Source: an uncultured Methylococcaceae bacterium (GTDB taxonomy: Bacteria > Pseudomonadota > Gammaproteobacteria > Methylococcales > Methylomonadaceae). Taken from it: DNA of 46,074 nt. The stretch lies in assembly GCA_903945605.1 (NCBI GenBank), contig CAJAWH010000049.1, positions 1-46,074 of the forward strand, in the 5' to 3' direction. Position numbers and translations under genes: made by a program. Below the pieces are notes generated by a model, which saw nothing but the letters and a program-made list of their open reading frames with translations, did not search any database and had not been told where the DNA came from. This document shows positions 1 through 46,074 of this stretch, in pieces; the stretch's first letter is position 1, and the number at the start of each line of letters is the position of its first letter.

Positions 1-312
1 CATCGGCGAAGTTTTGGCAGGCAACCACTGCTTGAGGAAAGCCAAGGTTTGCTGTTCCGCTTCCGCTTCGGTGATAGTGGATGCCTTGACCCGTTCAATC
101 AGGCCGGACTGGCCATGATGCTTTTGGTTCCAATCATCCATCTCCGCTAACAACACATCAGATTGATGGATGGCCAACACCGGGCCTTGGGCGATGATAT
201 GCAAGTCTTTATCGGTGACCAGCGTTGCCATTTCAATAATCCGGTCGGTTTCGGGATCAAGCCCGGTCATTTCCAAATCAATCCAGATAAGATGCTGAGT
301 GCCTTGTGACAT
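1..312 (-). CDS. orn: oligoribonuclease Orn (3' end beyond window)
   Basis: Orn is a DEDDh 3'-5' exoribonuclease that degrades 2-5 nt RNA fragments, including pGpG from c-di-GMP turnover. The 104 N-terminal residues are visible. They begin [19 protein letters not shown], which contains the first DEDD motif (D-x-E in WIDLEMTGL), followed by [15 protein letters not shown], both typical of the family. The usual length is about 180 aa, so the C-terminal part with the remaining acidic residues and the catalytic His lies outside the window. The gene starts at an ATG on the minus strand and is divergent from the M48 protease gene, with a 90-bp spacer. Identification rests on residue patterns recalled for the family. 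Confidence 0.93.
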
Positions 313-402
313 TGGCTTATTCCGTTATATTAATGGTGTGCCGATTAGTGTAGCATTGCCTAATCGCTAAGACTAATCCTTAAAATCTGTCTATTTTAAC
401 TT

Positions 403-1653
403 ATGAACACCTTTACTTTTATCTTTTTAATCGCGTTGTTTGTTTCTACGGCGGTGCATTATTGGTTGGCGCAACGGCAAATGGCGCATGTCGCCCAGCA
501 CCGTTCAGCCGTGCCTGACGCTTTCAAAAGCAAAGTGCCATTAGCGGCACACCAAAAAGCCGCCGACTATACCCTAGCCAAAAGCAAACTAGGCAACATT
601 GACGGTGTTGTCAGTGCTGTGGTTTTGCTGTTGCTGACCTTAGGTGGCATCATTAACAGTATGTTTGAATTTTGGGCAACGGCGGTGTCCTCGCCGTTAT
701 GGGCTGGCGTACTGGCAAGCGCCAATGTTTTTTTACTGTTAACGCTGGTGGAACTGCCCAGCAGTTATTACCAAACTTTTGTCATCGAAGAGCAATTCGG
801 TTTTAACAAAAGTTCCGTTAGCCAATTTGCCAAAGACCATCTGATGCAAACAGCTTTAGGGGCGGCGGTCGGTTTACCGCTGATGGCCTTGATCTTATGG
901 GTGATGGATAGCGTAGGCGGCTTCTGGTGGCTGTGGGCGTGGCTGATTTTAATGGGCTTTTCTTTACTGATGAGCTGGTTATACCCGACCGTTATCGCGC
1001 CATTGTTCAACAAGTTCACACCCATGGAAGAGGGTGCGTTAAAAAACCGCATCCAAGGTTTGCTGCAACGCTGCGGCTTCAGCAGCCAAGGCATTTTTAT
1101 TATGGATGGCTCCAAACGTTCCGGTCATGGTAATGCTTACTTCACCGGCTTGGGCAATAACAAGCGCATTGTGTTTTTTGACAACTTGGTCAACTCCTTG
1201 GACGATGAAGAACTGGAAGCGGTATTGGCGCATGAGCTGGGCCATTTCAAACGCAAGCATGTCATTAAAATGTTATGCGCCACTTCGGTGATGAGCCTAA
1301 TCAGCTTGGCAATCTTAGGTTGGCTTATCAACCAGCCATGGTTCTTTACCGGCCTGGGCGTGGCACACCCCTCCAATGCCGCCGCCTTATTACTGTTCGC
1401 CCTAGTGTCCTCTTCGTTCACTTTCTTCATGCAACCCATCACGGCTTATTTCCAACGCAAATTCGAGTTTGAAGCGGATGACTTTGCCGCCAACAACGCC
1501 CAAGCCAGCAAAATGATCAGCGGTTTGGTCAAATTGTACGAAGAAAATGCCAGCACCTTGACCCCCGACCCTTTATATTCGGCATTCCATTATAGCCACC
1601 CGCCCGCAGCAGTCAGGATTGCCCACTTGGAAACCAAGCTGCAAAACGCTTGA
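403..1653 (+). CDS. M48 family (Ste24/CAAX-type) integral membrane metallopeptidase
   Basis: This is a 416-aa zinc metallopeptidase of the M48 Ste24-like group, embedded in the inner membrane with its active site facing the cytoplasm. The zinc site is HELGH at residues 277-281, and the third ligand is in the downstream EADDFA motif (Glu at about 357). Several hydrophobic segments flank it (about 3-22, 65-90, 100-118, 150-200, 295-345), as expected for a multi-pass Ste24 homologue. Bacterial members are assumed to act in membrane protein quality control; the substrate is unknown. The stop codon overlaps the rsgA start by one base (TGATG), so the two are probably co-transcribed. No strong ribosome binding site precedes the ATG. 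Proximity to orn and rsgA is common in gammaproteobacteria. Confidence 0.9.
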   Translation: MNTFTFIFLIALFVSTAVHYWLAQRQMAHVAQHRSAVPDAFKSKVPLAAHQKAADYTLAKSKLGNIDGVVSAVVLLLLTLGGIINSMFEFWATAVSSPLWAGVLASANVFLLLTLVELPSSYYQTFVIEEQFGFNKSSVSQFAKDHLMQTALGAAVGLPLMALILWVMDSVGGFWWLWAWLILMGFSLLMSWLYPTVIAPLFNKFTPMEEGALKNRIQGLLQRCGFSSQGIFIMDGSKRSGHGNAYFTGLGNNKRIVFFDNLVNSLDDEELEAVLAHELGHFKRKHVIKMLCATSVMSLISLAILGWLINQPWFFTGLGVAHPSNAAALLLFALVSSSFTFFMQPITAYFQRKFEFEADDFAANNAQASKMISGLVKLYEENASTLTPDPLYSAFHYSHPPAAVRIAHLETKLQNA

Positions 1654-2540
1654 TGAGTGCCTTACAAGAAGGTTTGGTGGTGGCTCATTTGGGGCAGGGC
1701 ATTGCCGTCGAGGCGGGCGACAAAACACTGCTCTGCCAAACCTTAAGGAAGCTGGACACCGTAGCGGTGGGCGATCGGGTGATGTGGTCGCAATCATCAC
1801 CCGACCAAGGGCGCATTGAAGCCATATTGCCTAGGCGTTCATTGCTGTGCCGACCTTCCCGCAACGACAAAATCCGACCGGTTGCCGCCAATATCGACAC
1901 CGTGTTTGTGGTGTTTGCGGTGGAACCGTTCTGTGATTTTCTGTTGCTTGACCAATATCTTGCGGTATGCGAAAACCGTGGCATCAACGCCGCGTTGGTG
2001 CTAAACAAAACCGATTTGCCACCATCACAAGGTATTGAGCAAGAATTGCAAGCCTATGTCAATTTAGGCTATGCCCTGCATCGGGTCAGTGCCACCGCCC
2101 ATGCCGGGCTGGACAGCCTGAAAGCGGCCCTGAAAAATCAAGTCAGTATTTTTTCCGGCCAATCGGGGGTCGGCAAGTCCTCATTGACCAATGCCCTAAT
2201 ACCCGACAAAGATTTAAAAACCAACGCCATTTCTGCCACCAGCAAATTGGGCCGGCACACCACCACGGCAGCCACACTCTACCACCTGGCAGAAGGGGGC
2301 GACTTGATCGACAGCCCTGGGGTGGCCATTTTTGGCCTGGCTGGCTTGTCCGAACCGCAATTGGCTTATGGCTACCGCGAATTTCAGCCCTTGTTGGACA
2401 ATTGCCAATTTAACGATTGCCGCCATGTGTTGGATAAAGGCTGTGCTGTGCGGGCGGCGACGGAACAAGGCAGCATCACTATGAGCCGTTACCAGCGGTT
2501 TTTGAAGTTGCGCGAAAAAATGCCTTTGGAAAATCCCTAG
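1653..2540 (+). CDS. rsgA: ribosome small-subunit-dependent GTPase A
   Basis: RsgA is a 295-aa circularly permuted GTPase that checks maturation of the 30S subunit. The N-terminal region (about 1-70) is the OB-fold. The GTPase motifs come in permuted order: G4 NKTD near residue 119, then the P-loop GQSGVGKSS near 168-176, then DSPG (G3) near 225. The C-terminal zinc-binding motif is visible as C-x4-C-x-H-x5-C (NCQFNDCRHVLDKGC). The chosen start is the ATG at 1653, which overlaps the stop of the protease gene; the TTG one codon upstream is less likely. Length and motif order match the family. Confidence 0.95.
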   Translation: MSALQEGLVVAHLGQGIAVEAGDKTLLCQTLRKLDTVAVGDRVMWSQSSPDQGRIEAILPRRSLLCRPSRNDKIRPVAANIDTVFVVFAVEPFCDFLLLDQYLAVCENRGINAALVLNKTDLPPSQGIEQELQAYVNLGYALHRVSATAHAGLDSLKAALKNQVSIFSGQSGVGKSSLTNALIPDKDLKTNAISATSKLGRHTTTAATLYHLAEGGDLIDSPGVAIFGLAGLSEPQLAYGYREFQPLLDNCQFNDCRHVLDKGCAVRAATEQGSITMSRYQRFLKLREKMPLENP

Positions 2541-2612
2541 CCTGGCCAATGCCCACTTATTGCCCGCCGCTCCGTTTTTGTTAACCATATTTGTTAACCC
2601 TCTAAGCCCACC

Positions 2613-3434
2613 ATGTTAGGACAATTAAAAAAAATGCAGGCCACGCTGGGCAATCCCGTCCAGTACCAATTGCTGCTCAGTGACCAGTCTATCCCGCTTA
2701 ATCCCTTGCTGGGCCAGCCCATCACGCTAACGTTCACTGGACAAATAGCTTGCGTACATTGTCAGCGGCGCATCAAAAAAAGCTTTAACCAAGGCTATTG
2801 TTACCCCTGTTTAATATCGTTGGCACAGTGCGACAGCTGCATTATCAAGCCGGAAACTTGCCATTACCATGCAGGCACTTGCCGCGAACCCGCTTGGGGC
2901 GAAGCATTTTGCCATCAACCGCATATCGTCTATCTGGCCAATTCCAGCGGCATTAAGGTGGGCATCACCCGGCAAAACCAAATGCCCACCCGTTGGCTGG
3001 ACCAAGGTGCGGTGCAGGCATTGCCGGTTTTTACCGTACCTTCAAGGTATATTTCCGGTTTGGTGGAAGTGGTTTTTGCCAAACATGTCAGCGATAAAAC
3101 CAGTTGGCAACAAATGCTTAAAATGCAAGCCAAGCTGGTTGACCTGTCAGCTAAACGGGATGAATTGCTGAATTTATGTGCCGATGAATTGGCGGCACTC
3201 AAACAACAATTTGGTGCCACCGCCTTGCAGCCCTTTACTGAAGCCCAAGCTATTGACATCAGTTTTCCGGTTGACCATTACCCTACTAAGGTAAAGTCCT
3301 TTAATTTTGACAAATCGCCTGAAGTGGCGGGGGTGTTACAAGGCATTAAAGGCCAATACCTGATATTCGACACAGGCGTGATCAATATCCGCAAATTTAC
3401 CGGTTATGAAGTTGAGTTTGCTGTTGGGGCTTAG
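2613..3434 (+). CDS. DUF2797 domain protein, Cys-rich, function unknown
   Basis: This is a 273-aa soluble protein with the DUF2797 pattern. A central cysteine-rich section (about 48-105) contains CVHCQRRIKK, YCYPC, CDSC and CHYHAGTC, a likely zinc-binding module, and is followed by VYLANSSGIKVGITR (about 109-123). The latter resembles the start of a GIY-YIG-like fold, but the catalytic Arg/Glu set is not obvious. The biochemical role is not established. It begins 72 bp after rsgA and might be co-transcribed with it. Family assignment is from pattern recall; no function is claimed. Confidence 0.75.
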   Translation: MLGQLKKMQATLGNPVQYQLLLSDQSIPLNPLLGQPITLTFTGQIACVHCQRRIKKSFNQGYCYPCLISLAQCDSCIIKPETCHYHAGTCREPAWGEAFCHQPHIVYLANSSGIKVGITRQNQMPTRWLDQGAVQALPVFTVPSRYISGLVEVVFAKHVSDKTSWQQMLKMQAKLVDLSAKRDELLNLCADELAALKQQFGATALQPFTEAQAIDISFPVDHYPTKVKSFNFDKSPEVAGVLQGIKGQYLIFDTGVINIRKFTGYEVEFAVGA

Positions 3435-3529
3435 CTTAAGCATTTCATCACCCTCAATAGGCTTGTTTTATTAGCGGCTAAAAAGTATTCTGCAGGTGTC
3501 TAAACCCTATTGGGACACACGAGGGCAAA

Positions 3530-3961
3530 ATGATGCAAAACTACGAAACTGATGTAATAGCCTGGGCAAATGAACAAGCTGCGCTTATACGTTCCGGTCG
3601 CTTTGACTTGCTCGACCTTGAACATATTGCCGATGAGATTGAAGATGTGGGAAAAAGTGAACAACGCGAATTAATGAGCCATTTAACAGGGCTTATCGCC
3701 CATCTATTAAAATGGCAATACCAGCCATCCTATCGTGGCAGCAGTTGGGAAAAGACCATTAAAGTTAAGCGCAAGGAAATTGCTTACAGTCTTAAAGCTA
3801 TGCCAAGCCTAAAAACCCGTCTGGTTGATGCGGAGTGGTTAGAGTTGGCTTGGGACAAAGCGGTCAGTCAGGCAATGGTTGAAACAAACTTGGACAGCTT
3901 TCCTGAAAGCTTGTGCTGGTCAGTTGAACAAATATTGAACCCTGAGTTTTGGCCTTCATAA
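3530..3961 (+). CDS. DUF29 family protein
   Basis: This is a 143-aa protein with the typical DUF29 layout: an N-terminal DVIAWANEQAALIRSGRFDL, then the EHIADEIEDVGKSEQREL segment, and later LLKWQYQP and WEKTIKVKRKEI. DUF29 proteins are common in cyanobacteria and some gammaproteobacteria and have no assigned function. Two adjacent ATG codons (3530 and 3533) could both start the protein. The gene stands alone and ends in an inverted repeat that separates it from the convergent SmbP-like gene. Confidence 0.85.
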   Translation: MMQNYETDVIAWANEQAALIRSGRFDLLDLEHIADEIEDVGKSEQRELMSHLTGLIAHLLKWQYQPSYRGSSWEKTIKVKRKEIAYSLKAMPSLKTRLVDAEWLELAWDKAVSQAMVETNLDSFPESLCWSVEQILNPEFWPS

Positions 3962-3998
3962 AAACGGGCTGATACACTTGAATGTGTCAGCCCGTTTA
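3961..3998. terminator. bidirectional hairpin terminator between convergent genes
   Basis: The inverted repeat AAACGGGCTGA…CACTTGAATGTG…TCAGCCCGTTT has a two-base bulge. It lies directly after the DUF29 stop and before the 3' end of the convergent SmbP-like gene. Read on the minus strand it ends in TTTT, so it is a better Rho-independent terminator for the minus-strand gene, but it may serve both. Confidence 0.7.
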
Positions 3999-4022
3999 TG
4001 ATGCTTCTTACAGATAACGCCT

Positions 4023-4364
4023 TTATTTTGTTGAGTCGGCTGCTTTCAGGTGTTCCACCGCCGCTTCAGCCGGTTTGGTGGCCATTTCTGCATGGCCTAA
4101 AGTGCCGTGGTCAATCGCTTCTTGCAAAGACTTGGAGGCTGCTTCCACGTGGGTTTTAGTTTGGCCTTTGGTGGTGATGGCGGCAGACAAGGTGTCTTCC
4201 AGAGCCGCTTTGGCGTGTTCCACTATTTTAGGGGCATGACCCATTTTGCCATGTTCCACCGCCGCTTCAGCATGTTTAAGTGCTGATTTTACATTTGCGT
4301 CAGCATAAACACCCATACTCAACGTGAGTGCTGCACCTGCGATAATTGCTGCTATTTTTTTCAT
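4023..4364 (-). CDS. smbP: SmbP-like small metal-binding periplasmic protein
   Basis: This is a 113-aa protein with a Sec signal peptide (MKKIAAIIAGAALTLSMGVYA, cleavage after YA). The mature region is built of degenerate heptad-like repeats rich in Ala, His and Glu, such as ALKHAEAAVEHG, KIVEHAKAAL and HAEMATKPAEAAVEHL. This composition matches the SmbP family described from Nitrosomonas europaea, a helical periplasmic protein that binds Cu and other divalent metals. The start used is the ATG at 4364, preceded by a GGAG site; a longer reading adds 17 residues and masks the signal peptide. A role in copper buffering is an inference. Confidence 0.8.
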   Translation of the reverse strand: MKKIAAIIAGAALTLSMGVYADANVKSALKHAEAAVEHGKMGHAPKIVEHAKAALEDTLSAAITTKGQTKTHVEAASKSLQEAIDHGTLGHAEMATKPAEAAVEHLKAADSTK

Positions 4365-4633
4365 TGTTTGTCTCCAAATAAAACGTGTTTTTTGGGATGC
4401 CGAAACCAAAATCATTGTTTATTACGGTGTGCCAAATCGTTTTTGGCTTTGCTTTGGATCGACGTGGGTACAATTGTTTATTATTTTTATAAGCGATTAG
4501 CAAATATAAAAAAAGTTGCTGTTTAAGCTAGTTTTTCAGTTAGCCTAAGGGCTATCCATGCCCACTTGATAATATATCCGAAATTTTTCTTATAGCAAAT
4601 CATGCCAACAAAATTTTTGAATCCACAAGGTGT

Positions 4634-6364
4634 TTATGGTATAGGCCTGATCTCCACCTGATACGCCTCAATAAAACCTTGCCCAGTACTGGGCTTAATA
4701 GATGCAATATACAAGCTGTTTTGGTAAACCAACGGCCTGGATTGCTGGCGGCCTGTGCCTTGTAGCGTTTGCTTAGCCATTAGCTGCCCGTCTTTGATGC
4801 GAACACCATACAGTGTGCCGGGCAAACCTATATCCACAATCCAAACCACATCATCACCCGCTTCATTGCGCGTGATGGCTGGTAGGGAAGGATGGCTGCG
4901 GAACGCCTGTAAGGCTTCTGGGCTATTAGGATTGGGGAATTGCCAAAAGCGCTTAAAGGTCGGTTGACCGTTTTCTAAGGTGATTTTTAATGCCACCAAA
5001 CCGGCAGGATGGCTTTTATCCGGCATAAACGTGGGTATCACCACCACCGGCTCGCCAGCCACTTGGCTTTGCACCGGCTCAGTGACAATCATACCCATCC
5101 ACGTCCTTGCACAACCATCAGTTGGTGTGCCGCAAACCTCGGCGATTTGCATCCGGTCGTACTGGACACCCAAATGTTCGGCATCAATCAGGTATACACC
5201 GCCGTCTTTGCCGGGTTGCACCAGCACGCTGCGCCCGTCCTTAAGCGTGACTTTAATAGGCGTGTTCGCACCCAAGTCAAAATCCAACCACGCCAAACAC
5301 TCCCAAAAATTGCGCCGGTCACATTCGCCGTCGGCTGGTTTGATCGGTGCGTCGTTGGGCATCAGGCGCGGAATGAACAAGTTTTTGCAGGAACTGATGC
5401 AGGATTCAGATGGATTGAGCGGGTCAAAGTTTTGGCACAAACGCCTGTCGCAACCATCGTGAAATTGCAATCCAGGTTTAAGTTTAAGCACGGCATTCGA
5501 ATAGTCGTGGCGGGCAATATCCACCTGCCCGTTGCCGGTGGGCACAAATAAATCAAAATCACCGCTGCCGTCCGGCACAATGGTGATGCCCGCAGGAGAC
5601 CATATTCCGCCGCCACAAATCATTTCTTGTGTACCGTGGAATAGGGTGACAGGGCAGGTGCTTTCTGGCGTGGTCAGCAACACATTGCGGACAGCATGTT
5701 GCGGACCGTGCTGATGCCAAGCATCCAAATCTATTTCAAACAACCAGCCATGAAACGGCTGCACATCACTTGAATTGCCAAACCCTGCATAAACCAAGCC
5801 CCATTTTGAGCCGCTGGGTAGTATATGTTTAAGTTCGGCATGGGAAAAAGCTGTTTTTGGGTTAAATTTAACCGTACCTTTGCCATCAGCGGCGGACTTT
5901 TCTGCGTTAATTTCGAGTATTGGAAATTCGGAGTCCAGTTGTTGCCGGGCCAAATCAAGCACTGCCAGCCGGTGGCTAATCCTGACCGATTGCTCAAGGC
6001 ATTGGTATAGCACTATCAGTTTATCGCCCGCCAGCACAGGGGTGGCCACCAATTGCACCTCTTCCGCCCCATGCGGTGCAGGCAAATTCACTTGCCAATC
6101 GACCTGCCCCGTTTTGGCATCCAGTGCCGCGATCAGGCCATTGCTGACCGGCACCATGACACGCGCCTTGCCTTGCGACAAATCCAATACCGAAGAAGCG
6201 ATGATACTGGCCGAAAAAAGGCTGGCAGGCTGTTGGACGGTAGGGAACAGCTTGGTGAGCGGTAATAACGGGGCGGTAGCTGGGACGGCAACTTGCTGTT
6301 GGCATGACAATACGCCCCAAACAAGGGCGAAACACATAACGGTAAGGTTAATGAAGCGGTTCAT
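4634..6364 (-). CDS. lipoprotein with PQQ-like beta-propeller repeats, Cys-rich insert
   Basis: This is a 576-aa predicted lipoprotein. The N-terminus MNRFINLTVMCFALVWGVLSC ends in a lipobox (VLSC), so it is probably anchored to a membrane on the periplasmic side. The body contains repeats of the PQQ-binding-like propeller type, for example VSNGLIAALDAKTGQVDW early on, and later VLVQPGKDGGVYLIDAEHLG and LYGVRIKDGQLMAKQTL. A central cysteine-rich stretch (CDRRLCQNFDP…CISSC…ECDRRNFWEC) is unusual for simple propellers. There is no clear methanol or alcohol dehydrogenase active site, so enzymatic quinoprotein function is not supported. The start is the ATG at 6364; an upstream TTG could add 19 residues. 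It stands alone, and the function is unknown. Confidence 0.7.
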   Translation of the reverse strand: MNRFINLTVMCFALVWGVLSCQQQVAVPATAPLLPLTKLFPTVQQPASLFSASIIASSVLDLSQGKARVMVPVSNGLIAALDAKTGQVDWQVNLPAPHGAEEVQLVATPVLAGDKLIVLYQCLEQSVRISHRLAVLDLARQQLDSEFPILEINAEKSAADGKGTVKFNPKTAFSHAELKHILPSGSKWGLVYAGFGNSSDVQPFHGWLFEIDLDAWHQHGPQHAVRNVLLTTPESTCPVTLFHGTQEMICGGGIWSPAGITIVPDGSGDFDLFVPTGNGQVDIARHDYSNAVLKLKPGLQFHDGCDRRLCQNFDPLNPSESCISSCKNLFIPRLMPNDAPIKPADGECDRRNFWECLAWLDFDLGANTPIKVTLKDGRSVLVQPGKDGGVYLIDAEHLGVQYDRMQIAEVCGTPTDGCARTWMGMIVTEPVQSQVAGEPVVVIPTFMPDKSHPAGLVALKITLENGQPTFKRFWQFPNPNSPEALQAFRSHPSLPAITRNEAGDDVVWIVDIGLPGTLYGVRIKDGQLMAKQTLQGTGRQQSRPLVYQNSLYIASIKPSTGQGFIEAYQVEIRPIP

Positions 6365-6504
6365 GGTGATTATGGTGACGGGGTTGCTAGGGTCTGATGC
6401 CCTAGGCAGCAGCAGTATCAAGCCGGAACAAGTGCATTAAAGATCGGGATATTAAATCCGCCCATAATAACAAAAGCCAGCCCAATTAGGTGCGTATTTC
6501 TCTG

Positions 6505-9500
6505 TCAACCACCAACAGGGGCCAAAATTTTCAGCAACTCGCCAATAAACACAACCTTTTCTTCGGTATCGGCAAACGCCTTGACAAAACGCAGTTTGTC
6601 CGCCCCATCAAACTTATAACAAGCACTTTGGGTTTGGATCAGCTCAATAAACTTTTCGGTATTGATGGCTGGTTCGGGGCTAAAAATTAGCCGCCCGCCC
6701 GCCGCATTGGCTTCTATTTTACGGACACGCAAGGCAGCGGCCTGTTGTTTTAGACGGGTAATGTTGAACAAGTTTTTGACTGGGTCCGGCAGCAAACCAA
6801 AGCGGTCGATCATTTCCACTTGCAATTCGCGCAAATCCTCTTCACTGTCGGCATTGGAAATACGCTTATACAACACCAAACGTCCGTGGATGTCCGGCAA
6901 ATAATCATCAGGGATTAATGCCGCCACTTGCAAATCAACCTCGGGGCCGCGGTCGATAGGCGTATCCAGTTCCGGTTGCTTGCCCGATTTTAAGGCCGCC
7001 ACCGCACGTTCCAGCAATTCGGTGTACAGCGTAAAGCCAATTTCCTGAATTTGTCCGCTTTGATCATCACCCAGCAACTCGCCCGCGCCACGAATCTCCA
7101 AATCGTTGGATGACAGCATAAAGCCCGCACCCAAATCACCGGAAGCCTCAATCGCCTCCAAGCGTTTCACGGCATCTTTGCTCAGTGCCGATTTATGCGG
7201 CACGACAAAATAGGCATAGGCACGATGATGCGAACGCCCCACCCTACCGCGCAACTGGTGCAATTGCGCCAAACCCAACTTATCGGCCCGATTAATAATG
7301 ATGGTGTTAGCACTCGGGATGTCAATGCCGCTTTCAATAATAGTCGAACATAACAGCAGGTTAAAACGCTGGTGATAAAAATCGAGCATGATACGCTCCA
7401 GCTCCCGTTCCGGCATTTGCCCGTGCGCCATTTCTATGCGGGCTTCTGGAATCAGCTTGGCCAGGTCTTCCGCCATTTTGGGCATGGTCTGCACATCGTT
7501 ATGCAAAAAGAACAATTGCCCTCCACGGCGTATTTCGCGCAGGCAGGCCTCCTTAATATCTGCATCCACCCATTCGCTGATGAAGGTCTTGATCGCATGG
7601 CGGTTGGGCGGGGGGCTGGCAATAATGGAAATGTCACGCAGACCGGACAATGCCATGTTCAATGTCCTAGGAATGGGCGTGGCGGTGAGGGTCAGCATAT
7701 CCAGCTCATTACGCAATTTCTTGAAATGCTCCTTTTGGATAACACCAAAACGGTGTTCTTCGTCGATGACCACCAAGCCCAGTTGACGGTATTTCAGTTC
7801 TTTTGACAACAATTTATGGGTGCCGATAATAATGTCCACTTTGCCCTGTGCCAAATCCTCGGCAATCAGCTTTTGCTGTTTGGGCGACACAAAACGGGAC
7901 AATACTTCAATACGGAACGGCCAATCGGCGAAACGGTCACAGAAATTCTGGTAATGTTGTTGCGCCAGCAGCGTGGTTGGCACCAACACAGCCACTTGCT
8001 TGCCGCTTTGCACGGCAATAAACGCCGCCCGCATTGACACTTCGGTTTTACCAAAGCCCACATCACCACAAATCACCCGGTCCATCGGTTGCGGACTGGC
8101 CATATCTTCCAAAATGGCCTCAATGGCGGTTTGCTGGTCGGGCGTTTCCTCAAACGGGAAGGCATCGGCAAAAGCCTGATAGCCAGTGTCCGCCACACTA
8201 AACGCATGGCCTTTTTTAGCGGCGCGCTGCGCGTGGATTTCCAACAATTCCGCCGCCACATCACGGATACGCTCAATGGCTTTCTTCTTGGCCTTGCCCC
8301 ATTGGTCGCCACCCAATTTATGCAAAGGTGCATTCTCTGGACTTACGCCGGTGTAGCGGCCGATCACATGCAAGGAGGAAACCGGCACATACAGTTTGTC
8401 GTGGTTGGCGTACTCCAACATTAAAAACTCGGCATCAAAACCGCCCACGGACAAGGTTTGCAAGCCTAAATAACGGCCCACACCGTGTTCCTGATGGACA
8501 ACCGCCGCACCCACGGTCAATTCGTTCAGGTTATTGACAATGTTTTCCAACTCGCGCACTGCCGAACGGCGGCGACGGCGACGTTGCTGGGCTTTTTCAC
8601 CCGATAACTGGCTTTCGGTGATCAGGGCAATGGCAGGGTGGCCAATAAACAGGCCGTTGTCTATCGGCGCCACCAACATGCACGGCGATGAAGAGGAGGC
8701 CAAAAAAGCCTGCCAATTGTCCACTTGTTGAGTGCTGACCTTGAAGCCACGCAACTTGTCAATCAACGCCTCACGTCGCCCCGGCGATTCCGCGACAAAC
8801 AACAGTTTGCCCGCAAAGTCCTCCATAAATTGCCGCAAGCGTTGCGCCGGTTCGCTCAACTTACCGTCGATGGTCACATTAGGCAGCGCCTGGCAGTTAA
8901 AATCAACCGCGCTGTCAGAAGCCGTTTGGGTTAGCCGGATATTACCAAAAGCAGACATTTTGGCCTGCACTTCCGCCACTGACAAAAACAGCAAATCCGG
9001 TTTTAGTAGCGGCCTTTCCACATCGTATTGGCGTTGCTGGAAACGCTCTTCAGCTTCGCTATAAAAAGTTTCGGCATGGTCGGCAAAAGTGTCCGGCAAC
9101 ACCACTATGGCAGAAGCCGGCAGATAGTCAAACAAGGTCGCGGTATGCCCGACAAACAGCGGCAAATAATATTCAATGCCATTCGGTGCAATGCCTTTAC
9201 TGACATCGCCATACAAGGTGTTTTTTAGTGGCGCTTGCGGGAACATCTCGCGGAAGTTTTGCCGGAACAGCTTGATGGATTCATCGGTAAACGGGAATTC
9301 GCGTGCAGGGAACAACTCTATTTTGTCGATTCTCTCCAACGAACGTTGGCTTTCGGCATCAAAGGTGCGGATAGACTCAATTTCTTCGTCAAAAAGTTCG
9401 ATACGGAAAGGCACTTTACTGCCCATCGGGAACAAATCCACCACCGCCCCACGTACCGCAAATTCACCGTGTTGGTAAACTTGGGTGACGCATTGGTAGC

Positions 9501-9957
9501 CGACACTTTCCAGCTTGATACGGTTCAGCTCCAAGTTAAAATCATCACCCACGGCAATGGCAAAACTATTCGCCAGCACATGCTCCCTCGGTGCCAAGCG
9601 ATGCATTAAGGTAGTCAATGACACCAACAATGCGCCATGCTGGGTCTGTGGCAACACCGCCATCGTTTTCAAGCGGTCGGAGGTGATCTCCGGCAATGGC
9701 GAAAACACATCGTAAGGCAATGTTTCCCAGTCAGGAAAATGTAAAATGGGCTGGCTGTTGTCAAGGAAAAAAGCCAGCTCATGCTCCAAGCGCAAGGCGG
9801 TGGCATTGTCAGCCGTGACAATCACAAACAAACGGTTTTGCTGGGTAATGGCCGATGCCAAGGCCAACGCATCAGCACAGCCATTCAGCCCCGTCCAAAT
9901 AATGGTTTGGTTTTTATCCTTGGGAATTTCGGGGGAAAAAATCAGGTGGTCGGACAT
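6505..9957 (-). CDS. mfd: transcription-repair coupling factor Mfd
   Basis: This is an 1150-aa SF2 translocase that removes RNA polymerase stalled at DNA lesions and recruits UvrA. Domains in order are: a UvrB-like N-terminal module (about 1-350); the RNA-polymerase-interacting CarD-like region with VVHQEHGVGRYLGL (about 490-505); and the RecG-like helicase core with Walker A GDVGFGKTE (about 628-636), the DEEHRFG box and TATPIPRTL. The TRCF C-terminal domain (about 1000-1110) follows. Length and motif order match full-length Mfd. It starts at an ATG on the minus strand with a TATAAT-like box about 35 bp upstream, and it appears to be monocistronic. Confidence 0.97.
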   Translation of the reverse strand: MSDHLIFSPEIPKDKNQTIIWTGLNGCADALALASAITQQNRLFVIVTADNATALRLEHELAFFLDNSQPILHFPDWETLPYDVFSPLPEITSDRLKTMAVLPQTQHGALLVSLTTLMHRLAPREHVLANSFAIAVGDDFNLELNRIKLESVGYQCVTQVYQHGEFAVRGAVVDLFPMGSKVPFRIELFDEEIESIRTFDAESQRSLERIDKIELFPAREFPFTDESIKLFRQNFREMFPQAPLKNTLYGDVSKGIAPNGIEYYLPLFVGHTATLFDYLPASAIVVLPDTFADHAETFYSEAEERFQQRQYDVERPLLKPDLLFLSVAEVQAKMSAFGNIRLTQTASDSAVDFNCQALPNVTIDGKLSEPAQRLRQFMEDFAGKLLFVAESPGRREALIDKLRGFKVSTQQVDNWQAFLASSSSPCMLVAPIDNGLFIGHPAIALITESQLSGEKAQQRRRRRRSAVRELENIVNNLNELTVGAAVVHQEHGVGRYLGLQTLSVGGFDAEFLMLEYANHDKLYVPVSSLHVIGRYTGVSPENAPLHKLGGDQWGKAKKKAIERIRDVAAELLEIHAQRAAKKGHAFSVADTGYQAFADAFPFEETPDQQTAIEAILEDMASPQPMDRVICGDVGFGKTEVSMRAAFIAVQSGKQVAVLVPTTLLAQQHYQNFCDRFADWPFRIEVLSRFVSPKQQKLIAEDLAQGKVDIIIGTHKLLSKELKYRQLGLVVIDEEHRFGVIQKEHFKKLRNELDMLTLTATPIPRTLNMALSGLRDISIIASPPPNRHAIKTFISEWVDADIKEACLREIRRGGQLFFLHNDVQTMPKMAEDLAKLIPEARIEMAHGQMPERELERIMLDFYHQRFNLLLCSTIIESGIDIPSANTIIINRADKLGLAQLHQLRGRVGRSHHRAYAYFVVPHKSALSKDAVKRLEAIEASGDLGAGFMLSSNDLEIRGAGELLGDDQSGQIQEIGFTLYTELLERAVAALKSGKQPELDTPIDRGPEVDLQVAALIPDDYLPDIHGRLVLYKRISNADSEEDLRELQVEMIDRFGLLPDPVKNLFNITRLKQQAAALRVRKIEANAAGGRLIFSPEPAINTEKFIELIQTQSACYKFDGADKLRFVKAFADTEEKVVFIGELLKILAPVGG

Positions 9958-9993
9958 CAGTAGCCATTATGCAGGTTGGGGGGTATTGCGCTT

Positions 9994-9999
9994 ATTATA
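9994..9999 (-). promoter_or_regulatory. candidate -10 box for mfd
   Basis: A perfect TATAAT lies on the minus strand about 37 bases upstream of the mfd ATG. No good -35 hexamer is visible at 16-18 bp, so this is only a candidate sigma-70 promoter. Confidence 0.35.
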
Positions 10000-10150
10000 C
10001 CCGACTTTATAAGCCTGCTTTGCCCCCGCCACCTGATTACCCCCCCCCAGAACTCCCCCGACCAATCCCGTTTCAAACCCGCCGCGCTCACCCGCCAACG
10101 TACCCTGGCCTTCCGGGCTGGACTGATTCCGCTCATGGCGCGATCTCACC

Positions 10151-11281
10151 CTAATAAAACCCTAATAAATCTTCTAATTCATCATAGCCATCATATTTGG
10201 GGATTTTATAATGCTTCAACCATGTCTTAACGCTGAGGGGGTCTTGAAAGTTTTTCAGGTCATATTCAATGGATGCAATATCAGCCTTCATCTCTTTGAT
10301 TGAATCGGCCAAATCCAGCATGAGACCCTTAGGGGTCAAGGATTGGTAATAAGGTAGATTGACCTGCATCTTAAACATGGCTTCTATTTGCCCGATATTG
10401 TGCGCCAACTCCAACGATTGTTCATTAAGGATTTTATTGAAGTGTTTGAGGCGGCTATCGGCTATTCCGTTCAAATGCAGCGGGTCAATTTGTTCAATTT
10501 CAAGCTGCAGTTCCAGCAGTTTTAGCAGGTCTTTTTTGTCATAAGCGATATTGACGCGTTGCATCAATACCGTTTTCCGTTCCCGCTCCTGCTCATCCGG
10601 TTCGCGGTCAGGGTGTAAAGTGGCAACCAGCTTCCGGTAGATATCTTGTACCGATTTACTGGCCAAAGCCTCCTCTTCTTGCAAGCGTGCTTCTTTCTCC
10701 AATTGCTTTTTGGTTTTTTTCCGTTCCTTGGCCGGTTTGTCGGCTAGCTGTTCGGCTTGCTCGCGCAGCTTCCCTTCCAAATGGGCGTGAAACGCCTCCG
10801 GTGAACTGATGTCAATGTCGTCGCCCAAATCAATATCAAACATGTTTTTGGCCATATCCTTCATGAGTTGTCCGGCCAGTCCTTGCGCTTCTTCATTCAG
10901 GCTGTCGTAATCATCATCGCTGTGACGGTTGAACAAGGGCTTTAGGGCTTCGTCCGGGTAGCCATCATTGATCAATTGCCCTGCCACTGTGCAAATCAGG
11001 TGCCTGATCTTAGCCTTGTCATTCTTTTTGAACAGCTTGTTGTCGTAATAACTGTCCAGTAACACAATCCATGCCATTTGCCGCTCCTGAAGCAACTTTT
11101 CTAATGGCAAATATTCTTGGCTAACTTTTTCCCGATAAAGTGGGATGACTGCTTCCCACTCGATGAGCTGCTTTTTAAGGCGGTCAATTTTTTTGGTTAG
11201 GCTGTTAAATTTTTTTTGTGCCGCCGTCAAGGTGCTTTTCTGTATTTTGGCATCAATTTGGACAATTTTACGGGTGGTCAT
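10151..11281 (-). CDS. J-domain-containing protein of unknown role
   Basis: This is a 376-aa, charged, largely helical protein. A predicted coiled-coil N-terminus (KKFNSLTKKIDRLKKQLIEW) is followed by a Lys/Glu-rich linker (KERKKTKKQLEKEARLQEEE). A J-domain-like segment comes next (about 212-265) with the HPD signature (VATLHPDREPDEQER) and QRVNIAYDKKDLLKLLELQ after it. J domains stimulate DnaK ATPase, so this is a likely DnaK co-chaperone, but neither zinc-finger nor client-binding domains of DnaJ are present. The function and client are unknown. It is monocistronic, between mfd and the nif block. The C-terminus is acidic (YDGYDELEDLLGFY). Confidence 0.7.
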   Translation of the reverse strand: MTTRKIVQIDAKIQKSTLTAAQKKFNSLTKKIDRLKKQLIEWEAVIPLYREKVSQEYLPLEKLLQERQMAWIVLLDSYYDNKLFKKNDKAKIRHLICTVAGQLINDGYPDEALKPLFNRHSDDDYDSLNEEAQGLAGQLMKDMAKNMFDIDLGDDIDISSPEAFHAHLEGKLREQAEQLADKPAKERKKTKKQLEKEARLQEEEALASKSVQDIYRKLVATLHPDREPDEQERERKTVLMQRVNIAYDKKDLLKLLELQLEIEQIDPLHLNGIADSRLKHFNKILNEQSLELAHNIGQIEAMFKMQVNLPYYQSLTPKGLMLDLADSIKEMKADIASIEYDLKNFQDPLSVKTWLKHYKIPKYDGYDELEDLLGFY

Positions 11282-11567
11282 AGCAGCGATAAGTATATGG
11301 ATTAATCATCAACAAATGCCACAAAAGCCACTATCAATACACAGAAGCTGCTTGGCGACAGGACATAGCCATTTATATTTTAAGCCAAATTCGCGTCCCA
11401 CAGTCACTATTTTGGCGTGGCTACCCTGCGTATTTTATAGGCCCAATGTTGATGGTCATTAATTTCCGCTCAAACCACATTGAAATTAGCCGGCCCAAAG
11501 CCTAAAAACTTTACCGCATGGGTTTAATGTCGCCGCCATTTCGACTGGCTGCATATCGCCAAGACGG

Positions 11568-13112
11568 CTATATCTGCTTCACTGCAATATTCAAAGTGGC
11601 TATCCGGTAGGCAATCTGCCTGGGCGTCATATTCAACAGCCGAGCGGCTTTAGCTTGCACCCAGCCGCTTTGCTCCAAAGCGGCAATGACCCGCTCACGG
11701 TCGTCCAAGTTCTCGTCATTAACATCCACCGCCTGCAATTTTTGCGGCTTGCTGGTGAGTTCCGCTTGCGACACCACGCTTTCCAGTCCGGTGCTGACCA
11801 TCACATCACGGTCGATGCTGCCATTAGGGCTCATGATTGCTGCGCGTTCCAAACAATTGGCCAATTCGCGCACATTGCCGGGCCAATCGTGCTTCATCAG
11901 TATGCGTATCGCACTTTCTTTGATTTCCAGAGGCCGCCCGCCTTGTTGTTCGGATATGCGCCCCAGCAAAAATTCTGACAGCGCGGGAATATCTTCGCTA
12001 CGGTCACGCAATGGAGGCATATTGATGGGCATCACATTAAGGCGATAATACAAATCCTCGCGAAATTTGCCTTCGGTGACTTCTTCTTCCAAGTTGCGGT
12101 TGGTGGCGGCAATAATACGCACGTTGACCTTGATGGTTTGCGTGCCACCCACCCGTTCAAATTCGCCCTCTTGCAGTACGCGCAGCAATTTGGCTTGGAA
12201 AGAGGCGGAAATTTCGCCAATTTCATCCAAAAACAAAGTGCCGTGGTTGGCCAGCTCAAAGCGGCCTTTGCGTTGGTTGATAGCACCGCTGAACGCCCCT
12301 TTTTCATGCCCGAACAATTCTGACTCCAACAGCGCATCCGGCAATGCCGCGCAGTTGAGTTTTAAAAACGGCCCGCTGGCACAACCAGAATTGAAGTGGA
12401 TGGCATTGGCCACCACTTCTTTACCGGTACCTGATTCGCCGCGTATCAATACCGTGGTGTTCCATTTGGCAACTTGGCGGATAGTGTCAAATACTTTCAG
12501 CATGGGTGGCGAATGCCCAATGATGTTTTCAAAGCGGTAGTTTTTTATCAGCGCTTGTTTGAGCTGGTCCCGTTCGCTTTGCAAATGTTGTTGTTTGCGC
12601 TCCAGCACACGCAGCATTTTTACGCTTTGTGCGATCAGGTTGGCGATCATTTCCAAAAATCGGGCGCGTTCACCTAAAAACAAGCTGTTGTCCGGCTGAG
12701 CAGCCAACACCCCAATGGTGTCGCCTTGCTCGATGTAAATCGGCGAGCCAATAAACGGCAGTTCGGGGTCATACAAGCCCATACGCCCTAAAAAGCGTGG
12801 TTCTTCGGCCACTTTTTCCACCACAATGGTGCTGCCCGCATCCAGCACAGCCCCCATTACACCTTCGCCCGGATAGTAGCGTATCGGCTGTTTAAGCGGG
12901 CTGTCGCTATTGCTATGCACGGCACTGACAATCAGGCTATCGCTTTCTATTTCTTTCAGGGTGATCATGCCGGAGCGCATACCCGAACGTTTATGCAGCA
13001 CTTCCAATACCGCCTGTAGCTTGGTGTGCAGGTCATGGGTGCTGTTCAGCACTTGGCTAATCAGATACAGTGTGTCCAGCTCCGCTTCGATCAGTTCGGT
13101 ACGCAACTGCAT
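11568..13112 (-). CDS. nifA: nif-specific sigma-54 activator NifA
   Basis: NifA is a 514-aa bacterial enhancer-binding protein that binds TGT-N10-ACA sites and drives sigma-54 promoters of nitrogen-fixation genes. Domains are a GAF domain (about 20-165), the AAA+ core with Walker A GESGTGKE (225-232) and Walker B LFLDEIGE (293-300), and a C-terminal Fis-type helix-turn-helix (about 472-506). The sigma-54 contact loop reads GAFSGA (272-277) rather than the usual GAFTGA. The inter-domain cysteine motif of oxygen-sensitive alphaproteobacterial NifA is absent, consistent with control by NifL. The ATG overlaps the nifL stop by one base (TAATG) with a purine-rich GGAAGGGGG site upstream, implying translational coupling. 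A longer reading from 13160 would run deep into nifL and is rejected. Confidence 0.96.
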   Translation of the reverse strand: MQLRTELIEAELDTLYLISQVLNSTHDLHTKLQAVLEVLHKRSGMRSGMITLKEIESDSLIVSAVHSNSDSPLKQPIRYYPGEGVMGAVLDAGSTIVVEKVAEEPRFLGRMGLYDPELPFIGSPIYIEQGDTIGVLAAQPDNSLFLGERARFLEMIANLIAQSVKMLRVLERKQQHLQSERDQLKQALIKNYRFENIIGHSPPMLKVFDTIRQVAKWNTTVLIRGESGTGKEVVANAIHFNSGCASGPFLKLNCAALPDALLESELFGHEKGAFSGAINQRKGRFELANHGTLFLDEIGEISASFQAKLLRVLQEGEFERVGGTQTIKVNVRIIAATNRNLEEEVTEGKFREDLYYRLNVMPINMPPLRDRSEDIPALSEFLLGRISEQQGGRPLEIKESAIRILMKHDWPGNVRELANCLERAAIMSPNGSIDRDVMVSTGLESVVSQAELTSKPQKLQAVDVNDENLDDRERVIAALEQSGWVQAKAARLLNMTPRQIAYRIATLNIAVKQI

Positions 13113-14788
13113 TAGCCGCCCCCTTCCGAAACCAAACCTAGCACGGGTTGATAACGGCAACCATTACGGATTAAAAAGTCATGGCTGCCCGCATCGCGCA
13201 AAAACGGAAAACAAATGTTAATGCGGCAACCTGGCTCATAATTCGGGTCAATATCAATAAACCCATGATGTTGGATAACAATTTCTTTGGCAATCACCAA
13301 GCCCATGCCCGCTTTTTGACCGCCTGCCGAGCGGGTGGTGTAAAATGGCTCGAACACTCGGCTACGTATGGCTTCAGGGATGCCATCGCCGGTGTCCTCA
13401 ATGCTGACGCGCACCAATTCGCCATCGACACTGGTGCAGATGCGGATACGTTGCTCACCGGCCAGCAACTCGTTGACCGCATCGAAGGCATTGTCCAGCA
13501 GTTGGTTGAACAGCACCCGCAAGCGGTTTTCCGAGCCTAAAATACTGGGCAGTTCTGTCATGGGCCGCCATTGCACGTCTATGCCATTACTCCATATACG
13601 TTGGTCATTAAGCAACAACACTTCGTGCAATATTTGATTGAGGTTGACCGAAACCAAAGCCGTTTGCGAAACATCAGGAATGCAGTTTTGCATGGTGGCG
13701 ATGGCTTCTTCTCCCGATTGCTGGATTTGTTGCAGGATTTGTAGCAGGCCAGCGGTGTTGGCATCATTTTTGTGCTTGAGGATTTGCTCCGCCGCCCTAA
13801 TTTGGTTCATAGGCTTTTGGATTTGATGGATGGCGCCCAACAAGGTTTCGCGGATACCACGCACCCGCTCGTCTTCCGACATGATGGTCTTCAGCGTTTG
13901 GATATGCAATTCTTCCATTTGCCGCCGCTGCCGTGTAATGTCGGTGATAGTCAGCACCAAATAAGGCTTGGGCATGTTGTCGAAAAAGGCATCGGCATGG
14001 ACTTCGTTTTCCTTAAACCAGTTGCCCGCACAGGAAAACCAGCGGGCCCTGCGCCCGGGCCTGCCTTCGATACGGAACTCGCGGCTATTGAAGCCCTGCT
14101 CGTTGCCCTGTAACACCTGCCATTGTCCGCCCATTTCTTCGCGTAACATTTGCAAGAAAAATGCGGCCGGCTCCCCCCGATCGAGGTCACTGACTAAGGC
14201 TTTGTAATTATGGTTATCGAGAATGACCTTATCTTGGTCATCAACCACCACCATGGCCATTGGCGAAGCATTGATAACCGATTCAATCAGTAATTTTTGG
14301 TTGATGACGCGTTGGTCAGCCTCGTGGGCTTGCGTGATGTCGCGGTGCATCCCAATGTAATGGCTGATGATGCCCTGCTCGTCCAACATCGGGGCGATAG
14401 TCAGGTCAGCAATATAACGGTGTCCATCTTTATGGCGGTTGCACAGTGTGCCACGCCACACTTTTTTGTTACGGATGGTGTGCCATAAGTCGTAATAAAC
14501 GGTGCGGGGCGTTCGCCGGTAAGACAGCACCGACTCGTTTTCGCCTAAAATATCTTCCGGAAGATAACCGGTGACTTGGGTAAAGGCTTGGTTAACGTAG
14601 AGGATTTTGGCATTTTTGTCGGTGATGGAAATGGCAATCGGCACTTGCTCCACCGTTTCCACAAACAAATGATAGGGAATGGAGCGTTGCCCGCTGGTGG
14701 CACTGCCGAACAGTGCAGCGTCAAACTCATCAACCATCGTCACCATTGCGGTGTGTTCTTGTAAGAATTGCAAGGAAGATTTTTTCAT
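13112..14788 (-). CDS. nifL: NifA anti-activator NifL (PAS/GHKL sensor)
   Basis: NifL is a 558-aa cytoplasmic protein that inhibits NifA under oxidising or nitrogen-replete conditions. A first PAS domain (about 36-150, VPIAISITDKNAKILYVNQA) is the one that carries FAD in Azotobacter NifL. A second PAS domain follows (about 168-290). An H-region has His321 (AIHQIQKP), and the GHKL nucleotide-binding domain has the N box around 427-440 (FNQLLDNAFDAVNE), DTGDGIP (465-471) and GMGL (494-497). The ATG at 14788 has a weak AGGT site; ATGs 15 and 18 codons in are alternatives. It is co-transcribed with nifA and divergent from rnfA. The layout matches the Azotobacter vinelandii type. Confidence 0.95.
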   Translation of the reverse strand: MKKSSLQFLQEHTAMVTMVDEFDAALFGSATSGQRSIPYHLFVETVEQVPIAISITDKNAKILYVNQAFTQVTGYLPEDILGENESVLSYRRTPRTVYYDLWHTIRNKKVWRGTLCNRHKDGHRYIADLTIAPMLDEQGIISHYIGMHRDITQAHEADQRVINQKLLIESVINASPMAMVVVDDQDKVILDNHNYKALVSDLDRGEPAAFFLQMLREEMGGQWQVLQGNEQGFNSREFRIEGRPGRRARWFSCAGNWFKENEVHADAFFDNMPKPYLVLTITDITRQRRQMEELHIQTLKTIMSEDERVRGIRETLLGAIHQIQKPMNQIRAAEQILKHKNDANTAGLLQILQQIQQSGEEAIATMQNCIPDVSQTALVSVNLNQILHEVLLLNDQRIWSNGIDVQWRPMTELPSILGSENRLRVLFNQLLDNAFDAVNELLAGEQRIRICTSVDGELVRVSIEDTGDGIPEAIRSRVFEPFYTTRSAGGQKAGMGLVIAKEIVIQHHGFIDIDPNYEPGCRINICFPFLRDAGSHDFLIRNGCRYQPVLGLVSEGGG

Positions 14789-14835
14789 ATCACGACCTGG
14801 GGAATGGAGGGATCATAGCTATAATCATTAGTGCA

Positions 14836-14851
14836 AGCAAAAATAACGCCA
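14836..14851 (-). promoter_or_regulatory. candidate sigma-54 (-24/-12) promoter of nifLA
   Basis: On the minus strand the 16-mer TGGCGTTATTTTTGCT matches the -24/-12 consensus TGGCAYRNNNNTTGCW. The invariant GG and GC are at the correct 10-bp spacing, and two of the less conserved positions differ. The predicted transcript start is near 14825, about 37 nt ahead of the nifL ATG. No complete NtrC palindrome was found nearby. The nearest TGT-N10-ACA sites are the two closer to rnfA, about 200 bp upstream of this promoter. Confidence 0.6.
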
Positions 14852-15040
14852 GCTAATCACCCACCCACTTTTAAATGACTAAGCCCGTTGGCTGAGCGTA
14901 GTCGAAGCCAATCCGACCCTTTCCACTGCTTTTGCTGGGTTGGTGCATCCATCGGCTTTGCTCAGGAAACATGGGGCTTTGCGACAAATCACACCATGCC
15001 CAGCATGGTAGGCTGCAGTTGCCTCGCTGGCACGGAAATT
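14852..15040. other. rest of the nifL–rnfA divergent spacer
   Basis: This is non-coding DNA between the two divergent sigma-54 promoters. It contains an interspersed repeat unit (14887-14909) and short repeated CGGCTTTGCT / GGGCTTTGCG words (around 14953 and 14975, with another copy inside the first NifA site). Short ORFs here have no ribosome binding site or recognisable product. No NtrC-type palindrome was seen. Confidence 0.5.
14887..14909. repeat. interspersed repeat, copy 1
   Basis: This is a 23-nt unit (core GCTGAGCGTAGTCGAAGC). It recurs with two substitutions at 31624-31646, and its first 15 nt recur in reverse orientation at 20451-20465. All copies are intergenic, so it looks like part of a short dispersed repeat family of the host genome. 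Confidence 0.6.
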
Positions 15041-15056
15041 TGTCGGCTTTGCTACA
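15041..15056. promoter_or_regulatory. NifA upstream activator site 1 (rnf)
   Basis: This is a perfect TGT-N10-ACA palindrome (TGTCGGCTTTGCTACA), extended on both sides to AAATTTGT…ACAAAATTT. It lies about 110 bp upstream of the rnf -24 element, a normal distance for NifA enhancer sites. Confidence 0.75.
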
Positions 15057-15081
15057 AAATTTTTCTTCGCTTTACCCCCCC

Positions 15082-15097
15082 TGTCAGATTCAGCACA
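15082..15097. promoter_or_regulatory. NifA upstream activator site 2 (rnf)
   Basis: This is a second perfect TGT-N10-ACA match (TGTCAGATTCAGCACA). Its centre is 41 bp, about four helical turns, from the first, so both would face the same side of the DNA. It lies about 69 bp upstream of the -24 element. Confidence 0.75.
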
Positions 15098-15150
15098 ACC
15101 CCATGCACGGTAAGCTTAAGCCAGCCGTGCCTTGGCGCATATCTGCCACT

Positions 15151-15166
15151 TGGCATAGTTACTGCT
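15151..15166 (+). promoter_or_regulatory. sigma-54 (-24/-12) promoter of the rnf operon
   Basis: TGGCATAGTTACTGCT matches TGGCAYRNNNNYTGCW at every specified position, with GG and GC 10 bp apart. The predicted start of transcription is near 15177, about 29 nt ahead of the rnfA GTG. Confidence 0.85.
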
Positions 15167-15205
15167 GAAGCCAAGCAAAGCATTAGCCATTTTTAGGATA
15201 TAACC

Positions 15206-15787
15206 GTGAGTGAATATTTGCTGCTGCTGCTAGGCACAGCTTTGGTCAACAATGTGGTGCTGGTGAAGTTCCTCGGCTTATGCCCGTTTATGGGCGTGTC
15301 CAAAAAACTCGATTCGGCCTTGAGTATGGGGCTGGCGACCACCTTTGTGTTGACGCTGGCAGCGGCTACCAGTTGGCTGTTGGAGCATTTCGTCCTTGCA
15401 CCGCTACACATCGAATTTTTACGCATTTTGGCATTTATCTTGGTCATCGCCGCTGTGGTGCAGTTTACCGAAATGGTGGTGCATAAAACATCACCAGTAC
15501 TCTACCAAATTTTAGGCATTTTCCTGCCGCTGATCACCACCAATTGTGCCGTGCTTGGGGTGGCCCTGCTGAACGTACAGGAAAAATACGGCTTTATGCA
15601 AAGCCTGATTTTTGGTTTTGGCTCCGCTGTTGGCTTTACCTTGGTGATGGTGTTGTTTGCGGGCTTGCGCGAACGCTTGGCGCTAATGGCTGTGCCCGCT
15701 TTGTTTGCAGGCACGCCCATAGCGTTTATCACCGCTGGCATATTATCGCTGGCGTTTATGGGCTTTGCAGGGCTGTCCAGCAAATAG
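15206..15787 (+). CDS. rnfA: Rnf complex membrane subunit RnfA
   Basis: RnfA is a 193-aa polytopic inner-membrane subunit of the Rnf ferredoxin:NAD+ oxidoreductase, paralogous to RnfE and to NqrE. It has six hydrophobic segments and the family signature [18 protein letters not shown] near the N-terminus, with [15 protein letters not shown] around residues 110-125, including the conserved Cys that helps hold an intramembrane iron centre. Translation starts at a GTG with an AGGAT site 7 bases upstream. It is the first gene of the operon, directly behind the sigma-54 promoter, and 53 bp ahead of rnfB. Confidence 0.96.
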
Positions 15788-15840
15788 GTTTGGACGGCTA
15801 TATTGCAAAATTTCATACCATTTAAGTCTGAGAAACAAAT

Positions 15841-16395
15841 ATGTACGTTCTCTACGCAATCATCAGTTTGACCGGCTTAGGCTTGCTGTTGGGCCTGTTG
15901 CTAGGTGTTGCCGGTAAGTATTTAAAAGTCGAATCGAACCCTGTTGTCGATGAAATTGAAGCACTGATGCCTGGTTCGCAATGTGGGCAATGTGGCTTTC
16001 CGGGTTGCCGTCCGGCTGCCGAAGCCTTGGCGGAAGGCACAGCCCCCGCTACGCTTTGCCCTCCGGGCGGCAGTGCCTTGGCTGAGCAAATCGCCGCGCT
16101 GCTAGGCATGGAGTTGGATTTGAAAGATGTGCAAGAACCTGAAGCCTTGGTGGCCAGAGTCAGTGAAAGCACCTGCACGGGCTGCACCCGTTGCTTTAAG
16201 GTTTGCCCGACCGATGCCATTGTCGGTGCCCCCAAACAAATCCATGCGGTTGTTGCCGATGCTTGTATTGCTTGCAAACGCTGCGTGGAAGTATGTCCGA
16301 CCGAATGCCTGCAAATGCACCCGATTGAAGTCACCTTACGCAACTGGCGCTGGGCGAAACCGCGGGCAGCTGTACTTGGAGAACTGCCATGCTGA
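15841..16395 (+). CDS. rnfB: Rnf complex Fe-S subunit RnfB
   Basis: RnfB is a 184-aa electron-entry subunit. An N-terminal membrane helix (about 5-25) is followed by the 4Fe-4S domain with Cys48, 51, 56 and 73 (CGQCGFPGC…C). Two ferredoxin-type 4Fe-4S motifs follow, with Cys112/115/118/122 and Cys142/145/148/152. In the direction used by diazotrophs it passes electrons between the membrane complex and ferredoxin. The length is typical of proteobacterial RnfB. The last 7 bases overlap rnfC. Confidence 0.96.
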   Translation: MYVLYAIISLTGLGLLLGLLLGVAGKYLKVESNPVVDEIEALMPGSQCGQCGFPGCRPAAEALAEGTAPATLCPPGGSALAEQIAALLGMELDLKDVQEPEALVARVSESTCTGCTRCFKVCPTDAIVGAPKQIHAVVADACIACKRCVEVCPTECLQMHPIEVTLRNWRWAKPRAAVLGELPC

Positions 16396-17888
16396 ACGGA
16401 TTGAGCTGGTTGAAGCCCCCGCGCATCCGTGGTGGTGTCCATGCCGAAGAACGTAAGGCCAATACGGCGACGCAAGCTATTGTCAGCAATTTTCCGTTGC
16501 CAAAAAAGCTCTACATTCCCTTGCAACAACATGTCGGCAAACCCGCCGAACCGTTGATCCGTGTCGGTGAAACGGTATTGAAAGGGCAATTGCTGGCCTA
16601 TAGTCAAGGTATGATCTCCGCCCCCGTCCATGCCCCCAGTTCGGGCACTATCGTGGATGTCAACGATTACCCAGCCCCCCATCCATCGGCCTTGCCCATT
16701 CGCATGATTGTGCTGGAAACGGACGGCAAAGACCAATGGCTTGAGCTGCCGGAAATTGGCGACCCGTTCCAGCTAAGCCCTGAAAACATCAGCCTCCGTG
16801 TCGGTGCGGCAGGCATTGTCGGCTTAGGTGGCGCCACGTTCCCGACTGCCGTTAAACTGAATATGGGGCGTGAAAACCATATTGACACGTTGATTATCAA
16901 CGGAGCGGAATGCGAGCCGTACTTAAGCTGCGACGACCGGCAAATGCAAGAGCGTAGCGAGCAGATTATCGACGGTGTACGCCTGATGTTGCATGGTATG
17001 GAAACCCATCATGCTGTGGTGGCGATTGAAGACAATAAGACCAATGCCTTTTATGCCATGGCGGCGGCGGCGCGGCATTTTCCTGCCATTAAGGTCATGC
17101 AAATCCCTACCCGTTACCCAATGGGTTGGGACCGGCAATTGATCCGTTATGTCACCGGTCGTGAAGTGCCGGTCGGTTGCCGTTCGTCAGAAATTGGCGT
17201 GACCATCCACAATGTCGGCACTGCATTTGCCACCCATAAAGCCATCCGCCACGGGCAGCCTTTGGTAAGCCGCGTGATCACCGTATCGGGGGGCGCGGTT
17301 GGCAAGCCGATGAATGTTGAAGTGCCATTGGGCACACTGATCGCCGAATTGTTCGCATTTTGCGGGGTGGATAGCACGCAAACCGCACGGATAGTCATGG
17401 GCGGGCCAATGATGGGCGATTCTTTGCCGCACACCGGCTTACCCACAGTTAAAGCGACCAGCGGCGTCTTGGCCTTGACGCAAGCAGAGCTAAAAAGCAC
17501 TGACGAGCAACCTTGCATTCGTTGTGCCAGTTGCCTGACCGTGTGTCCGGCGGGCTTACGGCCTGTGGACATGGCGAACCATATTAAAGCGAACCAGCTT
17601 GATGCGGCGGTCGATATTGGCCTGAAGGATTGCATCAGTTGTGGCTGTTGCTCGTACATCTGTCCGTCCAACATCCCTTTGGTGCAATATTTCAAATATG
17701 CGTCCGGAGAAGTGGCAGCGCGGCAACAAGCGCAACATAAATCCGAACAAACCAAAAAATTGATGGCGGCACGGCAAATGCGCTTGGAGCGCATAGCCCA
17801 ACAACAGCTTGAAGAAGAACAGGCCAGGATTGCCGCCAAGAAGGAACGCGAACGCTTGCAAGCAGAACAGGAAACGGCCGCATCATGA
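16389..17888 (+). CDS. rnfC: Rnf complex NADH-binding subunit RnfC
   Basis: RnfC is a 499-aa peripheral subunit that carries the NADH/FMN site and two 4Fe-4S clusters. The N-terminal part has the family pattern GGVHAEERK and a barrel-sandwich region (YSQGMISAPVHAPSSGTIVD). The glycine-rich region VGAAGIVGLGGATFPT (about 137-152) begins the flavin/NADH fold. Two ferredoxin motifs are CIRCASCLTVCP (about 377-388) and CISCGCCSYICP (about 416-427). The C-terminus is a charged helix (RLERIAQQQLEEEQARIAAK), shorter than the long repeat tail of E. coli RsxC. Start and stop overlap rnfB and rnfD. Confidence 0.96.
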   Translation: MLNGLSWLKPPRIRGGVHAEERKANTATQAIVSNFPLPKKLYIPLQQHVGKPAEPLIRVGETVLKGQLLAYSQGMISAPVHAPSSGTIVDVNDYPAPHPSALPIRMIVLETDGKDQWLELPEIGDPFQLSPENISLRVGAAGIVGLGGATFPTAVKLNMGRENHIDTLIINGAECEPYLSCDDRQMQERSEQIIDGVRLMLHGMETHHAVVAIEDNKTNAFYAMAAAARHFPAIKVMQIPTRYPMGWDRQLIRYVTGREVPVGCRSSEIGVTIHNVGTAFATHKAIRHGQPLVSRVITVSGGAVGKPMNVEVPLGTLIAELFAFCGVDSTQTARIVMGGPMMGDSLPHTGLPTVKATSGVLALTQAELKSTDEQPCIRCASCLTVCPAGLRPVDMANHIKANQLDAAVDIGLKDCISCGCCSYICPSNIPLVQYFKYASGEVAARQQAQHKSEQTKKLMAARQMRLERIAQQQLEEEQARIAAKKERERLQAEQETAAS

Positions 17889-18958
17889 TCACTTACCATA
17901 AGCCCGCCAGCGGGGCGCACGTTGGGGCCAATAAAAGCGTCAGCCAGATCATGGGGCAAGTCATGCTGGCGATAACCCCCGCCACCGCTTTCGGCTTGGT
18001 GTGTTTCGGTTGGCCCGCGCTATTTTTATTTCTGATCACCGTGGCATCAGCAGTGCTGTTTGAGGCGTTATGCATCCGCCTGAAAGGCCGCCCCGCCAAA
18101 CCCGTCATTATGGATGGCTCTGCTCTGCTGACCGGTTGGCTTTTGGCGATGACACTGCCTCCGTGGGCGCCGTGGTGGATAGGCGTGACCGGCTCGGGCT
18201 TGGCTATCATCTTAGGCAAGCAGGTTTATGGCGGCTTGGGACAAAACCTGTTTAATCCGGCCATGTTGGCACGGGTTGCCTTGTTGATTTCCTTCCCTAT
18301 TGAAATGACCACATGGGCGAACGTATCACCGCTATTTTTTGCCCATTCGCCCAGCTTTGCCGAAAGCTGGCAAATCACTTTTTCTGGTTTGCAAAACTTG
18401 GATGCCTACACTGGTGCGACCACCTTGGGCTATATCAAAACCGAATTCTCACAAAACCACATCTTGCCGGATATTTTGCAAGATTATTCTGCACTGCAAA
18501 ATTTTATCGGCTGGACGCGTGGCAGTTTAGGCGAGACTTCCGCCCTATTGTTGGGCTTGGGCGGTGTTTGGCTGATGCGTCAAAACATCATCCAATGGCA
18601 AATCCCTGTGTCACTGTTGGCTACTGTGGCGGTGTTATCCGGCATCTTCCATTTGCTTGACAGCAACCATTACGTCAGCCCCTTTTTACACCTGAATTCC
18701 GGCGCGCTGATGTGTGTGGCCTTTTTTATCGCCACCGATTATGTCACTTCGCCCAACACATCGGCTGGGCAATGTGTGTTTGGCGTGGGTTGTGGCTTGC
18801 TGATTTTTGTCATTAGAACGTGGGGGGCGTATCCCGAAGGTGCTGGCTTTGCCGTGTTGTTGATGAACTCAGCAACCCCCTTGATTGATTATTACATTAA
18901 ACCGCGCATTTATGGGCGTGACCGCCAAGGCAAACCCTTGGAAATACCCAAGCCGTAA
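17885..18958 (+). CDS. rnfD: Rnf complex membrane flavoprotein subunit RnfD
   Basis: RnfD is a 357-aa polytopic inner-membrane subunit homologous to NqrB. It has about nine hydrophobic segments. The FMN attachment motif is in LDAYTGATTLGY (about residues 172-183), where a threonine carries covalent FMN. The glycine/proline-rich segment GGLGQNLFNPAMLARVALL (about 117-135) is also typical. The ATGA overlap with rnfC implies translational coupling. Confidence 0.95.
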   Translation: MITYHKPASGAHVGANKSVSQIMGQVMLAITPATAFGLVCFGWPALFLFLITVASAVLFEALCIRLKGRPAKPVIMDGSALLTGWLLAMTLPPWAPWWIGVTGSGLAIILGKQVYGGLGQNLFNPAMLARVALLISFPIEMTTWANVSPLFFAHSPSFAESWQITFSGLQNLDAYTGATTLGYIKTEFSQNHILPDILQDYSALQNFIGWTRGSLGETSALLLGLGGVWLMRQNIIQWQIPVSLLATVAVLSGIFHLLDSNHYVSPFLHLNSGALMCVAFFIATDYVTSPNTSAGQCVFGVGCGLLIFVIRTWGAYPEGAGFAVLLMNSATPLIDYYIKPRIYGRDRQGKPLEIPKP

Positions 18959-19025
18959 TAGCGGTTTAATGGGCGGACACCAGCAAGCCCATCGGAATTT
19001 TAACCTCATCTTGCCTGACACCATC

Positions 19026-19727
19026 ATGAATGCTGACAATGAGACCCTGAAAGCCAAGGCCGCGTCCATTTGGGACTGGCTGAAACGTTGGTTGGAGCCG
19101 ACCCACTTAGCGGCATTGCGCCCTCAATTGACTTTCCAGACTGGGGTGTTGGCGGGTTTCGCCTTGCTGGCCAGCGTGTTGTTAGGTATGACCAATTGCA
19201 GCACTGAAGGTGCTATCCAACAACGCTTGGCGGAAGATTTGCAACACTCACTGGCAGAAGTTGTGCCGCCCGAAATGCACGACAACGATATGCTGCAAGA
19301 CATCCGCACCATCCCATCCGCCGGATACAACATCGCCGCCGATAACACCACCGTGTATATCGCCAAAAAAGCCGGTCAGGTCACTGCGGTGTGTTTTAAA
19401 TTGACCGCCCCTGATGGCTATTCCGGTGCAATTAATATGATTATGGGCATAGACCGCAATGGCAGCCTGTTGGGCGTGCGGGTGTTAAGCCACAAAGAAA
19501 CACCCGGCTTGGGCGATAAAATTGAAGTCGCCAAATCGGATTGGATTTTAAATTTCGTCGGCCGCTCGCTGGAGAATTTGACACCCGCACAATGGGCGGT
19601 GAAAAAAGATGGCGGTGTGTTTGACCAATTTGCCGGCGCCACCATCACACCACGCAAATCAGTGCAGGCCATTTATCGCGGCTTGCAGTTATTTAAGGCG
19701 CATCAGGCGGAATTGTTGCAAGACTGA
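19026..19727 (+). CDS. rnfG: Rnf complex periplasmic flavoprotein subunit RnfG
   Basis: RnfG is a 233-aa subunit with one N-terminal membrane anchor (about 40-60, GVLAGFALLASVLLGM) and a periplasmic FMN-binding domain. The covalent FMN site is the AGATITPRKSV motif near residue 200; GVRVLSHKETPGLGDKI is the other family signature. Usual RnfG proteins are 200-230 aa. The ATG at 19026 is chosen because it gives a normal N-terminus, but it has no strong ribosome binding site; the ATG at 18969 is the alternative. Confidence 0.93.
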   Translation: MNADNETLKAKAASIWDWLKRWLEPTHLAALRPQLTFQTGVLAGFALLASVLLGMTNCSTEGAIQQRLAEDLQHSLAEVVPPEMHDNDMLQDIRTIPSAGYNIAADNTTVYIAKKAGQVTAVCFKLTAPDGYSGAINMIMGIDRNGSLLGVRVLSHKETPGLGDKIEVAKSDWILNFVGRSLENLTPAQWAVKKDGGVFDQFAGATITPRKSVQAIYRGLQLFKAHQAELLQD

Positions 19728-19761
19728 GAAAAGTTTTCCCCACCCTATTGAGGAGCTGACC

Positions 19762-20445
19762 ATGTTACCAGACGCTTACCGTAAAATTGCCGCCGATGGC
19801 ATTTGGCATAACAACATTGTGTTCGGACAAAATTTGGCCCTATGTCCGTTACTGGCCGTCACCGGCACAGCGACCAATGGCCTAGGCATGGGCTTGGCAA
19901 CCTTGGTGGTCATCACCGCATCCAACGGACTGATTTCTTTGGTACGTCATTTGATCCCCAGTGAAATACGCATCCCTATTTTTGTGTTGCTGATTGCTGC
20001 ATTAGTCACTTTGGTCGATATTTTAATGAACGCTTGGGCGCATGAGCTTTATAAGGTGTTGGGCTTGTTCATTGCCCTGATTGTCACCAACTGCGCTTTG
20101 CTGGGGCGGGCCGAAGCGTTCGCCTCCAAGCAGCCGGTCAAAGCAGCGTTGTGGGATGGCTTTATGATGGGCATGGGGTTTTTGTTGGTGCTGGTGGCTT
20201 TGGGTGCTGCGCGGGAAATCAGCTCAACCGGCACTTTGTTTGCCAATGCCTCTTTGTTGCTGGGCGAATCGTTCCGTTTCTTGGAAGTGACTGTTATCCC
20301 GCATTATAAAGGCTTTTTACTGATGGCCTTACCGCCCGGTGGTTTTATTATGGTGGCTTTTTTGATTGTCGGCAAACGGCTGATTGACCAAGGCTTGGCA
20401 GGCCAAAAAACCGCACCAGCCATAACCCCCGAGCTTGCCGGATAG
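19762..20445 (+). CDS. rnfE: Rnf complex membrane subunit RnfE
   Basis: RnfE is a 227-aa polytopic subunit paralogous to RnfA. Signatures are NNIVFGQNLALCPLLAVTGTATNGLG near the start (in two parts, the second being the LAVTGTATNGLGMG turn) and ALIVTNCALLGRAEAFA (about 104-120), with the conserved Cys. A GAGGAG ribosome binding site lies 6 bases ahead of the ATG, which fixes the start. It follows rnfG by 34 bp. Confidence 0.95.
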   Translation: MLPDAYRKIAADGIWHNNIVFGQNLALCPLLAVTGTATNGLGMGLATLVVITASNGLISLVRHLIPSEIRIPIFVLLIAALVTLVDILMNAWAHELYKVLGLFIALIVTNCALLGRAEAFASKQPVKAALWDGFMMGMGFLLVLVALGAAREISSTGTLFANASLLLGESFRFLEVTVIPHYKGFLLMALPPGGFIMVAFLIVGKRLIDQGLAGQKTAPAITPELAG

Positions 20446-20450
20446 CTGCC

Positions 20451-20465
20451 CTACGCTCAGCCAAC
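20451..20465. repeat. interspersed repeat, copy 2 (partial, inverted)
   Basis: CTACGCTCAGCCAAC is the exact reverse complement of the first 15 nt of the unit at 14887-14909. It lies in the 122-bp rnfE–rnfH spacer. Confidence 0.5.
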
Positions 20466-20567
20466 GTGCATGGACTAAAGCTGACGCGCCTCGGCTTCAC
20501 TTGTCAACGTGCCCAAAAACATCAGTCAAACAAAAATTATAGTGGATACCCTGCCCAAGGAGGCTCT

Positions 20568-20828
20568 ATGAACGTCGGCGTATGTTACGCAGAAATGGAC
20601 AGACAACTCTGGATGCGTTTGGAAGTGCCGAACGATAGCACTGTAGAACAGGCTATCCAGCTTTCCGGCGTGCTTAAGCTATATCCAGAGATTAACCTTG
20701 CCACGCAAAAAGTTGGCATTTTCGGCAAAATTGCCACGCTGGAAACACTGGTGAAAGACGGTGACCGAGTGGAGATTTACCGACCTATCACCGTAGACCC
20801 ACAAACGGTGCAACGGCGCAGACGTTAA
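20568..20828 (+). CDS. rnfH: RnfH ubiquitin-fold protein
   Basis: RnfH is an 86-aa protein of the RnfH/UPF0125 family, with a beta-grasp (ubiquitin-like) fold. It reads MNVGVCYAEMDRQLWMRLEV at the start, with the conserved VGIFGK (about 48-53) and DGDRVEIYRPI (about 65-75) near the end. It is encoded at the end of rnf operons in several diazotrophs, and its exact task is unknown. The AAGGAGG site 5 bases upstream of ATG 20568 sets the start. Spacing from rnfE is 122 bp, but no terminator was seen between them. Confidence 0.93.
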   Translation: MNVGVCYAEMDRQLWMRLEVPNDSTVEQAIQLSGVLKLYPEINLATQKVGIFGKIATLETLVKDGDRVEIYRPITVDPQTVQRRRR

Positions 20829-20849
20829 ATTTTTATGGCCCTATTCTGT

Positions 20850-20951
20850 TCAATAGCGGTCTTTATCCACGCCCGCCATACACTCGCTTACCCAATCAGC
20901 AACATGCAGGGCAATATCAACCAGCCACAGAAAGCGTGATAAAATAGCCAT
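20850..20951 (-). pseudogene. duplicated C-terminal fragment of the transglutaminase-like gene
   Basis: This 33-codon minus-strand frame contains VADWVSECMAGV and matches the C-terminus VADWVSEFMAGVGSY of the gene at 21646-22047. DNA blocks CCACGCCCGCCATA, ACTCGCT, ACCCAATCAGCAAC and GTTCAATAGC are identical in both copies, the last extending past the stop codon. Upstream residues LSRF also align with LSRC. It is too short to be an independent gene and lacks the Cys-His-Asp region. The Phd/VapC pair lies between the two copies. It could also be a short translated relict. Confidence 0.7.
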
Positions 20952-20973
20952 TTCAAAATATAAGTTTTAGGTT

Positions 20974-21234
20974 ATGCAAATCACCGCATCACAACTTCAG
21001 TCCAAGCACAAAGCGCTCATCGATGCATTAAAGCGAGGGGAAACTGTTGAAATCACTTATCACGGACAAACACTTGGGGTTGTCCACCCTGCCCGTCCCA
21101 GCATCAATCCGCAACTACAAGAAGCGGCAATGAATGAGTTTTTCGGAATGCACCGCTCGGCTGGTAGGGCTGATGTGGAGGGTGAGTTACGCACTATCCG
21201 CAAAGGCCGTCGGGGTGCGCTAGGTGATCTTTGA
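20974..21234 (+). CDS. Phd/YefM-family antitoxin
   Basis: This is an 86-aa protein starting MQITASQLQSKHKALIDALK, followed by ETVEITYHGQTLGVVHPARP. That is the N-terminal DNA-binding fold of Phd/YefM antitoxins. The C-terminal half is basic and probably neutralises the toxin. It overlaps the downstream toxin gene by 11 bp, the usual antitoxin-first order, and would repress its own promoter. Clear promoter hexamers were not identified. Confidence 0.8.
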   Translation: MQITASQLQSKHKALIDALKRGETVEITYHGQTLGVVHPARPSINPQLQEAAMNEFFGMHRSAGRADVEGELRTIRKGRRGALGDL

Positions 21235-21610
21235 CACCAATATTTTGATTTACGCGGATAGGGGTGTTTTATCCGCCAAGGAATTGATTTTAAATACTCA
21301 GCATCGGTCAATTTCTGCGGTCACATACATGGAATATGTCCCTTTTTGCCGTAACAAAAAAGAATTGGCTATTTTTGAAAAGATGCTGAAAGCCTTGCAG
21401 TTCACCATTCATGACATAGACAATGGGATTTCTTGTCATGCCCGCCAATTAGTGCGGCAGTTTGCGCTTAGCCATAGTATGGAAATGGGTGATGCGTTAA
21501 TTGCAGCCACGGCTATGGCACATACTGAAAGCTTATGTACTGGCAACATCAAGCACTTTTCTCAAATTAATGGCTTGTTGCTGGACTATTATCAGCCTGA
21601 TAACACCTAA
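21224..21610 (+). CDS. PIN-domain (VapC-type) ribonuclease toxin
   Basis: This is a 128-aa PIN-domain protein. Acidic motifs are MIFDTNILIYADRG (Asp4), the mid-protein VTYMEYVPF (Glu) and SMEMGDALIAATAMA near residue 88-102, consistent with a Mg-dependent RNase of the VapC type. It starts at a GTG that overlaps the antitoxin. A Phd-type antitoxin with a PIN toxin is a known pairing. The substrate is unknown (tRNA or rRNA in studied VapCs). Confidence 0.83.
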   Translation: MIFDTNILIYADRGVLSAKELILNTQHRSISAVTYMEYVPFCRNKKELAIFEKMLKALQFTIHDIDNGISCHARQLVRQFALSHSMEMGDALIAATAMAHTESLCTGNIKHFSQINGLLLDYYQPDNT

Positions 21611-21645
21611 TCAAAGCACAGAGGCTAAAAATCCGCCCCACCCGT

Positions 21646-22047
21646 TCAATAGCTGCCCACGCCCGCCATAAACTCGCTGACCCAATCAGCAACGCGCGGC
21701 AAACAGCGGCTTAGCGCGGCGTTTTTTTCAGGAATGGCAAAATAATCCGGTTCGTGCAAATAAGGATTGTCCATTCTGCCGACATCTTGGGCATCGTGGC
21801 TTAAATCCACTATGCGCCCACCGATGTGGTTGTATTGGTGCTGATAATGTCCGCGGATATAGCCGCCAAACACTTGGTTCATGAACAAACTACCAAATTT
21901 GCACGCGCCGGACAAATCATCAGGCCGCATAATGCCCCGTTCGGCAGCTTGTTCGCACCATTTGCCGTAAACAAACACTTTGCTCTGGGCAAAGCGTTCG
22001 TAAGAATAGGCGAGCCGCGCTTCCCGCTCCAGCATCCAATCGGTCAT
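21646..22047 (-). CDS. small protein with transglutaminase-like Cys-His-Asp pattern
   Basis: This is a 133-aa soluble protein, last of the six-gene minus-strand operon, with its ATG overlapping the SagB-type gene stop by 4 bp. Cys49 (SGACKFGSLF), His70 (HYQHQYNHIGG) and Asp81 (GRIVDLSHD) are spaced like the Cys-His-Asp triad of small papain/transglutaminase-fold proteins such as the YunG group. That match is by eye and uncertain. There is no signal peptide. A truncated copy of its 3' end lies at 20850-20951. The function in a nitrogen-fixation context is unknown. Confidence 0.6.
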   Translation of the reverse strand: MTDWMLEREARLAYSYERFAQSKVFVYGKWCEQAAERGIMRPDDLSGACKFGSLFMNQVFGGYIRGHYQHQYNHIGGRIVDLSHDAQDVGRMDNPYLHEPDYFAIPEKNAALSRCLPRVADWVSEFMAGVGSY

Positions 22048-23651
22048 GACAGACTGTCCTGCAAATGGCTATAGGGCGGCAAAGTCTGCAAGCGGCTATC
22101 TTCGCGGGGCTTGCCGATGGTGAAATGATACAAGCTTTGCAGTTTATCATCGTTAATGCCCAAAATCTCATGGACGCTGTCATCGAAATAACAGCCAATA
22201 CCTGTACCACGCACCCCAGCCGCCTCCGCTTCCAAATACAGCACTTGCCCAATCAGGCCACATTCCCAAAATAACCGCCGATACTGCCAAGGGGCGTTGT
22301 TGATCGTGTCGGCAAATTCTGCCACCATGGCCAGACTGAAAGCACTGTCACTGGCAATAGGTTGGTGGCAAGACAAGGTTTTGGCGGTTTGTTTCAGGTC
22401 ACCGGAGTATAAATGATAAAACGGCAAGCTATCATGCTGCCTGTGCCAGTCAAATAGCGACAATGTTGCGTCCTGCAAAACCGTTAAGCTAGCTTCATGC
22501 CTAGCCAAGGCATACAAGCCTGAAGCCAAACCTTCTACCCGGTGTACGAAAACAAACAAATGCACTTTCGGTTGCGATTGCCAAAAACTGAAAGCGGCGG
22601 TGTCCGGCATCACTGCACTGAGTATCCGGTAAAAATCGGCGGCTGGAAGTGCTGCCATTTTGCCATCAAACTGTTGTGCGCTCCGGCGTTGGCGGATAAG
22701 CTGGCTGGCTTGTTTCCCGCAAGCGGTGGGCAATGGCGGTTGTTGCGTCACTTGCCAAGGCAATAGTGCCGTTTCAGGTTTATAGGCCGCCTCGGCAACC
22801 TCATCTATCACCGGCCAATGGTATAAATGGTAGGCTTTTAAACTGTCCGCCACACCAAACCACGTTGCCGAAGGCAATACAGCACATAAGTCCTGATAAG
22901 TTACTGGATCATGTCCGGTGATCTGGATACGGCACAACACATCCGGCGTTTCCTGCTCATTTTTTTTGAAATCACCCGCCCTGTCCAGACCCAACAAACG
23001 GGCAATATCGGCATCAGCGGCTTCCGATAACAGGCTGATAGTCCACCCTAAACAGGCCGCTGCATAGCGTAATGCACCCAAGGCATGACCAATATCATGC
23101 TGGCAATAACGGAATGCCCGCTCGCCATATTTCCACGCTTCCCGCCAATGGATGGATGACAAACCGATAAATAAACCCGAACCAGTGTTAGTTTCAGCAT
23201 CGCCGGTCACTGCAAATTGGCAGCGCTGTTCCAACTGATGGTCGTGGCTGACGTAATGGTAAACACCTGCTGGCAACAGCGTGTTATCGGCAGCCAACAC
23301 ATAAGCTTCAGTGGGATGCAAATTGCCGCTGGATGGGTTGCAGCGCAAAGCCCAACGGCTAGGGCCCAATTGTTTCCATGCCGACAAACCAAAAGCCAGT
23401 TCCAGCAGCAAGCCCACATTAGGCAATGTTAAGGCTTGCACAGTGATATTGTGCGGCTGGTCAAGATCAGCAAAGCGCACTGGCAAATCCCGCCCTGGCC
23501 GTGCTAACGGAAACAGCGCACAACCGGAAAAACGCCGGAACGGGTCGGGTTGGTCTTCCCAATCAATCGTCTCCGGGCCTTTGGCATAGCGCTGTAAGGT
23601 ATGCTTGGTGCGCTGATGGTAATCCAGGATAGTGCGGGTCTGTGGGGTCAT
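22044..23651 (-). CDS. SagB-type dehydrogenase with two nitroreductase-like halves
   Basis: This is a 535-aa protein that begins with the SagB/ThcOx-type signature YHQRTKHTLQRYAKGP, followed by two nitroreductase-fold halves (about 60-270 and 310-535). Typical elements are SSGNLHPTEAYVLA and HDIGHALGALRYAAACLGW in the first half, and IRQRRSAQQFDGK and ECGLIGQVLYLEAEAAGVRGTGIGC (latter read as two adjacent motifs) in the second. Members usually bind FMN and carry out two-electron oxidations; whether both halves bind FMN here is unknown. No azoline-peptide biosynthesis genes are nearby, so a role in peptide modification is not supported. It is 44 bp after the Fe-S protein gene. Confidence 0.8.
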   Translation of the reverse strand: MTPQTRTILDYHQRTKHTLQRYAKGPETIDWEDQPDPFRRFSGCALFPLARPGRDLPVRFADLDQPHNITVQALTLPNVGLLLELAFGLSAWKQLGPSRWALRCNPSSGNLHPTEAYVLAADNTLLPAGVYHYVSHDHQLEQRCQFAVTGDAETNTGSGLFIGLSSIHWREAWKYGERAFRYCQHDIGHALGALRYAAACLGWTISLLSEAADADIARLLGLDRAGDFKKNEQETPDVLCRIQITGHDPVTYQDLCAVLPSATWFGVADSLKAYHLYHWPVIDEVAEAAYKPETALLPWQVTQQPPLPTACGKQASQLIRQRRSAQQFDGKMAALPAADFYRILSAVMPDTAAFSFWQSQPKVHLFVFVHRVEGLASGLYALARHEASLTVLQDATLSLFDWHRQHDSLPFYHLYSGDLKQTAKTLSCHQPIASDSAFSLAMVAEFADTINNAPWQYRRLFWECGLIGQVLYLEAEAAGVRGTGIGCYFDDSVHEILGINDDKLQSLYHFTIGKPREDSRLQTLPPYSHLQDSLS

Positions 23652-23695
23652 GGCTTTGCCGAAAGATGGGGTATTGACGCGTTTACGTTGATAGC

Positions 23696-24943
23696 TTACT
23701 GGGTTGGCAATTGCCGCGCCAGTATGTGCAATGGATGGACAATATCACCCTTGTCGGCATTTAAGAAGGCCGCACAGACAAAATTGCCGCTAACAACCCA
23801 GTCTGCTGCTGCAGTTTTTAGTGCTTGTTGTTTTAAATCGCGCAATTGCCGTGCATTATCGGGGTGGGTCAGCAGATAACTGCCCCCAGCACCACAACAC
23901 AGCGCATTGTCAGGCAGTGCGGTGAGACTGGCTGCCGGTATTTTAGCCAGCAAACCATAAACGGCTTGCTGGTTTTTTAACACATTGCGTTGGCTGCACG
24001 GCTCATGCACGGCAATTTTTTCTGGCAAGGCTTGCAACTGCAAATCCTCAGGCCAATATGCCAACAAAAATTTATGGATGTCATGCAACCGCTCTTTAAA
24101 TAGCTTGCTTGCTTCAGTATTATCGGTTTGGTATTCACTCAACATAGCACCGCAGCCAGTGGCACAATGCACCACAGCATCCACATCCAATGCATTAAAT
24201 ACCGCAATGTTGTTGTCTATCAGCGTAGCGGCACCAAACCCATTGTGTTGGTGTATCGCCCCGCAACACCCTTGCGCGGACGGTATCAGCACATCATAGC
24301 CTATGGCATTAAGCAGGGTAATGGCGGCTTGTAAGGTGTCACGGTCAAAGTGTTCGTTAACACAGCCGGTAAATAAGGCGACTTGTCCGCATTTTTTGCG
24401 GGTACTGGGATAATGTGCCGCCAACGGCTTTAATGCGGGCATACGCAACAATGCCGCCGCTTCGTTCAAATGCAATGCTTGCAATAAGCCGCTGTGACGT
24501 AAAACAGTAACTAGCCCCGATTTTACCAGCAGCGCCAGCCCAGGCAACAAGCGGGTACGCCATGCTTTATTGGCCACTAATGCCAACGCCAATTTCGCTA
24601 GCCTATTGGTTTTTTTTGCCAGTTGGGCTTGGGCTTGGTCGAACAACGTGCCATAGGCCATTTTACTCGGGCAAACCGGCTCACAAGCCCGGCATTGCAA
24701 ACAATTATCCAAATGCAGGCGTTCGTTTTCACTGATGGCTTGGTTTTCAAGCAGGATTTTGCTGAGGGTACGCACCCGGCTACGCGGCGTTTCTGCTTGG
24801 CTTTGGAACAACTGATAAGTGGGGCAACCGCCCACACACAAACCACAGCGCATACAATCGGCGGCTTCGGGCAAATAAGAGCCGGACAAGTGGTTGGCGG
24901 GCGGGCTATCATCCATAAAGCCCATTTCCATGAAGTCGTACAT
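23696..24943 (-). CDS. two-cluster Fe-S oxidoreductase with two CCG domains (GlcF-like)
   Basis: This is a 415-aa protein resembling the glycolate oxidase Fe-S subunit and heterodisulfide-reductase-type proteins. Two ferredoxin motifs are CMRCGLCVGGCPTY (about 30-43) and CLQCRACEPVCPSK (about 83-96). Two cysteine-rich CCG domains follow: FTGCVNEHFDRDTLQ…GCCGAIHQHNG, then HEPCSQRN…CCGAGGSY. No flavoprotein GlcD/GlcE partner is encoded nearby, so glycolate oxidation is unlikely; the SagB-type flavoprotein next door is a possible redox partner (inference). The start is the ATG at 24943, which overlaps the previous stop (TAATG); a longer reading adds 31 residues without support. Confidence 0.83.
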   Translation of the reverse strand: MYDFMEMGFMDDSPPANHLSGSYLPEAADCMRCGLCVGGCPTYQLFQSQAETPRSRVRTLSKILLENQAISENERLHLDNCLQCRACEPVCPSKMAYGTLFDQAQAQLAKKTNRLAKLALALVANKAWRTRLLPGLALLVKSGLVTVLRHSGLLQALHLNEAAALLRMPALKPLAAHYPSTRKKCGQVALFTGCVNEHFDRDTLQAAITLLNAIGYDVLIPSAQGCCGAIHQHNGFGAATLIDNNIAVFNALDVDAVVHCATGCGAMLSEYQTDNTEASKLFKERLHDIHKFLLAYWPEDLQLQALPEKIAVHEPCSQRNVLKNQQAVYGLLAKIPAASLTALPDNALCCGAGGSYLLTHPDNARQLRDLKQQALKTAAADWVVSGNFVCAAFLNADKGDIVHPLHILARQLPTQ

Positions 24944-25386
24944 TAAGACTCCATCATTTGCACATAGGCGCGGCGCAGCAATTCCATTTCGGCGGGTGGC
25001 CTGCCGCGCAATTCGGGTAACGTCCGCAACCGGCAATTCAAGTTTTGCAACAATTGGTGCGGCGGGTCCAGCAACATAAACCGCGCCATATAGACAGTGA
25101 CAATACCACCCGGGGTGTCTATTTGCTGGCTAAACTCCGCTTCGGCTTTCAACAAATCATTATCCAAGCGGTACAATTGATTGACGGTGTTGACCAAAAC
25201 AGACGGATGCAGGCTGACTTTAGTAGGCACGGCTTCTTCCTGTTCCAAGGCACTGGACAGTGCCGGTAATGGCGATGGAAAACATACACTGCCATTGGCT
25301 TGCTGGGCAAACAATACCAAGGCACTGATGTCGCCTTTGTAATAAAGTAGCAAGCGGTGGTTTTGGTCAAAGTTATCGGTTGCCAT
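24943..25386 (-). CDS. unknown protein in the nif-linked accessory operon
   Basis: This is a 147-aa soluble protein that I do not recognise. It has a mixed N-terminus (YYKGDISALVLFAQQ), a middle section VSLHPSVLVNTVNQLYRLDN, and a Leu/Arg-rich C-terminus (LQNLNCRLRTLPELRGRPP). There is no signal peptide, membrane helix or cysteine motif. The start is taken at ATG 25386, overlapping the DUF364-type gene by 14 bp; ATG 25395 is three codons upstream. Tight coupling with Fe-S and metal-binding neighbours suggests a shared task, which is an inference from position only. Confidence 0.65.
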   Translation of the reverse strand: MATDNFDQNHRLLLYYKGDISALVLFAQQANGSVCFPSPLPALSSALEQEEAVPTKVSLHPSVLVNTVNQLYRLDNDLLKAEAEFSQQIDTPGGIVTVYMARFMLLDPPHQLLQNLNCRLRTLPELRGRPPAEMELLRRAYVQMMES

Positions 25387-26353
25387 GCTGGTCATCCCAC
25401 AAGGTTTTGTAACTGCTGTCCAAGCGCGACAAGCGGCTATTGCAGGCTTCCAATAATGGATAAGCAGGGAAGCGGCTGCTATTGCCCGCGCTATACCAGC
25501 TTTCCATCTCGGCGGTAATGCCTTGTTTGTCGGCGGCGCATTCGGCAATCTGTTGTTTTAGCCAGGCCATGCTGTGGCTGGGGGTCAATTCGGCGACACG
25601 GTAACGCACACCTTCCGCAAAAATACGCACCCCACCGCCCTGTGCGGCGGTATGGTACAAAGCGTTGCCATCAACCACTTGCACCCCTGCCAGATAATCA
25701 ATGCCAAACTCATGCAGTTGCGGCAACCATGGCACGGTCGGCCCCATCAACACCGTTTTGGCATTGCCGGACAATTCCGCCAAACGCGGAAAAGTTTTGT
25801 TGGGGATGGAGCTGGCAGTCAAAAAAACCCAGTCGGCCTTGGGTAACAAAAACTCGGCGGCGGCATCAGACACATCACCCATTTGGGGTTGCCGTTCCAA
25901 CACGGTCAATTGCATAAGGTCTTGATAACGCTCAATGCCGGGATAATGACCGATCACCACCACGTTTTTGCCTTGGATGAGCGGCAGAAAATATTCAAAA
26001 ACAGTCAAGTTAGGCTGCTCAGGAAGGCTGGGCAATAACAAAGATTCCGGCAAAGCGCGGCTGTTCAGGCAACAATTGATGGCAGCCATAGCCACCGTAG
26101 CCTTGTAGGGTTCCCAATCCAAAATCCACGCCGCCAAATCGGCAACTGGTTTGCCCGTCAACATGCCAGACCACGGCAAGGTGCGGGTGGCAATAGTCGG
26201 ACTCATTGCCAAACCGATTGTGCCTTGGTTATTGCCTTGTGACGGGTTGTCTTGGCACAACGTCCAAACCAAGCCAATCATAACGCGCTGGATCAGGTTT
26301 TGGCTGCTACAGGAATCCAGCAACAGTTCGTACAGGCGGTTAGGGGCATACAT
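25373..26353 (-). CDS. DUF4213/DUF364 (putative heavy-metal chelation) protein
   Basis: This is a 326-aa protein. The N-terminal third (DUF4213, enolase-N-like) includes LTGKPVADLAAWILDWEP and the phrase VAMAAINCCLNSR. The C-terminal DUF364 domain opens with VVVIGHYPGIERYQDL (about 133-148) and contains QMGDVSDAAAEFLLPKADWV and the TASSIPNKT loop, typical of this Rossmann-like family. The family is annotated as putatively binding metals and is often found near metal or molybdate genes and nitrogenase clusters. No catalytic activity is established. It is preceded by the SIR2-like gene (16 bp gap). Confidence 0.82.
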   Translation of the reverse strand: MYAPNRLYELLLDSCSSQNLIQRVMIGLVWTLCQDNPSQGNNQGTIGLAMSPTIATRTLPWSGMLTGKPVADLAAWILDWEPYKATVAMAAINCCLNSRALPESLLLPSLPEQPNLTVFEYFLPLIQGKNVVVIGHYPGIERYQDLMQLTVLERQPQMGDVSDAAAEFLLPKADWVFLTASSIPNKTFPRLAELSGNAKTVLMGPTVPWLPQLHEFGIDYLAGVQVVDGNALYHTAAQGGGVRIFAEGVRYRVAELTPSHSMAWLKQQIAECAADKQGITAEMESWYSAGNSSRFPAYPLLEACNSRLSRLDSSYKTLWDDQHGNR

Positions 26354-26369
26354 GCTGATTCGCCCTAAC

Positions 26370-27233
26370 TCAAGCAGTCAGCTTTTGCTCACCGGCAAAA
26401 CCCACCACTTCCAACCAGTCCGCCACATCGGCATCGACAATTTCCAGGCCGATTTTTTTACAATAACGTATTTCCTTGTCCGTTGGGTTTTTAATTAATG
26501 CCCAGCCTTTAGGCTCGCCGCCATCACGGATAATATCCGCCATAACCATACGCTCCGAATCACGGTTCAGGCGCAAACCTAAAAACAGATACTGCTTGCC
26601 CTTACGGTAATTTTTTAGATAATCGGGAATGGCAAACCCGCCCATCAATTCGGTAATGTAATCGACATAATCGGCATCAGAAGCGACAAAATTGGCATCC
26701 GGCTGTGGCGTACCCATGGGTTTGAACAACACCGGATAACGAGGGTCGATTTGTTCTTGGGGTATCTCAAAATAACTGCTGCCATCAAAGTGATAAATGC
26801 GGAAGCGGAATTGACTGGCGGTGATGCGTGCCAAACCAACTATTAAAGTGTGTTCTTCATCGGCATAACTGGCTTGCAGTTGGGTGTCGCGGTTCACGTC
26901 AATGACATAGGCGGGCTTCCAATGTGCCAGCCAATCGTGAATGGCGGCCCGTGTCCATTCGGTTTCCCCATAAGTTTTGCTGAGGAATTGGCTAAGAAAA
27001 TTACGTCCGCGCTTCAGCTCCAAATTCATCGCCGCACGGGGGAACTCATACATCAGCTTAGGCGCCATCGGCCTGCCGTCATTCATAGCTAAAATCAAGC
27101 TGTCGCTGGTGGCGGGCATGGCTTGTCCAGTCGCCTTGTTGCGGGCATCAAACAATACCCCTGGGCCAAGGTAAGGGACAACTTTGTTGTCGTAAAGGCC
27201 TTCTAGTATTTGAGGAAATGGCGCAGATGACAT
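26370..27233 (-). CDS. SIR2-like domain protein, first gene of the accessory operon
   Basis: This is a 287-aa protein with a SIR2-like NAD-binding fold. Visible elements are the glycine-rich VVPYLGPGVLFD near residue 18-29, PAYVIDVNRDTQLQ (about 108-121, equivalent to the NYD loop), VLFKPMGTPQP (equivalent to KLHG) and QYLFLGLRLNRDSERMV near 213-229. The canonical deacetylase active site and zinc-binding Cys set are missing, so it is not a typical sirtuin. NADase or signalling activity is possible but unproven. The ATG has a strong AAGGAG site. It lies directly behind a sigma-54 promoter and NifA site, so it is the leading gene of a nif-regulated operon. Confidence 0.75.
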   Translation of the reverse strand: MSSAPFPQILEGLYDNKVVPYLGPGVLFDARNKATGQAMPATSDSLILAMNDGRPMAPKLMYEFPRAAMNLELKRGRNFLSQFLSKTYGETEWTRAAIHDWLAHWKPAYVIDVNRDTQLQASYADEEHTLIVGLARITASQFRFRIYHFDGSSYFEIPQEQIDPRYPVLFKPMGTPQPDANFVASDADYVDYITELMGGFAIPDYLKNYRKGKQYLFLGLRLNRDSERMVMADIIRDGGEPKGWALIKNPTDKEIRYCKKIGLEIVDADVADWLEVVGFAGEQKLTA

Positions 27234-27269
27234 GAAAAACTCCTTGAGGGCTTAAATAATAAGCTTTTA

Positions 27270-27285
27270 AGCAAGAAACAATCCA
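27270..27285 (-). promoter_or_regulatory. candidate sigma-54 (-24/-12) promoter of the accessory operon
   Basis: On the minus strand TGGATTGTTTCTTGCT has the invariant GG and GC at the right spacing and a perfect -12 half (TTGCT). The -24 half has two differences (TGGAT instead of TGGCA). The predicted transcript start is near 27259, about 26 nt ahead of the SIR2-like ATG. The adjacent perfect NifA site raises confidence. Confidence 0.65.
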
Positions 27286-27351
27286 ATGTTAAATGGCTTT
27301 ATATGATGATGATTTATATGATATTACTGCATTAAAATAGAGGCAGGGCAT

Positions 27352-27367
27352 TGTCGGATTTGCCACA
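27352..27367. promoter_or_regulatory. NifA upstream activator site (accessory operon)
   Basis: TGTCGGATTTGCCACA is a perfect TGT-N10-ACA match. Its centre is about 76 bp upstream of the -24 element and about 100 bp from the predicted transcript start. AT-rich DNA separates it from the promoter, which would allow looping. Its inner bases (CGGNTTTGC) resemble those of rnf site 1. Confidence 0.7.
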
Positions 27368-27468
27368 ATGGGCTTGGTTTTAGTAACCGAGTTACAGCCA
27401 TTGATTTCTGCAACAACTCCTCATAAGCAGTCGGGTTGGCTCAAATGAGCAGTTTTGCCAGCGTTGTA

Positions 27469-27546
27469 AGAACCTGCTCGCTCCAGCCTACAGTTCGTCA
27501 AGAAGCGTTTTTGGCCTTGACCTTACGAAGGTGTTGAACAGGTTCT
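27469..27546. repeat. MITE-like element with 8-bp terminal inverted repeats
   Basis: This 78-bp non-coding segment is bounded by AGAACCTG and CAGGTTCT. It contains a second, looser pair of complementary phrases. It carries no ORF and lies between the NifA site and the ATPase gene. The rest of the 384-bp spacer (27547-27617) holds only the CAGGAG ribosome binding site of the ATPase gene. Confidence 0.45.
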
Positions 27547-27617
27547 GAGATACAAAGCTACTGTGGTATAAATAGATATACGCCTATTGGAATAGCACCC
27601 ACGTTTCAGGAGACAAA

Positions 27618-28631
27618 ATGCTGACCCAAATTGAGCTACAAAATTTTGGCCCTTTGCAGTCAGTGCAATGGCATAACTTACAGACCATCAATCTTGTTAT
27701 CGGTAAAAATAGCAGCGGTAAAACGTTTCTGCTCAAGGCAATTTACAGCGCATTGCGTACCCTGGAAGAGTATCAGCGAGGCAATGAGAATCGTTCTGCC
27801 GCCGAAATTTTAGCTACTAAATTGTATTGGACTTTTCAGGCGGACAAAATTGGCGATTTAGTCACCAAGGGCGGCGAGGGTTCGTTATCTTATAAAATGA
27901 CCATGGATACTCGCCAGTTCCAATACAGCTTTGGCAAGGACACCACCAAAAATATTGCTATGTTGGAAAACCATATATTACCCCGCCAAAGCAATTCCAT
28001 TTTTTTACCACCCAAAGAAGTCTTGTCACTCCAGCATATTATCTTGGCATCACGAGAGAACGATACAGTTTTTGGTTTTGATGACACCTATTACGATCTT
28101 GCCAAAGCCTTGCGGAATGCCACAACCTTGGGCAAAAATTACGCCGAATTTGCCCAATCCCGTAAAAGTTTGGAATCCATTTTGTCCGGAAAAATTGAAT
28201 ATGACGAAGCTGTGCGCCGTTGGCAATTTAAAAAAGGTAACCAAAAATTCAATATTGGCGTGACCGCTGAAGGGATAAAAAAAATTGCCATCTTGGATAC
28301 CTTATTGGGTAACCGCTATTTGTCGCGCGACTCCCTGATTTTTATTGATGAACCCGAATCAGCTTTGCATCCAGCGGCTATTTCTAAATTGCTTGACATC
28401 ATCGCCATGCTTGCTAGCAACGGGATTCAGTTTTTTATTGCCAGCCATTCCTACTTCGTCATAAAAAAACTGTATCTGATCGCGCAACAACAAAGTTTGT
28501 CGATACCGGTCATTTCAGCCATAAACGATCAGTGGCAACAAGCCGACTTAAAAGAAGGCATGCCCGATAACCCAATCATTGATGAATCCATCAGGCTTTA
28601 TAAAGAAGAAGTTGAGCAGGTGTTGGCATGA
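27618..28631 (+). CDS. ABC/OLD-type ATPase of a two-gene module
   Basis: This is a 337-aa ATPase of the AAA_15/ABC-like class. Walker A is GKNSSGKT (29-36), Walker B is LIFIDEPESALHP with Asp244/Glu245, and the switch His is near 277 (IASHSYFVIKKL). EGIKKIAILDTLLGN stands where the ABC signature is expected. Between the two halves is a helical insert of about 150 residues. Such small ATPases commonly pair with an effector in phage-defence modules. No TOPRIM domain is fused. It overlaps the next gene by 4 bp (ATGA). By eye the pair is more AT-rich than its neighbours, consistent with transfer. Confidence 0.8.
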   Translation: MLTQIELQNFGPLQSVQWHNLQTINLVIGKNSSGKTFLLKAIYSALRTLEEYQRGNENRSAAEILATKLYWTFQADKIGDLVTKGGEGSLSYKMTMDTRQFQYSFGKDTTKNIAMLENHILPRQSNSIFLPPKEVLSLQHIILASRENDTVFGFDDTYYDLAKALRNATTLGKNYAEFAQSRKSLESILSGKIEYDEAVRRWQFKKGNQKFNIGVTAEGIKKIAILDTLLGNRYLSRDSLIFIDEPESALHPAAISKLLDIIAMLASNGIQFFIASHSYFVIKKLYLIAQQQSLSIPVISAINDQWQQADLKEGMPDNPIIDESIRLYKEEVEQVLA

Positions 28632-29149
28632 ATGAAGCCATTATTGAGTCGGGCATGAAATTTGGCCCCTATGATGCAGGCTTATGTTTTCATATAGAAA
28701 AAAGCAAGCTTTATGGGCAATTAGGGCAAGGGGTACAAATAGCAGAATTTGCCGTTTTGCGTACATCTATGGACACATCTGCAGTGTGGCTGGTCGAAGC
28801 CAAGTCAAGCAGCCCGAGACCGGGAAACCCGGAAGACTTTGATGAGTTTATTAAAGAAATTGTTGAAAAAATGCGGAACACCCTACTCATATTGCTAGCG
28901 GCCTTACTGGAACGCCACCCGGACACAACCGAGTTATCTGGCCAATTTAAGGCACTTGATTTAAAAGTGACGGCATTTAAGTTTGTATTGGTCATCAATG
29001 GTCATCAAGATGAGTGGTTACCTCCGCTACAAGATGCCTTGAACAAAGCACTGGCACCATTAATTAAGACACTGGTATTAACACCTTTAGCAGTCGCAGT
29101 GATTAATGAGAAGATTGCGGTAAAGCTCAAACTTATAACAGATGCATAG
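28628..29149 (+). CDS. predicted PD-(D/E)XK-fold partner of the ATPase
   Basis: This is a 173-aa protein not recognised by name. Residues 37-59 contain an acidic residue (IAEFAVL, Glu40), then a beta-strand with VWLVEAKSSSP in which Glu57-Ala-Lys59 fits the E-x-K core of PD-(D/E)XK nucleases. The rest is alternating helices and strands (FKFVLVINGHQDEWLP). Translation is coupled to the ATPase gene. A nuclease effector gated by the ATPase is the simplest reading, but catalytic activity is unproven. Confidence 0.6.
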   Translation: MNEAIIESGMKFGPYDAGLCFHIEKSKLYGQLGQGVQIAEFAVLRTSMDTSAVWLVEAKSSSPRPGNPEDFDEFIKEIVEKMRNTLLILLAALLERHPDTTELSGQFKALDLKVTAFKFVLVINGHQDEWLPPLQDALNKALAPLIKTLVLTPLAVAVINEKIAVKLKLITDA

Positions 29150-29228
29150 AAATGATAAGCTTAACTTTTGCTTTATTTGTTGTAATGGGTGGTGTTGCAT
29201 GTACAGATCACAATTTGACTGCTTAGGG

Positions 29229-29726
29229 CTAACTTTTCAGCAAGGTTTTTTTGGCCAGATTAATTTTTGCCGCCAAGTAATCCGTGCCGCCTCGGTCCGG
29301 GTGCATTTTTTGGATTAACTTGCGATGGGCTTCAATGATTTCTTGTCGGGAAGCACCTGGTTTAAGCCCCAACACCTCGTAAGCCTCTTGCTCCGACAAA
29401 TTGTTTTTGCCGCCGCCCTGCTTGCTTTTTTGACCCGATGACTGTTGCTTGCCTGCCTGATAGTGCATCCATAACCGATGCAACTGGGGGGCGTAAGCCA
29501 ACAGGCTTGGCACAAGCCGAGCGGCAAAGGCCAAGGCAATGCCAATAAATGCCAGCAAGCCGTTTAAATGTCCGCTGACTGCCAGTAACATAAAACCTGC
29601 CAGTAAGGCTACACTGAGCAACTGGCGTAAGTAGGCGCGTAACCAAGGCGCATTTTTTTTTAGCAGCCCGCGCAACACCCAGTAGGCGATAATAATCAGC
29701 AGCACCAGCAGAACAATGCGAATCAA
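29229..29726 (-). CDS. membrane-anchored J-domain protein
   Basis: This is a 165-aa protein with an N-terminal hydrophobic helix (about 3-20) and further hydrophobic segments (about 35-80). It ends in a compact C-terminal J domain (about 112-160) holding [20 protein letters not shown] and the [12 protein letters not shown] motif with HPD. The layout resembles DjlA/TIM14-type membrane co-chaperones that recruit DnaK to the membrane. It is monocistronic and divergent from mobB. The client is unknown. Confidence 0.8.
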
Positions 29727-29815
29727 AGTATTCTCCGCGATTAATGATTCAGGGTTGATAATGCCTTAGAATACACCGTTACGCATACTGCAACCATCCG
29801 ATTAATAGACACCCA

Positions 29816-30340
29816 ATGCACCAACCAGCCATTCCCGTTTTGGGGTTTGCCGCTTTTAGCGGAACTGGCAAAACCACCTTGTTAGAACAGCTGATTCCGT
29901 TACTGACGCAGCACGGCCTTAAAATTGGCCTGATCAAGCACGGGCATCATGATTTTGACATTGATAAGCCGGGTAAGGACAGTTATCGGTTGCGGGAAGC
30001 AGGTGCATCCCCCGTCATGATTGTATCGAGCCGCCGACGCGCCATGATTACCGAAATCAACCCGCCCCAAGAGCCCAGATTGCTTGACCAATTGCGTTCA
30101 TTTGACCCAACAGGCTTGGATTTGGTGTTGGTTGAGGGCTTTAAGTCGGAACATTTCCCTAAAATTGAGCTGCATCGCCCCACCTTGCACCATCCGTTAT
30201 TGTACCCGCATGACCCGGACATTATCGCCATTGCCAGCGACAGCCCACTGGTTGTGCCGGACTATTTGCCGCAATTGGACATCAACCAGCCCCGCTTGGT
30301 GTGCCATTTTATCATCAAGCAATTTTGGGGAACATTATGA
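29816..30340 (+). CDS. mobB: molybdopterin-guanine dinucleotide biosynthesis protein MobB
   Basis: MobB is a 174-aa GTP-binding adaptor that helps MobA attach GMP to molybdopterin. The P-loop is FAAFSGTGKTTLLEQL (about 12-27), followed by GLKIGLIKHGHHDFDIDKPG and DSYRLREAGASPVMI. These match the family closely. It overlaps moeA by 4 bp (ATGA), so the two are translationally coupled. It serves bis-MGD enzymes such as nitrate or formate dehydrogenases, not the FeMo cofactor of nitrogenase. Confidence 0.93.
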   Translation: MHQPAIPVLGFAAFSGTGKTTLLEQLIPLLTQHGLKIGLIKHGHHDFDIDKPGKDSYRLREAGASPVMIVSSRRRAMITEINPPQEPRLLDQLRSFDPTGLDLVLVEGFKSEHFPKIELHRPTLHHPLLYPHDPDIIAIASDSPLVVPDYLPQLDINQPRLVCHFIIKQFWGTL

Positions 30341-31581
30341 TAGACATCTGTAGCGTCCAGAGCGGGCCATTGTTGTCCCTGCACGAGGCATTAGCAAAAA
30401 TCCTTGCGGCAATAACCCCTGTTTATGCTACAGAACGGGTGAGCTTGCTGGAGGCTTTGGGCCGAGTGACCGCAGAAACCGTCTGTTCACCCATTGCCAT
30501 GCCTTTTGACCGGAATGCCGCCATGGATGGTTATGCTTTCGCCAGTGCCGATGCGATTAAAGGCGAAGCATTTACTTTGGAAGTGGTCGGCACCGCTTGG
30601 GCCGGCCTGCCCTTTACCGGACAACTGCAAACAGGCCAGTGCATAAGAATTTTTACCGGCGCGGTGGTGCCTTTGCTGGCGGACTCGGTGGTGATGCAAG
30701 AACATGTGCAGGTGGAGGGTACGCTTGTCCATTTTTCTGCTGGCACAACCTGTTTGCAAAACATCAGAGCGGCCGGTGAGGATGTGCAGCAAGGCGGTTG
30801 TTTGGTCAACAATGGCAAAAAACTGACGGCATACGACATAGCCCTATTGGCTTCGGCTGGGATTGCTGCAATCAACGTTAAACGACGCTTGCACATCACT
30901 ATTTTTTCCACGGGCGACGAACTGGCATCTTTAGGCCAAGCGTTGGTGACAGGTAAAATCTATGACAGCAACCGCTATTTGCTGTTAGGGCTGCTCACTG
31001 ATCCCGCATACCATGTGCATGATGTAGGTATTATTGGCGATGACCTGTCACTTTTACAGCACACCCTGCTGGCAGCCGCTGAAGTGTCTGATGCTATTAT
31101 CACTACAGGGGGGGTATCGGTGGGCAATGCCGACCTTGTCAAGGCTGCTTTGAGCCATTGTGGGCAAGTGGCTTTCTGGAAAATTGCCATTAAACCGGGC
31201 AAGCCAATGGCATTTGGCACCATTGGCAAAACCTTTGTTTTTGGCTTGCCCGGCAATCCGGTGGCGGTGGCGACCACTTTTCAGGCATTGGTCGCCCCGG
31301 CACTGGAGCAGTTGGCAGGTATGCGGCCCAAACAACGGCTGCGGCTTAATGCCATAACTAGCTCGGCGCTGCATAAAAGCAAAGGCCGTATGGAATTCCA
31401 GCGCGGTATTTTAAGCCAAGACGACACTGGTGTTTTAAAGGTTTCAAGTGCCGGAGGCCAAGGCTCGCATTTGCTCGCGCCGTTGAGCAAAAGCAATTGT
31501 TTTATTATCTTGCCAGCGGAGTGCGGGGGTGTAAATATAGGGGACTGCGTTGCGGTTGAACCGTTTGCCACTAGCCTTTAA
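30337..31581 (+). CDS. moeA: molybdopterin molybdenumtransferase MoeA
   Basis: MoeA is a 414-aa enzyme that inserts molybdate into adenylylated molybdopterin. The conserved start of the MoeA fold, PIAMPFDRNAAMDGYAFAS (about 50-68), is visible, as are FSTGDELASLG (about 190-200), ITTGGVSVGNADLVK (about 250-264) and KPGKPMAFGTIGKTFVFGLPGNPVA (read as two adjacent motifs near 287-311). The length is normal. The ATG at 30337 with a GGGGAA site is chosen over an upstream one at 30301 that would run into mobB. Confidence 0.95.
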   Translation: MIDICSVQSGPLLSLHEALAKILAAITPVYATERVSLLEALGRVTAETVCSPIAMPFDRNAAMDGYAFASADAIKGEAFTLEVVGTAWAGLPFTGQLQTGQCIRIFTGAVVPLLADSVVMQEHVQVEGTLVHFSAGTTCLQNIRAAGEDVQQGGCLVNNGKKLTAYDIALLASAGIAAINVKRRLHITIFSTGDELASLGQALVTGKIYDSNRYLLLGLLTDPAYHVHDVGIIGDDLSLLQHTLLAAAEVSDAIITTGGVSVGNADLVKAALSHCGQVAFWKIAIKPGKPMAFGTIGKTFVFGLPGNPVAVATTFQALVAPALEQLAGMRPKQRLRLNAITSSALHKSKGRMEFQRGILSQDDTGVLKVSSAGGQGSHLLAPLSKSNCFIILPAECGGVNIGDCVAVEPFATSL

Positions 31582-31623
31582 GACATTTTATTAACAACTT
31601 AAACAACTGATGTTACTCGGCAT

Positions 31624-31709
31624 GTTGGCTGAGCGTAGCGGAAGCCCCGCCTACGGCTTGGTTTTCCCGAGTGGCCTGGTTGCGCTCCCTTCGACTACGC
31701 CCAGGGAAC
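31624..31709. repeat. interspersed repeat with imperfect inverted ends, copy 3
   Basis: The left end (31624-31646) matches the 23-nt unit at 14887-14909 with two differences. The right end (31689-31709, CTTCGACTACGCCCAGGGAAC) is its imperfect reverse complement. Together they form an ~86-bp inverted-repeat element downstream of moeA with no gene in it. Confidence 0.5.
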
Positions 31710-31736
31710 GTACAGCTTTATCCGAGGCTTCTGGTG

Positions 31737-31758
31737 TAGGAGAGTGGCCACGCTCCTA
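31737..31758. repeat. palindromic REP-like hairpin
   Basis: TAGGAG-A-GTGG/CCAC-G-CTCCTA forms a near-perfect 22-bp palindrome in the moeA–peroxiredoxin spacer. A related GCTCCTA-containing stretch lies on the other side of the peroxiredoxin gene (about 32510-32560). Confidence 0.4.
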
Positions 31759-31809
31759 TAAGCAGACAGCTGTTTGCGTAACATCAGTTAAGTAATTATC
31801 CAATAAAGA

Positions 31810-32352
31810 TTAATCGCCACCCGATTGCAATTGCTTAAGCTCTTCAACAACCCGTTGGGCATCCAATGCCGGATCCACATCATCGTCAATTTTGCGTATC
31901 ACCAAGGCAGGGTCTATGATGAATGTCCAGCGTTTTGCCATCTTCAACACCGGCATTTTTACGCCATAAGCGTCCGCCACCTTGGCATCGGGATCAGCCA
32001 ATAAGGTGAAGGACAGTTTATGTTTTTGATGAAAATCCAGCAAACTTTTCACTTCATCGGTGCTAATACCATAAACCTCGGCATTTTGTTTGCGGATGGT
32101 CAGGATAGCGTCACGAAAGGCACAGGCTTGAGTGGTACAGCCCGGCGTCCCCGCTTTTGGGTAGAAATACAAAACCGTCCACCCCATGCCTTGCCGTGCC
32201 GCCAAACTGACAACACTACCATCTTGGGCTTGCAATTGAAATGGCGGGGCTGGCTGGCCCGCTGCCAACTGGCTTGCCTGAACGGATGCCATGAAAGGCA
32301 AGCAAGTTAGCAAAAATGCCATCTGCTTTAAGAAAGGGTTATTTTTAAGCAT
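31810..32352 (-). CDS. secreted Bcp-like peroxiredoxin
   Basis: This is a 180-aa thiol peroxidase of the AhpC/TSA superfamily, Bcp/PrxQ group. An N-terminal signal peptide (KQMAFLLTCLPFMASVQAS, ending about residue 25) targets it to the periplasm. The active-site motif YPKAGTPGCTTQACAFRD (about 68-85) has the peroxidatic Cys and a second Cys five residues on, as in atypical two-Cys PrxQ enzymes. The start ATG 32352 has a GGAG site; earlier ATGs lack one and would mask the signal peptide. A periplasmic location is unusual for Bcp, but secreted versions exist. Confidence 0.88.
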   Translation of the reverse strand: MLKNNPFLKQMAFLLTCLPFMASVQASQLAAGQPAPPFQLQAQDGSVVSLAARQGMGWTVLYFYPKAGTPGCTTQACAFRDAILTIRKQNAEVYGISTDEVKSLLDFHQKHKLSFTLLADPDAKVADAYGVKMPVLKMAKRWTFIIDPALVIRKIDDDVDPALDAQRVVEELKQLQSGGD

Positions 32353-32581
32353 GTGGGGCTCCATGTAAAAGTGGCGGGGGTTTTCTGCTGCTTGTCCCCT
32401 CAACATTCCCTGATTGGCTGGTTTGTCAAACCACTTGACTGATTTTGCGCGGCCTGTAACTTTTGTGCCGCTTAGGCCGCTTAGATAGAAGAGTTGCCGG
32501 AGCACCGTATTGATCGCGGGCATGCCCCGCTCCTACGCAACGTGCCTTTTGTGTAATATCAGCACTAATCTTCAGCCGGAT

Positions 32582-33205
32582 TTAAAGCAAATCATCCAAA
32601 ACAGTCTTAAACTCGTGGCCTTTGGGCAAGTAATGGGCGTGGATACCCACACTACGCGCAGCTTCGACATGCATCAGCGTGTCATCAATAAACACGGTTT
32701 CTGCTGCTTGCAGGCCATTTTCTTGCAAGACCCTCTCAAAAATGGCCTTATCCGGCTTACGTAAGTTTATTTCGCACGAGTAATACACTTTATTGAAAAA
32801 CGGCTGCAAATTAGCTACGGAATGGTGATCGGCCAACGTTTTCTCAAAAGCACGGATATGGGTGGCATTGGTGTTGCTCAACAAATAAGTGTTGTAGCGT
32901 TGCTTATAGTCCAGCAACTGCTCTAAGCGGTGGGCGGGAAAATCCAGCAACATGGCATTCCATGCCTGCTCCAATGCCTCAATCGGTTGCGGTAAGTGAA
33001 ATTGTGACTTGATGGTGCTAAAAAATGCTTGTTCCGAAATCAACCCCTTGTCAAAATCATCAAACAACGGCGTTTGTGACAATTGGCTAAAAATGCGATC
33101 AAATTGGGCAATGCCCAAAGCCTCGAAAGCACGGTTGGTGCGCGGCATATCCAAATTGATAATGACACCGCCCAAGTCGAAAATGATATTCTTAATCGTC
33201 GCCAT
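32582..33205 (-). CDS. HAD-superfamily hydrolase (YihX-like phosphatase)
   Basis: This is a 207-aa HAD subfamily IA phosphatase. Motif I is IIFDLGGVIINLD (about 6-18), motif II LLSNTNATHIRAF (Ser near 108), motif III Lys near KPDKAIFERV, and motif IV FIDDTLMHVEAA (about 172-183). The sequence resembles YihX/glucose-1-phosphatase-type enzymes. The substrate is unknown. The ATG at 33205 has an AGGAG site; the longer reading adds 27 residues. It stands in a minus-strand pair with the peroxiredoxin gene, separated by 229 bp of repeat-rich spacer. Confidence 0.88.
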   Translation of the reverse strand: MATIKNIIFDLGGVIINLDMPRTNRAFEALGIAQFDRIFSQLSQTPLFDDFDKGLISEQAFFSTIKSQFHLPQPIEALEQAWNAMLLDFPAHRLEQLLDYKQRYNTYLLSNTNATHIRAFEKTLADHHSVANLQPFFNKVYYSCEINLRKPDKAIFERVLQENGLQAAETVFIDDTLMHVEAARSVGIHAHYLPKGHEFKTVLDDLL

Positions 33206-33426
33206 ATAAGCGGCTCCTGTTTGTGTCATAAATGCTGAGGGTTGCCCATCAGAACCGTCGCGCTTGTTTCCGGGCTGTTTCCACAAGGCGGCATTTAATG
33301 CTAAGCTATTCAGTTAAATGGTGGCTACCGTAATTTTTTAGCCCAACGGCAGCATCCACCCCTAGTAATGGCTTAACAGATATTGCACTGTCATGCCGCC
33401 AATACAGTCTAACTATAGAGAAAAAA

Positions 33427-33903
33427 ATGGCAAAAATAAAAACTTTTGAAGGAGTGTTTTCGGCATCCGATGCGAAATTCTGTATTGTCGCCTCACGTTT
33501 CAACAGCTTTATCGTCGAACAGCTCGAAGCGGGCGCGATAGATGCGCTGGTGCGGCATGGTGTGGACAGGGATGACATTCATTTGGTCAAAGCACCGGGC
33601 GCATTTGAATTGCCGCTGGTTGTGCAACGCATTGCCGCCAGTAAAAAATACGCCGCGATTATCGCTGTAGGCGCGGTCATCCGTGGCGGTACACCGCATT
33701 TTGAATATGTGGCGGGCGAATGCGTGAAAGGACTGGCGCAAGTGTCATTGCATCATGACGTACCCGTTAGCTTTGGGGTGTTGACAGTGGACACCATTGA
33801 ACAGGCCATTGAACGCGCGGGCACTAAAGCGGGCAATAAAGGCGCCGAAGCGGCATTATCCGCTATCGAGATGGTCAGCCTGTTCAAAAACTTGGAAATT
33901 TAA
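33427..33903 (+). CDS. ribH: 6,7-dimethyl-8-ribityllumazine synthase
   Basis: RibH is a 158-aa enzyme that condenses the ribityl-aminopyrimidine with dihydroxybutanone phosphate, the penultimate riboflavin step. Typical segments are [52 protein letters not shown] and [16 protein letters not shown]. The catalytic His lies in [10 protein letters not shown]. Its stop overlaps the nusB start (TAATG). The upstream ribD/ribE/ribBA genes found beside ribH in many gammaproteobacteria are absent, and no FMN riboswitch was seen upstream. Confidence 0.96.
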
Positions 33904-34340
33904 TGAGCCAGGCCCGCACCAATGCCAGACAAGCGGCTGTCCAAGCGTTGTATCAATGGCAAATGACCGGACAAAACCTCAACCAAATTGAAGTGCAGTT
34001 TCACGAAGAAGACCGCCTACAAGACGCCCAGAAAAATTATTTTGCCGAATTGTTCCACGGTGTGCCGGAACATCTTGAGGCTATCGACGCGGCATTGAGT
34101 GAATTTGTTGACCGACCCGTCGATATGGTTGATCCGGTTGAACGGGCAATTCTACGGCTGAGTGCCTACGAACTATTGTATCGCTTGGATATGCCCTATA
34201 GAGTCATCATTAACGAAGGCATTAACCTTGCCAAATATTTTGGGGCAGACGGCAGCCACCGTTACGTCAATGGCATTTTGGACAAAATCGCCCAAGCCAA
34301 GCGGGCCGTGGAAATTAAAGCGCGCGCTGCCAAACAATAA
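33903..34340 (+). CDS. nusB: transcription antitermination factor NusB
   Basis: NusB is a 145-aa helical protein that binds boxA RNA with S10/NusE during rRNA antitermination. It starts [20 protein letters not shown], and contains DMVDPVERAILRLSAYELLY and RVIINEGINLAKYFG plus DGSHRYVNGILDKIA, all typical. The ATG shares one base with the ribH stop, implying coupling. Confidence 0.96.
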   Translation: MSQARTNARQAAVQALYQWQMTGQNLNQIEVQFHEEDRLQDAQKNYFAELFHGVPEHLEAIDAALSEFVDRPVDMVDPVERAILRLSAYELLYRLDMPYRVIINEGINLAKYFGADGSHRYVNGILDKIAQAKRAVEIKARAAKQ

Positions 34341-34367
34341 CCCCGCCATCAGCCTAACCGATTGCTT

Positions 34368-35312
34368 ATGCCGATTGCAGAATTTGACTTAATCGCAAAA
34401 TATTTCACACGCCCCGCCAAAAACCTTAGCACCCGCCTGGGCGTGGGTGACGATTGTGCATTATTGGCCGTGCCGCAAGGCTATGAACTGGCAATCACCA
34501 CCGACACCATGGTTGAAAACGTACATTTTTTTGCTGGGGCCGATGCAGAAAGCTTGGGGCATAAATTGCTTGCGATCAACTTGAGCGACCTTGCCAGCAT
34601 GGGTGCAAAACCGATTGCCGTCACCTTGGCCTTGACCTTGCCAGACACCAACGAAGCCTGGCTAGCCGCTTTTGCCAAGGGCCTGCTCAGCTTGGCGGCA
34701 CATTATCAAGTCGATTTGATTGGCGGCGACACCACCCGAGGGCCGTTGACACTCACCCTACAGGCATTGGGGCTGATACCCACCGGCAAAGCCCTGAAGC
34801 GGTCTACCGCACAACCGGGCGATTACATTTTTATGACCGGCAACTTAGGCGACGCTGGCTTGGGCCTAAAAATCGCCCAAGGCTACCTTTGTGCCCAACC
34901 CACAGCCGCCGAACAGCGTTTTAACAAACCCTACCCGCAGATTGACGCTGGGCTGGCATTAGTCGGTGCAGCAAACGCGTGCATTGATTTGTCAGACGGA
35001 CTAGCTGGGGATTTGGGGCATATCCTTGCACAAAGCCAAGTAGGCGCTTGCCTGGATTGGCAAGCACTGCCCTTGTCCGCCGCTGTGCAGGCTTATATTG
35101 AAGAGACCGGCGACTGGGCCATGCCTTTAACAGCAGGTGACGATTACGAACTGTGCTTTACCGCCAGCCCCGGACAAGCGGCGGCATTAACGGCAAGCAA
35201 TGCCTTTGCTTGCACCAAGATCGGCATCATTGAATCGGCATTAGGATTGCGGCTAAATAAAGCGGGTCATATCCAGCCCATAACGGTGACAGGCTTTGAA
35301 CATTTTTCTTAA
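34368..35312 (+). CDS. thiL: thiamine-monophosphate kinase
   Basis: ThiL is a 314-aa enzyme that phosphorylates thiamine monophosphate to thiamine diphosphate. Family motifs are MPIAEFDLIAKYF at the start, LGVGDDCALL (about 28-37) for nucleotide/Mg binding, TTDTMVENVHFF, INLSDLASMGAKP and LIGGDTTRGPLTLTLQ. The ATG at 34368 is chosen over the TTG two codons upstream. It is in the common nusB–thiL–pgpA order. Confidence 0.95.
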   Translation: MPIAEFDLIAKYFTRPAKNLSTRLGVGDDCALLAVPQGYELAITTDTMVENVHFFAGADAESLGHKLLAINLSDLASMGAKPIAVTLALTLPDTNEAWLAAFAKGLLSLAAHYQVDLIGGDTTRGPLTLTLQALGLIPTGKALKRSTAQPGDYIFMTGNLGDAGLGLKIAQGYLCAQPTAAEQRFNKPYPQIDAGLALVGAANACIDLSDGLAGDLGHILAQSQVGACLDWQALPLSAAVQAYIEETGDWAMPLTAGDDYELCFTASPGQAAALTASNAFACTKIGIIESALGLRLNKAGHIQPITVTGFEHFS

Positions 35313-35790
35313 GACCGTCGGTAGCAAGCAATTGACACCGCAACAGATTCTGGCAGACCCCGTGTTATTTCTCGCGTTCGGCTTCGGCTCGGGATTGGCC
35401 AAAAAAGCACCAGGCACGTTTGGCACGGTGGCTGGCATCCCCGTATATTTGCTAATGGCGCAAACGGACTTACTGGCCTACAGCGTACTTACCTTACTGG
35501 CACTGCTGGTGGGCGTATGGATTTGCGACAATGCCGCCAAAAAACTGGGCGAACATGATTTTGGCGGCATTGTCTGGGATGAAATCGTCGGCTTGTTCAT
35601 CACCCTATGGGCCGTGCCAGTGACCTGGCAAAATATCGGCTTGGGTTTTGTGTTGTTCCGGTTTTTCGACATCGTCAAGCCTTGGCCCATCAAATGGGTG
35701 GACAGAAAAGTGCAAGGCGGTTTGGGCATTATGCTGGATGATGTGCTGGCAGGCATTTTTGCCGCCTTGCTGTTGGCTGTGATTGCCTAA
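35296..35790 (+). CDS. pgpA: phosphatidylglycerophosphatase A
   Basis: PgpA is an inner-membrane enzyme of about 164 aa that makes phosphatidylglycerol from its phosphate. Signatures are LAFGFGSGLAKKAPGTFGT (about 25-43), then CDNAAKKLGEHDFGGIVWDE (about 76-95), which carries the catalytic acidic residues, and RFFDIVKPWPIKWVD near the end. The start is uncertain. No in-frame ATG precedes the core, so TTG 35296 (17-bp overlap with thiL) is used, with other TTG/GTG codons downstream as alternatives. Confidence 0.9.
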   Translation: MNIFLKTVGSKQLTPQQILADPVLFLAFGFGSGLAKKAPGTFGTVAGIPVYLLMAQTDLLAYSVLTLLALLVGVWICDNAAKKLGEHDFGGIVWDEIVGLFITLWAVPVTWQNIGLGFVLFRFFDIVKPWPIKWVDRKVQGGLGIMLDDVLAGIFAALLLAVIA

Positions 35791-35847
35791 ACTGCCCCAA
35801 TGCCTACACACCGATTGCGGGTCTAAAAATTAAAAAAATTATAAAGA

Positions 35848-35875
35848 TTGCTATTTTTTAAAAAGTCACTATAAT
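35848..35875 (+). promoter_or_regulatory. sigma-70 promoter of the initiator tRNA
   Basis: The -35 is TTGCTA (35848-35853) and the -10 is a perfect TATAAT (35870-35875), with a 16-bp AT-rich spacer. Transcription would start near 35882, just ahead of the tRNA. Confidence 0.75.
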
Positions 35876-35887
35876 CTGTTTATTAAT

Positions 35888-35964
<77 letters not shown>

Positions 35965-35966
35965 GA

Positions 35967-35995
35967 CAAAAAGACCCCTTTATGGGGTTTTTTAA
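35967..35995 (+). terminator. Rho-independent terminator after tRNA-fMet
   Basis: The stem AAAAAGACCCC / GGGGTTTTTT has a short TTTAT loop and a T run. It is close behind the tRNA CCA end. Confidence 0.8.
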
Positions 35996-35998
35996 TTT

Positions 35999-36021
35999 AT
36001 AGGCTTAGGTTTTAAGCCTAT
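35999..36021 (+). promoter_or_regulatory. hairpin in the tRNA–rimP spacer
   Basis: ATAGGCTTA-GGTTT-TAAGCCTAT gives a perfect 9-bp stem without a downstream T run. It could be a processing site or part of the rimP leader. Confidence 0.45.
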
Positions 36022-36036
36022 CTATAAAATTTATGG

Positions 36037-36060
36037 AAGAGCCGTAGGCTCTTTTTTTTT
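36037..36060 (+). terminator. terminator/attenuator hairpin ahead of rimP
   Basis: AAGAGCC-GTA-GGCTCTT is followed by an uninterrupted T run. It lies only 24 bp before the rimP ATG, so it would stop most read-through from the tRNA or act as a leader attenuator. No clear promoter lies between it and rimP. Confidence 0.75.
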
Positions 36061-36083
36061 GTGCGAAAGTAAGCGAGGAAACA

Positions 36084-36584
36084 ATGAAGCAGGCCCCTGA
36101 GCATTTGGTGGCACTAATTGAGCCAATTGTTGAAGGTTTAGGGTACGAATGCGTAGGTATTGAATATAACCCACACCCTAGACATGGATGCTTAAGAATT
36201 TATATTGATAGCACAAACGGCATCACCGTGGATGACTGCACCAAAGTAAGCCATCAAGTTAGCGGCGTATTGGATGTCGAAGACCCTATTATAGACAACT
36301 ATCAACTGGAAATTTCTTCACCTGGAGAAGACCGGCCATTTTTCAAAATTAGCCAATTTGAGCGGTTCATCGGCAGCAAGGTGGCTGTCAACCTATTTAA
36401 ACCCGTCAATGCCAGACGTAAAATCACTGGCCAGATTGTCAAAGTGGAAGGGGAAACCATCACGCTTTTGGAAGCGGAACAAAGTTACGAAGTGCCGTTT
36501 AGTGCCATCAGTAAGGCGCGTTTAGCCCCAGACTTTAGTTTATTCAATAAAAGCATCGAAAAAGGAGCTCGAAATGGCAAATAA
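36084..36584 (+). CDS. rimP: ribosome maturation factor RimP
   Basis: RimP is a 166-aa protein needed for 30S maturation. The conserved start is [20 protein letters not shown], with [20 protein letters not shown] and [16 protein letters not shown] following, which match RimP. A GAGGAAA site precedes the ATG. It overlaps nusA by 11 bp. Confidence 0.95.
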
Positions 36585-38088
36585 AGAAATTTTGTTGGTG
36601 GTGGATGTTTTTTCCAACGAGAAAGAAATTGATAAAGAAGTCGTATTTCAAGCCATAGAGTCTGCACTGGAAGCAGCCACCGTAAAACGCCACGCCCAGC
36701 CGATCAAGGCGCGTGTCCATATTGACCGGAAAACAGGCGATTATGCCACTTTTCGGCAATGGGACGTGGTGGACACCAACCCGTCTTGGGATGGCGACGT
36801 AGAATTCCCGACCACACAAGTGTTATTGGAAGTGGCCCAGCTTGACGACCCAAACATACAAATCGGTGACGTGGTTGAAGAACCCATCGATTCCGTCGAA
36901 TTTGGGCGTATTGCCGCGCAACATGCCAAGCAGGCCATTATCCATAAAGTGCGCGAAGCCGAACGTAAAAAAATCGTTGATGCCTATTATCCCCGCATCG
37001 GCGAGCTGGTCACCGGCATTGTCAAACGGATTGAAAAAGGCAGTTTATTTTTGGACTTGGGCGGGCATGTCGAAGCGTTTATCGCCAAAGAAGACATGAT
37101 ACCGCGCGAATCCATCCGTATTGGTGACCGGGTGCGCGGCTATCTTAAAGACGTGCGCTTGGAAATACGCGGCCCGCAATTGTTTGTCAGCCGGACAGCG
37201 CACGAACTGCTGATCGCCCTATTCCGGCTGGAAGTGCCTGAAATTGGTGAAGGCCAGATAGAAATCATGGGGGCGGCGCGTGATCCGGGTTCCAGAGCCA
37301 AGCTGGCCGTCAAAAGCAATGATCCACGCCTGGACCCTGTTGGCGCTTGCGTCGGGATGCGCGGCTCTAGAGTGCAATCAGTCACCAATGAATTGGCGGG
37401 CGAACGGGTTGACATCATATTATGGAATCACAGTGAAGCGCAGTTTGTCATCAACGCCATGTCGCCTGCTGAAATCCAATCGATTATCGTCGATGAAGAC
37501 AAACACAGCATGGACTTGGCGGTGGCTTCTGAAAACTTATCGCAAGCCATTGGCAGGGGTGGCCAAAACGTACGGCTGGCTTCGCAACTGACGGGTTGGG
37601 AACTGAATGTCATAGACGCTTCCAAAGCATCACTCAATAGCGAAGCGGAAGACCAAAAAACCATCCAGATGTTCATTGACCAACTGGATATTGACGAAGA
37701 AATTGCCACCATCCTTGTGGAAGTCGGATTCAATGCTGTTGAGGAGCTGGCTTATGTGCCGGTCAGCGAAATGCTGGACATAGAAGGCTTTGATGAAGAG
37801 CTGGTCAACGAGCTGAGAAGCCGCGCCAAAGATGCTTTGTTGATTAGCGCGATTGCTGCAGAAGAAAAAATTGAAACGACACAACCCGCACAGGATTTAT
37901 TGGCAATGGAAGGCATGGATACCGATTTGGCCCATGCCTTGGCTAGCCAAGGCATAGTAACGATGGATGATTTGGCAGAACAATCGGTGGATGACTTATT
38001 GGATTTCGCGGGTGTTGATGAAGAACGGGCGGCAAAGTTGATAATGAAGGCTCGTGAGCCTTGGTTTGCTGAAATTCAGGGCGAGTAA
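36574..38088 (+). CDS. nusA: transcription termination/antitermination factor NusA
   Basis: NusA is a 504-aa RNA polymerase-binding factor. Domains are the N-terminal polymerase-binding region (1-130), S1 (about 135-200, [22 protein letters not shown]), KH1/KH2 (about 230-345, with [18 protein letters not shown] and [17 protein letters not shown]), then two C-terminal acidic helical repeats (about 365-500). The length matches the long proteobacterial form. An AAGGAG site inside rimP sets the start. Confidence 0.97.
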
Positions 38089-38104
38089 GATAAAGGGCGG
38101 TATT

Positions 38105-40813
38105 ATGAGCGACAAAACAGTACGGCAATTGGCGGAAGTGGTAAAAATCCCACTGGATCGGCTATTGGAGCAATTAAAGGAAGCGGGCTTATCGGCAACA
38201 TCACCCGATGATACGATTAGTGAAGACGAGAAAATGCTGTTGCTCAGCCATTTGCGTAAGCGTCATGGCAAAAGCGACAGTGATGCCAATAGTGCGCCTA
38301 AACGGGTGACATTGGAACGCCGCAAAGTCATGGAAATCAAACAAGCCAGCGTGCCGGGCAGCAGCACCAAAACCATCAGTGTTGAGGTGCGGAAAAAGAA
38401 AACCTACATCAAGCGGCCACAGGAAGTGCCGCCCCAGCCAAAACCAGCAGCTGTTGAGCCGATTGTGGAAACAGTTTCCATGCCTACCGTTCCGCCTGTC
38501 GTTGTCACTGCCGAACTTGTCGCGCCGGTTGCCACAGACGTGCCGGTAACGGAGGCCGTGGCGGTGCAAGCACCGGAAGTGCCTGTTGAAGTGGTGCTGG
38601 CAAGCCAAACGGAAGCCCCGCCCAAACAACCTGAAACTGCCTCCTCCGTGACAAAAAAGGTGCCAGTTGCCAATAAAGGGCCGGTCGCCAATGAGCCTAA
38701 TGACCCTGATTTTGAGGCGGAAGACAAATTCGCCACCGTAAAGGTGAAAGAAGAAAAAAAGGTCAAGCAGGACAAACCTGTCAAACTGAATAAAGAAGCG
38801 GAAGAAGCCAAAAAGAAACAGGAAGAGAAAGAGCGCCGCCTTGAAGAATCCATCAAGCGTAATGCCGAAAAAGTCCGGCAATTGGCAGAAGCCAAAAAGG
38901 ACGGCCAATTCCGTAAAAAACAAGAAGAGGGTGCCATCAAACCGTCACCTAAAGACAACAAAAGGAACAAAAAGAAAGGCGGTAAGCAACACCACCACAA
39001 AGCCGACGTACAAAACGATAGCCGCCACCAGTTCGAAATGCCTGTGGCCCCCATTGTTTATGACGTGACCGTTCCTGAGCATGTCATTGTCTCGGATTTG
39101 GCCCAAAAAATGAATGTCAAGGCCGCCTTGGTCATCAAACATTTAATGAAACTGGGTATTATGGCGACCATCAACCAAAGCATTGACCAAGACACCGCGG
39201 TCATATTGGTGGAAGAAATGGGCCACAAAGCCATCATGCAAAGTGATGATGACCTTGAAAAAGAAATGCTGGCTGAAGTGCTGCAAGAAGACAACCGCGT
39301 GGCCAAACCAAGAGCCCCCATTGTCACCATCATGGGCCATGTTGACCACGGTAAAACTTCGCTGCTCGACTACATCCGTAAAACCCGCGTGGCCGCTGGC
39401 GAAGCGGGTGGCATTACCCAGCATATTGGCGCTTACCAAGTGAAGACAGACCACGGTGCGGTCACTTTCCTTGACACACCGGGCCATGCTGCGTTTACCG
39501 CAATGCGTGCCCGTGGCGCCGATGTCACCGACGTGGTCATTGTGGTGGTTGCCGCCGATGACGGGGTGATGCCACAAACCAAAGAAGCCGTTGAACACGC
39601 AAGGGCGGCTAACGTGCCGATCATCGTTGCGATGAACAAAATTGACAAGCCAGAAGCCAATCCGGACAAAGTCATGCAAGAGCTGTCCGCCATCAATGTA
39701 TTGGCGGAAGAGTGGGGTGGCGATGTACAGTTCCTGAAAATTTCCGCAAAAACCGGCCAAGGCATCGACGAATTGATTGAAGCCCTGATCGTGCAAACAG
39801 AAATTTTGGAATTGACCGCACCGATTGAAGGCGCTGCATCAGGTATTGTCATCGAATCCCGATTGGACAAAGGCCGTGGTGCGGTGGCAACAGTGCTGAT
39901 CCAAAAAGGCACGTTAGAAAACGGACAAATGATACTGTGCGGGCATGAATATGGTCGTGTCCGTGCCATGTTCAACGAAAATGGCAAAACCATTAAAGAA
40001 GCCGGCCCCTCGGTGCCGGTGGAAATTCTTGGCCTGTCCGGCACACCGAACGCTGGTGATGAATTTTTGGTGGTGCAAAACGAGCGCGTTGCCAAAGAAT
40101 TGGCAAAACACCGTGAAGACCGTAAAAAATCCACCCGCCATGCGGCCCAACAAGCCTCCAAATTGGATGAAGTGTTCTCCAGAATGGCATCCGGCGAAAT
40201 TGCCAGCGTCAATTTGGTCATTAAAACCGACGTGCAAGGCAGTCTTGAAGCATTGCGCGGCTCATTGGTCGCCTTATCCAACGACGAAGTTGAAGTTAAA
40301 GTCATCTTTGGTGGTGTTGGCGGCATTAATGAAGGCGACGCCAACTTGGCGCTGGCTTCTGGTGCCATTTTGATGGGCTTTAACGTGCGGGCCGATGCCA
40401 CCGCCAGAAAACTGATCGAAGAAAAAGGCATTGACCTGCATTATTACAGCGTCATTTACGATGCCATTGACGAGGTCAAAAAATCCATCAGTGGCATGTT
40501 GGCACCGGAAATCAAAGAGCAAATTGTCGGCCTTGCCGAAGTGCGTGATGTGTTCCGTTCACCCAAATTTGGTGCCATTGCCGGTTGTATGGTGGTGGAA
40601 GGCTTTGTTAAGAAAAATCTGCCGATCCGCGTGTTACGCGACAACGTGGTCATTTATGAAGGCCAGTTGGAATCTTTACGCCGCTACAAAGACGATGCCA
40701 GCGAAGTCAAAATGGGCATGGAATGCGGCATCGGCGTGAAAAACTACAACGACGTGCAAACCGGTGATCAGATTGAAGTCTTTGAACGCACAGAAGTAAG
40801 ACGGGTGTTGTAA
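38105..40813 (+). CDS. infB: translation initiation factor IF-2
   Basis: IF-2 is a 902-aa GTPase that places fMet-tRNA on the 30S subunit. An IF2_N domain (1-55) is followed by a long Pro/Val/Lys/Glu-rich linker (to about 320). The G domain has [14 protein letters not shown] (G1), DTPGHAAF (G3) and NKIDKPEAN (G4). Domains II, III and the C-terminal fMet-tRNA-binding domain follow. ATG 38105 is preferred over an earlier one at 38054 inside nusA; it has a GGGCGG site. Confidence 0.97.
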
Positions 40814-40818
40814 GCATT

Positions 40819-41181
40819 ATGCCAAAAGAGTTTGGGCGTAATGCCCGTGTGTCTTCGCAGATGCAAAAAGAATTGTCGTTCATCATGCAACGCGAAGTGG
40901 ACGATAGCCGCTTGGGCTTTGTCACCATCAATGAAGTGGCGGTCAGCAAAGATTTGGCAGTGGCAAAAATTTATGTCACCGTACTCAATGAGGACGAAAC
41001 CGGCAAACGCGCCAATGTTAAGGTGCTGAATGAATTGGCACCGGTCATCCGCCATTTATTGGCGAAACGGATGCGTTTGCGCCATATCTCCGAACTACGC
41101 TTTTATTATGACGATTCTTTCGATACTGGGATGCGCGTGGCGGAATTGTTGAGTGGTGTTGATAAGCCTCATGAGAATTAA
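40819..41181 (+). CDS. rbfA: ribosome-binding factor A
   Basis: RbfA is a 120-aa KH-like cold-response factor for 16S rRNA 5'-end maturation. Typical stretches are RVSSQMQKELSFIMQREVDD, AKIYVTVLNEDE and LRHISELRFYYDDSFDTGMR. It is located between infB and truB, as expected. Confidence 0.95.
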   Translation: MPKEFGRNARVSSQMQKELSFIMQREVDDSRLGFVTINEVAVSKDLAVAKIYVTVLNEDETGKRANVKVLNELAPVIRHLLAKRMRLRHISELRFYYDDSFDTGMRVAELLSGVDKPHEN

Positions 41182-41184
41182 ACA

Positions 41185-42105
41185 GTGGGCAAACGCAAGT
41201 CCGGCCTTAACATCCACGGCATTATATTGCTTGATAAACGCTTAGGGGTGTCGTCCAACAAAGCGTTGCAAGAAGTGCGGCATTTGTTCAACGCCAACAA
41301 AGCGGGCCATACGGGCGCTTTAGACCCGTTGGCAACCGGCTTATTGCCGCTGTGCTTTGGTGAAGCGACCAAAGTATCGGGGCTGATGTTGGATGATGAC
41401 AAACGCTATCATGTGACGGTGCGCCTAGGCATTATGACCGACACGGGCGATGCAGAGGGTGCGGTTATTAAAACCCTGCCCGTACCGGCCTTGTCGCCTG
41501 AACAAATCAATGGCTGTTTGCAAGCCTTTATAGGCGAGACCGAACAAGTCCCCCCTATGTATTCAGCACTGAAACATAATGGCAAAAAATTATACGAATT
41601 GGCCCGGGCAGGCGAAACCATAGAGCGTGCGCCCCGCCGCATTGTTATTAGCCAATTGCTTATGCTGGCTTTTAATGACGGGCAACTGGACTTGGATGTG
41701 CACTGTTCAAAAGGCACCTATATCCGCTCGCTGGCGGAAGATGTGGGGCACGCCTTGGGCACATGCGCCACCGTGACCGCATTAAGACGTGTGCAGGCGG
41801 GGCAATTTAGCCTGCAAGAAGCCTACACACTGGAACAATTGCAGGCTATGGACTCCGCCACACTAAACAACTGCTTGTTGCCTGTCGATAGCCCCCTACA
41901 AAAATTACCGGCCGTGCATTTGCCGGACGGGGCAGCGGCCAGCATTAGATATGGGCAAACCATCCTACTGGAGGCATGGGACAAAAACACCTTGGGCAGC
42001 CACCGCATTTACCACCATGCCGATTTTTTGGGTTTGGGGGAAATGTCAATGGATGGTAAACTAGCCCCTAAAAAATTGTTCAATATGAACAACGAACAGC
42101 GTTAA
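41185..42105 (+). CDS. truB: tRNA pseudouridine-55 synthase
   Basis: TruB is a 306-aa enzyme that makes pseudouridine 55 in tRNA T loops. The catalytic Asp47 lies in HTGALDPLATGLLP. IHGIILLDKRLGVSSN (start) and SKGTYIRSLAEDVGHALG (about 173-190) are other family motifs. It starts at a GTG three bases after rbfA. Confidence 0.95.
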   Translation: MGKRKSGLNIHGIILLDKRLGVSSNKALQEVRHLFNANKAGHTGALDPLATGLLPLCFGEATKVSGLMLDDDKRYHVTVRLGIMTDTGDAEGAVIKTLPVPALSPEQINGCLQAFIGETEQVPPMYSALKHNGKKLYELARAGETIERAPRRIVISQLLMLAFNDGQLDLDVHCSKGTYIRSLAEDVGHALGTCATVTALRRVQAGQFSLQEAYTLEQLQAMDSATLNNCLLPVDSPLQKLPAVHLPDGAAASIRYGQTILLEAWDKNTLGSHRIYHHADFLGLGEMSMDGKLAPKKLFNMNNEQR

Positions 42106-42226
42106 CACACAAAACCGACGCCTGTTCAATAAAACCTCTAGGGCTGCACCCTATCGCGGCAATAGAGCCTAACCAAACCGAATTTATCGGTTGTATTTTA
42201 AAATTTAATCTTTATAGGGATTATCA

Positions 42227-42496
42227 ATGCCATTTACCGCAGAACAAAAAAGAACCGTTGTTGAAGCCTATCGCCTGACCGAAACCGACACCGGCTCACC
42301 TGAAGTGCAAGTTGCCTTGCTGACCGCACATATCCTTCATTTGACACCGCATTTTGCCGCCCACAAAAAAGACAACCATTCCCGTCGCGGCTTGCTGCGC
42401 ATGGTCAACCAACGCCGCAAACTGCTTGATTATCTGAAGAACAAAGATATCGCCCGCTACCGTTCATTGATCGAACGGTTAGGTTTACGTAAATAA
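42227..42496 (+). CDS. rpsO: 30S ribosomal protein S15
   Basis: RpsO is an 89-aa protein of normal length. The family stretches [40 protein letters not shown] and [12 protein letters not shown] are visible. It lies in the truB–rpsO–pnp order, with an AGGGA site before the ATG. Confidence 0.97.
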
Positions 42497-42505
42497 CAAC
42501 CATCA

Positions 42506-42532
42506 AGAAACGGCACTGCATGTGTCGTTTCT
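42506..42532 (+). promoter_or_regulatory. hairpin between rpsO and pnp
   Basis: AGAAACGGCAC / GTGTCGTTTCT forms an 11-bp stem (one G-U pair) with a 5-nt loop and only a weak T-rich tail. In E. coli this spacer holds a leaky terminator and an RNase III site for pnp autocontrol; a similar role is likely here. Confidence 0.55.
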
Positions 42533-42598
42533 GCCTTTCAGGCCTTACCCAACGGGCTTTCCCTTTTTAAATCACCTCTACGTAAAGGAATCTTTATA

Positions 42599-44683
42599 GT
42601 GACTCCTATTAGGAAACAATTTCAGTATGGCAACCGCACTATCACACTGGAAACGGGTGAAATAGCCCGCCAAGCTGATGGCGCTGTGATCATTGATGTT
42701 GATGGCACAACTTTGTTAGTTACCGTAGTCGGCAAAAAAGAAGCCAACGGTGGCGATTTTTTTCCATTGACTGTCAATTACCAAGAAAAAGCTTACGCGG
42801 CAGGTAAAATTCCCGGCGGATTTTTTAAGCGTGAAGGTCGCCCAAGCGAACAAGAGACATTGACTTCCCGCCTGATTGACCGGCCCATCCGCCCGTTATT
42901 TCCTGAAGGCTACACCAACGAAGTGCAAATTGTCGCCACCGTAGTGTCATTAAATCCTGATGTCGATCCTGAAATTCCCGCCCTGTTAGGTGCTTCAGCA
43001 GCGTTGGCAGTATCCGGCCTACCGTTTAACGGCCCAATCGGTGCCGCTTGTGTGGGCTATCAAGACGGGCAATATTTGCTCAACCCCGCGCCAGCAGAGC
43101 TAAAAAATTCACAATTGACGCTGGTGGTTGCCGGTACGGCACAGGCCGTGTTAATGGTTGAATCCGAAGCGGCGGGCTTGTCTGAAGAAATTATGTTGGG
43201 TGCCGTGCTGTTTGGACACCAACACATGCAGGCCGCCATTAATGCCATTAATGAGTTTGCCAATGCCGCAGGTGCCGGTGCGGTGCAATGGGTTGCCCCT
43301 GAAGCTAACGCCGAATTGGTGCAGCTAGTGACAGAAGCAGTGGAAGCGGACATTAAAGCCGCCTACCAAGTTGCCGAAAAACTGGTCAGGCAAGAACAGC
43401 TCAAAGCTGTGCGCAATGCCGTAGTCGAAAAGCTAACCCAAGACGGCTCATACGATGCCAATGCCATCCGTACCATTATTGAGCATCTGGAAGCTAAAAT
43501 TGTACGCAATGCCATTTTGGACGAAAGCAGACGTATTGATGGGCGCGCACTGGATTCTATCCGCCCAATCTCCGTTAGGACTGGCGTATTGCCCAGAACC
43601 CACGGCTCGGCGCTCTTCACACGCGGCGAAACCCAAGCGTTGGTGGTGGCCACTTTAGGTACACAACGCGATGCCCAGATCATTGATGCATTGGCGGGCG
43701 AATATAAAGAACCGTTCATGTTGCACTACAACTTCCCGCCTTACAGCGTGGGGGAAACCGGTCAAGTGGGTTCACCCAAACGCCGTGAAATTGGTCATGG
43801 CCGTTTGGCAAAACGTGGCGTTGCCGCCGTATTGCCCAATATGGATGAATTCCCTTATACCTTGCGCGTTGTCTCGGAAATCACCGAATCCAACGGTTCC
43901 AGCTCCATGGCTTCTGTCTGTGGCAGCAGCTTGGCGTTGATGGATGCCGGTGTGCCGATCAAAGCCCCAGTGGCGGGTATTGCAATGGGCCTAATCAAAG
44001 AAGGCGAGCGCTTTGCGGTACTGTCCGACATTATGGGCGACGAAGACCACTTGGGCGATATGGACTTTAAAGTGGCCGGTTCAGAAGCAGGCATCACCGC
44101 CTTGCAAATGGACATTAAAATCGACGGCATCACCGCAGAAATCATGAAAACGGCCTTGGAACAAGCCAAGCAAGGGCGTTTGCATATTTTGGGCGAAATG
44201 AACAAAGCCTTGTCCAGCACCCGTGAAGAAATGTCTGATTTTGCGCCACGCATCATCAGCTTTAAAATTGACCCCAGCAAAATCCGTGAAGTCATCGGCA
44301 AAGGCGGCGCCACTATCCGTGGCATCACCGAACAAACCGGTGCCAGCATTGACCTGACTGACGACGGCTTGGTTAAAATCGCTTCAGTCGACAAAGCTGC
44401 CGGAGAAGAAGCCCGCCGCTTGATTGAAGAAATTACCGAAGAAGTGGAAGTTGGTAAAATTTACGAAGGCAAAGTAGTCCGGTTAATGGATTTCGGCGCA
44501 TTCGTCACTATTCTGCCAGGTAAAGACGGCTTGGTGCATATTTCGCAAATTTCCGGCGAACATGTCGACAAAGTCAGTGACCGCCTTAATGAAGGCGATA
44601 TCGTAAAAGTCAAAGTCTTGGAGATAGACCGCCAAGGCCGTGTCCGATTGAGCATGAAAGACATAGAAGAAAACGACGCATAA
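42599..44683 (+). CDS. pnp: polynucleotide phosphorylase
   Basis: Pnp is a 694-aa phosphorolytic 3'-5' exoribonuclease of the degradosome. There are two RNase PH-like halves (about 1-230 and 310-545), with [20 protein letters not shown] and [20 protein letters not shown] as markers. They are followed by KH ([18 protein letters not shown]) and S1 ([20 protein letters not shown]) domains. It starts at a GTG with an AAAGGAA site. Confidence 0.97.
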
Positions 44684-44707
44684 GCAGACAGTCCGCTTAG
44701 CCACTGC

Positions 44708-44734
44708 AAAAAAGGGCCGCAAGGCCCTTTTTTT
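44708..44734 (+). terminator. Rho-independent terminator after pnp
   Basis: AAAAAAGGGCC-GCAA-GGCCCTTTTTT is a perfect GC-rich stem with a T run just after the pnp stop. It ends the nusA–pnp transcription block. Confidence 0.9.
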
Positions 44735-44759
44735 ATAGCCTCCCTTTAAGTGTGCCGTT

Positions 44760-45425
44760 ATGGACCCAATTATATTTGATCAGGACTGCCGGTTATGTGG
44801 CAGGTTGGCAAGCTTCCTCGACACGGTAAAACAACACCATCCCAGCTACCACGCCCGCCCCGTCGCACCGTTTGGTGATCCCCGCGCACGCTTGCTGGTG
44901 GTCGGCCTGGCACCGGGGATGCATGGGGCAAATGCCACCGGACGGCCCTTCACCGGCGATTACGCGGGGCTATTGCTGTACCAAGCACTGTATGAATTTG
45001 GCTACAGCAACCAGCCGCTATCCGCATCTTTGCATGACGGCCTGATGCTGAGCGATTGCCGCATCACCAATGCCGTCAAATGCTTGCCACCACAAAACAA
45101 ACCGAACGGTGCAGAAATCAATCTGTGTAATAGTTTTTTGGCTGCGGAGTTAAGCACATTGCCCAGACAGGCGGTGATATTAGCCTTGGGCGGCATAGCC
45201 CATCAGGCCGTGCTAAAAGCCTACCAACTTAAACTGAAAGCCCACCCCTTCGCCCATAATGCCGTCCACGCCTTGCCCGATAACCGATATTTGATTGATT
45301 CTTATCATAGTAGCCGTTATAACATACAAACCAAACGGCTCAACAAAAGCCAATTTAATGAAGTGTTCCATAATATTGACCGTTTATTGGGCCGACCCGA
45401 TAATGGCTGCAAGGGTAATCTTTAA
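44760..45425 (+). CDS. family 5 uracil-DNA glycosylase (UDGb)
   Basis: This is a 221-aa base-excision repair enzyme with a 4Fe-4S cluster. The first motif is GLAPGMHGANATGRPFTGD (about 49-67), which fits UDGb with Ala in place of a catalytic acid. The second is DSYHSSRYNIQTKRL near 180-194. Cluster Cys candidates are CRLCGRL (about 11-17), Cys108 (KCLPPQN) and Cys122. It lies between pnp and uvrC, so two DNA-repair genes are adjacent. Hydrolysis of uracil or deaminated purines is inferred from the family. Confidence 0.88.
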   Translation: MDPIIFDQDCRLCGRLASFLDTVKQHHPSYHARPVAPFGDPRARLLVVGLAPGMHGANATGRPFTGDYAGLLLYQALYEFGYSNQPLSASLHDGLMLSDCRITNAVKCLPPQNKPNGAEINLCNSFLAAELSTLPRQAVILALGGIAHQAVLKAYQLKLKAHPFAHNAVHALPDNRYLIDSYHSSRYNIQTKRLNKSQFNEVFHNIDRLLGRPDNGCKGNL

Positions 45426-45462
45426 TGCATTGATTGGCACTGGCAAAAAGGCGGGATAACAC

Positions 45463-46074
45463 ATGCTTGACGACGCACCAGACAATCCGTTTGATGTGAA
45501 AGCCTTTTTAAAGGGGCTGACCACACGGCCCGGCATTTATAAAATGTTCGATAGCCGCAACGAAGTGATTTATATTGGTAAAGCCAAAAACCTAAAAAAC
45601 CGCGTTTCCAGTTACTTCAGAAGCCAGTCCGCCTCGTCAAAGCAACAAGCAATGGTCGCAAAAGTGGCCAATATAGAAGTGACCGTCACCCACACGGAAG
45701 GTGAGGCATTGCTGTTGGAATGCCAGCTGATCAAACAGTGCCGCCCACAATACAACATCCTGCTCAGGGACGACAAATCTTTCCCGTACATTTACCTGTC
45801 CAGCGAACATGATTTTCCGCAAATCACCCTGCACCGGGGCGCCAAAAAAAAACGCGGTAAATATTTTGGCCCCTATCCCAACGCAATGGCGGCAAAAGAA
45901 AGCCTGAAACTATTGCAGAAATTATTCCCCGTCCGCCAATGTGACGACACCATCTACAACAACCGCACCCGCCCCTGCCTGCAATATCAAATCAAGCGCT
46001 GTTCAGGCCCTTGTGTCGGCCTGGTCAGCGCACAGGATTATGCCCGGGATGTCAATAGCACCTTATTGTTTTTA
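45463..46074 (+). CDS. uvrC: excinuclease ABC subunit C (3' end beyond window)
   Basis: This is the N-terminal 204 residues of UvrC, the nuclease of nucleotide-excision repair. The GIY-YIG domain spans about 18-100 ([25 protein letters not shown] and [14 protein letters not shown]). A Cys-rich segment follows near 160-186 ([20 protein letters not shown] and RCSGPCVG). The full protein is about 600 aa, so two thirds lie outside the window. The frame is open to the edge. Confidence 0.96.

Follow-up and report, generated by a model that had tools for sequence, protein, structure and literature searches.

What does a compact six-gene operon preceded by putative NifA and sigma-54 sites do in a methanotroph, and do its genes form one unit? 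We analysed a window of 46,074 nucleotides (the whole stretch, contig CAJAWH010000049.1 of an uncultured Methylococcaceae bacterium). The starts were re-read from the sequence, and all six ORFs are open and on the minus strand, between 21646 and 27233 (Table 1). A gap of 16 bp separates g1 and g2, g2 and g3 overlap by 14 bp, g3 and g4 overlap by 1 bp (TAATG), g4 and g5 are 44 bp apart and g5 and g6 overlap by 4 bp, so that the overlapping or under 50-bp joints described in the initial annotation were confirmed. The rnf genes adjoin the operon.

Table 1. Genes and putative promoter elements of the operon (window coordinates)
Feature	Position	Strand	Basis
NifA upstream activator site (UAS), TGT-N10-ACA, TGTGGCAAATCCGACA	27352-27367	-	exact match and conservation
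Sigma-54 -24/-12 element, GG-N10-GC, TGGATTGTTTCTTGCT	27270-27285	-	exact match and conservation
g1, nif-linked SIR2-like protein, 287 aa	26370-27233	-	SIR2_2 match
g2, DUF4213/DUF364 protein, nif-linked subfamily, 326 aa	25373-26353	-	domain matches
g3, NafT homologue, 147 aa	24943-25386	-	profile match to PDB 8eno_E, 9cjf_E
g4, GlcF/HdrD-like iron-sulfur protein, 415 aa	23696-24943	-	domain matches, cysteine motifs
g5, SagB-type tandem nitroreductase, 535 aa	22044-23651	-	SagB family match
g6, small protein, 133 aa	21646-22047	-	weak YunG, DUF4325 similarity

Both promoter elements reported upstream of g1 are exact in the sequence. Neither of them is telling on its own, because chance matches are common in the window: TGT-N10-ACA occurs 8 times in the 46 kb, and the score of the -24/-12 element of g1 is reached by many other sites. 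It is their conservation that is telling. A UAS (at -200 to -110 from the g1 start) and a sigma-54-like site (at -75 to -40) were both present in 56 of the 63 distinct regions upstream of g1, the window's included, and the sigma-54-like site in 58 of them. Since both sites recur in this way, whereas mononucleotide shuffles had both in 0.07% (0.0007), the proposed control of the operon by NifA and sigma-54 can be considered a well supported prediction. Among other ORFs, both sites were found in 51 of 644, an impure control set that includes nif genes and g1. In Rhodobacter capsulatus, a published table lists the SIR2 family protein Rcc03262 as not found in a nifA mutant (PMC6925177), and nif induction has been reported in methanotroph RNA-seq (PMC7154130).

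Regarding the tie to nitrogen fixation, the nifD model was matched in 82 of the 84 family genomes carrying g1 (77 above the cut-off), and in 71/80, 68/72, 73/85 and 25/26 of those carrying g2, g3, g5 and g6 respectively; these are raw counts, irrespective of shared descent. Thus, the gene set is not one that occurs mostly in non-diazotrophs, which would have spoken against the initial annotation. Class-wide, 26 of the 27 genomes with g1 matched nifD (25 above the cut-off) and only 1 of the 53 without g1 had nifD above the cut-off, again irrespective of shared descent. The module is nevertheless dispensable, because among the 84 family genomes matching nifD, 16 had no match to g3 and 13 had none to g2.

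The genes are also separable. Elsewhere, g2-g3-g4 stands at the end of a nifENX operon or after SIR2, and 13 loci have g1-g3-g4 without g2. In 62 of 80 loci g4 lies directly behind g3, the other 18 including 3 at a contig end. The set g1-g4 is also carried by the cultured relatives Methylovulum miyakonense and M. psychrotolerans. The operon is a layered assembly.

We found g1 to match SIR2_2 with 38.4 bits (cut-off 24.5). Active sirtuins have GAGxS, TxNYD and a catalytic HG as motifs. Among the nif-linked homologues of g1, GAGxS was found in 0/57, TxNYD in 0/57 and xHG in 1/57. Related genomes also encode ordinary SIR2_2 proteins, of which 14 were counted after 4 of 18 had been set aside as out of frame; these had the three motifs in 7, 11 and 10 cases respectively, with an xHG pattern slightly different from that used for the homologues. 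We predict that g1 is not an active sirtuin, and it looks catalytically degenerate. Some nucleotide binding or chemistry can still be envisaged, because the alignment shows that the Asn of TxNYD is retained in the gamma type of nif-linked SIR2. Searches for a relative of g1 with known structure gave none or chance matches only (Tad2, E 0.3).

This bears on the explanation that g1 is a nif-specific sirtuin, deacylating nitrogenase or NifA with NAD. Such an activity has been suggested for ZMO1821 of Zymomonas in a report that also gives NifA, NifH and NifK as acetylated (PMC8600466), and the SIR2_2 match and the retained Asn agree with it. However, most of the sirtuin motifs are missing from the nif-linked homologues, which casts doubt on the published guess of a deacetylase for these proteins and makes the explanation very improbable for this operon.

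SIR2-like proteins also occur in defence, and genes like HEC-02A/B lie divergently upstream of the operon (27618-29149), so one could think of an anti-phage island with g1 as its SIR2 protein. Against this, g1 matched none of the PADLOC models, it co-occurs with nifD and its NifA-type promoter is conserved, and we regard a defence island as extremely unlikely. No match to PHROGs was obtained with g1, g3 or g6.

The initial annotation had left g3 as unknown. When PDB sequences were searched (hmmsearch) with a profile of 62 g3 sequences, the chains 8eno_E and 9cjf_E of NafT (nitrogenase-associated factor T) were found with an E-value of 4.8e-10 and were the sole matches at E up to 5. Positions 10-145 of the 147 of g3 align to NafT residues 3-131, and the reverse search with Azotobacter vinelandii NafT finds g3 (E 2e-8, 34% identity). 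On these alignments g3 is a divergent homologue of NafT. An alignment of 73 NafT sequences has Ser14 and Arg124 in all of them, and in the docking helix Leu122, Leu123 and Tyr127 hardly vary. The methanotroph proteins retain this helix (117-131) and Ser14, whereas Tyr, Gly and Leu replace His9, His11 and Arg16 of A. vinelandii in 62/62, so these proteins lack one salt bridge and the His cluster seen in the structure of the complex. The NifD partner motifs for NafT are retained in 34/34 NifD sequences.

The surroundings of g3 point in the same direction. A nif gene was found in 59 of 80 g3 loci, and a nif gene, a nif ferredoxin tail or SIR2 in 72. Outside the family we considered 9 NafT loci (the marginal G343 was excluded): in 6 NafT is within an operon of the nifN/nifXassoc/fdxB type, a setting that g3 shares in 40 of the 80 methanotroph loci. 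On the other side, NafT is outside a nifENX-type operon in 3, one locus, L193, having no nif gene within its 19.5 kb. In two relatives modA is near the module. NafU was also considered as a relative of the module and was rejected, as it is described as an inner-membrane protein.

In A. vinelandii, NafT was found bound to MoFe protein deficient in homocitrate (PMC9968304), and a further study captured it on MoFe protein inactivated by turnover, with density for the cofactor present (PMC11612016). One alternative is a function in assembly instead of repair: the module would aid the synthesis or insertion of FeMo-cofactor (supply of Mo and homocitrate, transfer from NifEN to NifDK), with NafT recognising immature MoFe protein. 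The NafT authors themselves consider that it could act in biogenesis or in inserting the cofactor (PMC9968304), 40 of 80 methanotroph loci have the ferredoxin tail of nifENX upstream of g3, and modA directly follows NafT in two gammaproteobacteria. However, the capture on turnover-inactivated protein that still shows cofactor density does not fit well with assembly, and neither does the lack of a g3 match in the 16 nifD-matching family genomes mentioned above. We regard assembly as the less likely explanation.

As for the neighbours of g3, g2 scores 60.6 bits with DUF4213 and 130 bits with DUF364, and in open PubMed Central we found no paper linking DUF364 with nitrogen fixation. Two 4Fe-4S motifs and two cysteine-rich CCG stretches are present in g4, and 16 of its 18 cysteines are conserved in 69-70 of 70 sequences. 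Together with the adjoining rnf genes and the SagB-type flavoenzyme g5, these features would suit a unit for electron transfer or redox protection, in which g4 (with g5) feeds electrons to nitrogenase or counters oxidative stress, NafT and SIR2 being mere neighbours. Yet g4 stands directly after g3 in most loci, and g5 and g6 lack a NifA-type promoter elsewhere (see below), so we find this explanation improbable.

The last two genes probably have a different history. The match of g5 to the SagB family is above the cut-off (TIGR03605, 102.9 bits versus 78.4), and none of the other five genes matched families of SagB-type precursor peptides or partner maturation proteins. Three other gammaproteobacteria have homologues of g5, 44-51% identical, on contigs that also bear nif genes, and g5 also occurs without nif genes. 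Regarding g6, for which a transglutaminase-like label had been given, the domain search found no transglutaminase family; its matches, to YunG (18.2 bits, cut-off 27, E 0.0029) and DUF4325 (14 bits, cut-off 23), were both under the cut-off. The gene was present in 26 of 151 family genomes, irrespective of shared descent, and 8 of these 26, the window's included, have it at a distance of about 5 kb or less from g2.

We found no support for the six genes forming one unit. Among the 80 other loci, of which 68 extend at least 3.2 kb downstream of g3, only one has g5 following g4, and its genome lacks g6. Own NifA-type promoters for g5 and g6 found no support either, although g5 homologues occur on nif-bearing contigs and g6 tracks nifD: at the threshold used for g1, the pair of UAS and -24/-12 was absent in 20/20 relatives of each gene (for g5 likewise under a more stringent threshold; one of the g5 regions had a length of only 240 nt), and single UAS-like sites were in 4/20 g5 regions and 0/20 g6 regions. 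Probably, g5 and g6 are late additions that joined the operon in this lineage.

Taking the evidence together, we give a probability of roughly 0.6 to the operon being an accessory unit of gammaproteobacterial methanotrophs, under NifA and sigma-54 control, that serves the upkeep of MoFe protein in Mo-nitrogenase. The nitrogenase tie of g1 and g3 rests on data, the repair role being our inference. Under nitrogen-fixing conditions, NifA bound at the UAS would activate sigma-54 polymerase at the -24/-12 element and the genes would be co-transcribed. By homology with NafT, g3 would dock on MoFe protein that is without homocitrate or inactivated by turnover, over the face where the Fe protein docks, and this would stop the turnover of damaged protein and steady the cofactor. 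With its DUF364 fold, a conserved pocket and a family linked to metal transport, g2 may provide either a small molecule or a chelator, and g4 the electrons, which would serve to restore or recycle the cofactor. In the same process g1 probably binds a nucleotide or a protein and does not deacetylate, and g5 and g6 would be the part that joined in this lineage.

A bolder and rather speculative form of the upkeep reading, which we consider unlikely as a whole, is a nitrogenase repair system in which NafT flags the homocitrate-less MoFe protein, the SIR2-fold pseudoenzyme is its partner, and the DUF364 enzyme and the HdrD-like Fe-S protein rebuild or re-seat FeMo-cofactor in place. The methanotroph SIR2-NafT operon would then expose a partnership that in other bacteria is scattered over the nif cluster.

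Whether cells repair turnover-damaged nitrogenase is a question raised by the NafT structures, and the operon offers candidates for the partners of NafT, namely the SIR2-like, DUF364 and GlcF-like proteins. Moreover, the motif loss speaks against deacetylation by nif-linked SIR2 proteins, and the replacements in methanotrophs show that not every NafT has the suspected His cluster of the Azotobacter protein. For nitrogenase engineering, these are accessory genes that might lengthen the life of the enzyme.

Regarding known systems, the initial annotation called this an undescribed nif-regulon module. The link with nitrogen fixation stands, but nif-linked SIR2 and NafT are already in print, and what we did not find in open PubMed Central is a paper joining SIR2, NafT, DUF364 and GlcF. 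The annotation's hint at protection of nitrogenase was close, owing to the NafT homology of g3, and its hint at electron transfer may apply to g4. The labels SIR2-like, DUF4213/DUF364 and SagB are upheld by family matches, and GlcF-like is right in the sense of a resemblance: like GlcF and the heterodisulfide-reductase-type Fe-S proteins, g4 has the 4Fe-4S motifs and two CCG stretches, but it scores 200.4 bits with the GlcF NCBIfam equivalog (cut-off 333), the FAD-oxidase subunit is absent among the six genes and its operon partner is NafT, with which we did not find it in the loci examined outside this taxonomic order.

The nif-linked SIR2 proteins Rcc03262 (NifA-dependent, PMC6925177), ZMO1821, PST_1325 and that of Rhodovulum were set beside g1 by description, and the Rhizobium etli p42d protein by sequence (27% identity across 91% of g1). 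All are nif-linked as g1 is, whereas g1 belongs to the gamma type (DxNRD, KPMG) and lies upstream of NafT. The DUF364 protein Dhaf4260 (PDB 3L5O) is homologous to g2 (E 1.1e-27). Its Gly37, Asn83, Gly129, Glu148 and Thr182 are kept in 54/54 g2-type sequences and Thr174 as Thr or Ser, so several pocket residues are shared; its Gly39, Arg42 and Asp180 are replaced by Ala, Pro and Asn in most or all sequences of the g2 type (A49, P52 and N185 in the window), and g2 has about 70 extra C-terminal residues. Finally, g3 resembles NafT of A. vinelandii (Avin_01560, PDB 8ENO and 9CJF) over nearly its full length, in its nif operon setting and in the docking-helix residues and Ser14, and differs from it in its low identity, in the three replaced residues and in an operon that also has SIR2-like and GlcF-like genes.

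The operon of the window comprises six genes, for a SIR2-like protein (g1), a DUF4213/DUF364 protein (g2), a homologue of nitrogenase-associated factor T (NafT) of Azotobacter vinelandii (g3), a GlcF-like Fe-S protein (g4), a SagB-type tandem nitroreductase (g5) and a small protein (g6). The joints from g1 to g6 are +16, -14, -1, +44 and -4 bp, with g3 starting at 25386 and g4 at 24943, in both cases further downstream than the mechanical ORF list has it. The left flank contains nifA, nifL and rnfA, beside which ORFs were labelled rnfB to rnfH by position, and the sites before rnfA are likely a second NifA promoter. To the right, divergent from g1, is a HEC-02A/B-like candidate defence pair with mobB-moeA beyond it. 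The two small ORFs next to g6 may be an antitoxin and PIN-type toxin pair. In the source genome nifD is on contig C133 and a NifE-type match on C51.

Features of the operon and its surroundings (UAS, NifA upstream activator site)
Feature	Positions	Strand	Remarks
Six-gene operon g1-g6	27233 to 21646	minus	open reading frames
UAS TGTGGCAAATCCGACA	27352-27367	minus	upstream of g1
-24/-12 element TGGATTGTTTCTTGCT	27270-27285	minus	upstream of g1
HEC-02-like pair, AAA ATPase and small partner	27618-29149	plus	PADLOC HEC-02A 544 bits, HEC-02B 206.9 bits
Two small ORFs, antitoxin and PIN-type toxin look-alikes	20974-21610	plus	between rnfH and g6; ORF list
Two TGT-N10-ACA sites (15041, 15082) and TGGCATAGTTACTGCT at 15151	15041-15166	plus	upstream of rnfA

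Regarding the promoter, we compared 63 distinct regions, the window's included, each with at least 260 nt upstream of a homologue of g1 (blastp E no higher than 1e-60). Being related, these sequences are not independent. A UAS was present at -200 to -110 in 56 of them, and 58 had a sigma-54-like site between -75 and -40. Both occurred together in 56/63 regions (the exceptions being L025, L029, L064, L067, L069, L070 and L075) versus 0.07% of mononucleotide shuffles; they also preceded 51 of 644 other ORFs of the same loci, a set that includes nif genes and g1. The pair was found upstream of g5 in none of 20 genomes (16 matching nifD, 4 without) and upstream of g6 in none of 20.

Among 151 genomes of the family, in which nifD, g1, g2, g3, g5 and g6 were counted, 84 gave a match to the nifD model, 78 of them above the cut-off; the six lower matches (G004, G023, G043, G088, G093, G121) were NifE-type or fragments. 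g1 co-occurred with nifD: it was present in 84 genomes, 82 with a nifD match (77 over the cut-off). The exceptions were G025 (where g1 is in fragments, one of which has four stops) and G128, with g1 only, and G036 and G088, with nifD only. In G023 and G093 g1 was found as fragments only and nifD below the cut-off only, and in G043 g1 was shortened with a stop, which fits a joint decay of g1 and nifD. The numbers with nifD were 71 of 80 for g2, 68 of 72 for g3, 73 of 85 for g5 (the other 12 a mix of full-length genes and fragments) and 25 of 26 for g6, although no NifA-type promoter precedes it elsewhere. Of the 369 genomes of the class, 27 had a match to the g1 profile (19 strong, 8 weak), and nifD was checked in these and in 53 of the 342 g1-negative genomes. 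A nifD match appeared in 26 of the 27 (25 over the cut-off; G390 in fragments), the exception being G229 (81% complete), and among the 53 once over the cut-off (G218) and once marginally (G256). The A. vinelandii NafT query matched 12 of the 369, 11 of them g1-positive; the twelfth, G343, was marginal (E 9e-4) and had no nifD match.

The gene neighbourhoods came from a g3-profile scan of genome contigs (best 80 of 102 relatives), whose search patterns derive from methanotroph sequences, so it cannot speak to absence elsewhere. By their titles the loci are from Methylococcales taxa, except eight labelled just uncultured proteobacterium and L107, titled uncultured Geobacteraceae, which bears the methanotroph g1-g3-g4 set and is probably misbinned. 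Synteny was evident among these best 80 of 102: g4 directly followed g3 in 62 (3 of the other 18 reach a contig end), g2 came directly before g3 in 50, 40 had the nif ferredoxin tail upstream, and 26 had g1 upstream and on the same strand; g1 was divergent from nifH in 16. A nif gene was present in 59, and a nif gene, the tail or g1 in 72; the remaining eight (L100, L101, L133, L134, L147, L148, L161, L173) are short stretches, between 3.3 and 11.1 kb long. g5 followed g4 only in L096, with at least 3.2 kb beyond g3 present in 68 of these 80. In 13 loci g1, g3 and g4 occur together but g2 is missing. A g6 homologue adjoins the module in three loci, before g1 (L105:6975-7394) or after g2 (L151:11712-12104, L155:5449-5790). 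The operon of the window thus brings together three parts: g1, the g2-g3-g4 set of the nifEN tail, and g5-g6.

Upstream in locus L050 are genes for NifE, NifN, NifX, a NifX-associated protein, ferredoxin III and a 2Fe-2S ferredoxin. Two further proteins there, tail165 and tail124 (L050:8373-9244), without Pfam or NCBIfam matches, are encoded repeatedly in nifENX tails, after the 2Fe-2S ferredoxin and before DUF364, also in other gammaproteobacteria. A Ras/Roc-like small GTPase lies between g1 and g2 in several close relatives (L032:8963-9550, L036:6120-6728, also L097, L103, L109 and L116) and has no counterpart in the window.

The motifs GAGxS, TxNYD and xHG are catalytic in sirtuins. Among 57 g1 homologues they were found in 0, 0 and 1, and among 14 ordinary SIR2_2 proteins from this bacterial family in 7, 11 and 10, respectively. 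A His at the xHG place was seen only in L053 among 32 aligned rows. The alignments gave two nif-linked types, a gamma type (DxNRD/KPMG/SDADYVDYITELMGGF), which still has the Asn of TxNYD, and a second type (WYD/xPxG/SDSDYVEVLTEIDIQTPIP). Judging by these motifs, g1 is a degenerate SIR2. Homologues lie after nifA-nifB-nifZ-nifT on R. etli p42d and near nifT on the nif plasmid of Methylococcus sp. EFPC2. In the literature, SIR2 family proteins of nif clusters include R. capsulatus Rcc03262, found in the wild type and not in a nifA mutant and thus NifA-dependent (PMC6925177), Z. mobilis ZMO1821, upregulated and put forward as a deacetylase (PMC8600466), P. stutzeri PST_1325, listed beside nifH, and one named in the Rhodovulum cluster.

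The DUF364 fold has been described as having a deep pocket made up of conserved residues, and the family as linked in genomes to the transport of Mo, W, V and Fe (PMC2954201). We mapped the pocket by hand onto 54 nif-linked g2 sequences, leaving out Thr133. Gly37, Asn83, Gly129, Glu148 and Thr182 were invariant and Thr174 was Thr in 48 and Ser in 6; Gly39 was replaced by Ala (49/54), Arg42 by Pro (53/54) and Asp180 by Asn (54/54). Two of the 54 were short forms without the C-terminal extension. Of the 18 cysteines of g4, 16 were kept in 69-70 of 70 sequences. Eight genomes of the class that lie outside the order are NafT-positive, and among them the best homologue of g4 was 42% identical and not near NafT; a weak match (23% identical) in L188 was the sole one near it. 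g5 homologues in EFPC2, L188 and L192 were 44-51% identical.

The g3 profile had only two matches among PDB sequences, both NafT (E 4.8e-10), and on this homology g3 is identified as NafT. Outside the family, 6 of 9 loci had NafT within an operon of the nifENX type (L186, L187, L189, L190, L191, L194). In two other gammaproteobacteria it is directly upstream of modA (L188:8398-9751, L192:9585-12872), in L192 some kilobases past the nif tail and accompanied by modB and a ModC-like gene; L193 had no nif gene within the stretch examined. Across 73 aligned sequences Ser14 and Arg124 were invariant and the docking helix was well kept. His9 was Tyr in all 62 methanotroph sequences and His in the 11 others (EFPC2 included), His11 was Gly in the 62 and His in 4/11, Arg16 was Leu in the 62 and Arg in 10/11, and His95 falls in an insertion unique to the Azotobacter sequence. 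Therefore, the His cluster, a suspected metal binder, is not general. With residue numbers taken from the paper and placed within the NifD motifs, the NifD side of the contact was kept in 34/34.

Homology, a conserved promoter, co-occurrence, synteny and the loss of sirtuin motifs were established computationally. We infer that the four core genes g1-g4 act together, and they may shelter or repair the MoFe protein rather than assemble it. As to the known system, the NafT authors call the function unknown and weigh stabilisation, repair, degradation and cofactor insertion; A. vinelandii NafT (Avin_01560) bound damaged MoFe protein, first that of a strain deleted for nifV, where its site and that of the Fe protein overlap in part, and later the alkaline turnover-inactivated form (PMC9968304, PMC11612016).
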